The notes below the pieces were generated by a model, which was not told the origin of the DNA, ran no database searches, and saw only the letters and a program-made list of their open reading frames with translations. Shown here piece after piece: positions 1 to 64,000 of a stretch of 64,000 nt of DNA. The position numbers were made by a program, and so were the translations under genes. Origin of the DNA: Plumapathes pennacea (lineage: Eukaryota; Cnidaria; Anthozoa; Antipatharia; Myriopathidae); NCBI GenBank assembly GCA_964036295.1, contig OZ038466.1, positions 2,170,001 to 2,234,000 of the forward strand, written 5' to 3'. Each line of letters begins with the position of its first letter. The stretch's first letter is position 1.

Positions 1-409
1 TCACACAACAACCTTTTAAAGTTTGATTATTGAACTAACAAGCAGTCAATCCATGTTCTTTTCAAGTATGCCGCGCAACCTGCCTGACCAAAAGAAATAT
101 TAACATTAATATTTACTAAGTGACGTATCTGTATCAACGTAAGTGTGTAAAAAATGTACTGGATGACGCAGTCACTCCTTTGTCAGCACAAAATTTTACT
201 AACGACCACGCAGAGCAATACTACCTAACAGACCGTCTACAGTTTCCATAGTACAAAGTTGAAGTGAGAAGCCGCACACATTTTATTGTTTCTCACGAAA
301 TACGTGAGAACTAAGAAGATTTTTGAACATGTGTGGCTCAATTTATATTAACCATTCATCGCATAATGATCACATGGAGTATATCACAGTTAAAGCACTT
401 AAGTTGTGG

Positions 410-410
<1 letters not shown>

Positions 411-464
<54 letters not shown>
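411..464. repeat. (CA)n microsatellite, unit 1
   Basis: An uninterrupted CA run of about 54 nt lies about 720 bp upstream of the first Toll ATG. The matching run in unit 2 is shorter (6518-6549), and in unit 3 it has decayed to a few bases near 12366. The overlapping HTHTHT/CVCVCV reading frames are simply this repeat and are not genes. The rest of 1-1183 holds 5' flank with no gene. Confidence 0.95.
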
Positions 465-467
<3 letters not shown>

Positions 468-1041
468 TGACATGCAACAATGTGATCCGACAGTTGCAAA
501 GCAAAACCTGGAAATTATCACATGAATGGCTTGAAAAGCTTAGCTTCAAGACAGACGTGATAGAAATATGTAGCATTAATTGAGCTGCAGTGCCCAAATA
601 CTGAGATAGGCGAACATCGGTTTTATGGAATAGAGAGTGTTATTCAATTTCATTAAGTACCAAGACGTAATAAGAGATTTCGCTACAAATCTAATCCTAT
701 AACCTAAAAAAAAATACTATTTTTTTAGAGACTGTATAAGTTTCGATACTGGTCAATGTCCACCCCACGTTGTCATCCCGAGTTTTGCATTTTAGAAGTT
801 TTTTCACATACAAGGGGACGTTGCAAAGAGATTGTTCTAGGACAACGAACTGGCGGACGATATTGCCTTTAAGTAACTTGGTGCGCAGGCAGGCACGTTC
901 TTACTATCATTCTTTGATTTGTTTATGAAAATATATATACAAACACGTGTAAAGATATAAAAGTATATGCTGAGATAGTGAGTGAGTTAACTTTGTGTTC
1001 AGCTGTTTCAGATCTTCAGTTTTCATTCTCTTTTGGATTTG

Positions 1042-1129
1042 TATAAATACTTCCTTTACGTCAAGTGAGTCAGCCGATGGTTTTTGCGGTTAGAAACAAT
1101 TTACTTCCTCAGTCTGCTTAACTATAAAA
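1042..1129 (+). promoter_or_regulatory. Core promoter of Toll gene 1
   Basis: TATAAATA lies at 1042-1049, AP-1-like TGAGTCA at 1066-1072, and TATAAAA at 1123-1129, 61 bp before the ATG at 1184. The same three elements in the same order and spacing precede the other two Toll genes. A TATA box here predicts transcription starting around 1150. This argues that the ATG at 1184 is the true start and that upstream in-frame codons are not translated. Function of the AP-1-like site is inferred from its conservation only. Confidence 0.6.
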
Positions 1130-1183
1130 ACCATTCACTTGTGTAACAAACATCAACTCTGTTTGGAGATCCAACTTTTAAGC

Positions 1184-4072
1184 ATGAGAGTTTGTGAGAG
1201 TTATTTGTTTGTTCAGTTCGCATTTTTTGGATTGTTTTTCAGCTGTGACTGTGCTGATACAACACCATCCGCCTGCAAGGTAAAATGTCGAAATCAGAAA
1301 AAGTGGCCGCCGGATTATAAAATCGACGACACTCTTGTAATACAAAATTTAATAGAGTGCAACTTAACCACGTCGAACAGCATCTACAACGAGTGCCTCT
1401 TGAATATCACAAGATTTGTTCCAACTCTGACCAGTCCGACCCAAGAAAATCATCTCAAAGTTCATTGTACAGCACCTACACGCCTGGTGCTCGAGAACGG
1501 CTCCAACTCTGTTGTAGGAAAGAACGCCATTTCTAGGTTGGAATTCAGGGGACCGTGCAATATATCCTTTACAGATGTCGAGAAACTTGGAATCGTCACA
1601 AGTCTTGAGGCGTTACGCATGTTCGGAGATGCTACAATTGAACACGAAGGCTTCGCCAATCGGTCGCAGAGACTGAAAGGCGCTTGGAACGTTAGCTCGG
1701 TTGGGTTTTTAGACCAGCCCTACAAAAACTTCTTTCCAAAAGCGTTCACACAATCCGTGTGGACCACTATGGCCGGATTAGTTTTCGTTAATGTTTCTGT
1801 GGAAAATTTCTCGATGCAGACCTGGAGAAAAACGATGCCAAATCTCCAGTTCCTGGTTCTGACTTACAGCAAACTAACAAAACCTCCTCTGTTTCCCTGG
1901 TCCTCTTCAGTTGTACGTCTTCCTCGAAATCAGAAGAGACGCAAATCGTTGAAAGAAGTTAAAGACGAAATCTTCGAAAGGTTTTTAAATCTGAATTACA
2001 ACAACATCACAGATTTGTCTACTCACAACTTTTCAGGGCTTCTAAATTGGTTGTCTTTGCGAGGGAATGGATTGCGGATTGTTGGGTCAACGAGTTTTTA
2101 CCATCTTTCTGGAATGCGTTTCCTCGATTTAGGAGAAAACCGTTTGCGCAATTTTCCTGCAGGAGTTTTTCAAGGGTTAGAATCTTTGATTGCCCTAAGT
2201 TTGGATCACAATAACATCAAACATATCTCTACGGATGTTTTCATGGATTTACCGAATTTGAAGGTACTCGATCTAGAAGGCAACCTCCTGACTGAAGTTC
2301 CTGTTTTCACGGGTTTAGCGAATTTGGAGACACTTTATCTAGAACACAACCAACTGACAGAAGTTCCTGTATGGGTTTTACTTTCAAAGTCTTTGGTCGA
2401 GATTGATCTATCGTATAACAATATAACATTTCAGAATTTTATCAATGTCTTAGAGTCCCTTGATTGGGAATTATTTCGCAATCAGCACAATGAACAATTG
2501 ACTTTGAACACGGGCTGGAGGAAGTGGCTGAATTTGGTAAACAACAATTTTGATACACTTGGCATAACAGAACTTAACGAAACCACATTAAGTAAGTTCT
2601 ACGACGTATTGCAAGCGTATAATATTGACTTAGATAGAAATCCTTTAGTCTGTGATTGCAAATTGTTTGAGACACAAAAATGGCTGTTGGAACGAATCAA
2701 TAAAAACGATGCGATTGAGGAAAGCAACTTTGACACATGGAAGTGCGCAGAGCCTCCAAATGTCAGTGGAACACGTTTGATCGAAGTCCAAGAGGAACTC
2801 TTTATGTGTCAAGTGCAGTTACTCAGATGCCCCAGGAATTGCACATGCTACGTGCGCGCTGTTGATGACGTAATTTATGTCGACTGTCGAGGACTGAACT
2901 TCACAAGTATTCCAGAAGAATTACCCAGGGGTTTATTGGAACTTCACTTTGAAAATAATCAAATTGGTACACTTCCTTCCTTCGCATTCCTTGAAAATGT
3001 CACCGGTCTTAATTTGAGTCATAACAATATCCAGGAACTCAATGAATCGACTGTCCTGCGGCTAACACAAGTCAAAGACCTACGCTTTGATAATAACAAA
3101 TTGACGAAGTTACCAAGGGCGATCCAAAATATACCTTTCACGCGCCTGGATGTACAAAAAAACCATTTCTATTGCGACTGTGAAGCAAAGTGGATGAAGT
3201 ACTGGCTCAGGAACGAAACAAGCGGCCGAATTGTAGACACAAAAAGCATTCGGTGTAACACAGGTATAACTAAAGGAAAGCCCGTTATCGAAGTAGAAGA
3301 TCGCGACTTTGGATGCGAAGAGAAGCCTGGTGAAATATCTCCGTTTCACGAGAAAACAATATTTGAGACGCTCGCCTACATCTTCGTTGCCCTTCTTGTT
3401 CTGACCATAGTCATTTCTGCTTTCATTTACAAGTTTCGTGGAGAAATGAAGGTGTTCATGTTTACGCACTTTGACTGGCACCCGTTTGATCGACTGGATG
3501 ACTCCGACTCGACTAAAACCTACGACGCTTTCGTGTCTTACAGCGGACATGACCACACGTGGGTATGGAACACTCTGGCTGAGAAACTGGAGACACGTGA
3601 CCCACCTTACAAACTCTGCATCCATGATCGAGACTTCGAAGTCGGCGCTCCCATCGCAGAGAACATTTTAAACAGCGTGGAACAGAGTAAGCGCACCATC
3701 ATGGTTCTGTCTCGTAACTTCATGTCAAGTGAGTGGTGCATATTGGAGTTTCGCGCCGCTCACCGTCGAGTCTTGGAAGAGCGCATGCGCTATCTGATTG
3801 TGATTTTGCTGGAAGATATGAAATCCGAGGAGTTGGACAGCGAGATTCAACTGTACATGCGCACTAACACGTACCTGAGCGTGGATGACAAGTGGTTCTG
3901 GCAGAAGCTTTTTTACGCCATGCCGCAGAAAGAAAAGGTGGAAGAAGAATCGAACTACCCTAGCGGAATTACCATTAAATCTTGTGATGGAGAGAATTCT
4001 AACGTTGCAGAATCGCTGGAGATTGGCGTCGACAACACAAGTTGCACAGTTGAGCGGAAAACTGTTGCATAA
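1184..4072 (+). CDS. Toll-like receptor 1 (LRR-TM-TIR, intronless)
   Basis: A single exon encodes a 962-aa type I membrane receptor. It has a signal peptide (MRVCESYLFVQFAFFGLFFS), a long leucine-rich-repeat ectodomain, a first C-flank cysteine cluster from about C490, an N-flank cluster (CPRNCTC) from about C549, three short LRRs, a second C-flank cluster from about C664, a membrane helix at about 731-753, and a TIR domain. TIR box 1 is YDAFVSYS from residue 780, box 2 is LCIHDRDFEVGAPI at 811-824, and box 3 is FW at 905-906. The double cysteine-cluster layout is that of Drosophila Toll rather than vertebrate TLRs. Expected role: ligand sensing at the surface or endosome and signalling through TIR adaptors of the MyD88 type. 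An open frame continues upstream, but only from a TTG; the ATG at 1184 is chosen because it starts the signal peptide and follows a TATA box by 61 bp. It differs from the Toll 2 gene by keeping one extra LRR. Confidence 0.93.
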   Translation: MRVCESYLFVQFAFFGLFFSCDCADTTPSACKVKCRNQKKWPPDYKIDDTLVIQNLIECNLTTSNSIYNECLLNITRFVPTLTSPTQENHLKVHCTAPTRLVLENGSNSVVGKNAISRLEFRGPCNISFTDVEKLGIVTSLEALRMFGDATIEHEGFANRSQRLKGAWNVSSVGFLDQPYKNFFPKAFTQSVWTTMAGLVFVNVSVENFSMQTWRKTMPNLQFLVLTYSKLTKPPLFPWSSSVVRLPRNQKRRKSLKEVKDEIFERFLNLNYNNITDLSTHNFSGLLNWLSLRGNGLRIVGSTSFYHLSGMRFLDLGENRLRNFPAGVFQGLESLIALSLDHNNIKHISTDVFMDLPNLKVLDLEGNLLTEVPVFTGLANLETLYLEHNQLTEVPVWVLLSKSLVEIDLSYNNITFQNFINVLESLDWELFRNQHNEQLTLNTGWRKWLNLVNNNFDTLGITELNETTLSKFYDVLQAYNIDLDRNPLVCDCKLFETQKWLLERINKNDAIEESNFDTWKCAEPPNVSGTRLIEVQEELFMCQVQLLRCPRNCTCYVRAVDDVIYVDCRGLNFTSIPEELPRGLLELHFENNQIGTLPSFAFLENVTGLNLSHNNIQELNESTVLRLTQVKDLRFDNNKLTKLPRAIQNIPFTRLDVQKNHFYCDCEAKWMKYWLRNETSGRIVDTKSIRCNTGITKGKPVIEVEDRDFGCEEKPGEISPFHEKTIFETLAYIFVALLVLTIVISAFIYKFRGEMKVFMFTHFDWHPFDRLDDSDSTKTYDAFVSYSGHDHTWVWNTLAEKLETRDPPYKLCIHDRDFEVGAPIAENILNSVEQSKRTIMVLSRNFMSSEWCILEFRAAHRRVLEERMRYLIVILLEDMKSEELDSEIQLYMRTNTYLSVDDKWFWQKLFYAMPQKEKVEEESNYPSGITIKSCDGENSNVAESLEIGVDNTSCTVERKTVA

Positions 4073-4379
4073 GTGCGAGACGTAGGGTCTGATGGATTAG
4101 TAGCAATACTTTTTAATTCTTTATAGTTCGAAGACTATGTAAAGTTTAATGAACTCCACTTGGTGAAGATGTGACCGGAACTGCTCACAGAAATTGGTTT
4201 CAGTTAATTTCAGTTTGATCGATTAGCAATCACTTGACTATTCATACTAAAGTAACTAAACAGGAAGTCCTTTTTTTTTAAAGTATACATAAGTATCACG
4301 TTCAGAATGTTTCGCGGAAGAGCTGAACAATATCTTATTTAGTAATTTAGTGCGGAAGTGAAGTACACTAAATGTTAAT

Positions 4380-4385
4380 AATAAA
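4380..4385 (+). terminator. Poly(A) signal of Toll gene 1
   Basis: AATAAA lies about 310 bp after the stop codon. The same context (AATAAATAATA then TGAATGTTTG) occurs after Toll gene 2, so it is conserved across the duplication. Confidence 0.6.
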
Positions 4386-4558
4386 TAATATTGAATGTTT
4401 GTTGATTATTTCGCATGAACTTTCAAAGTTTTGTCGTTATCATCCAAGTTTAAACTGCATTGCACTGAACGTGGAATTTCATTTTTGGTGCTATTTCCCT
4501 AAATGGCTGTGTATCTTTTCCCAAACCAACTGTACTGAGCGTTAATACGGAATAAAGT

Positions 4559-5250
4559 TGTCCCGGGTTAGGCCCTCTCGGTTGTAAAATATTGGACCGT
4601 TGCTAAATAAGGGCATTTTGTTCGACTCAAAGATCCTGTCCGCGACTCATTAGTAAAAACATAGCAAGTTTGCACTGCTCCAGCAAACTGACAGACAGCT
4701 GTTTGTTATCGATATTTTCCAAATAATTAGTATGTTGTGGGTACTCTGCCAGCCCAAAAACAAGGAAATGTTTGCTGGTTACGTAAAATGTATCCACGTA
4801 AGGTTGCTATGGATACGTGACTGAACGCCGCAAACAATATACACTGGATGACACGTCGCAGCAAAACGGACTGTCTAGTTTTCATTCTGTGTTGTTAGCG
4901 AAATGCATGAGGACTAGGCATTCGCATAAATTGATAAACGTGGGATGTTGTTTGATTTGTGACATGATAGAGCAAGGTGTCTGATAAAAATGACAATTGC
5001 AAAATAATCGGCGAAAACGATGAATGCATTTATTGTTCAATCAGGAATGTTAAATGAAAAGCCTAGCTTCAATACAGTGATATAAATATAGCATAATTAG
5101 TTGAGCTGGTAACACTCGAATATCAAGTCAGGCCAACATCAGCTGGAGTGATATCATCGTCATATCATCAACTAGTCTAATAGGTAATGTCCTCTCATAG
5201 TAAAGCACAGCGCCAATAAGTAATATGGCAATCCATTAAACCCACTAAAG
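4559..5250 (+). repeat. Degenerate extra copy of Toll-unit flanking sequence
   Basis: This block resembles two separate parts of the unit. 4585-4800 matches 5468-5680 (TAAAATATTGGAC, then the CAGCAAACTGACAGACAG region). 4850-5150 matches the 5' flank around 540-620 (AAGCCTAGCTTCAATACAG, TTGAGCTGGTAACACTCGAATA). The equivalent place in unit 2 jumps directly from the sequence at about 10760 to that at about 10765, so about 660 bp is absent there. No Toll coding sequence is left in the block. The remaining 4073-7270 spacer is 3' and 5' flank without genes. Confidence 0.6.
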
Positions 5251-6515
5251 AGACTGGGAAGAGTTATCAATATACATAAAGGTCTCGAGACAAGTTTTGA
5301 ATTCTCGTGTAAACTGCCCGCTTTGATTCATAAGGAAATGTCTAAATAGTTGGCGCGCCGAGGGTGACTTTGGTTCCCGGGACAATTTTTCTAGGTATAA
5401 ACGTACAACATGGGTTACGGTAGAAATTCAAGTTTCACTGCCACAAGTTTTATACAACGTACATAATTGTGCTGGTAAAATATTAGACATTTTGTTCGAC
5501 ACAAACATCCAGTGTGTGACTCATCAGTAAAGAGTGCACATGGCAAAGGAGTGTGTCGCTGCTCCAGCAACTAACAGACAGTTGTTTGTTGTCTTTTCAA
5601 ATATGCCGTTGCTACTCAACCAGACCAAAAACAAGGAAACATTTACTGGGCGACGTAGGATATATTCACGTATAGTTGCACAGTTTTTTTTCCAGTAGTT
5701 TTTAGCTTGTTTGTTTTTCTTTGCGGTTTAGCCCAGCAAAAAAGTATAGTTTATTTTATTATTATAAACTTTTATTGTGTTCTTAGGCAGATGGTCTTCA
5801 AAAAAAGAAACACACCGAGCTTTACCAAAATTCCCAGAAATAACCTCCGGGAAAACAGGATATATATATCATATTATAGCATCGGTTTACTGTTGCTAGT
5901 ATTGTCCAATTATCAATATAGAACGTGTGGATACGTCTACGTCATTTGAGCATTAGTCAGTAGTTTTTTCTTTTTTTTTCTTTCTTTTTTTTTTGTCTGG
6001 GAGTGGGCGAGAACACCTTGTTTCTAATTCAACCGATCATTCCAGTGAAAAGAGCAAAGTTGTCAGCGTGAAATGAGAGGCATATTATAACTTCAGCTCC
6101 TATTATTCACACAACAACCTTTTAAAGTTTGATTATTGAACTAACAAGCAGTCAATCCATGTTCTTTTCAAGTATGCCGCGCAACCTGCCTGACCAAAAG
6201 AAATATTAATATTAATATTTACTGAGTGACGTATCTGTATCAACGTAAGTTTGTAAAAAATGTACTGGATGACGCAGTCACTCCTTTGTCAGCACAAAAT
6301 TTTACTAACGACCACGCAGAGCAATACTACCTAACAGACCGTCTACAGTTTCCATAGTACAAAGTTGAAGTGAGAAGCCGCACACATTTTATTGTTTCTC
6401 ACGAAATACGTGAGAACTAAGAAGATTTTTGAACATGTGTGGCTCAATTTATATTAACCATTCATCGCATAATGATCACATGGAGTATATCACAGTTAAA
6501 GCACTTAAGTTGTGG

Positions 6516-6517
<2 letters not shown>

Positions 6518-6549
<32 letters not shown>
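6518..6549. repeat. (CA)n microsatellite, unit 2
   Basis: A CA run of about 32 nt sits at the position equivalent to 411-464 of unit 1. The length difference is the most obvious change between two otherwise almost identical 5' flanks. Confidence 0.95.
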
Positions 6550-6551
<2 letters not shown>

Positions 6552-7129
6552 TGACATGCAACAATGTGATCCGACAGTTGCAAAGCAAAACCTGGAAATT
6601 ATCACATGAATGGCTTGAAAAGCTTAGCTTCAAGACAGACGTGATAGAAATATGTATATAGCATTAATTGAGCTGCAGTGCCCAAATACTGAGATAGGCG
6701 AACATCGGTTTTATGGAATAGAGAGTGTTATTCAATTTCATTAAGTACCAAGAAGTAATAAGAGATTTCGCTACAAATCTAATCCTATAACCTAAAAAAA
6801 AATACTATTTTTTTAGAGACTGTATAAGTTTCGATACTGGTCAATGTCCACCCCACGTTGTCATCCCGAGTTTTGCATTTTAGAAGTTTTTTCACATACA
6901 AGGGGACGTTGCAAAGAGATTGTTCTAGGACAACGAACTGGCGGACGATATTGCCTTTAAGTAACTTGGTGCGCAGGCAGGCACGTTCTTACTACCATTC
7001 TTTGATTTGTTTATGAAAATATATATACAAACACGTGTAAAGATATAAAAGTATATGCTGAGATAGTGAGTGAGTTAACTTTGTGTTCAGCTGTTTTAGA
7101 TCTTCAGTTTTCATTCTCTTTTGGATTTG

Positions 7130-7217
7130 TATAAATACTTCCTTTACGTCAAGTGAGTCAGCCGATGGTTTTTGCGGTTAGAAACAATTTACTTCCTCAG
7201 TCTGCATAACTATAAAA
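7130..7217 (+). promoter_or_regulatory. Core promoter of Toll gene 2
   Basis: TATAAATA lies at 7130-7137, TGAGTCA at 7154-7160 and TATAAAA at 7211-7217, the last 60 bp before the ATG at 7271. Order and spacing match Toll gene 1. Confidence 0.6.
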
Positions 7218-7270
7218 CCATTCACTTGTGTAACAAACGTCAACTCTCTTTGGAGATTCAGCTTTTAAGC

Positions 7271-10111
7271 ATGAGAGTTTGCGAGAGTTATTTGTTTGTT
7301 CAGTTCGCATTTTTTGGATTGTTTTTCAGCTGTGACTGTGCCGATACAACACCATCTGCCTGCAAGATAAAATGCCGAAATCAGGGAAAGTGGCCGTCGG
7401 ATTATAAAATTGACCGCACTCTTGTAACAGTAAATCAAATAGAGTGCAACTTAACCACGTCGAACAGCATCTACAACGACTGCCTCTTGAATATCACAAG
7501 ATTTGTTCCAACTCTGACCAGTCCGACTCAAGAAAATCATCTCGAAGTTCATTGTACGGCACCCACACGCCTTGTGCTCGGGAATGGCTCCAACTCTGTT
7601 GTAGGAAAGAAAGCCATTTCTAGGTTGCATTTCAGGGGACCGTGCAAGCTATCCTTTACAGATGTGGAGAAACTTGGAATTGTCACAAATCTTGAGGCGT
7701 TACGCATGTTCGGAGATGCTACAATTGAACACGAAGGCTTCGCCAATCGGTCGCAGAGACTGAAAGGCGCTTGGAACGTTAGCTCGGTTGGGTTTGTAGA
7801 CCAGCCCCATGAAAGCTTCTTTCCAAAAGCGTTCACACAATCCGTGTGGACCACTATGGCCGGATTAGTTTTCGTTAATGTTTCTGTGGAAAATTTCTCG
7901 ATGCAGACCTGGAGAAAAACGATGCCAAATCTCCAGTTCCTGGTTCTGACTTGCAGCAGACTAACAAAACCTCCTCTGTTTCCCTGGTCCGCTTCAGTTC
8001 TACGTCTTCCTCGAAATCAGAAGAGACGCAAATCGTTGAAAGAAGTTAAAGACGAAATCTTCGAAAGGTTTTTAAATCTGGATTACAACAACATCACAGA
8101 TTTGTCTACTCACAACTTTTCAGGGCTTCTAAATTGGTTGTCTTTGCGAGGGAATGGATTGCGGATTGTTGGGTCAACAAGTTTTCACCATCTTTCCGGA
8201 ATGCATTTCCTCGATTTAGGAGAAAACCGTTTGCGCAATTTTCCTGCAGGAGTTTTTCAAGGGTTGGAATCTTTGATTGAACTGCGTTTGGATAGAAATA
8301 ACATCAAACATATCTCTACGGATGTTTTCGTGGATTTACCGAATTTGAAGATTCTCCGTCTAGAACACAACCAACTGACAGAAGTTCCTGCTTGGGTTTT
8401 ACTTACAAGGTCTTTGGACTGGATTAATATATCGCATAACAACATAACATTTCAGAATTTCGTTAATGTCTTGGAATCCTTTAATCGGCAAACATTTCGA
8501 TTCCAGCATCAGGAAACATTTTTTCCTTATTGGGATCTTTCAGTTCCACACAAAAAAATAGCACTGAGTCTAAAAAACAACAGATTTGACGCACTTGACA
8601 TAGAAGCAATCAACGAAACCACATTGCATAAGTTCCACGACGTCTTACTTGCCCACAAGGTTGACTTGGAAGGAAATTCTTTGATCTGTGATTGCAAACT
8701 GTTTGAGACACAAAAATGGCTGTTGGAACAGATTAAAGAAAAAGATGGAATTGACGAATCGACTTTTGACACATGGAAGTGCGCAGAACCTCCATACATC
8801 AGTGGAACGCGTTTGATCGATGTCCAAAAGGAACTATTTATGTGTCAAGTGAAGTTACCCAGATGCCCCAGGAATTGCACATGTTACGAACGCGCTGTCG
8901 ATGACGTAATTTATGTCGACTGTCGAGGACTGAATTTCACAAATATTCCAGAACAATTACCCAGGAGTCTCCTGGAACTTCACTTTGAAAATAATCAAAT
9001 TGGTACACTTCCTTCCTTCACATTCCTTGAAAATGTCACCGGCCTTTATTTGAGTCATAACAATATCCAGGAACTCAATGAATCGACTGTCCTGCGGCTA
9101 ACACAAGTCAGGGACCTACGCTTTGATAATAACAAATTGACGAAGTTACCAAGGGCGATCCAAAAGATACCTTTCACGCGCCTCGACTTCCAAAAAAACT
9201 ATTTCTACTGCGACTGTGAAGCAAAATGGATGAAGTACTGGCTCAGGAACGAAACAAGCGGCCGAATTGTCGACATAAAAAATATTCGGTGTAATACAAG
9301 TACAGCTGAAGGAAAACCTGTTATTGAAGTAGAAGATCGCGATTTTGGTTGCGAAGAGAAGCCTGGTGAAATATCTCCGTTTCACGAGAAGACAATGTTT
9401 GAGACGCTCGCCTACATCTTTGTAATTGCTCTCCTTGCTCTGACCCTAGTCATTTCTGCTCTCATTTACAAGTTTCGTGGAGAAATGAAGGTGTTCATCT
9501 TTACGCACTTTGACTGGCACCCGTTTGATCGACTGGATGACTCCGACCCGACTAAAATCTACGACGCTTTCGTGTCTTACAGCGGACATGACCACACGTG
9601 GGTATGGAACACTCTGGCTGAGAAACTCGAGACACGTGACCCACCTTACAAACTCTGCATCCATGATCGAGACTTCGAAGTCGGCGCTCCCATCGCAGAG
9701 AACATTTTAAACAGCGTGGAACAGAGTAAGCTCACCATCATGGTTCTGTCTCGTAACTTCATGTCAAGTGAGTGGTGCATGTTGGAGTTTCGCGCCGCTC
9801 ACCGTCAAGTCTTGGAAGAGCGCATGCGCTATCTGATCGTGATTTTGCTGGAAGATATGAAATCCGAGGAGTTGGACAGCGAGATTCAACTGTACATGCG
9901 CACTAACACGTACCTGAGCGTGGATGACAAGTGGTTCTGGCAGAAGCTTTTTTACGCCATGCCGCAGAAAGACAAAGTGGAAAAAGAATCGAACTATCCG
10001 AGTGGAATTACCATTGGACCTGGTGATGGAGAACATTCTAGCACTGCAAAATCGCTGGAAATTGGCGTCGACAACACAAGTTGCACAGTTGAGCGGAAAA
10101 CTGTTCCATAA
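7271..10111 (+). CDS. Toll-like receptor 2 (LRR-TM-TIR, intronless)
   Basis: The single exon encodes 946 aa with the layout of Toll 1: signal peptide, LRRs, paired cysteine clusters, membrane helix from about 714 and TIR starting YDAFVSYS at 764. Two differences stand out. One LRR of about 22 residues is missing after the DLPNLK segment, where Toll 1 and 3 have two copies of an LTEVP repeat. Also, the segment between the last N-terminal LRR and the first cysteine cluster (about 8480-8660) is strongly diverged, reading NRQTFRFQHQE where the others read DWELFRNQHNE. The TIR is nearly unchanged. The membrane span has one extra residue. The ATG at 7271 begins the signal peptide and sits 60 bp after the TATA box; the upstream open frame begins only at a TTG. 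Likely a paralogue with altered ligand surface and the same signalling output. Confidence 0.93.
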   Translation: MRVCESYLFVQFAFFGLFFSCDCADTTPSACKIKCRNQGKWPSDYKIDRTLVTVNQIECNLTTSNSIYNDCLLNITRFVPTLTSPTQENHLEVHCTAPTRLVLGNGSNSVVGKKAISRLHFRGPCKLSFTDVEKLGIVTNLEALRMFGDATIEHEGFANRSQRLKGAWNVSSVGFVDQPHESFFPKAFTQSVWTTMAGLVFVNVSVENFSMQTWRKTMPNLQFLVLTCSRLTKPPLFPWSASVLRLPRNQKRRKSLKEVKDEIFERFLNLDYNNITDLSTHNFSGLLNWLSLRGNGLRIVGSTSFHHLSGMHFLDLGENRLRNFPAGVFQGLESLIELRLDRNNIKHISTDVFVDLPNLKILRLEHNQLTEVPAWVLLTRSLDWINISHNNITFQNFVNVLESFNRQTFRFQHQETFFPYWDLSVPHKKIALSLKNNRFDALDIEAINETTLHKFHDVLLAHKVDLEGNSLICDCKLFETQKWLLEQIKEKDGIDESTFDTWKCAEPPYISGTRLIDVQKELFMCQVKLPRCPRNCTCYERAVDDVIYVDCRGLNFTNIPEQLPRSLLELHFENNQIGTLPSFTFLENVTGLYLSHNNIQELNESTVLRLTQVRDLRFDNNKLTKLPRAIQKIPFTRLDFQKNYFYCDCEAKWMKYWLRNETSGRIVDIKNIRCNTSTAEGKPVIEVEDRDFGCEEKPGEISPFHEKTMFETLAYIFVIALLALTLVISALIYKFRGEMKVFIFTHFDWHPFDRLDDSDPTKIYDAFVSYSGHDHTWVWNTLAEKLETRDPPYKLCIHDRDFEVGAPIAENILNSVEQSKLTIMVLSRNFMSSEWCMLEFRAAHRQVLEERMRYLIVILLEDMKSEELDSEIQLYMRTNTYLSVDDKWFWQKLFYAMPQKDKVEKESNYPSGITIGPGDGEHSSTAKSLEIGVDNTSCTVERKTVP

Positions 10112-10528
10112 ATGTGAGACTGGACATCTCGTGGACACACAAGTCTCGCTGAATTAATAGCAATACTTTTTCTATATATAGTTCCGAAGGATTCAGCCGA
10201 CTCGATAACGATGTAGTCATCAGTGCTTTTCAGAAGAGCTCTGCAGGAGCTATCATTTGGGGTTTACACGTTTATGTTTTAAGTTGTTATAATATTTCTA
10301 GTTTTTGACGACTGTGTTAATTCATTTTTGGTACTCTTGGCTCATTTATATTGTCAGTAATGGATCGACAAGTGTATGAGACTGCGAGACAAGACAAGAG
10401 ACTGACCATCAGTCGTTTTATCAAAGTGTCATTTATGTAAGGATCACGTTCAGAATGTGTCAAATGAGGAGCTGAGCAATATCTTAGTATAATTTAGTCT
10501 GGCAGAATGAAGTGCAGTAAATGTTAGT

Positions 10529-10534
10529 AATAAA
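10529..10534 (+). terminator. Poly(A) signal of Toll gene 2
   Basis: AATAAA lies about 420 bp downstream of the stop, in the same context as the signal after Toll gene 1. The 10112-13096 spacer otherwise holds unit flanks and one MITE, with no gene. Confidence 0.6.
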
Positions 10535-11710
10535 TAATACTGAATGTTTGCTTGCATATGTCAGTTTTAAAAGTTCTGCCGGTCAGTTGTCATCCAAGTT
10601 GACGGAAACGTAAAAGCTAGCATCGTACTGAATACGGCGGAATTAAATTTTTTGTCCTGTTTCCCTGAATGGCTATGTATCAGAGCTTTCGTCTCTAAAA
10701 CCAACCGTACTGAGCGTTTATACGGAACAATGAAAGTTGTTCCGGGTTAGACCTTCTCGGTTTTGAGTCTGGGAAGAATTATCAGTATACGTAAAGGTCT
10801 CGAGACAAGGTTTGAATTGTCATGTAAACTGCCCGCTTTGATTTATAAGGAAATGTCTGAATAGTTGGCGCGCCCAGGATGAATTTGGTTTCCGGAACAA
10901 CTTTTCTAGGTATAAACGTAAAACATGGGTTACGGTAGAAATTCAACTTTCACTTGCACAAATTTTATACAACGTACATAGTCGTGGTGGTAAAATATTG
11001 GACGTTTGCGAAAAAAATGGACATTTTGTTTGACACAAACATCCTGTGTGTGACTCATCAATAAAGAGTGCACATGGCAAAGGAGTGTGTCGCTGCTCCA
11101 GCAACTAACAGACAGCTGTTTGTTGTCTTTTCAAATATGGCGTGGCTACTCAACCAGACCAAAAACAAGGAAACATTTACTGGGCGAGGTAGGATGTATC
11201 CACGTATAGTTGTACAGTTTTTTTCCAGTTTACAAGCGGCTTTAGTTAGTTAGTTTTTCTTTGCGTTTTATCCCAGCAAAGAAGTAGTTTGCAAACTTTT
11301 ATTGTGTTCTCAGGCACATGGTCTTCAAAAACAAAACACACACCGAGCTTTTACCAAAATTCCCAGAAACAACCTCCGGAAAAACAGGATATATATATCA
11401 TATTATAGCATCGGTTTACTGTTGCTAGTATTGTCCAACTATCAATATAGAACGTGTGGATACGTCTACGTCATTTGGGCGTTAGCCAATAATTTGTTTT
11501 TTGTCTGGGAGTGGGCGAGAACACCTTGTTTCATTTTTAATCGATCATTCCAGTGAAAAGAGCAAAGTTGTCAGCGTGAAGGAGTGGCTTATTATTACTC
11601 CAGCTGCCGATAGTCACACAACAACCTTATAAAGTTTGATTATTGAACTAACAAGCAGTCAATCCATGTTCTTTTCAAGTATGCTGCGGCCACCTGCCTG
11701 ACCAAAAGAA

Positions 11711-12069
11711 GCGCCTCGCGAGTCCACAACATATTGACCACGTAATGACGTAAATTGTGGTAAATAGGAGTCCACACCACGGCAAACATGAAAATTTGTT
11801 TTTTACCACAATATTTAAAAAACGTACAAGAAAGTTTCGTTGTATTTCGTTGCAAAGAATGACTGCTGGCGTCAGCATCGTTGCCAGTGGACTCTTATTC
11901 ACCACGGCAAATCGACCAATCAGAGAGCAATATTTAGAAATATACAAGAAAGTTTCGTTGTACTTCGTTGCAAAGCGCCTCGTGAGTCCACAACATTTTG
12001 ACCATGTCATGGTGACGTAAATCGTGGTAAATAAGAGTCCACACTATGGCAAACCAGTGGAAATTTGTT
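11711..12069. mobile_element. Non-autonomous element (foldback/MITE family A), copy 1
   Basis: The 5' flank of unit 3 is interrupted here. Units 1 and 2 read from ACCAAAAGAA straight into ATATTAA, whereas unit 3 inserts about 360 bp. The insert contains GTCCACAACATATTGACCA, GTGGTAAATAGGAGTCCACA and TTCGTTGTATTTCGTTGCAA, which recur at 43559-43800 and 58122-58455. It encodes no protein. Ends are approximate because the flank is diverged. Confidence 0.7.
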
Positions 12070-12957
12070 AACTGTTACTGCGTGATGTATATTTATCAAC
12101 GTAAGTTTGTAAACAATGTTCTGGATGACGCGGTCACTCCTTTGTCAGCACAAAATTTTACTAACGACCACGAAGAGCAATACTACCTAACAAACCGTCT
12201 ACAGTTTCCATAGGACAAAGTTGAAGTGAGAAACAGCACACATTTTATTGTTTTTCACGAAATACATCAGAACTAAGAAGATTTTTGTACGTGTGGCTCG
12301 ATTTATAATAGCCATCCGTCGTATAATGATCAGGTGAAGTATATCACAGGGCACTTTAGTTGTGGGTGACTACAGACACAAAATGACCATGCAGCAATAA
12401 GAGCCGGCAGTTCCAAAGCATCACCCGGAAAGTATCACATGAATTGCCTTGGAAAGCTTAGCTTTAAAACAGACGTGATAGAAATATAGCATTAGTTAAG
12501 CTGCAATGCCTAAATTATGGAGAAGGGCCAGTATCTGTTAATGGTCCGGAATAGAGAGTGTTATTCAAATTTACTAAGTACCAAGAAGCAATAATTCATT
12601 TTGCTATAAATTAAATTCTATAACCTAAAAAATGAATTTTTTTTAGAGACTGTAAGTTTTAATACTGGATCAGTGTCCACGTTGCCATCCCGAGTTTTGC
12701 ATTTTAGAAGTTTCTTCACATACAAAGAGACGAGGCGAAGAGTTTGTTCAAGGACAACACACCGGCGGACGATATTGTCGTTTAGTAACTTGTGCTCAGA
12801 CAGTCACGTTCTCACTTTCATTCTTTGATTTGTTTATAAATATATATATATATACAAACACGTGTAAAGGTATAAAAGTATATGCTGAGATAGTGAGTGA
12901 CTTAACTTTGTGTTTATCTGTTGCATATCTTCAATTTTCAATCTTTTTGTGGATTTG

Positions 12958-13043
12958 TATAAATACTTCCTTCACGTCAAATGAGTCAGCTGATGCTCAG
13001 TTGCGGTCAGAAAAACAATTACTTCCTCTGCATAACTATAAAA
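12958..13043 (+). promoter_or_regulatory. Core promoter of Toll gene 3
   Basis: TATAAATA lies at 12958-12965, TGAGTCA at 12982-12988 and TATAAAA at 13037-13043, 60 bp before the ATG at 13097. These elements persist although the surrounding flank has diverged from units 1 and 2, which suggests selection on them. Confidence 0.6.
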
Positions 13044-13096
13044 CCATTCACTTGTGCAACAAAACTCAACTCTGTTTGGAGATCCAGCTTTTAAGC

Positions 13097-16009
13097 ATGA
13101 GAGTTTGTGAGAGTTATTTGTTTGTTCAGGTCGCATTTTGTGGATTGTTTTTCAGCTGTGACTGTGCCGATACAACACCATCCGCCTGCAAGGTAAAATG
13201 TCGAAATCAGAAAAAGTGGCCGCCGGATTATAAAATCGACGACACTCTTGTAATACAAAATTTAATAGAGTGCAACTTAACCACGTCGAACAGCATCTAC
13301 AACGACTGCCTCTTGGATATCACAAGATTTGTTCCAACTCTGACCAGTCCGACCCAAGAAAATCATCTCGAAGTTCATTGTACAGCACCTACACGCCTGG
13401 TGTTCGGGAACGGCTCCAACTCTGTTGTAGGAAAGAACGCCATTTCTAGGTTGGAATTCAGGGGACCGTGCAATATATCCTTTACAGATGTCGAGAAACT
13501 TGGAATCGTCACAAGTCTTGAGGCGTTACGCATGTTCGGAGATGCTATAATTGAACACGAAGGCTTCGCCAATCGGTCGCAGAGACTGAAAGGCGCTTGG
13601 AACGTTAGCTCGGTTGGGTTTGTAGACCAGCCCTACAAAAACTTCTTTCCAAAAGCGTTCACACAATCCGTGTGGACCACAATGGCCGGCTTAGTTTTCG
13701 TAGATGTTTATGTGGAAAATATTCCGATGCAGATTTTGAGAAAAACGATGCCAAATCTCCAGTTCCTGGTTCTGACTTACAGCAGACTAACAAAGCCTCC
13801 CCAGTTTCCATGGTCCTCTTCAGTTCTACGTCTTCCTCGAAATCAGAAGAGACACTACTCTTTGGAAGAAGTTGAAGACGACATCGTCGAAAGGTATTTA
13901 GATCTGAATTACAATGACATCACAGATTTGTCTACTCACAACTTTTCAGGGCTTCTAAACTCGTTGTTGCTGCGAGGGAATGGATTGCGGGTTATTGGGT
14001 CAACGAGTTTTCACCATCTTTCCGGAATACGTTTCCTCGATTTAGGAGAAAACCATTTGCGTAATTTTCCTGCAGGAATTTTTCAAGGGTTGGAATCTTT
14101 GATTGAACTACGTTTGGATCAAAATGACATCAAACATATCCCTACGGATGTTTTCATGGATTTACCGAATTTGAAGTTTCTCGATCTAGCCCACAACCAA
14201 CTGACAGAAGTTCCTATTTTCATGGACTTAGCGAAGTTGGAGACACTCTTTCTAGAATACAACCAACTAACAGAAGTTCCTGCTTGGGTTTTACTTTCAA
14301 AGTCTTTGGACTGGATTGATCTATCGCATAACAATATAACATTCCAGAATTTCATCAATGTCTTAGAGTCTCTTGATTGGGAATTATTTCGCAATCAGCA
14401 CAATGAACAATTGACTTTGAACACGGGCGCGGCAAAGTTGCTGAGTTTGGTAAACAACAATTTTGATACACTTGGCATAACGGAACTTAACGAAACCACA
14501 TTGAGTAAGTTCTACGACATATTGCAAGTGTATAATATTGACTTGGACGGAAATCCTCTAGTCTGTGATTGCAAATTGTTTGAGACACAAAAATGGCTGT
14601 TGGAACGAATCAAAGAAAACGATGCGATTGAGGAAAGCAACTTTGACACATGGAAGTGCGCAGAGCCTCCAAATGTCAGTGGAACACGTTTGATCGATGT
14701 CCAAGAGGAACTCTTTATGTGTCAAGTGCAGTTACCCAGATGCCCCAGGAGTTGCACATGCTACGAACGCCCTGTTGATGACGTAATTTATGTCGACTGT
14801 CGAGGACTGAACTTCACAAGTATTCCAGAAGAATTACCCAGGAGTTTATTGGAACTTCACTTTGAAAATAATCAAATTGGTACACTTCCTTCCTTCGCAT
14901 TCCTTGAAAATGTAACCAGTCTTTATTTGAGTCATAACAATATCCAGGAACTCAATGAATCGACTGTCCTGCGGCTAACACAAGTCAGGGACCTACGCTT
15001 TGATAATAACAAATTGACGAAGTTACCAAGGGCGATCCAAAATATACCTTTCACGCGCCTGGACTTACAGAAAAACAATTTCTATTGCGACTGTGAAGCA
15101 AAATGGATGAAGTACTGGCTCAGGAACGAAACAAACGGCCGAATTGTAGACACAAAAAGCATTCGGTGTAACACAGGTATAACTAAAGGAAAGCCCGTTA
15201 TCGAAGTAGAAGATCGCGACTTTGGATGCGAAGAGAAGCCTGGTGAAATATCTCCGTTTCACGAGAAAACAATATTTGAGACGCTCGCCTACATCTCCGT
15301 TGCCCTTCTTGTTCTGACTATAGTCATTTCTGCTCTCATTTACAAGTTTCGTGGAGAAGTGAAATTGTTCATGTTTACGCACTTTGACTGGCACCCGTTT
15401 GATCGACTGGATGACTCCGACCCGACTAAAATCTACGACGCTTTCGTGTCTTACAGCGGACATGACCATACGTGGGTATGGAACACTCTGGCTGAGAAAC
15501 TCGAGACACGTGACCCACCTTACAAACTCTGCATACATGATCGAGACTTCGAAGTCGGCGCTCCCATCGCAGAGAACATTTTAAGCAGCGTGGAACAGAG
15601 TAAGCGCACCATCATGGTTCTGTCTCGTAACTTCATGTCAAGTGAGTGGTGCATGTTGGAGTTTCGCGCCGCTCACCGTCAAGTCTTGGAAGAGCGCATG
15701 CGCTATCTGATCGTGATTTTGCTGGAAGATATGAAATCCGAGGAGTTGGACAGCGAGATTCAACTGTACATGCGCACTAACACGTACCTGAGCGTGGATG
15801 ACAAGTGGTTCTGGCAGAAGCTTTTTTACGCCATGCCGCGGAAAGAAATAACGGAAAAAGAATCGAACTATCCGAGTGGAATTTCCATTGGATCTTGTGA
15901 TGGGGAGAATACCGTAGAAGATTTGGTACAGAATGGCATCGACAACACAGGTTGCACAGTTGAGAGAGAAATTGTTGCAGAAAGTGTGGAAACAGACACT
16001 CGATTATGA
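13097..16009 (+). CDS. Toll-like receptor 3 (LRR-TM-TIR, intronless)
   Basis: This single exon encodes 970 aa: signal peptide, LRR ectodomain with both cysteine clusters, membrane helix and a TIR starting YDAFVSYS at 780, with the box 2 RDFEVGAPI loop and the FW box 3 intact. Its first 150 residues are nearly identical to Toll 1. The mid-ectodomain (DVYVENIPMQILRK, NQKRHYSLEEVEDD) differs from both siblings. The DWELFRNQHNEQL segment is again identical to Toll 1. The C-terminus after the TIR is unrelated to the siblings and ends ESVETDTRL, and the 3' flank is also different, so the duplication border lies near the end of the gene. No canonical AATAAA was seen shortly downstream; an AATAAG occurs near 16089. 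Confidence 0.93.
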   Translation: MRVCESYLFVQVAFCGLFFSCDCADTTPSACKVKCRNQKKWPPDYKIDDTLVIQNLIECNLTTSNSIYNDCLLDITRFVPTLTSPTQENHLEVHCTAPTRLVFGNGSNSVVGKNAISRLEFRGPCNISFTDVEKLGIVTSLEALRMFGDAIIEHEGFANRSQRLKGAWNVSSVGFVDQPYKNFFPKAFTQSVWTTMAGLVFVDVYVENIPMQILRKTMPNLQFLVLTYSRLTKPPQFPWSSSVLRLPRNQKRHYSLEEVEDDIVERYLDLNYNDITDLSTHNFSGLLNSLLLRGNGLRVIGSTSFHHLSGIRFLDLGENHLRNFPAGIFQGLESLIELRLDQNDIKHIPTDVFMDLPNLKFLDLAHNQLTEVPIFMDLAKLETLFLEYNQLTEVPAWVLLSKSLDWIDLSHNNITFQNFINVLESLDWELFRNQHNEQLTLNTGAAKLLSLVNNNFDTLGITELNETTLSKFYDILQVYNIDLDGNPLVCDCKLFETQKWLLERIKENDAIEESNFDTWKCAEPPNVSGTRLIDVQEELFMCQVQLPRCPRSCTCYERPVDDVIYVDCRGLNFTSIPEELPRSLLELHFENNQIGTLPSFAFLENVTSLYLSHNNIQELNESTVLRLTQVRDLRFDNNKLTKLPRAIQNIPFTRLDLQKNNFYCDCEAKWMKYWLRNETNGRIVDTKSIRCNTGITKGKPVIEVEDRDFGCEEKPGEISPFHEKTIFETLAYISVALLVLTIVISALIYKFRGEVKLFMFTHFDWHPFDRLDDSDPTKIYDAFVSYSGHDHTWVWNTLAEKLETRDPPYKLCIHDRDFEVGAPIAENILSSVEQSKRTIMVLSRNFMSSEWCMLEFRAAHRQVLEERMRYLIVILLEDMKSEELDSEIQLYMRTNTYLSVDDKWFWQKLFYAMPRKEITEKESNYPSGISIGSCDGENTVEDLVQNGIDNTGCTVEREIVAESVETDTRL

Positions 16010-16746
16010 TAGTGTTGTAACTCCAATACTGTATGTCCACTGCCATATGTTTCTGTAGCACTAAATTGACAAGGAAACCAACATTGTAATAAGTATTTTG
16101 ATGGAGTTCACTTAGGTTGTACTTTTAAGTTTCTTGAGACAGTTTAGAAGTTGAAAGATTTCTCCATTTTTGGCAGTAAAAATTGTCTTTGGAGAGTCTT
16201 TCTTCTTTTGAGAATGAATCACAGAAGGTTTCCATCTGTACCCTGACAAAGAGTAGGGATTGACCATTAATTTGAGCGGTTTTTTAGGACCGGAGACAAT
16301 TTGAGTTTGATTGAATTGTAACCCAGCCAATTCACATACTGTACATATAGGAGCTAAGGCGGCGAAAGATTGATTTCTTTCGATCAAGTAATAATCATGT
16401 TTTACACCGGTTAAAATTTGTCACATAATAGGATGAAGATTGAAGAACGGCGATATAATCAGGCAACATATTTACTACCTTCAACACTCTATTGATCTAG
16501 ATGCATAAAAGTTCCGTCGTTATAATTGACGTTAGTGGCGGAAGAAAAGCTTAGTTATTAGCTCAAACCATAAAAACATTGGCACTTTGTACGTGTGTCA
16601 ATGTCCCGACTTATTTTTTTTTTTTTTTTGTAATAAAGTAACTTTTGGCTGGACACTGTGCTGGATACTGTGCTACTAACTTTCAATGTGGGCACGTTTA
16701 GACATGGATTCAAACAAAGTTCGCAATGTAGCTCAAAATATGTTAA

Positions 16747-16947
16747 CCCTTTCACTCTCAACAGTGATCCACTTCGATTTTCTACTTCAGTTCTCACCAG
16801 CAATATATGATACAGAAGGGAGAACTTGGCTTTTGATACCTTGCTGAGATTAAAGCTGATTAAACTAACAATTCTCACTACATTACTTATACATTTTACT
16901 CTTAAAGGGTTGGGAGAATCTGCATTTTGATGAAGGGGGTGAAAGGG
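16747..16947. mobile_element. piggyBac-like MITE (family B), copy 1
   Basis: Terminal inverted repeats CCCTTTCACTC and GTGAAAGGG are flanked on both sides by TTAA (16743-16746 and 16948-16951), the target duplication of piggyBac elements. The 201-bp interior has no open frame and is related, in reverse orientation, to 55393-55576. The rest of 16010-16998 is the Toll 3 3' flank with a 17-nt T run near 16613; no gene is seen. Confidence 0.75.
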
Positions 16948-16998
16948 TTAACTTGCTGACAAGTCACAAGAGACGAGACTCTTTAGACACAGCCGGTG

Positions 16999-17628
16999 CT
17001 AACTCGATATTTTACGGCCAGCCTTATCTGCTGGGGCTACATTCACTTGGGCTTTAGCTTGCTTCTTGCTTCTTTGCCGCTTGTATTGCATCACCAGAAC
17101 AATAAACGGATCATTCTTGGCTCCTCTTTTAAACTCTTCCAGAGTAATCTTGCCATCCCGATTTGTGTCAAAGTTTTCAAACATGGTGTCCGTGCGTGCT
17201 TCCACGGAGTCTTTCTTAATCAGATCATCGTCAGTGTACATTTTGTAAATGTCCTGGACAACTCGGCGCATTTCATGCCTGCTGATATGGCCATCTCCAT
17301 CAATATCGTAAATCCGGAAGGCCCATTCCAGCTTTTCATCCAGGCTTCCCCTCGAGGTGACCGAGAGAGACTTCATGAATTCCTTGAAGTCAATAAAACC
17401 GCTGTTATCCGTGTCAAATGAACGGAACACATGCTGAGAGAATTCAGACGAGTCTCCGTCAAAATGGTCAGCGTACATCACCTCAAAGTCTCCGTACGAC
17501 ACCAGACCACTGGGGCAGCTGTTCATGAAACCCTCGTGCCAGTCCTCTATCTCTCGTTTTGAGAAGCGTGTGTTTTGAATCAGGTCGGCCAGGTCCTCTT
17601 TGCTTAGTTTGGATTTCCTGCTGCCCAT
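16999..17628 (-). CDS. Neuronal-calcium-sensor / hippocalcin-like EF-hand protein
   Basis: An intronless 209-aa protein begins MGSRKSK, so Gly2 is a likely N-myristoylation site. EF-hand 1 is disabled by the family's Cys-Pro signature (CPSG at 38-41). Calcium loops EF2 (D72-E83, DTDNSGFIDFKE), EF3 (D108-E119, DIDGDGHISRHE) and EF4 (D154-E165, DTNRDGKITLEE) keep all acidic ligands. Family members are Ca2+/myristoyl switches that bind membranes and regulate receptors, kinases or cyclases. The tail is longer and more basic than in vertebrate hippocalcin (KRQRSKKQAKAQ, ending DKAGRKISS), which may add membrane affinity. Start ATG at 17626-17628 and stop TAG are clear. Vertebrate relatives contain introns, so the intronless form may be a retrocopy, but it has no lesions and appears functional. 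Confidence 0.9.
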   Translation of the reverse strand: MGSRKSKLSKEDLADLIQNTRFSKREIEDWHEGFMNSCPSGLVSYGDFEVMYADHFDGDSSEFSQHVFRSFDTDNSGFIDFKEFMKSLSVTSRGSLDEKLEWAFRIYDIDGDGHISRHEMRRVVQDIYKMYTDDDLIKKDSVEARTDTMFENFDTNRDGKITLEEFKRGAKNDPFIVLVMQYKRQRSKKQAKAQVNVAPADKAGRKISS

Positions 17629-20600
17629 TCCTGTCGAGATAATGTTTTGTCGAGGGTTTGATTAGAAGGCAGTTGACAATCCGAATAATTCATATCGAAA
17701 AATATAATCATCCCTTGTTGTTCCGAAAGTTCAGCTATTTCTAACCAATTCATGAAAGCTTCAATGTTAGTTAGATTCATTCGTTCTAAAAGAGTCTAAA
17801 AGCCTATCATAAATTGCTCAACGTGCAAACATTTCTATGAAGAAACTCCGGTAACCAAATGAAAAAAAGAGTAGTAAATAGCTAACAAACACCGGCCCAG
17901 TAGTATGTGTAAACTAAAACTCCGCTTAACGAAAAACTCGAACTGTCGCACCTTATAGGGACATTACCTTTTGGTTTCATTTGGTTGTTCAGAAGCGGTT
18001 GGAAGTTATAGGTTAAGCTCAATTCGAATTCGCCTGTGTAAATTGCGGCGTGAATGGAGGGATATGGCCTCAAAATCTGCCAGGAAACGGACGCCCATGC
18101 ACTGATGAAGCATTTTCATAATGCCAACAGCATAATCAACTTAATGACGGCACCTTTATGTCTGGGCTGATAGAACGTGCCGGAAAAACGAAAACAAGAA
18201 AAGTGTTTTCCCCCGCATTATCTTTTGTCTTCAACCTCAGGTGCGAACCAATTCAGGGTTTTTATAAAGTGTCACGTCATGTCTAAGAAGAGAAAAAGTC
18301 AAACATCTTTACTAATGCCTGAAGCCTTGTAATTACTGAGTCTTTCACTTGAAGGCCATTTGTGATTTAATTTTACTTCATGTGTAAGAGCTATCTGCTC
18401 GTTTAGCTGTCACATAATCTCACCCCTGTAATTCTTTTCTGTATAAATTTTATTGTTAAAATATACTGAGTTCTTCTGTTAATGTGTGGCGCATGCAAAA
18501 GTTCGTTTTTTTTTTTAAAAAAGTCTGCTTAGAATAAAACGTAGCTCGTACACTTGACCCTCGAGAAGAAGACGGTTTATGAGGCTCAAACATAAAAGTA
18601 TCGATTTACCATCGTTTCGATTTTTGGGAAGCCAAACAGTGCTTTTCAGCTTGTTTTGCCGTGCAAAATTTGTAGTGCGCTATGCCGCGACTGACTGACT
18701 ACCAGCGCCGCCGGGGAATTTTCAGTCGAGAAATCGAACGCTGAGTAGCGGTAGTAATTATTCTGGTGACGTCATTAAGGATTGCTCGAAAGATTTGAAT
18801 AATCAAATGGCTTAAATTATTGATTGGAACAGACGACGGCACCCTTAGTTGCATGGCCCTCTCGGGAGAATCAGTTGACCCTTAGATCAGTGAACGGATA
18901 AGTTAGAGGCCGAAATCATCGGTTCAGTGCAGAGCTCAAGTAAAAAAAAAAGAAAAAAAAAAAATACTGTATCATAATTTCGCTTCTTCTGATCAAAACA
19001 ATGATGAGCTGACAGAAGCATTGATCTGCAGTCATGTTGTAGTGAGTGAGGTACGCAATTTTAAAATGCTGCGGAGTAGCTTCCCCTAGTCCAATAACTT
19101 CTCTCTGAAAAGGCAGGTCTTTCTCGAATGCCTCAAGAAGAGATTTGTCAATTTATTATAAATCAGGCCCGTTAACAGATTTGCGAGGTGCACTGAGTAG
19201 TTCTTTTTTTGTTATGATAATGATCAGGACTCGGGTGCTCAAAATTAAAACGACAATTATATGTAATGTGGGCCACAATACATTAATACATTCAAGCATA
19301 TTAAAGAACAGAAACAAACCCAAATTAATGTGCCAAGATATTGTGTTGACGACCCTGATGACAAAATTCGCGCCGCGTGCCCTCAATGTGATTTTCACCT
19401 TACAACTTAAGAATCATACCATGCACACAAGTTCAGCTTAATCAGTATGCATAAAGACGGAGTCTGTCAAAAGTACGAAGCTAAATTTTAAGTAGAAAAA
19501 AATCAACGATTTTAAACATAAAAAAGTGGTTTTGTGTCGTCGGAGTCAATTCGAGCCGCACGGTTCTTGGAGCTGCGCGAAGGACAAAAAGCGAAGGCCA
19601 TAATTGTGAAAACCTAAATACGCGCCCTAAGTCTTCATATTGCTAGTAATTTCTGATAATTTAACAGATACAGTACCGTTCTCTCTGCTTTCTTTCTCCT
19701 GATAGAAAAGAGTGTTTTTCGCACTTCTCCCGTTGATTTGTATGATAAAGCACTGCAGCGGTAAATATTCCAACGAATGTTTTTCAACCCCTGGGAGTTT
19801 TTCCTGCGCTTAATTGGTGGGCATCTGGTCAAGGGTTGTTTTTCTGTGTTGTAACTTCAATTGGTTGTTTTTTGTTCAGTATCATTGTGACAACTCTGCT
19901 GTTCGCCGACTGGCCCTCTAGAGCAAGCCTCATGCAGTGATGTTTAGCATTAATTGCACTCAGATTTGTTCAGAAGCTGCGCGCTTCTGCAATTAACATG
20001 ACAAAGAATTGAAAGCTCCACTGCCCGGTCTTGGCCCGCGACATAACAACAATATTAGATATACAGACGGGGAAGAGCCGATTGTCGTTTAATTTTTCCC
20101 AGCAGTTCTGTGACTGTCCTACGTTGTGAATAAACTACAGTAGCCGGAGTTTGATAACTGGAAGTGTTATTCGGTCTGTCTTTTGTATCATTATTGTGTT
20201 CATGTGTTGGATGTTTATATGCGGTAGTCCTCATTATAATTGCCATAGCAATAATGAGCAGATGACGTCTCGCAAATAAGCCCGGAAAATGGCATGACAG
20301 ACAGAAGGACAGAAACAGGCGAGGAAAAAGAAATCGAGAAAAGGGAAGAGAAAGAGAAAGAAAAGAAAAGAAGCGAACAGACAGATACAAAATCAGGCGG
20401 ACGAAGGAAAATAACAAACACTTGCATAGATAAAGGACAGTCTAGACACAGAGGCGTAGCGCAGAGTGCAAGGCTTGTGAAATTCGACCTTCTCTTTTAC
20501 CTTGACTCTCTTTTCCATCATAAATAATTAAAGACCTTCCGCTAAAAACGAAGCATGTGACGATTTCAAAAACCCGATTTTTACTTGTGTGATCCTGTGT

Positions 20601-21213
20601 CATTTTGATCAGATACACACGCATAAAGAAGTTCATAAGAAAAAAAAGACTGGGTTTCGCGTTTTACTCATACGTGTTCATGTATGAAACGTGTTCCCTG
20701 GTAAACGCAGGAAATGGCATTTAGCTACAAGCTGGGAAGCGGCTCGCCCATTAATCGCTTGCAAAAAAAAATTTTATATTCGTCCGTACACCGCGAACGC
20801 TCCTGGCACCACTAGGCTCTCTTATGTTAAAAGCAAGTGGGAAGTCCACACTCCAACGACCGAGGAACATTTGGACCCTGTTTCTTAGAAAAGTAAGACT
20901 ACGATTCCGTGAAATTCCGCTGGACTTACAAGATCTCGTTCCAACAAAAAGATAGGTTAGCGCCTTCACAAATTAAGCCTCGGCTGTGGACAGGAAAGTG
21001 AGTCTTATTCACCTCTCAAGTGGGAAATGAAATCAACAGGCCAACTGCACACAATTTAGTGATTTATTAGTAAGTGGAAAAATGATATATGTCAAAATAC
21101 AATTAAATACAAATGAAGGAATTGACTTACTAATTGGTATTAAGTTTCACAAGTTTAGTTTAGTTTTTCCAAGTCAAAATAAAATGTCGTCAAACCAATC
21201 AACTATGTTTCTT
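17629..21213. other. Intergenic region without recognised gene
   Basis: About 3.6 kb lies between the two minus-strand genes. It holds A/T-rich spacer, an A-rich tract near 18942-18963, a purine-rich stretch (GAAAAAGAAATCGAG type) near 20320-20375, and only short frames with low-complexity or unconvincing composition. Upstream sequence of the calcium-sensor gene lies at its left end. The right end (21063-21213) is the 3' UTR of the docking-complex gene. Confidence 0.6.
21063..21068 (-). terminator. Poly(A) signal of the ODAD1/CCDC63-like gene
   Basis: TTTATT on the plus strand reads AATAAA on the minus strand, about 145 bp beyond the stop codon of the 21214-22902 gene. Confidence 0.5.
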
Positions 21214-22902
21214 TTAGTGTCGCTTCTTACGCGCTCCCTGTTTCTGTCCGGCCCCGGTGGCCCCTCCTCCTTTGCTTGGTCCACCCCTCGCAATCAGCAG
21301 CCGCACTTCTTCTACAGTCAGCGGTTTGGCAGGGTCACATGACTGAAAGGCACTCTCATTCTCATCTTCGATGCAGGGAGGGATGATCGTGGTGTTGCTG
21401 TGCGGGGGAAGCGGCCCAGCTCCCTGTAGACCGTGCAACGGTGTCCCGGAGTGATCCTCGCCTGCGGACGCCTTGAGCTTTTGCAACGCTTTGATCTGAA
21501 GAAGCTCATTACATTTCTGTTCTATAATGCCCAGGTACTGGATGGCATTGTTGTCGTCCACAGTAACCCCTCCTCCAAGCATTTCCGTAATGGCTGCCCG
21601 GTCGCATTTTACAGCGGCGAAGGTTCCCTCGATGCGCGGCTTCAGAAGCTCCAAGACTTTCTTGTTGGCTTTGTAACTCTTCTTGATCTTAGCAGTTTCC
21701 TCCGTGACTATTGCCAGCTTCACTTCTAATTCCTTCATAATATCTTTTCTGCGCAGATCGTTCGCCACCCCTTCCTTCTTCATTTGTTCAGTTTCTCCGC
21801 TTAAAAATTTGATCTCCTCCTGAAGAGCCACGTTTTCGGCGTTCATGGCATTCACATAGTTGAAGAGCCCGAAGTTATTGTCCTCTTGCTCAATAAAAGA
21901 CTCCACAAGAGTCGTGGTGTCGTCAACTCCTGTGGCTTCCTTAATCTTCTGAAATATCTCCTCGTACTTGGTCGCCTCCAGTTTCAATCCAGCAACTTGG
22001 TTGACAAGCTTCTTCAACTCTCGCACTTTAATTTCCTCCTCGAGAATGCTCACCCGATCCTCAGATTTGGTCTTCATGAATTCTCTCAGCTTTCGATCAT
22101 GATCAATTATGCGCATTACGTTCTTTATCTCCTGGTTGTACGCGGCGAGATCGCGATCTGCTCGCTCCTTCAGGGACGCCATCCTGTGTTGCGCCTCGTC
22201 TCGTGCATTGAAGTGCGTTGTTGCCATTTCAGAAACCCGGTCGATCTCTTTTTTACCTTCAACGAGTTCGGTCCTCAAGCGTTTCTCGAGCTCTTGAAAG
22301 CGAGCCTTGTGGAGCTCGATGTGAGCAATGTACTCTCGCAGATGTTGGTTGTCCGCCAAGGCTAGGTTGAATTTCTTGCTGGCATTGTCCAAACGATTAT
22401 GCAGAACGCGCATGTGCTTCTGGTTGATGACTGTGATGGACTTGCTGGCATCCACTTGTCGAAGCCGTCCTCTGCCTTTGGATTTTTTGCGCTGTTGGTT
22501 TAACTTTTCCTTCTTGTCCAAGACTTGCACATCAAGCGCGGCGACTCTCGCTTTCTCTTTTCTGATTTCTTCTTGTACTTCTTCCTCTCTGTTCAAAAGT
22601 TGTCGCAATCGCTGAACGTTCTCGAAATCAAACACCTCGTTGTATTGGCTTCCAGCAACCTTGTTGAGTGTCACCAGCTCGTCGTGTTCGCTCAGTAAGG
22701 ATTCAATGGCAGCCTTCTGCCGCCTGATGGTATTTTCCGTCTCTTCGGTGTAGATCTTTCTGTCGTTGCGCATACAGCGATACTGCCTTTGCAAATCTGC
22801 TAGCTCTTGCTGCGCCTCAAGTTGGGCTTCCAAAGGATCAATTTTATCGTCGTCTCTAAGGCCAGGCATTCTGCTGGTTGTGAATTCAAAACTTGCGAGC
22901 AC
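21214..22902 (-). CDS. ODAD1: Outer dynein arm docking complex subunit, ODAD1/CCDC63-like
   Basis: An intronless 562-aa protein is almost entirely coiled coil from about residue 20 to 460, with no membrane segment or enzyme motif. The pattern of conserved patches is that of the ODAD1 (CCDC114)/CCDC63 family: the NTIRRQ segment near the N-terminus, the NRLDNASKKFNLALADNQ heptads, ALKER-like SLKERADRDLAAYNQEI, IDHDRKLREFM, and FGLFNYVNAMNAEN. These proteins anchor outer dynein arms to doublet microtubules in motile cilia, fitting a ciliated animal. The C-terminus (from about 480) is low complexity, Gly/Pro-rich and ends in a basic RKKRH. Two start codons are possible: the first ATG (22902) and the one 11 codons later (MPGLRDDDK); the first is given. 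Assignment to ODAD1 rather than CCDC63 is not certain. Confidence 0.82.
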   Translation of the reverse strand: MLASFEFTTSRMPGLRDDDKIDPLEAQLEAQQELADLQRQYRCMRNDRKIYTEETENTIRRQKAAIESLLSEHDELVTLNKVAGSQYNEVFDFENVQRLRQLLNREEEVQEEIRKEKARVAALDVQVLDKKEKLNQQRKKSKGRGRLRQVDASKSITVINQKHMRVLHNRLDNASKKFNLALADNQHLREYIAHIELHKARFQELEKRLRTELVEGKKEIDRVSEMATTHFNARDEAQHRMASLKERADRDLAAYNQEIKNVMRIIDHDRKLREFMKTKSEDRVSILEEEIKVRELKKLVNQVAGLKLEATKYEEIFQKIKEATGVDDTTTLVESFIEQEDNNFGLFNYVNAMNAENVALQEEIKFLSGETEQMKKEGVANDLRRKDIMKELEVKLAIVTEETAKIKKSYKANKKVLELLKPRIEGTFAAVKCDRAAITEMLGGGVTVDDNNAIQYLGIIEQKCNELLQIKALQKLKASAGEDHSGTPLHGLQGAGPLPPHSNTTIIPPCIEDENESAFQSCDPAKPLTVEEVRLLIARGGPSKGGGATGAGQKQGARKKRH

Positions 22903-23062
22903 TGTTTCACTGCTTCAGAAACGCGACCGTACTATGAACTGAAAAGAACGTAAAGTTTAGTAGAATGGCACGTTTTGCTTTGTGACGCAAGGATTCCGTA
23001 TACGTAGTGAAGCACGCGCGTGCATCGCGATCAGTCTGACCAAATGACGCAATTAAATGGTA

Positions 23063-23137
23063 ACAAACAAAAATAAATAAATAAATAAATAAACAAACAA
23101 ACAAACAAACAAACAAACAAAAATAAATAAATAAATA
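23063..23137. repeat. AAATA/AAACA microsatellite
   Basis: Runs of AAATA, then AAACA, then AAATA repeats lie between the divergent starts of the docking-complex gene and SORL1. Confidence 0.9.
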
Positions 23138-23166
23138 TACTAGCCGGCTGCTCGTTAACTGTCTTC

Positions 23167-23568
23167 ACTGATATCGAACAATTTTTTGCGATATTTTTAG
23201 CACTGCAACATGCAGCAAGTTTTTGAAAATGTTTTAAAAACTTGCTACAACTTGCGTGGATTTTGAACTGAACTGAATTGGGACTGTCTGGAACTCAGTT
23301 ATCTTTACTCTATCTTTACTCCCAGTGCATTTGCATTGCAGTTTTGAGTGTGTCTTGGATTCGGCTCAAAACCGCTTCATCACGATCATTTGCAAACTAC
23401 TGGACATCGCACGGCACTCGTTAATCGAGAGACTGGACTCCTGCAGTGGTGCTAAAAATATTTTAACACGTGGTTCTGCGTGTAGTTTATTCATGCTCGA
23501 TGATCTCGTGACATGTGCCGCGAGTGCTCCGGTGACGTCATACCAGGTCATGTGACCACCAGACGGAA
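23167..23568 (+). repeat. SORL1 5' flank, left copy of the duplication
   Basis: From ACTGATATCGAAC onward this matches 58463-58905 closely (TTTTTTGCGATATTTTTAGC, GCAACATGCAGCAAG, CTTGGATTCGGCTCAAA, GGTGACGTCAT). It marks the left border of the segment duplicated together with the first exons of SORL1. It probably contains the ancestral promoter region; a CRE-like TGACGTCA occurs near 23532 and in the other copy. Confidence 0.85.
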
Positions 23569-24774
23569 TATATAATGTTGTTTTTGTCGGATATTAAGCC
23601 CTTGTGCCAATTGTTTGCTGGAGAGTGAAGTTGTATGGGGCGATAACATGAGACTTAAGATGAGTGAAAAAAGAGAGGGGGGCGTGGTGTGGCGGAAAGT
23701 TAGTATGAATAATGAGAGATAAGAACAGGAACGAGTGGATAAAGGATAACTAGCGGTGACGGATAAGCGTGTTAAGGCTGTAGCAGGAATAGTGACTTAG
23801 AGGAGTGACGGAAAATTAGTGTAAAAAATGGGAATGTAAGAGAATGGGGGGAGGGGCACTTGAGAAGTGGAGAAGGGTTGTTACGTAACAATGTGAAATA
23901 GCAGCGCGCAGACACAACTGTGGTAGGAACAGAGCACGATAAAAGACCAGCGTGATAAAATAATAATGAAACAACGATATATGGGGGTAGGAAACGAGCG
24001 CTCTTAGGAGTGTTGATTATGTGACCATTTGATGAATCGCCCGTCGAGACAACCACGCCATTATCATCAGGGGCATAGTAGCGTGGCTGTCCATGAAGGT
24101 AAAAGTTCTGAAAGAGAGCTATTTGAATTTTAAATTTAAAGTATCGGATTATGCCTGGCTTTGCAGCTCATCATGGAGTTCGAAAGAACTTCAAAGTTCT
24201 GTCACAAACATGCAAATCTGAACTCAAGTCTTCCAAGTTTTTGGGTTCTCAATTTTTACAATCAATGAAAAGCTGCGACCACAAGTACTTGTCATAAATT
24301 GACAGCTTGATTTTCAGTCAGTGTGAAAGACTACAGATCGATGTTTTAGCGTTTTAGGATTTGTACGCGGTCAGATTTCGACCGTTCATAAGCGGTGTCA
24401 CCGTGAGTGTGAACGTCGCGAGCCGCTCGAACAGCCAATATGCGTGCAGTCACGCCGTACGTGTTTGTGAGCGAAGGGTTTACAACTGACAGCGACAGAA
24501 GCGCCGAGTAGTTTTTGATCCGTGACGCACGGCAAATTATTTCCGGAGTTCTGGAACCTACACATAGGGAGTGAAACACCTGTCACAGCTGAAAGGATTT
24601 ACCCCTCATATTTTACCTGGCCTTTTCTAACAGAAGATGCAGATTCTTGCAACCTTTTTAAGAAGATAATTTATATGATGCAGTAAGAATTATTCGGAAA
24701 CTCTTCATACAATTAGATTCCAGGTTCTCTCGGTCCAGGTGGTGCAGGCCGATGTGATCTAATGCTAACCGGAA
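23569..24774. mobile_element. 1.2-kb sequence present only in the left SORL1 copy
   Basis: Left copy: GACGGAA is followed by about 1.2 kb and then CGGAACTTTC. Right copy: GACGGAACTTTC is continuous (58899-58910). CGGAA flanks the insert on both sides (23564-23568 and 24770-24774), as expected for a 5-bp target duplication. There are no clear inverted repeats, LTR ends or poly(A), and no convincing open frame. A deletion in the other copy through CGGAA microhomology is the alternative. The insert ends about 50 bp before the SORL1 ATG, so it has separated the gene from its old upstream region. Confidence 0.6.
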
Positions 24775-24824
24775 CTTTCTGTACCAGTTTGCATGCAAGT
24801 TTATCATACTTTTGAAATGCCAAA

Positions 24825-25088
24825 ATGACGAGGAAGACATACAGTGTTTTCGTTTTCCTGGTTTGTGTTTGGTTTGAATCAGGGCTCAATCTTCAAGGAA
24901 GGGCAGACAACTTACGGCAGCAGCATTTGTTCGTGAAACGTCGTGTTCCCGTTCCAGGCGCTCCAAGGCGCCTTCAAGAGGTGACTCGGGATTTTAGCGC
25001 TGCTTCAGACAGCGACAAGGAATATGAAGCAAAGGAAGGGAGATTTCGAAGATCCTTCAATCCAAACACAATGCCAAATGTTAATGAG
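24825..25088 (+). other. SORL1: SORL1 exon 1: signal peptide and propeptide
   Basis: The ATG opens [17 protein letters not shown], a hydrophobic signal sequence. A basic propeptide follows, ending with EGRFRR before SFNPN. R-F-R-R fits the furin rule R-X-K/R-R, matching the known removal of the SORLA propeptide that otherwise blocks the VPS10 cavity. The exon ends in phase 0 at GAG before GTAAGT. Confidence 0.85.
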
Positions 25089-28000
25089 GTAAGTTGTGGC
25101 TAGTTTCTCCTCGTGGGACTCCTTTGCCCGAATTGTGTTGTGTGGAGAAGTTGTTGTTTTTCTGAAAGCCGCTTTTCGTTTACCATTGAATATGTCAAAT
25201 TCCATTCTTGATGGTCGAGCTACTGCGTGCTTACAGGTAGCAGAAATTACCTTATCGATAGCTTTGTCACGTCTGTAGTCTGATTTTTCTTTTATTATCG
25301 ACAAGTAACTATACACTCCAGATATCGAATTTGAAGTGAAGTCATGTTTCGACCTAACTTTAGTTCCGTGTTCGTAGACCGTAGCGCATCTTGATGGAGT
25401 CGACAGACTGTTTACAAGTTTAGATGTTCAATAGTTTTCTGCACTGTACCTAGCCTGCACTGTAGTTACTACGGTAAGATTATGTCAAATTATGAGTCTT
25501 TCAGTTTATTACGTACCACTAAAGTAATGATATTGCTGTTCTTCTGTAAATATTATGCATATAATGGCCTCAGTGGACAATTGTCTGAACGCTATTTTGA
25601 TTGAACCGTTGATACTTACAGTGCTGTTGCTGTTTAGATACTGAATCGTTGTTTGTTTTGTTTCTCGGAATGTAATCGGAGACTTCGGTAATTCGTGAGC
25701 TATTCGGATAGACTTCGTAAACACGTGCGTGGAGTCGAGTCGCCAGTTTATCATTGACCGCCATCTTGAGCTGTTCTCTTCCATATTAAACACACGTATT
25801 ACTATTGCCATCGTCGTTTCTTCAACAATTTTCTCTGCAGAAGTGTTGTCTTTTTTATATACGTTGTAATGACCAGTTTCTTTTTTGCTTCCCACTGCAA
25901 GCCGCAAAGTAGGGTGAACATCTGCTTTGTTTATGCATTGATCAGCTAAAACTGCACCAATCAGACAACCATGTCATGACCCCAAAATTTTAAGCCCTCT
26001 TTGACTGGCAAATACTTCTTACTCTAGATAACTTACTGATAGTGATGTGCCTTTTTTCTTGTCACAGCTTCATTTGAGGGATAGTCATTATCAAGCGTAT
26101 GTGCACTGGGCGGGTGATCACAGGGACACTATCGTGGTGCTTACAAGGGACATACGGCCCTCAGTAGGTAGCACTAGCCATGTGTGGATATCAAAGGATT
26201 ATGGACGGAGTTTTGTGAACAGGACAGACTCCTTTACCACCAGTTATAGAAGACCAGCCTTGATTAATTTGTTTTATGCATCACCAGTGGTTAACACAAG
26301 GGTGAGTAGATCAGCAGTCAGGAGTTATATTACAGACATTTACCAAACAAAAACTTATAGCTGCAGGTTGCATGTTCTATAATGCCCAATTAACCCATTC
26401 GCTCCTACGCACGCGTCGGGAAAAACCTCTACCTACCCTCCCCTGGTCAAGTTTTGTCAAATCTATTGTTGAATGAACCAATCAGAATCTGTGTTTTGCG
26501 CATTTTTTTGACAGCTAAACAAAGAGATCAGAAGACGATGAAGTTTCAATATATTTTCGTCGCGGCGCCATTCGCGCGTACGCCATTTGTTTTCGTACTT
26601 TCACGGACAAAAAATGCAACTTAATGCTGTCAAATGTGGAAGGTTATCTCCTCAAAAATAACTGGCGACTTATGAACAGATTTAAATTCTGAAAGAGCCT
26701 TCCACCGATGAAGACGAAAGGAGAGATGTCAGGTTTTTTGAACTTACAATGGCGGACGTACGAACGCGGATTCTTGTGAGCTTCTGATCTGTCCAAGGCA
26801 GTATGTTTCTTCGTTGTGTTTACCGGAGAAGGATTTGTGGAGTTATTGGTGTTGATAGTGACCATGAAACGAATCCGTAGGGAAGAAATATCGTTCAATT
26901 TCTTCGTGAAACTGACTTTGTTTATCACCACGTGGCGATGTACTTCGCACAATAATTTTCTGTCCGATTGCTAATTTTGCTTACAGACTTAATAGATTTG
27001 CTTTATCGAGATCGATCTGTGATTTTAGAATATCATTCTGAAGTTTAGAACCATTTCACTCAAGTTTGTATAGATATATTCGCTTTTCGTCTTCGGATGG
27101 ACGAACGCTGCGAACAAAATATTTCATTCAGTGATTTATAACTTCACATTTTATTGCCTTTTGAATTATTTTTTGTCCTTTTTATTACATATTTTGGTCA
27201 TTTATGTATTCTAGTTTAAAATAAACTTCAATTGGGAATGATATCTCGCTTCTGTAATTACTGAGCATTTGGTTTATTTTTGCGAGTCGCGTTGCGTCAC
27301 CATTCCCGTAAAACTCCCAGGAATTGGAGGTAGCTGCGCGCGTTTCTCCAGGAGTGAATGGGTTAAACTTTGTGCTGCCTAAAGGGTAGGTGGTAACCAT
27401 GGCAACCCCACCAAAGTAGGGGGAATGGAGGGTGGGGCAACAAACAGTGAGCTCTTTGCTGGCATATGCAGCAAGCAGACCACGTGCTCCGTCAGCATGG
27501 GCCACAACCCCCACTGCATCATGGGAATACCACCAACCAGCATTGTCTGGAGTCTACCTTAATTCACTGTTGGGGGAAGGAGGAGGGGAGGGTGGGGGAG
27601 ATGGATCAGTGAGGTAGCTCATAAGAATGGTTTAAGTTGTGCAGTACATGTATCTGTTGTATCTGTTGACATTAGCAACATTTTTATTTTTCCCTTTCTT
27701 TTCAGTATCTTTTTGTGGACACAGTGAACAAATTGATCTTCAGCACAGTAGATGACTGTGGCACTTTCTTCAGAAGGCAGGTGGTCTTCACTCCAGATGA
27801 CATCCTTTTTCACCCAACTAATGAGCAGATTGTGTTAGCATATGATCGATCTGTGAAAAAGGTGAGATTTAACCAGTCTACTGTACAACAATATTATTGC
27901 AGCACAGAATTACTGTCAGTATCTTTGGTTCCTCCTTTCGTTGGTAGACATCACAATTTATTACTGATAATGTTTTCAATGAAATCTAAGTCAATTGAAA

Positions 28001-31000
28001 TTCATACATATTATATTGTTTGTTTGCTTGTTGGCAGCTTTATGTTTCACAGAATTTTGGCTTCTCATGGAGCCTGAAGGATGAGTGGGTCAGGACATAC
28101 TACTGGTAATATAACAGTCAACAGTTGATTAGAGATAGCAACTTTGAAGTTCTACATTGTCCAATGCTACAGTAACATAGTTATCTTATTCAGCATCTTG
28201 TTGTCAAAGAAAAGGACCAGGCTCCCAATAAGATTAACCTGTGACCATCTTGTGCCTTTACCAAACAGTATTGACAAGTTTTTATTAATAACATGTGTGC
28301 TTCTTTCACAGGGGTATTCCACCTTTGGACAATGCAAACACTTTGTACATTGAGAGAGAAGAGCAGTCTGGTATACACATGAGTGTTTATTCTTACTTGT
28401 CTTTACTGAGATGGACAATTTATGATATCATGTAGGAGACATAAGCATGTAAACAATTTGTTGATATATTCCAGAATTGCACTCCAGTGCATTATCCATT
28501 GATTTGCAATACGCTGCAGTTTCATGGTGACAGTATTGTCCTTGTGTTTCCTTGAAAGGTGGCACCTCGGTTGTTGTGAAGACAGATTACTTTTCAAACC
28601 GTGCTGTGGTCTTGATCTCTGGAGTAAACGATTTTGAAATTTTGGATAACTACATGTTTGCAACCAAACCTGCAGTAAGTTTTAAAGGATTCTGTTGCAT
28701 AGTACTGTACTCAATCTTCAGTGTTTTGCATCTTTGGTTCACAATTTAGGATTATATGATGGTTATGTGACCGGGTCGAGGTTCGTGTTGTTATAAAAAC
28801 AACAGGAAATGATAAATGTGCTCCAGTAGGCTATTGATGTAATATATCCTGTGACTAAGCAATTTAATAACCATGCCAAGATACCATAACAAATGAGTCA
28901 TTGCAAAGAGGAAGGAACTAAATCTTACTCTGTACAAATAAGGGCTTTAAACTGATTAAACGTGGTTGAAACAACTAAGGTGTGCAGAATGACTAAGTGT
29001 GACACAGCATGAGTAATGGATCATGACTAAGGTAATTATACAGTAGAAATTGTGCACTTGGTCACAGTTAGAAAACCCAGCTCTGAGAGCAGCACAGCCT
29101 GGGCAAAGTCCTTTGTAGAGAGTATTGTCAAACATATTGCAAACCCAGATATCTCAAGTACATGTACATTGATGTTGAAACGTGACTTTGCAATTCTGTA
29201 ACAGTGCATGCTATTGTTTGTGCACGGAAGTTTCTTGAAGAGTTTACATTTTGAAAGCATGTTTTGAGACCTTTGTGTGTCTGTGTTCAGGCTTCAGGCA
29301 GTAGTTCACTGTCACTGATGGTCTCCAAAGATCGCTCCTCATTCCAAACAGCACAGATTGCTACAGCTCAAGAAACACAGGCAAGTGGCCTCTCCACTCT
29401 CCTCCACAATATTCATGGTGCATACATGAAACTAATATAGTGTACACATACATTACATATGGATTGTAGCTGGACAGTAGGTTGTGAAGGTCTGTTCATG
29501 AAGTTGTCGCTAAAACATATGTAGTTCAGTTAGATTAGATTATGAGTGAGTTGATGTATGTGTGTCACAAGAATGTTCTCATCAACAACTTTCCTTTGAA
29601 TGGTCATATTTTCTGTGCCTTTGTGTTGGAAATTATGTCATCACAGGACTTCTACATTGCTGATGCAAGTGAAAATCAGGTTTTCTTGGCCATTACCCAT
29701 GACCATCGAACATCCCACCTGTATATCTCAGATGCAAGTGGCATTCAGTACAGCTTGTCTTTGGAAAGAGTGTTGTTCTTTTCCACTGGCACAAGTAGTG
29801 CATGGCTCAGGTAAAGTCCCTTAATGTGTTGTAGCACTCCAGTGTATGAGTCTAGGAGGTTACTCCACAAAAATACAGCTGTATGTTTGCATATTGACTG
29901 GAAGAAACATTGTTGTGATCTCTTTCAGGCAGTTCCTAGATCATGACTTTGTGGATCTACACAAGGTTGATGGCTTGAGAGGTGTGTACATTGTAAGCCA
30001 GCTGTCTGTTGGACAGGTGGGACATCGCCGCATCTCTTCTCTGATCACGTTTGATAAAGGAGGAGAGTGGCAGAAGCTGAATCCCCCAACTGAGGATGCC
30101 AGCGGCGCAGCACTCAACTGTCACTTGGTTAGTTGTTTATTGATTTGTTTGGGGATGTGCACAGGGCAGCCATACCTTTATATATTTTGGGAGTTTAAGC
30201 AAACTAGGACAGTAACATCAATGTGAGGAAGCAGGAAAAAGTGTCGCCATATTCCTTGTCTTTAGTAACTTTGCCTGTTGTTAGGTTGCTCAATTTGCTT
30301 TGTTTTGGGAGACTCTATTGCTTTCATTGTCTCTTACTAAGAAGAATGACTGTCGTAAACTGTCATCACTAAAAAAAAGAAGCACTTGAAGTCGCATGCG
30401 AGAGCACAACCCTGAGATTAGGTCAATTTCACATATTCACATGTCATCGTCCTCTCCCATTGATCCTGGCTGCTTAAAGTCCCAATTCACAAACCTGCTG
30501 CCTAAAGAAATATCATCATCCAGGCAGTGGTACAGTACTTTCCCTCCCTGACCAGTTTAAATTGCATCTTCACCAACAGCCCAAATGTTCTCTGCACATG
30601 TCACAAGAATTTGGAAAATTCTATCCATACACTCGTTACAGTGCTGTCTTGTCCAGGAAGTCTGCACCCGGCATAATCCTGGGAATGGGTGAGATTACAG
30701 TATATATTACAAGAACTAAAGGCAACAGAGCAATAAATTCAAGATTTCTAGACGTAAAGAACAAGATTGAATTGGATGCGAGGGCCCCTTTAAGAATTGA
30801 TCCAGTAGTTAATTGATGTATGCTTGTTTATTTGTGCTGATTTCAGGATCTCTTGGACAATCTTTGAGGCTGAATGCAGCTGATCTATTTCTTTCATCTG
30901 ACGCCGGCCTCACTTGGCATCAGGTCAGAGAGTTTCACACACATCTTGAAATCTTTTATGTTAACATCCCTGATGCTGTTTTCATGAGACATTGGTCTAC

Positions 31001-34000
31001 CGCAAAAGGTTTCCTAAGGCACTTGGAAAAATTAGTTCAGAACAGTAGAAATATTGTCCATAGTAAATTTGAGTTTTCCTTTAACTATTTTAAGCATGAA
31101 TTTACTGTGGTGCAGGTACTGTAAGTACATTACCATGGTAAGTTAACCTCATGTAACATGGCGCTAGACACCTTTTTCTTTGACTTGAAACTGACTTTGT
31201 GTCTTATGTGTGAGTCACTGTGTAAGTGATCTGAGTACTGTGTAAGTGATCTGATACTCAGGTAGCAGCACTTAATGTTTCTTGCTGTTAATGTTTGTTT
31301 GTTTGTTTGTTTGTTTACAGATCCTGAAGGGCAAGTTTTACTACAACATTGGTGACCATGGAGGAATACTTATCGCTGTACCACGGGGCACTTACACCAA
31401 TCTCATCTAGTAAGTCAGGCCACTATAACAACTGAACAGCTTGACGGTGTGTCATTTCTGTGGCTGAGCAAGAATCAGGCTGACCAGGTGTTGACCACAC
31501 AGTTGGCCTGCTGCCTGTAATCGGTTGCTCTAGCCTTGATTGACTGGTCAGTCTCAGCTGCATGAATAGTGTTCCATGTTCAGCTTTACAGCAGTGTAAT
31601 GCAGCAATGCAAGAGTTGTCAGATCTTAGTTGTGAGCATCCTCAGAGACCTTGGGCTCTAAACCTGGTTGTCTCTTCAGTCACTTGCTTCACAACTCCGG
31701 AAAAGAAGGGGTGTCTCGAAAACTAAGACCTAAGACCTAAGACCTCGAAAACTAAGGCCGCGTTCACACTTGGTGCCCAAGCACGGTGACCGAGCACGAT
31801 TCTCGCTGAGAACTAGTGTGAACACACCTTTTTTTCAAGTGCCCACGCCAGAACTCGGGCACGGTGCCGGTGCCCGAGTACAAGGTCGAGACCTTGTACT
31901 CGGGCACTAAAGTGGGACCCGGTTCGCAGTGGGAATGCGTTTATTTTTCTTTTCATTTTTGCCGGTGCTCAGGCACTAGTGCTCGGGCACCAAGTGTGAA
32001 CGCGGCCTAAGACCCCCCCCCCCCAAAAATAACTGTTTTGCTTCGTAACTGCTTTTTACAGGAAGCCGGTCGACCGAGACGTCAAACAATGCGGTCCTTT
32101 TAAATATTTCGCGAACATTCCCCAGGGTCTTAGTTTTGAGATCTCAAAAAGAAGAAATGAAGTCTGAAACTCAGGTTACAGCTCAGTTGATTAAATGTTC
32201 ACGGTCTCACGGAGGCCATAACCACTTTTACTACTTGTAGTATTCTTTTATTTAGAGTTTCTCCCCTTGCCCTGTGAGAGTAATAATTATTGCGCCGTGT
32301 CTTATCGTTTTTGACTTGTCAGTCTCTATCTTTCACCGTTGGTCTTCTGGGAGTCTGATAATTTACGAATTGACTCACATCAAGACTTTCTCGCTCGAGA
32401 GTGTTCATTTGGCGAAGTTAACACATTTCAGCCGGTATTGAACTGCATAGACCGCACCAGTCTTGCCAGAAAGACCAAGACCAAAATTGAAGGGAACAAA
32501 GTACGAGAAGGATGTAACCGTGGTCGAAAGAATTATAAGCAGAAGCGGACCCTAGAAACATGTTAAGAAAGAGAACAGCGCATGAAAGTCCATACATAAC
32601 TGCACAACAATCGACGCTGCTTGACAACTGGGAACAGTTAAAACAGCAAAGCATCGCATAATCTCAATGAACATAAAGTCTTTGCGGTACAGGATGAGAG
32701 GATGTCTGCGAATATCGTGTTTCTATTACTACGATAAATTAATGGTCTCCATATAAAAAGAAAAACCCAGGCCGGATGAATTTATCAAAGGCATACATGT
32801 ATTTCCATATGTTCAAAGTTTGTTGTGTTTCTTTTCACAGCTACAGCTGGAATGAAGGGCAAACCTGGATGACTTACCAGTTCTTATATGACGACAGAAT
32901 GCGCGTGTACGGACTGTTGACGGAGCCTGGAGAACAGAGCACAGAATTCACCATATTTGGTTCGCACTCTGGCAGACATCGTTGGACTCTTGTACAGATT
33001 GAACTGAGGAAAGTGCTAGGTCAGTGTGCACTGTGACACGTTTTTAAGGTCGCCCACGAAGTGGGGCGAGCTTAGGGCCTCTTCATATGAGCCCGGTCGT
33101 ATGTGCATATGGGAAATTTCAGCCCGGGTAGAGTGTCTATAAAGCAAACGTTTTTGCCAATTCTGCCATTAAAGCCAAATTAAGAAGCAAGTACATTTCA
33201 GACTCGCATAGTTGAAACATTTTCATCCCGGTTAACCGGGCTTGAGTGTTCATATGAGAGAGCGGGCCAGCCCGGTTAACCGAGATCCCGGTCGCAAAGA
33301 CCGAAATAAGTTAATTCCAAATAAGGATTTTGTCAATTCCAAATTTGGGCATGATCGTGTTACGCGTTATAATAGCAGTTCTCCAAATAAGGTTTTTTGC
33401 GGGACCTTTTCTGGAACTCGTGGCGTCATTTTGGTGGTCAAGCATTCGAAGTTTGTTTGGTCACTGAGCCTAAAAGTTTCCGCGAATGTAGCTTACATTG
33501 TGATTATTAAGGCACGAAAATATAACGCCGTTGAGCGCGGACGCTGAAGTCACTGAAATTATAGGTCAAACTGCATGGCTATACTGTTATCATGAAGTGC
33601 AGCCATTTCGTTGTTTTTAAACGAAAACCAGCCGCTAAATGAGGGTGCAACAGCAGCTTGTGAACTTGAAATGTTTGACGAACGCTCGCGTTACTATTTA
33701 AACGGAGTGGTAAGGATAAATAAAGTCGATTTATATTCAGAAGCGACTGACCAGAGAACCGTCGCATATTCTTTTACGCAAACTTCGAAGACTATTGGAA
33801 AAAAAGAAACAACGTCGCTGTCACTTGTTCAAATTTTCATATTCCACAGCAATAAAAACTGTACACAAATGGAAGAAGAATAATGCGTGACCGAAACCGC
33901 AAGTCATGTCCTTGAACTTGAAACTCAGCCAAAAGAAGAATGGCACAGTTTTCTCTACATGTGTATTTAGTTTGAATGCAGCCCAGGCGTAGTACCATGG

Positions 34001-37000
34001 CTTCTGATGAATTTGTAGGTGTCAAATACTAGCTGTGCATGATACTTGATACTGGAAGAAGAATTCAAAAGTGAATATGATTGACCAAAACCGCAAGCAC
34101 AGTTGTCAACAAGTTAAGTGTATCAGATTTCCCTAAAATTTATTTAACTTGAAACTCAGCCAAAAGAAGACATAGTTTTTATTGCGCACGTATTTAGTTT
34201 GGATGCAGCCCAGGCTGGAATATCATGGTCTCTGATAAATATTGAGGTGTCGAAAAAGTCACGGATAGGCCTTTTTTTCTTTGCCGGCTTGGGAAGTCCC
34301 GTCACGGTTCAGAGTACTAAATGATTGCCGCAGTGTTTTGGAGATAAATCTAAATTCTCTCATTTCGAGCACCACATATAGTTTTCACCCTCTGCCGCCT
34401 TATAAATGAAGGGTTTTTAAAACTAAGACTTGTTCGAATACTCAGTTTAGCAAAAGTGGAGGCCCGCAGAAACGGTTCCGAACTTCCACACTCCAAAAAT
34501 TGAGCAAATTATAAAATGTGACCTTAAGCCGCAAAAGTAACTTTCACAAATTCGCGAGCTTAGAGCTGCCTTGCTGCTTTGATTTGCTGTTTTCAGTCCT
34601 TTTTAAAAAATATTCGAAAAAATTGTTTTATTGTTATATAGCAATGCCAATCCCAAACTAACTTTTGCAAACAATTATCAAATTTGTCTCTGCCTCATTA
34701 AATAGTAGAAAAGTATACCCAGGCTAGCAAGTGCCGGCGAAACCTATCGATTGACAAGAAATAGGCGACCTTTCAGCGGTGACGCTGGTTTGATTATGAT
34801 ATTCAGTGGAAATTAGTGATTCTAATCATGTGACTACTCCAGAAGAAAGCAGGAAATCTGATTGAGGAGGTCGGCAAGGTTTGTACACAGTAGTTACAGA
34901 CTTACGGATTGTTTATGCATTTCTGGAGTGTGATTATGGGTTTCTTCCGTGTACCACAAGGTAATCGGACACGAACACGGGAATCGGAACGGAAACTTGC
35001 TGAATAAGAACAATCAGTAAATTTTCCAGGCTACAGTAGACCGAAGTCAAATGTGACCAGAAGTATTGAAACAATCTCCGTTGTTTTCACTCAACAGGCA
35101 GTCCGTGCAGTGCCGATGACTACAAGCAGTGGATTCCCTCACATGTAGTTAACGGCACGTGTCTGTTGGGAAGCAAAACCGTGTACGAGCGCCGGATTGC
35201 ACATGCGCGCTGCTTCAATGGTTATGATTACGATCGACCCATATCACAACAGGGCTGCCCGTGCTCCAGAGAGGATTTTGAGTGGTAGGTGACTTTGCCA
35301 CAGCAAGTAAAATATGTGAAAAAGTGAAAACTACTGCTGCTCTTTCATGTGGTGTATTTTTTGTTTCATTTTGTTCATCCAGTGTTTTGTCTGTAACTTG
35401 TTTCATTTTGCTTTCGTTTTTCTTTTCCTTCCTTGTATTTTGTTTCTACTTTGTAGCCGAGTTGCTCTTTTATAGTTATTCTGCCCTTCATTTGTCTTGT
35501 CTCTCGTTCTGCTTCTGTAATCACTGTTGTACTTACAGTGTTGCTTTAGCTGTGTATACAGAGCATTGACCTTGTATTTTGACTGATGAAAATGGTTCCT
35601 ACATGCATGCACATTCAGTAAAAGAATTTTGTGTATTTATGAGTACCGGAAGTTTGGTATCCAAGTAAGACTGGAGTCTTTTCTACTACATGCTTATGCT
35701 GTACTACGGATAGCAGTAAACGCACATCTGAATAAATTAAACGAAACACGACTGCTTATGGTGGTAACTTCCAGTTACTGAGGCAGTTCGAACCTGATGG
35801 CATCACTGTTGTTTTGAAGTAATGTGGAGTTTTATTGTTTTGTAGTGATGTGGAGTTTTGTTGTTTTGTAATGATGTTTTGTTGCAGTGATTTTGAGTTG
35901 TTTACCTGTTTTATTGTGATGTGGAGTTTTGTTGTTTTGTAATGATGTTGAATTTTTTGTTGTTTTGTAGTGATGTTGAGTTTGTTGTTTTGTAATGATG
36001 TTTTGTTCCAGTGATTTTGAGTTGTTTTGTTGTTTTGTGATGTGGAGTTTTGTTGTTTTGTAATGATGTGGAGTTGTTTTATTGTTTTGTAGTGATGTGG
36101 AGTTTTTTTGTTTTGTAATGATGTTTTGTTCCAGTGATTTTGAGTTGTTTTGTTGTTTTATTGTGATGTGGAGTTTTGTTGTTTTGTAATGATGTTGAGT
36201 TGTTTTGTTGTTTTGTAGTAATGTGGAGTTTTGTTGTTTTGTAATGATGTTGAATTGTTTTGAAGTGATGTTGAGTTGTTTTGTTGTTTTGTAGTGATGT
36301 GGACTACAGACTGAGCTTTGGTGGTGAGTGTTTGTGGGATCCATCAGCAGGAACTCCCACCTTAATACCTCCAGTTTGTCCCCCAGGAACCACCTACTTG
36401 AGGACCAAAGGGTGAGGCTTTCACTTCAGATGTCTTGTTATTGTTACAATTTTACAGCATCTAAATTAAAACTAACAGTTCTGCATCATCGTGCCACTTT
36501 TCTACTTTTTGTCGACCTTTGTCTTTCCTTCGTTCTTGTCTTTGTCCTTTTTGTTTATTTAGCTTTTGATTTCCCTTACCGAATAATGATTTTTGGTGGA
36601 GGAGGGGACAAATCTGGAAAGAAATCGGACCAAATATGAAAATGTGATACGAAAATGACTATCAATATACCACGGAGCAAAGAATCCGAAAGCTTTGTTA
36701 TTATTGGAATTGGAAAGAATGGAGAATGAAGGGAAGTTGAAGTTTTTGGGGCATCTAGTTTGTAATTAATGTTTCTCTTTTCTTGAAAGTTATCGCAAAG
36801 TGTCTGAAGACATGTGCGCGGGGGGTGATGAAGATCGCTACGCCAAACAGACCACCTCGTGTCCTATTCCAGGTACTGTCAACTTGTAGTGGACACAAAA
36901 CACTCCACGCAGTCAAGCAAAACCATTCACTCTGTTCTGAACTGATCGAAAAGAGCTAGAAGCCTACACTACAGCTAGAAGTTGATATTTGTTATCGCAT

Positions 37001-40000
37001 TCATTCACTCGCGCACGCACGCACGTACGCACACACTTGCACGCTCACGCACTCATTCACTCAATCGCGCACGCACGCACACACGCACGCTGACTCACTC
37101 AATCACTCGCGCACGCACGTACACACTCGCACGCTCACGCACTCACTCGCGCACGCACACTCGCACGCTCACTCATTCACTCAATCGCGCACGACACACT
37201 CGCACGATCACTCATTCACTAACTCACTCAATCGCGCGCGCACGCACGCACGCACACACTCGCACGCTCACTCATTCGGGCACGCACGCACGGACGCTCA
37301 CTCACTAACGCACGCAGCCACTCGTTTACGTTCTACCTGACTCGTGTATGAGCTGCATACAAGACACGTTTTTATAAGCTGCCATGCTAAGTCATAAACT
37401 TTGAAGTGTTTTGATTCCGATGTCGTTCAAATCAACTATTGGTAAGGTCCATCTTGTTGTTCTGCAGATCTGCCAGAGTTCTTGCTGTATGCAGCTCGTT
37501 CCTCCATCAAGCGAATAACACTTGGTGATAACACGGAGCAGACCATCCCGTTGAGTGGGCTAAGAAACGCCATTGCCCTCGACTTCGACTATAATCAGAA
37601 CTGCATCTACTGGGCTGACATCACTTCTGACAACATCAGAAGGGCGTTTCTAAATGGATCCGGTAAGGGAAAGGCTTGTCCTGATCACTGCTGAAAATAT
37701 ACAGCATCTTCCACAAACTTAAGGGATATCAAAGGAATTTAACATCTAATGCTGGTGTAGTTTTAACAGCAGTCCCCAAACTACACTGTACAAGTCCTGG
37801 TGTTGCCCCAGGAATGATCCAGTGACATGTGGATGGGTTGCCTGATGCTGGTTGTGTTCCCAGGTTTTAATCCTTTAACCTCCAAGAGTGATCAACTTAA
37901 ATTTCCTCCTTCAGTTTCTCCCCAGGGATACATCATCATACATTATAGATAACTTGGCTTTTCATAGCTTCCTCGATAACAGCTGATCGACTAGCAATTC
38001 TTATTTTTTAGATCCAACTGACGGCGTTTTATTTTTCAGGCATTGTTCAGACCCTTCATGGCATCGCTCAACAGGTGGAAGGGCTGGCTCTGGATTATTT
38101 TGCAAACAACATCTACTGGGTCGATGCTGGAGCCAAGAAAATAGAAGTGTCCAAAGCGGATGGGCGCTTCAGGAAGGTGCTGTTCAGCATTAATCTTGAC
38201 AGGCCCCGCGCCGTAGTGTTGGACCCGCATAATGGGTAGGTAGACTGACGAGTGCCTGACATCTCTGTGTATCTGCAGTGGTGTGATCTGTTTTAGGTTT
38301 GGGTGCGGTTTGATGCGACGTAGGGTATTGTGTAAACCAAATAAGTTTGCCTCACGTCCAAGGCTCATACGCGTTCTGAGAGACAATGATTGCAGAAAAA
38401 CTAAATATATCTCACAAGTGTACATATAATACGACAACAGATTGTATCGAAAGTACTACGATGAATCGAATAGGGTTCAATATGTGGAAACTAGATGCCA
38501 TTAAGAAACTTGAGCAGACGTTTCAAGCGTTAGCCCATCGTCAGAGCAAGGCAGTAAGGAGCTCTGACGAAAGACGAAGGGCTAATTCTCAAATTTCTTA
38601 ACAGCGTCCAGTTTTCACACATCGAACCTTAGCCGATTTATCATATGTTTTTCTTAACACCACGTAATTCAGAGAATAGTGCTTGTCAGAACTTCTTCAT
38701 ATTTTTTTGTTTGCTGTATGAATAACAGATACATGTACTGGACTGATTGGGGAGCTACTGCCAAGATAGAGAGAGCCCCGATGTCCGGGGAAGATCGATC
38801 CACTATTGTCTCTGGTAACCTTGTTTGGCCGAACGGGATCAGCATCGACAGGTCGCAGCACAAACTGTACTGGACTGATGCTGGCAAAGATAGGATTGAG
38901 AGAAGTAACTTGGACGGGTCAGCGCGGGAGGTATACACTACTCTTCTGTTATTCCGTACGAGATTCTCACGCTTGCACTATCATGCGGCGGCTTCGTGCC
39001 GTTTACTTCCATTTCTTTTGTCCTTCTCTTTTTTCCCAGTTCCCTTCTTTAACTTTCTTTCTATTTTCCCGTCTACCGTTCATTATCTGTCTGCTCTCAG
39101 TTTTGACTTTCAGATGTCCGAACCATATATGAGAGTGTCTGGAAGCCATTTCCTTTCATCCTTTCTTCTTTTCTTCCTTGCTTCACTTCTTTCTTACAGT
39201 ATTTCTTTCACTCTTTTCCTTTTATTCACTTATTCACTTTACAGTACGGGTCATTCGGATTTGTGGCCATGTCTCTTATCTTCTAAACGTTATCTGTTCA
39301 CCTTTGCATTACGTTTACGTGGTGTTGTTGTTGTTGCTATAGACTATCCTTCATATCGGCCTTCCGCACCCCTACGCTATTGCAGTTTTCCAGGAGTTTA
39401 TGTACTGGGACGACTGGTCAAGTCAGGGTATTTTCAGAGCCCTTAAGTCTGGAGAAGGTGCACGAACAACCATCAAATCAGGAGTCTCGGGATTGATGGA
39501 TCTGAAAATATTCAGTCAAGACTCTCAGAAAGGTGACGTGCCGACCAATTTGTCCACATTTTGATGTTGCAGCCGACCTCCACATGTTTGCCTTTGGTAT
39601 AGATTGTATTTTCGCCAAACACAAATACCCATCACGAGAAAAAGCATGTCCAGTTGTACACTATATCTGGCATAAAAAACATTTTAAAGAAGTCGGTAAA
39701 TGAATCAAGCATTTTGAAGAATGAAGCATGAGTGAAGCATTTTCGGATTGTCGAACCGTGAGTTCTTCCACCTGTAGCTGCACTTTCCAAGTCTCTACCT
39801 TAGAAAATATCCTGTCTAGTCATCGCAAACCTTTAAAATGTTTGCCTTGGCTGTAGATTTGTCAAGGCTGAGAGAACTTTGTATTTGTCCTTCAAATGTA
39901 TGACGAGGTTGCCGAACGGAAGGGACCAAGAGCCTGATGTTTTTGTTACAGGAAGCAACAATTGCTCCGACAATAGCCCCTGCTCCCACCTTTGTCTCAC

Positions 40001-41659
40001 CTCTACCTCCCCCAGCTACGCATGCGCATGTCCAGACAATATGCGTACAGTCATTGGTCCGACAGGAGATATTGCGTGCCAGTGCATGCCGGGTGAACAC
40101 CAGGACTCCTCTGGAGAATGCGCGTCCGTATGTAAGTACATACATAAAGCAAGAGCTACTAATGCTAGCACAGTGTAAGTACATACATAAAGCAAACAAA
40201 ACACCATAAACTGCAGCCATCTGTAGTTATAGTACGTATTCCATATATGGAACAACCGGACGAGCAAATACCTGGCCCTGATGAGCAAATACATTGCTCC
40301 AACGAGCAAATACGCAACATTGAATAATAATTAGCCGTAAATACGTGGCGCACGAGCAAATTCGTGACATTGAATAATAATTAGCTGTAACTTTGCAACT
40401 GGATAAACAGTGTCTGGATTATAGTTTAGACTTAGATTTAAGGTTGGGGTTAGGGTTAGAGTTAGGGTTAGGTTTAGGGTTAGGATTAGGGTTATGGCCA
40501 GGGTTGGGCCGTAATTTTCGTATATCTATATGTATTTCTCACTCGCATCAATTCAATGTACGGCTAATTATTATTCAAGGTTGCGTATTTGCTCATGGGG
40601 CAATGTATTTGCTCATCAGGGCAATGTATTTGCTCATCAGGGCCAGGTATTTGCTCGTCCGGTTGTGCCTTATAAGGAATGCGTACTATATATACCTATC
40701 ACTGCAGCGTGGCAAAAGAAGGTGAGGTGAGCACATTTATCATAGGGTGGGGGGAGGGGGTGGTGGCTTTAATGGAAGGGGGAAGTATGTACAGTTTAAG
40801 GGGGGATGGGTGCACGTAATGGCAGGGAGAAGGTGGGAGGGGAGGGAGGGAAGTAATGCGGGGCTTAGAGCCCACGTTTTGGACTTGTGCCTCGGAGTTT
40901 AACAAAGTCGCCTGCAGTCTTCTTTGTAGCATACTTATCAAAGCTGCAAGTAAACAGTAAGGATAGTGGAGGCTGTACTCGCCTTATTCTCTGTCGTTCT
41001 CTTTATGCTCAGACGCCACGTGTAGTAGTGGGCAGTTCAGGTGTGCGAACCATCGCTGTATCCCCGGTTCTTGGAAATGCGACCACGACAATGACTGCGG
41101 GGACAATTCAGATGAAACTGGATGCGGTAAGCATTTTGTAAAGATCCTGCGGTTGTTTTATTTTGTTCGCTTAACCACAGAAAACGCACAACTAAATCAA
41201 GTGTCCAAGTGTTTATCGTGACAGGGAATTGCCGCATCAGTTTCCTCTACACTTTTTGAGAGTTGCTTTCGAAAAATCGCCTCACCCCACATTTGTTTAA
41301 ATAAGGAATTCATGCGTGTTAACCGGCACTGCTTATCGTATAAAAATATCAGAAACATCTGGTATCACAGAGCAGCAGGGAGAAGACTTAGTTGCAGAGG
41401 AGAATGTTGGATACCTGATTTTAGCGCCCACTGTGACGTCGGCGTAACGGGGTGTGATGCCCGTGATGTTCGTGATGTTCGTGCTCTTGCAGGTTATTCC
41501 AGTTGCAGCACAAGCCAGTTCCAGTGCGATAATGGCCGCTGCATCTCTGCCAGGTGGAAGTGCGATCATGATGATGATTGCCATGACGGCTCAGATGAAC
41601 ACAACTGCAGTGAGTGGAACACACCTCTTTATTACGTCTTATGTTACAACGAACTTGGC

Positions 41660-41697
<38 letters not shown>

Positions 41698-44600
41698 TTG
41701 ACTGTGTCAGAACTTCACAAACTACAGCCCTCTCTCATTCGAATCGATACGTTTTTATCACCGCATTTGAAATTTTTCGTGTAGACATCGAATCATCCGT
41801 GTAGACATATTTTATACGTGCCTGTATATACACGTTCTTTTTATCATGTATTACATTTGATGTCTTTCAGGCTTTTTGTCCTGTTCATCCTCACAGTTCA
41901 CATGTAACAACCACCGCTGCATTCCTGAACGCTGGGTGTGCGACTTTGACGATGACTGCCACGATGGCTCGGACGAGCTGGACTGCACGCCGGGTAAGTT
42001 GATCATTCATGCCAATAAAATGGTGCCTGTTCATTTGGCCGGTTGAAGTATCCTTCCGATATGTCTGCTTCCTCTATTTCAAAACAAGGCGTGAGTGCGA
42101 ATCTTTTTTTATGAAACTTTGTTTTTATTTTCATGCAAATCAAACTCAACTTCACAAGAAAAGTTTCGAACAGGCTAGCATTTGTCAATCTGATTAATCG
42201 TTCTTGGTTTTGTAGCTCCCCCGACAACTGTGGACCCTGACTTGACCTGCAGGAGCTCGCAGTTCCAGTGCAACAATGGACGGTGCATCCCCAGCTCGTG
42301 GCACTGTGATGGAGACCAAGACTGCGGAGACGGCTCTGACGAGCCAGCCAGCTGTGTCTGTAAGTTTACAGGCCATGAGGTCAAAAGTCCTAACCCTAAC
42401 CACAACATCACAGCTGTATCTGTAAGTTTACAGGTCATGAGGTCAAAAGTCCTGAGGGCAACTTACAGTATAACCTACTGTGTGTTATCAGTAAATGTTA
42501 ATGTAAAAGTGGTATCGTTTGGATGTTCAGTGCGTAACGGATACATTGTTTTCTTTACACAGCCCCCACCTGCTCTCCCTCACAATTTCAGTGTTCGTCT
42601 GGTTCCTGTATCCCACTCCGCTGGAAATGCGACATGGAAAACGACTGTTTCGATGGTTCAGATGAGCGCAATTGTCACTGTAAGTTGAATTTGTAGCACG
42701 TTGCTTTTGTGACGAAGAGTAAGCTTGTTCATGTAGAGAAGGAAGCTTTGCAACCAGCTGACGACAGCGCGTTAGATTCAAGTCAGTGAACAAGAGAAGC
42801 ATGCAGACCTCTCCGATGAAGAAGGCAAAAGAAAAAATAAACTTTATCTGGCCTGTTCTCGCGCGAGAATTGTATCACCAAAGAGAATACGTATACTAGG
42901 AATCAAAGTAAGCTGGTGACAGCTGTGGGGCGATGTGTCTGTGCAGCGATGGTTTGTTGAACAGTCGAATAACAATATTCAGTGTAGGTCTGGTTGTTCA
43001 AAGTTGAGTAAAGCTAATCCAAGTTTAACTAAATTTTCTCTCAATTTTTTGGTCAACAAACTGCATGTTTTCGATCAAAGACTAATTGAAAAGCTTCTTC
43101 AAGTCAAACTATTAAGAAGGTCGTGTTGTGAACGAAGCTTACCGATGTTAGGCTTCCGGATGACAGACGTTTAGACCTAATACAGGAGCAACTGGGTCCC
43201 TGGGACTGTAATCACCATTTTTTTCCAAGGCGACGTCTGTTCTTACAATGAATGTGTTGCTGTTTCCGTGCAAGTCAAGTTGTGCACATTTCCTTGGTTA
43301 TAATTCTATCTTACTGTGTTTTGCAGACACCACTTCCTTTCCAATCCACACCACACCCACGATCTTACCCAGCTCTTGCAGGTCGTGGGAATTCCGGTGC
43401 ACCAACGGCCGATGTGTCTATCAATTTGATGTGTGTGATGGCGTGAACGACTGCGGCGACAATTCTGACGAATCATTTTGCAGTGAGTGACTTGAAGCGA
43501 TTTGCCACTATCCAATTACAGCCATTACTATTTGACAATTTTACCACCACTCAGTAGTTTCTCGCTCTCTGATTGGGCGATTTATCTTGGTAATTGAGAG
43601 TCCAGACGACGATGCTGACGCCAGCATGTCACACTTTGCAACGAAATACAACGAACGTTTTCTAAATATTGTGGTAAAAAAGAAATTTCTACTGGTTTTC
43701 CGTGGTGTGGACTCTTATTTACACCGAGGCGCCCCGTGAGTCCACAGCATTTTGACCATGTGATGAAGTAAATCGGAGAGCGAGAAACTAGTGAGTTGTA
43801 GTATTTAAATTCACGGCGGACACCCGATGACAATCACATCTGATTCACTTGATAGATGTTGTTACCAGTTGCACATGTACACTAAATTACTTCACCAGGG
43901 CGACGGGATATATGCGAATACTTATTTAGCTAGTATGAATACTAATTGTTTTGTGGTTTCGATCGTCCGTTCTAGTACCGGTCAATACCACCACCTCTGC
44001 TCCTACGCCTGGTCCGTGCCACTACTGGCAGTTTGCTTGTGCTGATGGGATATGTATAAACAACGGTTTTCGATGCGACGGACGGGACGATTGTAGTGAT
44101 GGCAGTGATGAACGTTCTTGTCGTAAGTATTACACTGCAACTAAACCCTGGACACTTCAAATTTCTGAACTCCCAAATGTAACCATAAAGGTGTGACCAC
44201 TTAAATGAAAGCTCTGTATGAGTTCATTCTTCTAGTCCGGCTTTACTGCACTCCAGTTGTGACGGTAGGCGATTCTTCCTTTTGCAGCCTCTGGCACTAC
44301 GCGTACTCCGACTACGGTGCCGCGCTTTTGTCCTGTGGGGTGGCTCAGGTGTGGCCACAATCGCAGCAGCATTTGTATCTCTCAGCGTTGGCTTTGCGAT
44401 GGCGCCATAAATTGTCCCCAGGGGTGGGACGAGCAACGCCAGAACTGCCCTGGTAAGTCACATATTTCTGAGTAGTTTTTCATATATCTCGATATAGGTG
44501 TTCAGGTGGCCGAGCGGTTAGCATGCCGGTCTTTCACCAATGCGGCCTAGGTTCGATTCCCGGCTTGTTCCTGTCTGAGCTTACCCTCCGTCCTTTGGTG

Positions 44601-47600
44601 GGGATGCATGTTAAGCTGTTCACGTCCACCGTAACAATTCAGCGTGGAAAAAGAAAGTGAATATTCTTATTTCCTGTTCGTGGTATACCTGAAAACTAGC
44701 TAGAGTATTTCCACGTTAAGCATACAATTTACATTTACATTTTTTTACATCATTGTTTACTTCTCTCAGTTATGGGCGTTGTCGGAGTTTTGACCGGATT
44801 CTCTCCCTTTTGCTCGTTCGTTTCTTTGTTGTTTACTTCCTTCTCTTCTCTTTCTGTTCTTCTTTGTAGCTGTTTTAATCTCCCTTAGTTCATTAGTTTC
44901 ACCCTCTTCTTTCTTACCGTCTTGCCCAGCTACGACCGCCAGACCGCGCACTTGTTCAGTCATTGATTACATGTGCCGAAATGGCGAGTGCATCTCAAGG
45001 TCGTACCATTGTGATGGCCGCCGCGACTGTAATGATGGTTCTGATGAGATTGGCTGTGGTAAGGGAATTGCTATCTTCCAACAGTGCAGTCCCAACGCTT
45101 AGTTTCCTAAGTAGTTGTGACGTATGTTGTATGTGTTTTTGCGTCTTGTGTTTGTGTTTAGGTCCAGTCACGCCAACTGCCTGTCCAGGTTCCGTGAGTG
45201 TTGTATTTGTATTTAGGTCCAGCCACGCCGACTGCCCGTCCAGGTTTCCTGAGTGTTGTGTTTTGTATTCAGGTCCAGTCACGCCGACTGCCCGTCCAGG
45301 TTTCCTGAGTGTTGTGTTTTGTATTCAGGTCCAGTCACGCCGACTGCCTGTCCAGGTTTCCTGAGTCTTGTGTTTTGTATTCAGGTCCAGTCACGCCGAC
45401 TTCTTGTCCAGGTTTCCTGTGTGACAGGGGCACGTTGTGTTTGCCATCTATCAAGCGCTGTGATGGTCACGCAGACTGTAGGGATGGAACCGATGAAACC
45501 ACCTGCGGTGAGAGCCCCACATAACTAGACATCATGTATTAAACGGCGAGCTTGAATTATCGTGACACATTTTTTTTTTACCGCAAGGGAAGCGAAACTA
45601 AAGCGTTTTATATTAGCTTTATTAGAGACTGTAGAACACTTATTTGAAACCTCACTCAACTTAACAGGTAATCAAAATGAATGTGTGATCAAAAGGAGCT
45701 TGATGACACCCAAGGCCCATGGTTGGTGTCATGGGGCATTGTAGAAAAGGAAGAAAGAGGCGCGCGTGGGACGACGGGAAGAGGGACGGGGCGGGAGCCT
45801 CGGCTTCTTTTCTCTCCTTCTCCCTTCTCACAATCCCACGCGCACGTACACTGAGAAACCTAGAGGTGGAACACTTAGGTTGCTGCTTGTTCATTGCAAA
45901 AAACACTGCCGCGGCTAGTGCCGATATACAACTTGATATGTGTCCATTGCAACCTAATTCTAGTTTAGTATTTAATATTTAATTATTTGCACTTTCCAGA
46001 CTCGTTGAAAGTGACCGGACTGTATGTATTGAGTACGACTGGTCAGTCCGTCTATCTCTCATGGACACCCGTGTCGGTAGCGCTTCCAGGAATGATCATC
46101 ATAGGGCACAGGATCACTTATCGGACCACCAGAGACCACTCGAATCCGATAATTAACGCGCCCTGGAAGACAAAAGACGTTAGGTCTTTGAATTACGCTG
46201 CCATCGACGGTCTGCAGCCGTGTTCAGAGTATGAACTCCGCGTGCAAGTCCGTACTTCTGCACTTGTTGGGCCGCCCACTGATGCCGTGAAGGCCACCAC
46301 TCAATTAGTCAGTAAGTAGCTGATGGTTCTGTTTATCAAGGATCGCGTAGCGGACTGGGGCTACGAGGCAACGTTTCTTTCCAGGGTTGTTTTCTCTGTA
46401 TGATTATCGAATGGCTGGCAGTTGCAGTCGCGCAATCTGCCCCGAGTTCTTTCGCTGCTATTGAGGGGAACATGCTGAAATACAAGGAACTGTTTAACGT
46501 TTCAAGCTGTGTTAAGTGGCTGTACTACATACTACAGTTGTAGGTATGAGGACATGCAAGCGGGATAGTTTTCAGCACAAACATTCTCCTATCTCTGCCA
46601 TTCTTTTGTTATTTGACTGTAAAGCAATGCGCGCGTGTTGAATAGATTCGTGACAAAGATTTGGTGATGCATGTGTTGTAAAACTATTTTCTATTTGTTT
46701 TACTGTTTCCTTGCCAATACCTCACACAATATATTTTTTCTCTTCCGCAGAAACTAGTGCCCCGTTTGATATCACAACAATAAAGTTGAGTGACCACGCC
46801 CTCAAGATCAACTGGCACTCGCCAACTGTGTTTTGTCGACCAGTCACCAACTACAGGGTCCGGTTATTTTTACTCTTCTGTTTTACGATGCGTCTCTCCT
46901 TTCATCCCTTCCTCCCTTTCTTGCTTCCTCCTTTGATTATTGGATATAAATTTCAGGGATTTCATGGTTTAACTTTAGGACCGAGAGTTGAAACTATATT
47001 TTGTATTTAGTCATGTAAATACATTCAGTAAATGTCGCGTGGCAACGACAGGGAGACATCTGAATGTGTAATGGATTTTAAATAGCTGAATTTTTGCGAA
47101 CTCTTCTATTTCTCTGTCAGATTTACTACCAGAGGGTAGGAGGGATAAGATATGAAAAGTGGACTTCCAATGTCAATGAATACATACTAGATGGGCTTAG
47201 TCCTGGATTTCGATACGATATCACGGTGTGTGAAACCTCTCAATATTTGCTTTACTTCTTTCTTGATTATTGTTTTACTTTACTGTAACTCCTTTCTTGA
47301 TTATTATTTTAATTTACAGTAACTTCTTTCTTGATTATTCCAAAATCTTTGTTTCTTCCAGATCACGGCGTATGACAACATCAATAAATTTGGAACGCCT
47401 TCACAGCTGCATACTGTCACCATACCTAACGTACCAGTTCGCCCATCTGGTGAGTACCTTGACCGACTTCGAACAAACACGAGAATGTCGTTGAGTGAAC
47501 CGTCATTATTTCTACGAAAAACATTTTAATCCTTATTTCTTAGTAAGTGCGGATTACGTCATTTCTAAAAAAAGTACAGTTAGCCCCTTATTTCTCAGAA

Positions 47601-50600
47601 AGCACGCTGTTTTAAGTTCCCCTTTTTCAACATAGGATTTAGTTAGTCACCCAGGATACATCCACACAGGGCAAATGTCTCGTTAATAGGTCCAGTCCAA
47701 CAACTGGAGGCGAGTGATGTGCAGGCTACTAAAGTCACGCTGATTTGGCAGCAGCCAACTAGGTCGGATGGTTCCAAGATTGCTGTTTTGGTAATGACTT
47801 TTTCGTTTTACAGTTGTACACTTTCGTGGTTGATGGATTGGAGAGGATACCTTATCGTTTATTGATGCAGATAATGTTAATAAGTACCGTGTGGAGAGAT
47901 TTAAAGATATTGCCTATAAAAACACTCACCACTTTTCAGTACGATCTGAAGGAATATTTAGAAATAGATTCTGGTATTCCACAAGGTTTTTCAACGTATC
48001 TTTCGGCGATGTTACTGCAACTACTTGTGCTGATGCTACCACTACTACCACTACCAATACCACTACGACAACTACGATAAGGACTATCGTTACCACTATA
48101 TAGATCTGCTACTACAACCATCAACCAGCTTGTGTGACCTTGCGTGACATTCTTTTTGCAGGGTTATCGTGTGTACAAGGACCGCATCTTTTTTAGAACT
48201 GTTACCAGCCACAGCATCACTGTCACAGAGTTACAGCGGGGAATCGCCTACACTTTTGAAGTAAAACCTTACAACGAGGTGGGAGATGGGCCTGCTGCTG
48301 ATGTAGCTGTCACCACAAAAGGAGGTGAGTGCGTGAATATTTGGGTCTGCTTTTCACGAGCAACGCAAGCACAAGAGATATGCGTCAGTGAAAACGGGCG
48401 ACGCAACGCTTACGTTGAACCTGTTTTTACTGTGAAATAAGGACTTTTGTGCTTACGCTTATGCTTGTGCAGCTTGTGCTTGCGTCACTCGTAAAAACCA
48501 GGCTTTAGGCAACATTGTGACTGGCGAGAATGAGCGCGACTGGAATCTTGACCGTGTGTTGGCGCTGTTTGTGTTTGTTCATGGGATGGTGTTGTTTGCT
48601 CGTGGAATTGGTATTGTTTGGTCGTGGTGTTAATGTGATGTTTGTTGTGGACTTAGTGTTGTTTGTTAGTGATGTAGGTGTTGTTTAGTCTTGTTGTTGG
48701 CGTTTGGTTGTGGCCGCAGTGTTGTTTGGGCGTGGTGCTTGGTCGTGGAGTTGGTGTTGTTTGGTCGTGATGTTGGTGTTGTTTAGTTGTGGACTTGGTG
48801 TTGTTTGGTTGTGTGGTTAGTGCTGTTTGGTAGTAGTCTGTTTCGTAGGTGTGGTCTTGGCCTTGGTCTCTCTTGGTCACATGGTCTGGGTCTTAATCAT
48901 GATGGTAGTCGTGGCCGCGTTCTTGGTTGTGTAGCATGTATACTTCAGAATAACTGAGTGCTAGCGTAGTGCTGACGAAGGTATAGCTGGCGTAGTTCTG
49001 GCGTCAGGCGTCAGTGTTGTCAGTTGAGTTGAGTTGAAAGTTGGTTGTGTTCCGAGTCGTTGTGGTCGTCGAGTGTATACAGTTCAGCCGTGAGTTAATA
49101 AATACCGGATTTTACAGTTGTTTCATTTGTTGGTTTGAAATTTTTGTCGTGAGATGCTAATTTATCAAATTTCGCGTCTTTGCAGCTGGAGTTGGTGCCC
49201 CAACTAATGTGGTTGCCAAAGCAGTGAATAACAGAGCGGTCAAGTTGAGGTGGCGTGCTCCCAAAAATGCTGGCCCATCTCCGGTAAGTACTAGTGCTGA
49301 CATATTGTTAAAATGACTATTTCCTCGAACACATTCGTCTTGTTACCTAATCTTTGCCTTAGATCACCCAGTCTGTTAAGTCAGGTTAATGTCCATCAAA
49401 TAATTGTCGTTTCGGGTCTCTTTCTTTAATTTATTTTTGTTTTGTTTTGTTGATTCTACTCGGCAGGTTTACTTCATTTTCTTCGGAACGACACTTAGTG
49501 GCGTCAGTATAGTTCCCGTTGGTCACACCACTTCCACGACCTTCACGGTTGGGAATCTGCGAAGTGATACGGTGTATGTCTTTCAAGTGTCAGTGGGCAG
49601 AGACGGTGTTCGAAGTAGCCCAGTTAATGCCAAGCCTGTCTTGGGTAAGATGAATTAGACTCTTGTCGAGACGTTGTTGTTGTTGGTGTTGTTGTTATGT
49701 TGTTGTTGTTTTTGGTGGTGGTCGTGTATTTTCCCGACATAGCTATTTTGGGGGCATGCAGCATATGAGGCGTTTTGGGGAGGAAGAAGGAAGAATAAAA
49801 GGGAGAGAAGGAAGGAAGGAAGGAAGGGAGGGAGGGAGGGAGGGAGGGAGAGGGAAAACGGAAAAGAATAAGAAAACACAGGGGAGTCACAGTCGAGAGT
49901 CATGAAATTTGCCAATGTTGTTTTTCAGAGAAAGACAGACAGCCCGTACATAGCCTTCACGCCACGCTTAGTACTTCCAACACGGTCACATTGACTTGGG
50001 GAAAGCCAGTTAATGTCTCCAGCAGAGAAATCAATGTAAGATGCAATAGCTGAAATAAAAAGCACAGTCAGAAAAGAATTGTTGTTGAAGGAGATGTTTG
50101 ACAGTAATTTTGTGACACTTGGTATCGAAGGAGATATGTAGAGTACAAGGAGCACATGCTTTTTGTGTGTTTCTAACGTACATTTTTGTGTTTCTAACTA
50201 GCGGCACAAGATTCTGTATTCTTACGAAGAGTCCGGTACAACGACAACCAAGACTGTGTATACTCAAGACAATAAACTTGGCTATACCTTGAAGTATCTG
50301 CATTTCAACACATTGTACACCTTCACTGTTATGTCGGAACTCATTAATAACAAAGAAGGCGAGGCAGTGCACGTGAAGAAAACAACGGGCCATTTCACAG
50401 CTTCAGTTGGTAATGTGAAAGCCACTCTCAAAGCCAGGCACCTCCGGCTGACCTGGAGCATCCCGCCACTGATAGACCCCAAGAAAGGGCTAAAGGTACG
50501 ATATCTGTAGCTGCTGCTGCTACTGCTACTGCTACTGCTACAAACCGTAAACTAACTGTAAACTACCACTGCTACTGTTACTGATGCTACTATTAGTAAT

Positions 50601-51298
50601 ACTAATTCTACTGCTGCTGCTACTGTACTATTCCCATTTTTATACTCTCTTGTTACTGCCACCGTTGTTGTTGTTGTTGTTGTTGTTGTTGCTACCTCGG
50701 TACTGCTAACTGTACTACCGTCATTGTTATTATTGCTTCTGCCACTGTTGCTACCGCAGCTCCTTCTGTACCGCTTGTGCTGTTGTCCTTGTTAGATTGT
50801 TCTTGTGTTGTCCATACAGCGATGCAGCTAAACGCATGAAACTCTTGTTTGCTCAGTATTATAGAATCTCCTGGACCGTCCTAACCAGCCCTGAAAAATC
50901 CGGAAATGCGAAGATTACAGCGTCAACTTACACGATAGATGTTGAGTCTGGTCAGGATTACCTCTATCGTGTGAGCGCTGTCACCACATATGGTGAAGGA
51001 GCTGCCTCCTATATTGATGTTTCTGTTCCTTCTTACTTTGTCCAAGTTCAGAATCTTAAAAGTAGCTTGAACGGTCAAACGCTCACTCTCACGTGGGACG
51101 CACCAAAAGATGAGGACGAGATACATATCGAGGTAGGTTTGTGTTGTGAGTCATAGGGTGCAGATCGTGGAGCGGCGAGCAAAACGCGGCGGAGGGGGAG
51201 GGGGTGAAATGGAAGGAGAAAACGACTACCGTACTTCTACTTTCCCTTTTTGCCCCCCTCCCCCACTGCAGTTTTCTGCCCTCCATCCAAAAACCTGC

Positions 51299-51376
<78 letters not shown>

Positions 51377-54300
51377 GTCTATCTGTCTGTCTGTCTGTCT
51401 ATTCTAAGTTTCCTTGATAGTACTCATTCAACCTTTGAAATTACAAAGATAAATTCCTCTGAAGTGTTGAAATTTTTACGATGTGTGTACAGTTTAGATA
51501 CGAACGAGGATTCTCTTTTGTTTTAGTACTACCAGGTGTCCTGGTGCCACGATTGCAGCGTGTGGAACGGAAACAGCAGCCGAGTGCCAGCGAGTCAGAC
51601 GTCCTTCAGATTACAAGTGGAACGAGGGCTTGAATATCAGATTGCCGTCAAGCCCAGGTTGACGGACGGACTCGGAACAGCAGTCGAACTAAACATTACC
51701 GTACCGTCCATCAAAGTTAAGGTGCAAAACTTACGGGGCAGCTTGGGCCGGTATCAGAACAGTGTCATCCTGTCGTGGAATTCTCCACGGGCATCAGATT
51801 TGCCGTCATCTTGTCCAGTGCAAGTAGGTTGTGCGACAGTGTGGCAATTCTCCTCTTTCCTCTCCCCCTGTGTCATTTTACTTCTATGACACGCAGATTT
51901 AGCAATCAAATCCCCCCCCCCCCCCCCCCTTCTGTCTGTCTGTTCAGTTTAGCAATTCTCCTCCTCTCTTTTTAGGCGACCATCGCAGTTAGAGCAGCAC
52001 TTGTTTTTATGGTTCGTACATTATTGAAAGGCGCTTGGATATGCTCAATTTGAGCAGCAGTCCTTGGAAAGATGATAAATCGACCAGACCAGCTTAAGTC
52101 AATCCAGAAATGAAGGAGCTGATAATGTAACCCTAGTTACCAAGTCAACCGCCTTTCGAAAAACAGCATGATAGAAAACCGTTCAGGTGCAGTCAGTCGA
52201 GGAGAAACTTTGAAATAGCTTTGTGTCCCAGAAAAATGAACATTGGCCTCAAAATTAGATTTAGATTTGAAGATTTTAAGTAATTTTAAGTAAATTATTG
52301 CAGTAGATATCACAGCTCTCTACCCTTCTGTTGGTTGTAACCTTAGATAATGATTTGGTCATTTCATCTTTTAACGTTTAGGAATACGAGATAACGTATT
52401 CATGTACTGCTGGATACGTGGCTCACTGCTACTGGTCTTATCTAGAGACCACGAGAACAAACGAAACAAGAATCACCATCAACATGACTCGCTATGACAT
52501 GGTCTATGACTTCAAAGTGCGCCCAGTCACTCCTTGTGGTAAGGGACAGGCATCCCAAGTTATTATAAAGATTCCTACTGTTCCTTCTTCAAACATTGAC
52601 GACCTTCAATGCAAGGGAAGCGGCAATGAAATAACAGTTACCTGGAAAGCGCCAGGGCCATATTTCCCAGTGCAGTTCTTTTTCGTAAGTGCTTTTGGTA
52701 AAACCGTTTTCTTGTAGTGTTCCTTGTGGTATGTTCCTTTGTCTGTTTTATTCACTTTGTTACGTTTCCCCTTTTTTCGCAGCGCTACGATATCCAGTAC
52801 CGTTGTAGAGAGTGCTTGCGCCACTGGTGGTACTACGAATCAATACGATACTTCAACCACACCATCTACCAATTTTATGGGGAACCAGGAAATACTTATG
52901 ACGTGAAAGTGCGAGCGAGCACCTGGTATGGCTCAGGAATGTTTGTGCAGTGCAACATTACAACTCCAGCCCTCCCAGTCAAGGTGAACAACTTCACATT
53001 ATCGACAAAGGGCGGCACGACGACTTTCTCCTGGGAGAAACCTTCTACCATGAAAGGAACGTTTAAGGTACGCAGGAATGTAGGAATTATGGGCGAAGAG
53101 CGAGCGTTGTATGAGGAATATTTCTTTGGCGTGCATCAGAACAACAGCGCCAGAATAACATGTGAAGAAACCACGAGCCATGTGCAGTTGAATTTGATTT
53201 TTTTAAAATTGGTTCCGTTGTACACCACTACTTTATTACACTACAAGTCACGCACGAAAGCATATAGTGTCCATCCTTCTTTGAAGCAGCAGATACACAC
53301 GAAAAACTTTAATCTATGATTAGCAAGCTTTCAGAAAACATGTTTCTTTTTTTTACTAGAAATATATGTAAGGCCGGCGCGCAAAATGGGTTTGATTGCA
53401 TGTCGTTCCCAAATGTACATTGTATTCTGATGCTTGACCAATAGAGCCCGCGGTAGGCGGTGGGTAGCATTTTCCGCTTCTCGTGTTAAAAATCGAGCGC
53501 TGGACTACTGCTATCAATTCAGTAAGCATGTAACAAGTGTATCTTACAAGTTGGACCATCCTTTTAAACGGAATCTGCAAAACCGTTCAAATACAGGTCC
53601 CAATGCGTAACTACAACAGTATTGGTATTGGGTTCAATTGTTACTTTCCGGCAGGTGTGCTCTCTTCAAATAACCTTGGCTGTGTCTCTCTGAAACATTT
53701 GCGACTTGCAAATGTTTCATTGCATTGGCCCCTGATCCCGGTTTACCTAAATCGTGCTCTGAACTGTAGTGTGTGAAGTACTAGCTGCTCATGTTTCTTG
53801 TATCCAGTTACTCGAGCTCTTATCTTTTTCTCTCGTCAGTTCTATAACCTGATATTGACTTGCACTAACTGCGCCTGCGACCGGTCGCTTCAGACAATCG
53901 TAGTAAAAGGTAAGAAAACAAAATGTTATTTCACCACAGAATATAGCTGCAGGAAAATGCAATCTTTAAAAGTGTTGTTTCAGGTGTAATGTTAATTGGT
54001 GGATTCTGAGTTTCTCGTTTGCATCGGTCTCACAACGAGGTCTATTACTTATCATCGAAATTTAGTTTTACGAAAAGTGCTCTCCCACCCATAGTCCTTT
54101 TGGTATCAAAACCAGTCATCCAGATTTGAACAGTGCCCATTGGATCGAGTTCGTCTGTAAATATTCGTTTTTCTGCAAGTCTGACGTAAAAGGCAGTAGA
54201 CCCCTCTGGAGGGCACAACAACAAGGTATTTTTGACTTGAAAAATATATATTAATTCCCATAGAAAAAAGGTGTATTCGGGCGAGTTGTTCAGGCAGTGT

Positions 54301-55732
54301 GTGGTCGTAAGTTATGGTGAAAATACTTAGTCTTTTTGTTGTTATTGACCTTTTTTTGTGCGTATGTTTTATCTTGATATCAGGTACCTCATTTGCAAAG
54401 GAGTTCCCGCGCGGGAACCGTTACAAGGCGGAAGTGGTTGTTGTGACTGGTGGGGGCTCGGGTGAGAAGGCTACGGCCAGTTTTTACTTGGATCCGGCGG
54501 CTGACCTTCAGGTCCAGCAGCTCAAAGTCGTTGCAAAAACATCGTCCGACCGCTTGGTCACATGGACGGCCCCTGCTAACAAAAATATCCAGGTAAAACC
54601 AAAAGTTAGCTTGTCGTGTCGTGTCGTGTCGTGTTGTGTCGTGTTGTGTCGTGTCGTGTCGTGTCGTGTCGTGCCGTTCTACTGTACTATGTCGTCCTAT
54701 GTCATATACGTCATGCATGTTGTACAGGTCTATCCTGTTTAATGTCTTGTGTCGCCGTGTTTGCAGAGTTACCGGATACAAGTGTTGGATATTGCCGAAA
54801 AGAAGTGCATCGTTAATATGAACATCGGGGAGACACACTTCCTAATCAAGAATGAGGATTTAACTGTGAACCATACTTATAACGTGACAGTCTGTGCTGA
54901 TGCAGGGGAGGGGTTAGGAGAGTCTCAAGTTGTCTTGTTCTTTCAAACTTCCGGTAAGTTCGGTTCCTTTGTTTGTTGCTACTACAACTCATAGCTCAGA
55001 CCCAGTTTGCTATGTAACGGATTTTTCATATACGGTGATGTCTGTTTTCGGTTAACTTGACAACTTGGACGTCTTGCCTGAAACAAGGGACCGTTTTTAT
55101 TTGTGTTTCTTCAGAGAAGGTTACTAAAATGTCTTGTTTCTGCAGTGCCTGCTACATCTGAGCCCATTCACGGCAAGCAAACCGGCAGTAAAACGTCAAA
55201 CGCGGTAGTGTGGGCGGTGCCTGTGGGTGTAGTGGGGCTGCTGCTGATTGTAGCGCTGATATACTTCATCACTCGCACTCGTCGCCTCGAGCGATCCATG
55301 TACGTCATGTTGCACCGCACCTCAGACCGCGAAGAGGAGGTCAGCTTTCACGTAGGTGAGACGGCCTGGTTACTCAGCATTGGATTTATTAACCCTTTCA
55401 CTCCCAAGCTCATAATACAAATTCTCCCAACCTTTCAAGAAGAAAATATGAGTGATGTAGTGAGAATTGATAGTCTAATCAGCTATAATCTAGACAGTAT
55501 CAAAAGCCAAGTTCTCCGTACTGTATGATATATTAGTGCTGCTGAAACTGAAGGAGAAAATTGAACTTGATCAGGGTTAAATAAACTAACGTTTTTACAA
55601 TTGGCTAGGGTTAAGGAAGTTGGAATCATGGCTTTTCAATAAATCAATTTGTACTGGCTTGTCATTGCAGATGAAGATGATGATCCCATCATACTGGACT
55701 TTTCCGACGATGAACCGCTTCTCACAGCTTGA
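24825..55732 (+). CDS. SORL1: SORL1/SORLA sortilin-related receptor, complete, 50 coding exons
   Basis: Joining 50 exons gives a 7941-nt frame (2646 aa) with no frame break. Exon 1 is 24825-25088; the others are listed in the domain blocks below. Order: signal peptide, propeptide, VPS10 plus 10CC, YWTD propeller, EGF, 10 LDLa, about 11 FN3, membrane span and acidic tail. This order is unique to SORLA and the related Hydra head-activator receptor. Vertebrate SORLA is a type I receptor that shuttles cargo between Golgi, endosome and surface using GGA, retromer and AP adaptors. The protein is about 430 aa longer than human SORLA (2214 aa), mostly from extra FN3 domains. The LDLa exons are all phase 1-1. 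Introns are GT-AG, except a GC donor after exon 7. A second copy begins at 58953. Confidence 0.93.
25583..25830. mobile_element. 248-bp insertion in SORL1 intron 1 with 6-bp target duplication
   Basis: ACAATT occurs at 25577-25582 and again at 25825-25830. The right-hand SORL1 copy reads GTGGACAATTTTCTCT without interruption near 60017-60032, so it preserves the empty site. No inverted repeats, poly(A) or coding capacity were seen, and the class is unknown. Confidence 0.7.
26394..27362. mobile_element. piggyBac-like non-autonomous element (969 bp) in SORL1 intron 2
   Basis: Terminal inverted repeats CCCATTCGCTCC and GGAGTGAATGGG are flanked by TTAA (26390-26393 and 27363-27366). The right-hand SORL1 copy has a single TTAA in the same context (AATGCCCGCTTAAACTTTG, 61976-61994). 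That is an exact empty site and is diagnostic of piggyBac insertion. The interior has no transposase frame, so mobilisation would need an enzyme supplied in trans. Confidence 0.85.
31756..32007. mobile_element. Harbinger-like MITE in SORL1 intron 12
   Basis: Inverted ends GGCCGCGTTCACACTTGGTG and CACCAAGTGTGAACGCGGCC are flanked by TAA on both sides (31753-31755 and 32008-32010), the target size of PIF/Harbinger elements. The interior contains further hairpins such as CTCGGGCAC. It is non-coding. Confidence 0.8.
33040..34840. other. SORL1 intron 13: repeats, no gene
   Basis: A stretch near 33080-33300 has the palindrome CCCGGTTAACCGGG and inverted pieces TTCATATGAG, probably an old MITE. At 33868-34260 a block of about 190 bp is duplicated (GAAACTCAGCCAAAAGAAGA, TTTAGTTTGAATGCAGCCCA). 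The frames in this intron lack family features. Confidence 0.5.
35814..36294. repeat. Minisatellite made of exon 15 splice-acceptor-like units
   Basis: An array of T/G-rich units of about 20-25 bp (TTGTTGTTTTGTAGTGATGTGGAG and variants) fills the last 480 bp of intron 14 and runs into exon 15. The exon begins at 36295 with TGATGTGGA, directly after TTGTTTTGTAG. TGTAG followed by TGATGTGGA or TGATGTTGA also occurs at about 35841, 35966 and 36089. CCAG/GCAG followed by TGATTTTGAG occurs three more times. The minus-strand frame across this array is a repeat artefact. Confidence 0.9.
36998..37316. repeat. CACGCA/CACTCA-rich simple array in SORL1 intron 16
   Basis: About 320 bp of imperfect ACGC, ACAC and ACTC tetramers (CGCGCACGCACGCAC, CACTCATTCACTCAATCG). 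Its Arg/Thr/His reading frame is an artefact of the repeat. Confidence 0.9.
37468..39532 (+). other. SORL1: SORL1 exons 17-20: YWTD beta-propeller
   Basis: Exons 37468-37662, 38040-38235, 38729-38930 and 39343-39532 (residues about 731-991). YWTD-type motifs per blade: [40 protein letters not shown] and MYWDDWSS, with WPNGIS and [10 protein letters not shown] between blades. In LDL-receptor relatives this propeller binds or releases ligand in a pH-dependent way. Spacing and order match SORLA blade by blade. Confidence 0.9.
37850..37995. mobile_element. Degenerate MITE (family B) in SORL1 intron 17
   Basis: ATCCTTTAACCTCCAAGAG, TTCAGTTTCTCCCCAG, AACTTGGCTTTT and AACAGCTGATCGACTAGCAA resemble the interior of 16747-16947. 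The ends are worn and no clean TTAA pair remains. Confidence 0.45.
39952..40131 (+). other. SORL1: SORL1 exon 21: EGF-like module
   Basis: Sixty residues, starting [16 protein letters not shown], carry cysteines in the EGF-like pattern that closes the propeller in SORLA. The exon is phase 1 at both ends. Confidence 0.85.
40228..40690. mobile_element. Foldback element with telomere-like core, SORL1 intron 21
   Basis: Ends TATAGTACGTATTCC (40228) and GGAATGCGTACTATA (to 40690) are inverted. Inside, arms of about 140-170 bp contain mirrored copies of TATTTGCTCATCAGGG, CCAGGTATTTGCTCGTCCGG and GCTAATTATTATTCAA. The unpaired centre (about 40437-40505) is imperfect GTTAGG/TTAGGG repeats. A TA target duplication is possible at the tips. 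No coding capacity. Confidence 0.75.
41661..41695. repeat. (GA)n microsatellite
   Basis: An uninterrupted GA run of about 34 nt in intron 23. Confidence 0.9.
42351..42452 (+). repeat. Tandem duplication of the exon 25 donor region
   Basis: GCTGTGTCT then GTAAGTTTACAGGCCATGAG (from 42351) recurs 62 bp later as GCTGTATCT then GTAAGTTTACAGGTCATGAG (from 42413). The copy therefore contains a second full 5' splice site (at 42422), just inside intron 25. Use of the downstream donor would add 62 nt and shift the frame. CCCTAACCCTAACC lies between them. Confidence 0.85.
43559..43800. mobile_element. Non-autonomous element (family A), copy 2, SORL1 intron 27
   Basis: Shares with 11711-12069 and 58122-58455 the pieces GTGGTGTGGACTCTTATTTA, GAGTCCACAGCATTTTGACC, GACGCCAGCATGTCACA and CAACGAAATACAACGAA. 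It is flanked by CGAGAAACTAGTG-type sequence also found at 58427-58440. Non-coding. Confidence 0.7.
44500..44660 (+). mobile_element. tRNA-derived SINE in SORL1 intron 29
   Basis: The sequence has a pol III A box (GGTGGCCGAGCGGTTAG, about 44505-44521) and a B box (GGTTCGATTCC, 44550-44560) spaced as in a tRNA gene. The anticodon and acceptor stems do not close well, and a non-tRNA body follows (GAGCTTACCCTCCGTCC onward). That is the structure of a tRNA-derived SINE rather than a working tRNA. The 3' end is not sharply defined. Confidence 0.6.
45160..45384 (+). repeat. 56-bp tandem repeat copying the exon 31 acceptor
   Basis: Four imperfect units precede exon 31, with exon-like starts at 45162, 45217, 45273 and 45329 and the real exon at 45385 (spacing 55, 56, 56, 56). 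Each unit carries TTTGTATTCAG (or TTTAG) followed by GTCCAGTCACGCCGACTGCC, that is a polypyrimidine-poor acceptor plus the first exon bases. The real exon reads [14 protein letters not shown]; upstream units read [14 protein letters not shown] and then run out of frame. Confidence 0.92.
48590..48850. repeat. GTGTTGTTTGGTCGTG minisatellite in SORL1 intron 37
   Basis: About ten imperfect units related to TTGGTGTTGTTTGGTCGTG. The Thr/Pro/Gln-rich minus-strand frame is a repeat artefact. Confidence 0.85.
49676..49862. repeat. GTT-rich and GGAA/GGGA-rich tracts, SORL1 intron 39
   Basis: A (GTT)n stretch at 49676-49722 is followed by a purine-only stretch of GGAA and GGGA repeats at about 49780-49860. 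Low complexity; no gene. Confidence 0.85.
50508..50765. repeat. Trinucleotide (CTG/CTA, GTT) repeats, SORL1 intron 41
   Basis: GCTGCTGCTGCTACTGCTAC at the left and a pure GTT run near 50663-50693, with imperfect CTA/CTG units between. Confidence 0.85.
51298..51401. repeat. (CTAT)n / (CTGT)n microsatellite, SORL1 intron 42
   Basis: About 20 CTAT units followed by several CTGT units. The Ser-Ile-Tyr-Leu frame is an artefact. Confidence 0.95.
54612..54674. repeat. (GTGTC)n pentanucleotide repeat, SORL1 intron 47
   Basis: About 12 units of GTCGT with a few GTTGT variants, 20 bp after the exon 47 donor. Confidence 0.92.
55146..55732 (+). other. SORL1: SORL1 exons 49-50: membrane span and sorting tail
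   Basis: Exon 49 (55146-55355) encodes a short stalk, a hydrophobic span of about 23 residues (2576-2598) and [18 protein letters not shown]. Exon 50 (55671-55732) encodes a final acidic 20-residue segment ending SDDEPLLTA and the stop TGA. DEPLL fits DXXLL, the GGA VHS-domain signal, aligned with DDVPMVIA of human SORLA. YVML fits YXXphi for AP complexes and sits where human SORLA has the retromer motif FANSHY, which is not seen. Tail length is about 48 aa, slightly shorter than the human tail. Confidence 0.88.
55393..55576. mobile_element. piggyBac-like MITE (family B), copy 2, in the last SORL1 intron
   Basis: Starts CCCTTTCACTCCC after TTAA (55389-55392) and ends ATCAGGG before TTAA (55577-55580). 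The interior matches the reverse complement of 16747-16947 (GTAGTGAGAATTGATAG, AAAAGCCAAGTTCTCC, AAACTGAAGGAGAAA). 184 bp, non-coding. Confidence 0.75.
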
Positions 55733-58121
55733 GGCGCGGTCACGTGACTCAGCGGCTTTAGTGTGGCTGCGTACTGTATTTTTAGTCATTCTTGTAAAGT
55801 GGCGCCATCAGATGGCACCTCCTTTTGTCCTTGTTCTTCTTATTTTACCGTACCTAGTCCGTTACTCTGTATTTTTTCCAAGTCTGTTGCACTTTAAATC
55901 ATCATCCTGTTTCATATTTTCATATCTCTAACAAGAAAACTGCGATTTCTTTTCGACGACTGCAGATTCATTTTGCTGAAACGTTCTTTTCTTGTGGGTC
56001 ACAATCTTTTTATAGACAGTGACAGCAGGGTCGTAGAGAGGAGCGGTCTCCATTAGAATCAAGCGAGCTCACACTTAAAGTGTTTGCCTGCTTGTTTGTG
56101 CTGTGTCGTTTTACGGGCACGCCAAGTTGTGTCTGCGCTGCTTTTGTGTCATAAGTTTTGTTACGGTTTAGGTGCAGTAGAGTTAGATTGATTTTGTCGA
56201 AGGGTGTTTACATAATACCAGTACATGTTTGTTCCGGTACCCATATATGGCTCTGTATTTGTTAGTATGGTGTTCGTAGCATTTTTGTGTGATTTCTGGA
56301 ATGGACAGCGCATGCGTACCATGATTATTACCGCTTGTAATAATGAGGGCTCACATGAGCCTTCGTGTCGTTCCAGTGCAACGACTTCAAGCGTTCGGAA
56401 GTTCAGAAGTTTCTCGTACTTGTGAAATGTGAACACTTCTTCGATCTTGCATTGTACAGTTTTGTAGGGTCGTACTTTTTGGGTTGAGTTTAATTTCATT
56501 AATTCTCGTGACAGTTTTAGGGTATTAGATTATCGGTTATTCGGCAAGCTCAAACGGACAATTCTTGTCGTAAATACCAGTAACAGTTTGCAAAGTCGAA
56601 ACAACGTGAATTAAGAGACAATCATGGAGATTGCTACATGTAGACGCAACCTTTATGCTAACGGGTAAATTAGCTCAAGAAAAATCAGTAAAAAGCGACA
56701 CGTAGAAACTGCAAACAGCATTGAAAGCCGGGTTTTGTATGATGATCTTCCTTTGGTAGGCTTAATAGTAGGTTTTTTTCGTTCAAGTTTCCAAATTCAC
56801 CGTGCAAGTCTTCGGCGTAGCCGCAGCAATCAACTGATTAAAGTTTGTAGAGTGTACAATTGGTTTTACTATAGGCTTTCTGTTCGTGCAGGCGGATAAT
56901 GGCGCAGCACCGTGTGTGGCTGTGTATCTGGTTTGTTATAAGAGTGGTGTTCGCACCTGTTCGTCAGGTCAGGCAGCTGGGTCGAAAAGTTGTTGGATGT
57001 TGCGTGTCGTCGTCGCCTGCATTAGCCTCAAAAGATGTGCGCAGAATGCGGTTTGTTTCTCGGTTTTGCTTGACATTACTGTATATTAAGTGCATCTGAT
57101 AGCGAGAACTAAGTTGATAGAGCAACGGGAAAGCCATTGTACACGATATTTTAGCAGTAAAATTTCGCATATGAATAAAACGTCCTTTAGCTATCAAATG
57201 CTCGGAGTTTATTGCACGGGGGGAGGAGCAGGGATCGTGGAAAGCAAGTATCTTGCTCATCCGCCGGAGCCGTCTGTGAAAAAAACTGTAAGCCCAACCT
57301 TTACATTGCTGAAAGAACCGTCCAGACGGAAGTGAGAAATCAGCAGAAGGAAAGAAGTTGTACGATAGCAAGTATTTAGGTGACGCTGCATCTTTTACAT
57401 CCAAAATGACTTCAATCGTCCAGTAAACATGTTGCGTGCGAAAACGGGAAGTCTTGTATAATTCTGGCATCCGGCCCGATAAAAGGCGTGACTACTATCA
57501 GCACGAATATAGGGTGTGTCAGTCTGCACCAGAAATGGGCGCTGATCCCAGGGAAATGAAAAAAGCAAAAATACTTTGGCAGAAGTTGAAGGCGTTTTGC
57601 ACAAACTCAGCAGATAGAGTTCCTGCGTGTTTCGTATGTGATTGGCGGCTTGTGTTTCAGGACCATCAACATGTTGATCAGAAGTAACTGATCAGTCTAT
57701 GGCTTAATTAGTTTTCTAAATAAAGCTCGATTTGGACGCCGACACATTTATCGGCTTTGCACTTGGTAGTGCCAATTTCAAGTGGAAAACGTGATCAACT
57801 TGACACAATTTTACGCAATACTACTTCATAAGATTGACATTGCCGTTGTTTCATAGCTATAATGCTTAATCAGTATTTTCCAGTTTGAAGTCGGGGCTTT
57901 TTGTTGGTCTTTTTAAGGTGTTTACTCTTTCATAGTCGCCATGTTCAGCTCTGTCGTCTCGTGCTCCACTTTACAACAACTTGAACACTCCTCATCAGAA
58001 TATATCCTTATTTCAGAGCTTTCATTTCAAGTGCGATCATATCCGTAGTTTCATTTGTTCAGGCCGTTATTCCAAGATTGAGGTCCTGAGTGTAAAAATA
58101 AGGTACAACGGTCTACTTAAT
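55733..58121 (+). other. SORL1 3' UTR / intergenic spacer
   Basis: No convincing gene. The first AATAAA on the plus strand after the stop is at 57174-57179 and a second is at 57719-57724, so the 3' UTR could be 1.4-2 kb; an unseen variant signal could end it earlier. Short frames here lack family features. Confidence 0.45.
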
Positions 58122-58455
58122 AAATTTCCACTGGTTTGCCGTGGTGTGGACTCTTATTTACCACAATTTACGTCATCACATGGTCAAAATGTTGTGGACT
58201 CACGAGGCGCTTCGCCGAGTGAGTCCGCAACTAATTTTGACCATGTGATGACGTAAATCGTGGTAAATAAGAGTCCACACCACGGCAAACCAGTGGAAAT
58301 TTGTTTTTTACCACGACATTTAGAAATATACAGGAAACTTTCGTTGTATTTCGCTGCAAAACGTGACATGCTGGCGTCAGCATTGTTGTCTGGACTCTTA
58401 CCACGATAAATCGACCAATCAGAGAGCGAGAAACTAGTGTGTTGTGGTAAAAACA
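58122..58455. mobile_element. Non-autonomous element (family A), copy 3, with long palindrome
   Basis: 58122-58302 is a near-perfect palindrome of about 180 bp centred near 58212 (AAATTTCCACTGGTTTGCCG at the left, CGGCAAACCAGTGGAAATTT at the right). It is followed by the same tail as the other family copies (TTCGTTGTATTTCGCTGCAA, GACATGCTGGCGTCAGCAT, CCAATCAGAGAGCGAGAAAC). It ends only about 10 bp before the duplicated SORL1 flank begins at 58463. Non-coding. Confidence 0.8.
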
Positions 58456-58462
58456 ATATTTT

Positions 58463-58905
58463 ACTGATATCGAACACTTTTTTGCGATATTTTTAGCACT
58501 GCAACATGCAGCAAGTTTTTGAAAATGTTTTAAAAGCTTGCAACAACTTGCGTGAATTTTGAACTGAACTGAATTGGGTCTGTCTGGAACTCAGTTAAAC
58601 TTCTCTATCTTTACTCTCAGTGGGTTTGCGTTGCAGCTTTGAGTGTGTCTTGGATTCGGCTCAAAGCCGCTTCATCACGATCATTTGCAAACTACTGGAC
58701 ATCGCACGGAACTCATTCATCGAGAGAAAGGGGGAGAACGATATTAACTACAGTGAAGTGCTTTTTGTCTGGACTCCTGCAGTGGTGCTAAAAATATTTT
58801 AACACGTGGTTCTGCTGTAGAGTTTATTCATGCTTGATGATCTCGTGACATGTGCCGCGAGTGCTCCGGTGACGTCATGCCAGGTCATGTGACCAACAGA
58901 CGGAA
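58463..58905 (+). repeat. SORL1 5' flank, right copy of the duplication
   Basis: Homologous to 23167-23568. It continues directly into CGGAACTTTCCGTACCAG and exon 1, without the 1.2-kb insert of the left copy. A stretch of about 38 bp near 58727-58765 is present only here. Confidence 0.85.
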
Positions 58906-58952
58906 CTTTCCGTACCAGTTTGCATGCAAGTTTATACTTTTGAAATGCCAAA

Positions 58953-61900
58953 ATGACGAGGAAGACATGCAGTGTTTTCGTTTTCCTGGCTTGTGTTTGG
59001 TTTGAATCAGGGCTCATTCTTCAAGGAAGGGCAGACAATTTACGGCAGCAGCATCTGTTCGTGAAACGTCGTGTTCCCGTTCCAGGCGCTCCAAGGCGCC
59101 TTCAAGAGGTGACTCGGGATTTTAGCGCTGCTTCAGACAGCGACAAGGAATATGAAGCAAAGGAAGGGAGATTTCGAAGATCCCTCAATCCAAACACAAT
59201 GCCAAATGTTACTGAGGTAAGTTGTGGCTAGTTTCTCCTCGTGGGACTTCTTTGCCCGAATTGTGTTGTGTAGAGAAGTGTGTATACGTGCACTTTCGCT
59301 TTGAATAAAAATACGTTTGAAATTCGATGAACAGACATGAAGGTGTTAAGGTACGTATACCCTTTCATTTTGGCAGTGAAAAACAGGCTTTGGACAAAAC
59401 AGCTCTTGTTGTTTTTCTGAAAGCCGCTTTTTGTTTACCATTAAATATGTCGAATTCGTTTCTTGATGGTTGAGCTACTGCGTGCTTAAGGCTGGTTCAC
59501 ACGGTAAAGCAAGCGCAAACGCAAGCGCAAGAGAATGAAAACTTTTCCATTCTCTTGCGCTTGCGTTTGCGCTTTCTTCACAAATTTTACCATGTGAACC
59601 GGTCGCTTGCGCTTGCGTTTGCGTTTGCGCTTGCGCTTGCTTTACTCGTGTGAACCAGGCTTTACAGGTAGCAGAAATTACCTTATCGATAGCTTTGTCA
59701 CGTCTGTAGTCTGATTTTTCTTTTATTATTGACAAGTAACTACACTCCAGATATCGAATTTGCGAGCTGAAGTGAAGTCATGTTTCGACCTACTCACTGT
59801 ATTTCCGTGTTCGTAGACCGTAGTGTATCTTGATGGAGTCGACAGACTGTTTACAAGTTTAGATGTCCAATAGTTTTCTGCACTGTACCTTTTGAAATTT
59901 TGTTTTAGTTACTACGGTAAGATTATGTCAAATTATGAGTCTTTCAGTTTATTACGTACCACTAAAGTAATGATATTGCTGTTCTTCTGTAAATATTATG
60001 CATATAATGGCCTCAGTGGACAATTTTCTCTACAGAAGTGTTGTCTTTTTTTTTATATATACTTTGTAATGGCCAGTTTCGTTTTTGCTTCCCATTGCAA
60101 GCTGCAAAGTAGGGTGAACATCTGCTCTGTTCATGCATTGATCAGCTAAAACTGCACCAATCAGACAACCATGGCATGATGTAAGATTTATTTGTAGCAT
60201 GCAATTTTTTATATTGGAGTTTTGTATGCGCTTGTTTTTTATTTATCTTTTTATTTTTTTACGCCTAGGGTTAGGGCTAGGGTTGGGTTTTGGGTTATGT
60301 TTAGGGCAATTTACTTTTCAGATTGTGAGATATGAATTAAAAATAAATATGCAAATTTTAAAAACTATTATATTGTGCTTTTTAACCTGCTTATGTTTTT
60401 GACTTGTGTACTGCTATTTTGAGCCGTGATGCCAGTTTCCCTTTATTGAGATGATCAATTCTCACTACATCAATCATGCATTTCCTTATTATGATTAAAT
60501 TATATGGGTAGTAATTTATGAACTCAGGGGTAACTTAGGGCCATGGGATTTGGTAATACTTATCTGCTGATAATAAATGCAAAACAGACTGTTTTTGGAT
60601 ATTAATCTCAATGTACAGTATTGTCCAAAAAGATGCTGAGTCATGGTCAATATTACATTACATACAGTAGAGCATTAATTTTATCTAAATTTAGTATTTC
60701 ACTTCTTACCAAAAAATTTATACAACCATGTTGTAAAATATATATACACTGTAGTTTGAGAAATAGTTTGAGCCTGCTCAATTTAAAAACTGATTGAAAT
60801 ACCAATTCTCACACCATCATTCAAGTGTCTTTTTATTGAATGGCTGGGGGAATCTACATGCTGAACTTTACAGTTGTAGGAGTAAGGTGTACCAGGAAGG
60901 TGGTGAAATCCTCCTAGTTGGTTAACAGTTTAGGGCCCAGTTCAGACATTGCTCTTTTCATGCGCCGAACTCAATGAAACTGAGCAAAAGCCATTGTCTG
61001 AACTAATTTGCATTGAGTTAGGCGCATGAAAAGAGTGGCGTCTGAACTGGGCCTAAGTTGTACATTAGATTTTTGAAAATAAAACAGAATAATAGCATAG
61101 TTATAGTAAATATTACAGCATATAGGTGATGTTTTGAGGTTACAACAAGTGTGCAGTATCCATTTTCACATTTCTGTGCAATTGCTGGTTACAAGGTCTA
61201 TCCAATTTTACTGATGTAGCCCTTTTCAATAATTTATTATATTACATTATAGAATATGTTAAAATCTTGGAAGTCTTTAAGTTGCCAACCTGTTTACATT
61301 GTTGCATTGGCATCAACCAAAAATTTAAGTCCCCCTTGATTGCCAAATACTTTTTGTTACTCTAGATTTGTAACCTACTGATAGTGATGTGCCTTTTTTC
61401 TTGTCACAGCTTCATTTGAATGATAGTCATTATCAGGCGTATGTGCACTGGGCGGGTGATCACAGGGACACTATTGTGATGCTTACAAGGGACATACGGC
61501 CCTCAGCAAGTAGCACTAGCCATGTGTGGATATCAAAGGATTATGGACAAAGTTTTGTGAACAGGACAGACTCCTTTACCACCAGTAATAGAAGGCCAGC
61601 CTTGATTAATTTGTTTTATCCATCACCAGTGGTTAACACAAGGGTGAGTACAGTACCGCCTAAATGTAAGTTCCCTTATCGAGCGCACATCGGGCGAGCA
61701 AGTCTCGAGTATCGGGTGAGCGAGTCTCAAGTATCGGGCATAGAGTATCGAGTAATGGGCGAACGAGCATCGGATAACGAGCGAGAAAAGTGATTATCGT
61801 AACAAAGAAAACAAAAGCTTTTTTGTTTGATTGCCAGAGTCCAATGTCAAACTGTCAAATGTCCTTTGTTGCATTGAAAGCAAAAAACAGTCGAGTTATA

Positions 61901-63059
61901 TTACATTAAATAAACAAGACGGACATTTACCAAACAAAAGCTTATAGCCAGCAAAGTGCAGGTTGCATGTTCTATAATGCCCGCTTAAACTTTGTGCCAA
62001 TATTTATGGAGGGTAGGTGCCTAAAGGGTATGTGGTAACCATGGCAACCCCACTACAGTAGGGGGAGAGGAGGGTGGGACAACAAACAGCAAGCTGTTTG
62101 CTGGCATAAGCAGCAAGCAGACTATGTGCTCCGTCAGCATGGGCCACTGACCTGCATTGTCTGGAGACTGCCTGTAAATATTGCATTTAGCCTCAACAAA
62201 ATGGTTGAACTTTCCATTCTATCACTGCTGGGGGAAGGAGGAGGGGAAGGGGTGAGGTGGATTGGTGAGGTAGCTCATAAGAATGGTTTAAGTTAATGTT
62301 CAATACACGCTGTACATAAACCTGTTGTATCTATTGACATTAGTACCTTTTTATTTTTCCCTTTCTTTTCAGTATCTTTTTGTGGACAAGGTAAACAAAT
62401 TGGTCTTCAGCACAGTAGATGACTGTAGCACTTTCTTCAGAAGGCAGGTGGTGTTCACGCCGGATGACATCCTTTTTCACCCAACTAATGAGCAGATTGT
62501 GTTAGCATATGATCAATCAGCGAAAAAGGTGAGATTTAACCAAGCTACTGTGCAACAATATTTTGGCAGCACAGATTATTACTGTCAGTACCTTTGGGTC
62601 CTTCTTTTGTTGGTAGACATCGCAATTTATTACTGATAATGTTTTCAATGTTATCTAAGTCAATATTAAAATTCCTGCAATATTATAATCAATATTATAA
62701 ATGTTTGTTTGTCTGTTGGCAGCTTTATGTTTCACAGAATTTTGGCTTATCGTGGAGCCTGAAGGATGAGCGGGTCAGGACATACTACTGGTAATGTAAC
62801 AGGACTTCAACAGTTGATTAGAGATAGTGACTCTGAAGTTCTACATTGTCCAATGCTATGTTGTAACTTATCTTATTCAACATCTTGTTGGCAAAGAAAA
62901 GGACCAGGGTCTCAATAAGATCATCCTGTGACCATCTTGTGCCTTTACCAAACATTGTTGGCAAGCTTTTACTGAACGTACATGTGTGCTTCTTTCACAG
63001 GGGTATTCCACATGTGGACAACGCAAACACTTTGTACATTGAGAGGGAAGAGCAGTCTG
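58953..63059 (+). CDS. SORL1: Second SORL1 copy, first five exons (partial, runs off the window)
   Basis: Exons 58953-59216, 61410-61643, 62373-62528, 62723-62790 and 63001-63059 correspond one for one to exons 1-5 of the first copy. They have identical lengths (264, 234, 156, 68, 59 nt), phases and splice dinucleotides. They encode the signal peptide, propeptide with EGFRFRR-type furin site (RFRR before SLNPN) and the start of the VPS10 domain. Changes are scattered substitutions (for example LRDSHYQ to LNDSHYQ, VGSTS to ASSTS), with no stop or frameshift, so it looks functional so far. Exon 6 is not found before the window ends; intron 5 homology fades near 63187, where a C-rich repeat starts. 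Whether the copy is full-length cannot be told here. Confidence 0.85.
59489..59661. mobile_element. Harbinger-like MITE in intron 1 of the second SORL1 copy
   Basis: Inverted ends AGGCTGGTTCACAC and GTGTGAACCAGGCT are flanked by TTA (59486-59488 and 59662-59664). The first copy has a single TTA in the same context (GCGTGCTTACAGGTAGC, 25224-25240), so the empty site proves a 173-bp insertion with a 3-bp duplication. The interior is itself a hairpin of GCGCTTGCG/CGCAAGCGC repeats. Confidence 0.88.
60262..60308 (+). repeat. Short telomere-like tract
   Basis: CCTAGGGTTAGGGCTAGGG followed by GGTT/GTTTAGGG variants, in the part of intron 1 found only in the second SORL1 copy. Confidence 0.7.
60933..61054. 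mobile_element. Short hairpin MITE in intron 1 of the second SORL1 copy
   Basis: GGCCCAGTTCAGAC and GTCTGAACTGGGCC are inverted ends; the interior pairs CTCTTTTCATGCGCC with GGCGCATGAAAAGAG. TAA follows the right end and TTA precedes the left, as in Harbinger-type targets, but the exact border is off by a base or two. It lies in about 1.1 kb (60178-61315) absent from intron 1 of the first copy. Confidence 0.7.
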
Positions 63060-63186
63060 GTATGCAAATGAGTGTTTATTCTTACTTGTCTTTACTGAGA
63101 TGGACAATTTATGATATCATGTAGGAATAAAGAGACAACCAGAATGTAAAGATTTTGTTTCCAGTAGATATTCCAATATTGCACAT

Positions 63187-63450
63187 TTTAGGGTTTCTGC
63201 ATACAGGTGTAGTCCCCCTGTGCAAGATTCCCCCTAAAGATACAGTAGTCCCCCCCCTGAACATTGCAGTGATGCACATCTCCAGAGGGTAGTCCTCTGT
63301 TGTGCATGAACCCCACCCCCCCCCCCCCCCCCCCCAGACATAATGCACATGTAGGACTTCCGCTCTTTGTATAGTGCCACCCCTGAAGATGTTCCACAAT
63401 ATGCATGCAGTAGTCCCCCTTTTGCACTAAATGTAGTCCCTTCTTGAGCA
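63187..63450. repeat. C-rich imperfect repeats with poly(C) tract
   Basis: Units related to GTAGTCCCCCTTGTGCA recur about every 50 bp, with a pure C run at about 63313-63335. This occupies intron 5 of the second SORL1 copy where homology to the first copy is lost. From 63450 to 64000 I see only A/T-rich non-coding sequence. Confidence 0.75.
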
Positions 63451-64000
63451 CAGTGCCCCTGAATTATGGGTCATTCTGCAGTATTTTGGACAAAAATATG
63501 AGTAGGAAAAAGTAAACAGCAAGAAGACAAAACTGACATATTTTAAAAGTAGAAGAGTTAAATTGGATTCAGGTGGGCCCAAAAATTTAATCATCATGTG
63601 ACATCATGCATAAATTATCATTATTTATATGCATAACTAAAAAAATGCTGTTACGGAGGGGAAATAAGTTTTATATTCTAAAGGAGGCATTTTAGGAGAA
63701 ATAGAAACCAAGGTGGTAAAGACATAAAGTACTTCATACTAACATTATAAAAAAGTGAATGGAATCCAGAAAAAATTTTCAGCAAAATCCAGAATGCAGC
63801 TAAAGTACCATTTTCCCCTCTGTAACAAATTTTAGTTGGAAAAGTTTATTTTATTCCTAGTGTAGTGTGGCCTAGCATGTCATACTTTGTGAAGTTCCAA
63901 TTTGAAGTGGAAGTGTTCAGATGAGATAACCAGTAAAACTGGACAAAGTTTATTGATCAAAATATTGCAATTTGAAATTTGTTATGGAGAGGAAAATTTT

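Follow-up and report, generated by a model that had tools for sequence, protein, structure and literature searches.

The last part of intron 14 of a SORL1 gene in the window, the 64,000-nucleotide stretch of Plumapathes pennacea DNA analysed here, is a minisatellite whose units copy the acceptor of exon 15 together with the first bases of that exon. The array is best explained as a mirage-type, mostly neutral minisatellite in which mainly the exon-side acceptor is used; we give this reading a probability of about 0.83. A tandem paralogue carries a shorter version of the same array, and a second, unrelated array of the same design enters an LDLa exon of the same gene.

Gene Model and Authentic Acceptor

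The joined exons show their best PDB match to the human sortilin-related receptor (SorLA) 3wsy, with an E value of 7.8e-71 in the VPS10/10CC part, which bears out the earlier assignment of the gene to SORL1. The domain order of SORL1 (SorLA) was found, with VPS10/10CC recognised by the PDB match, LDLa by Pfam search, and YWTD and FN3 by eye. An order-3 coding model, used for ab initio gene finding, returned too many or too few exons, and peptide anchors were used instead. Exon 15 owes its number to such anchors, counted onwards from a start codon near 24825, the model itself joining only exons from 29554 on. The 42-exon anchored model was cut to 39 exons by dropping the first, the last, and a simple-repeat exon at 51272-51388; a few of its boundaries are doubtful, being unmapped or not GT/AG in the paralogue. 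The features that frame the array are as follows (a slash marks a splice junction).

35098..35284, + strand: exon 14, which precedes the array; it ends GAG TG/gtaggt in phase 2 and rests on the anchored gene model, its retention in the paralogue and the Sortilin_C match
35807..36303, + strand: boundary-spanning minisatellite (TRF span), made of 19 intronic units at 35820-36294 and the first 9 nt of exon 15
36266..36294, + strand: last unit of the array; of the branch-point-like motifs, its exon-derived TGAT comes closest to the authentic AG, at a distance of 26 nt
36295..36411, + strand: exon 15, with the authentic acceptor TTTTGTAG/TGATGT (10.9 bits)

The protein alignment to 3wsy is ungapped across the DFEC/DVDYR junction, and splicing to 36295 would therefore yield the normal protein of the family. 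Because of this protein homology the last acceptor (36295) is regarded as the authentic one, and we infer that it is used in splicing.

Structure of the Exon 15 Array

TRF describes the array as a degenerate tandem repeat with a period of 26, 19.8 copies and 64% matches. Unit borders were set by cutting at the exon-start motif; the 19 intronic units so obtained measure 16, 21, 25, 26, 28 or 29 nt and are followed by exon 15 (TGATGTGGAC). The units are modelled on the intron end (TTGTTTTGTAG) and the first nine bases of exon 15 (TGATGTGGA). The 19 upstream junctions read TAA (7), TAG (4), CAG (3), TTG (3) and AAG (2); AG is kept at nine and lost at ten. TAG/TGATGT is exact at 35846, 35971 and 36093, the fourth TAG junction being TAG/TAATGT at 36219, while all three CAG junctions (35888, 36012 and 36135) read CAG/TGAT. 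The earlier note had described units that copy the acceptor and first exon bases ahead of exon 15, at least three further exact TAG/TGATGT junctions, and other units with CAG/TGAT; TRF, unit splitting and shuffles, together with these positions, confirm this picture.

The chance control consisted of 500 dinucleotide shuffles of the intron. The 27-nt boundary recurs 12 times in intron 14 at an identity of at least 78%, against a shuffle mean of 0.008 and a maximum of 1, which excludes a chance origin of the array. Similarly, the exon 9-mer TGATGTGGA occurs in six exact copies in the array vs. a shuffle mean of 0.02. A special RNA structure is not indicated, the fold of the array being equalled or bettered by 94 of 100 shuffles. 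Elsewhere in the genome, matches on C2, C11 and C3 were rejected after reading as T/G- or CA-rich arrays that lack the acceptor-exon unit.

The Tandem Paralogue and Other Sortilins

A second SORL1 gene (copy B) lies in tandem with the first (copy A), its exon 15 being 32,776 bases downstream of that of copy A; it occupies 58944-64000 of the window and continues in L006-L009. Its counterpart of 35284-36411 is C5:2238359-2239187, with the exon 15 acceptor at 2239071. Exon boundaries are mostly conserved between the copies, and 34 joined exons are stop-free in both. Divergence is 55/780 at fourfold sites (7.1%) vs. 184/3688 at codon positions 1 and 2 (5.0%), which suggests that constraint is weak.

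Intron 14 of copy B contains 11 units arranged in 76-nt higher-order repeats (21, 29 and 26 nt), with TAG at six junctions, TAA at four and AAG at one; AG is lost at 4/11. In copy A the longer repeats measure about 124 and 247 nt instead. The copies thus differ in unit number (19 vs. 11) as well as in unit order. The final 76 nt before exon 15 are identical at 73/76 positions between copies A and B, and for a 76-nt unit further inside the array of copy B the identity to the last one of copy A is 74/76, so that the terminal 76 nt are no better conserved than the rest. Since both tandem copies carry the array, it would most simply predate the SORL1 duplication and have changed length in each copy afterwards.

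In the sortilin genes on C6 and C12 the Sortilin_C match breaks at the same position, 98, with introns of 819 and 315 nt, respectively. Neither of these introns contains boundary copies at an identity of at least 78% (best 0.56 and 0.59). The exon starts with TGACATTGG in the C12 gene and, as a candidate start, with TGATTTGGG in the C6 gene, a Cys-Asp start being common to both. The search pattern that located exon 15 of the C6 gene already contained TGAC/TGAT, and the start of this exon therefore adds no independent support. Most simply, bases of the exon were duplicated into the intron, and not the other way round.

Competing Upstream Acceptors

Acceptors were scored with a matrix built from 37 acceptors of the SORL1 gene. 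The upstream AGs tested were those from 35741 on in copy A (n = 26) and from the window-extended position 68701 on in copy B (n = 18). Four of the decoys of copy A are listed below.

35846, + strand: first exonic base of decoy acceptor TAG/TGATGT, 5.6 bits
35971, + strand: first exonic base of decoy acceptor TAG/TGATGT, 11.7 bits; a stop starts 22 nt downstream
36093, + strand: first exonic base of decoy acceptor TAG/TGATGT, 6.6 bits; a stop (TAA) starts 94 nt downstream
36219, + strand: TAG/TAATGT, 10.9 bits, the strong decoy closest to the authentic acceptor, which follows 76 nt downstream

In copy A, where the authentic site scores 10.9 bits, five of the 26 upstream AGs reach at least 9.0 bits (11.7 at 35971, 10.9 at 36219, then 9.6, 9.0 and 9.0), and two of these equal or slightly outscore the authentic site. 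The authentic acceptor of copy B has only 5.5 bits, and three decoys of 10.0 to 10.9 bits exceed it by 4.5 to 5.4 bits. In both copies 76 nt separate the authentic site from the first strong decoy upstream of it, and the junctions in between are weak AAG or have lost the AG. Every tested upstream AG leads to a stop, in 26/26 cases in copy A and 18/18 in copy B, 4 to 106 nt past the acceptor. The earlier note had placed a TAA within about 100 nt of the unit at about 36092, as found here for 36093, and its suggestion of near-identical acceptors that may give non-productive transcripts agrees with the five high-scoring AGs of copy A and with the stops predicted for all 26.

No strict yUnAy motif occurs in the 60 nt before the authentic site of copy A, although it is present at 29/39 acceptors of the gene. 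The nearest similar branch-point motif is GTGAT, 26 nt upstream, which belongs to the exon-derived bases of the last unit.

Repeats at Other Splice Sites

Another acceptor of the gene is repeated in the same manner.

45162..45384, + strand: second boundary array, four units of 55-56 nt that repeat a different acceptor plus the start of an LDLa exon
45385..45507, + strand: LDLa exon entered by the second array; the start at 45412 in the anchored model would lose the first LDLa cysteine

This array is unrelated in sequence to that of exon 15, and the paralogue has three units, one of them recognised by eye. Of its upstream AGs, 5/19 in copy A and 9/18 in copy B are open to the exon end, one and five of them, respectively, being in frame. 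On the donor side, a single 93% copy of the SORL1 donor 42359 lies 63 nt downstream (42422) in both SORL1 copies. A TGTCG pentamer repeat (54612-54677) starts 20 nt past donor 54592.

The splice sites of the 39-exon model were scanned for tandem copies of the 27-nt boundary within 1 kb and compared with random positions in the same genes. Copy A has them at 2/39 acceptors and 1/39 donors, against 70 and 58 of 1000 random positions; for copy B the values are 1/39 acceptors and 2/37 donors against 77 and 93 of 1000. Owing to divergence in its acceptor part, the second array escaped the scan in copy B. Pooled, this gives 3/78 splice sites vs. 128/2000 random positions in copy A and 3/76 vs. 170/2000 in copy B. 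Repeats are therefore not targeted to splice sites, tandem copies being no commoner there than at random positions.

The genome-wide frequency was judged from LDLa exons at 34 loci, with ends set by best score. Tandem copies occur at 3/32 of their acceptors and 3/40 of their donors, all in loci of one C3 cluster and apparently reflecting whole-exon duplication, vs. 109/1360 random positions. Within these small numbers the LDLa exons agree with the lack of an excess at splice sites. At C3:9641000-9645400 (G000) LDLa matches of equal score lie about 970 bp apart, apparently a tandem exon array. In L004, about 60 nt separate the end of a TTTTG-rich array (1500-1910) from TTCTTTTGCAG, a putative acceptor in another gene. 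Between 1094 and 16009 the window also has three long LRR-TIR (Toll-like) reading frames, named by eye, which resemble one another and consist of a single exon each; two of them have a 66-bp repeat.

Origin and Possible Roles of the Array

The tandem array would have arisen as a short segment across the boundary between intron 14 and exon 15 was duplicated again and again, and slippage or unequal exchange may create and turn over its units. Selection on the protein would preserve the exon-side copy while the remaining copies drift. The spliceosome would mainly take the exon-side acceptor, presumably through exon definition, which gives preference to the acceptor closest to the donor of the exon, and stray use of upstream acceptors would give early-stop transcripts that are probably degraded. 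Not all data fit this smoothly. Two decoys that equal or slightly exceed the authentic score in copy A, and three well above it in copy B, do not favour clean splicing. The weak authentic site of copy B is unexpected if the exon-side copy alone is constrained, and the authentic site of copy A, lacking a strict yUnAy, counts against a neutral reading with clean use of the last acceptor.

The same observations could be taken to mean that the array is a splicing regulator, in which decoys compete with the authentic acceptor and the productive fraction of SORL1 mRNA depends on how many decoys there are and how strong they are: decoys match the authentic acceptor in copy A and exceed it in copy B, each one tested brings an early stop, and the copies differ in unit number. 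We consider this unlikely, since known mirages are reported without disturbed splicing, the second unrelated array and the absence of a repeat excess at splice sites point to an undirected origin, and AG is lost at 10/19 and 4/11 upstream junctions of copies A and B, respectively. Of the length-variable regulator proposed in the earlier note, the difference in length stands, as 19 vs. 11 units in two gene copies, whereas a special splicing regulator is not supported: amphioxus mirages are reported to splice regularly, an unrelated array exists in the same gene, and splice sites show no excess over random positions. A more far-reaching proposal, also unlikely, is that the arrays act as evolving rheostats for unproductive splicing. 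The output of productive mRNA from copy B would then be set by decoy number, because its weak authentic acceptor, unlike the strong one of copy A, is outscored by three decoys; each unit carries a branch-point-like TGAT from the exon bases, so every added unit would be a nearly complete 3′ splice site. If true, this would be a heritable brake that varies with array length and could divide roles between the two paralogues.

That the upstream copies are real alternative coding extensions of the exon appears very improbable. Five of the 18 upstream AGs in the second array of copy B stay in frame and without a stop up to the end of the exon, but none of the tested AGs of the exon 15 array (0/26 and 0/18) does so, and the homologous protein continues across that junction with nothing inserted. 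Least probable of all is that the array reflects low complexity by chance or an artefact of assembly. Tandem repeats are easily misassembled, and T/G-rich arrays elsewhere in the genome (C2, C11 and C3) do match weakly; these matches, however, lack the acceptor-exon unit, the shuffle result speaks against chance, and two separate copies of the array have different unit orders. The recent assembly artefact that the earlier note had envisaged is disfavoured because a separate, shorter array made up of the same units precedes the same acceptor in the tandem paralogue.

The locus offers a clean natural test of how the spliceosome chooses among near-identical acceptors. The two paralogues share the same last unit and differ in unit number, unit order and authentic-site strength, and the array-free sortilins of the same genome can serve as controls.

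Comparison with Known Systems

The IFI6 (6-16, G1P3) gene reportedly contains a minisatellite whose repeat units supply multiple splice donors; it resembles the SORL1 array in its many unit-borne splice sites but is on the donor side. Intron 7 of human F7 (factor VII) is described as containing a variable number of 37-bp repeats, each holding a splice site, of which normally the copy nearest the exon alone is used and others are activated when it is weakened (PMC6627357). As described there, it is the mirror case of the SORL1 array, being human, on the donor side and with 37-bp units. Tandem duplication is also described to copy a branch site, polypyrimidine tract and 3′ splice site with exon bases (PMC4974935); in that account a new intron is formed, whereas the SORL1 copies apparently stay inside one intron.

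Judged by its sequence, the exon 15 array appears to belong to a known kind, the mirage, or boundary-spanning minisatellite. Mirages are described as tandem repeats of intron-exon boundaries in amphioxus, in Adh3 and the globins BflGb6 and BflGb9 (PMC3087553, PMC3902484), to which TnC and PGBD5 are added (PMC3902484). The BflGb6 units consist of the 3′ end of the intron and the 5′ part of the exon, with six and three units in two haplotypes (PMC3087553, PMC3902484). Unit sizes of about 10-160 bp are given, and RT-PCR suggested that regular splicing is undisturbed, cryptic use being left possible (PMC3087553). The term "mirage" was met only in lancelet papers in the literature searched. Like the mirages of those accounts, the SORL1 units span a boundary, and their sizes (16-29 and 55-56 nt) lie inside the reported range. 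Between the two paralogues the unit numbers are 19 vs. 11 in the exon 15 array and four vs. three, the three by eye, in the second. Unlike the amphioxus cases as described, two unrelated arrays occur here in one gene, and both are present in two tandem paralogues. Found in a non-lancelet genome, mirages would extend beyond cephalochordates.
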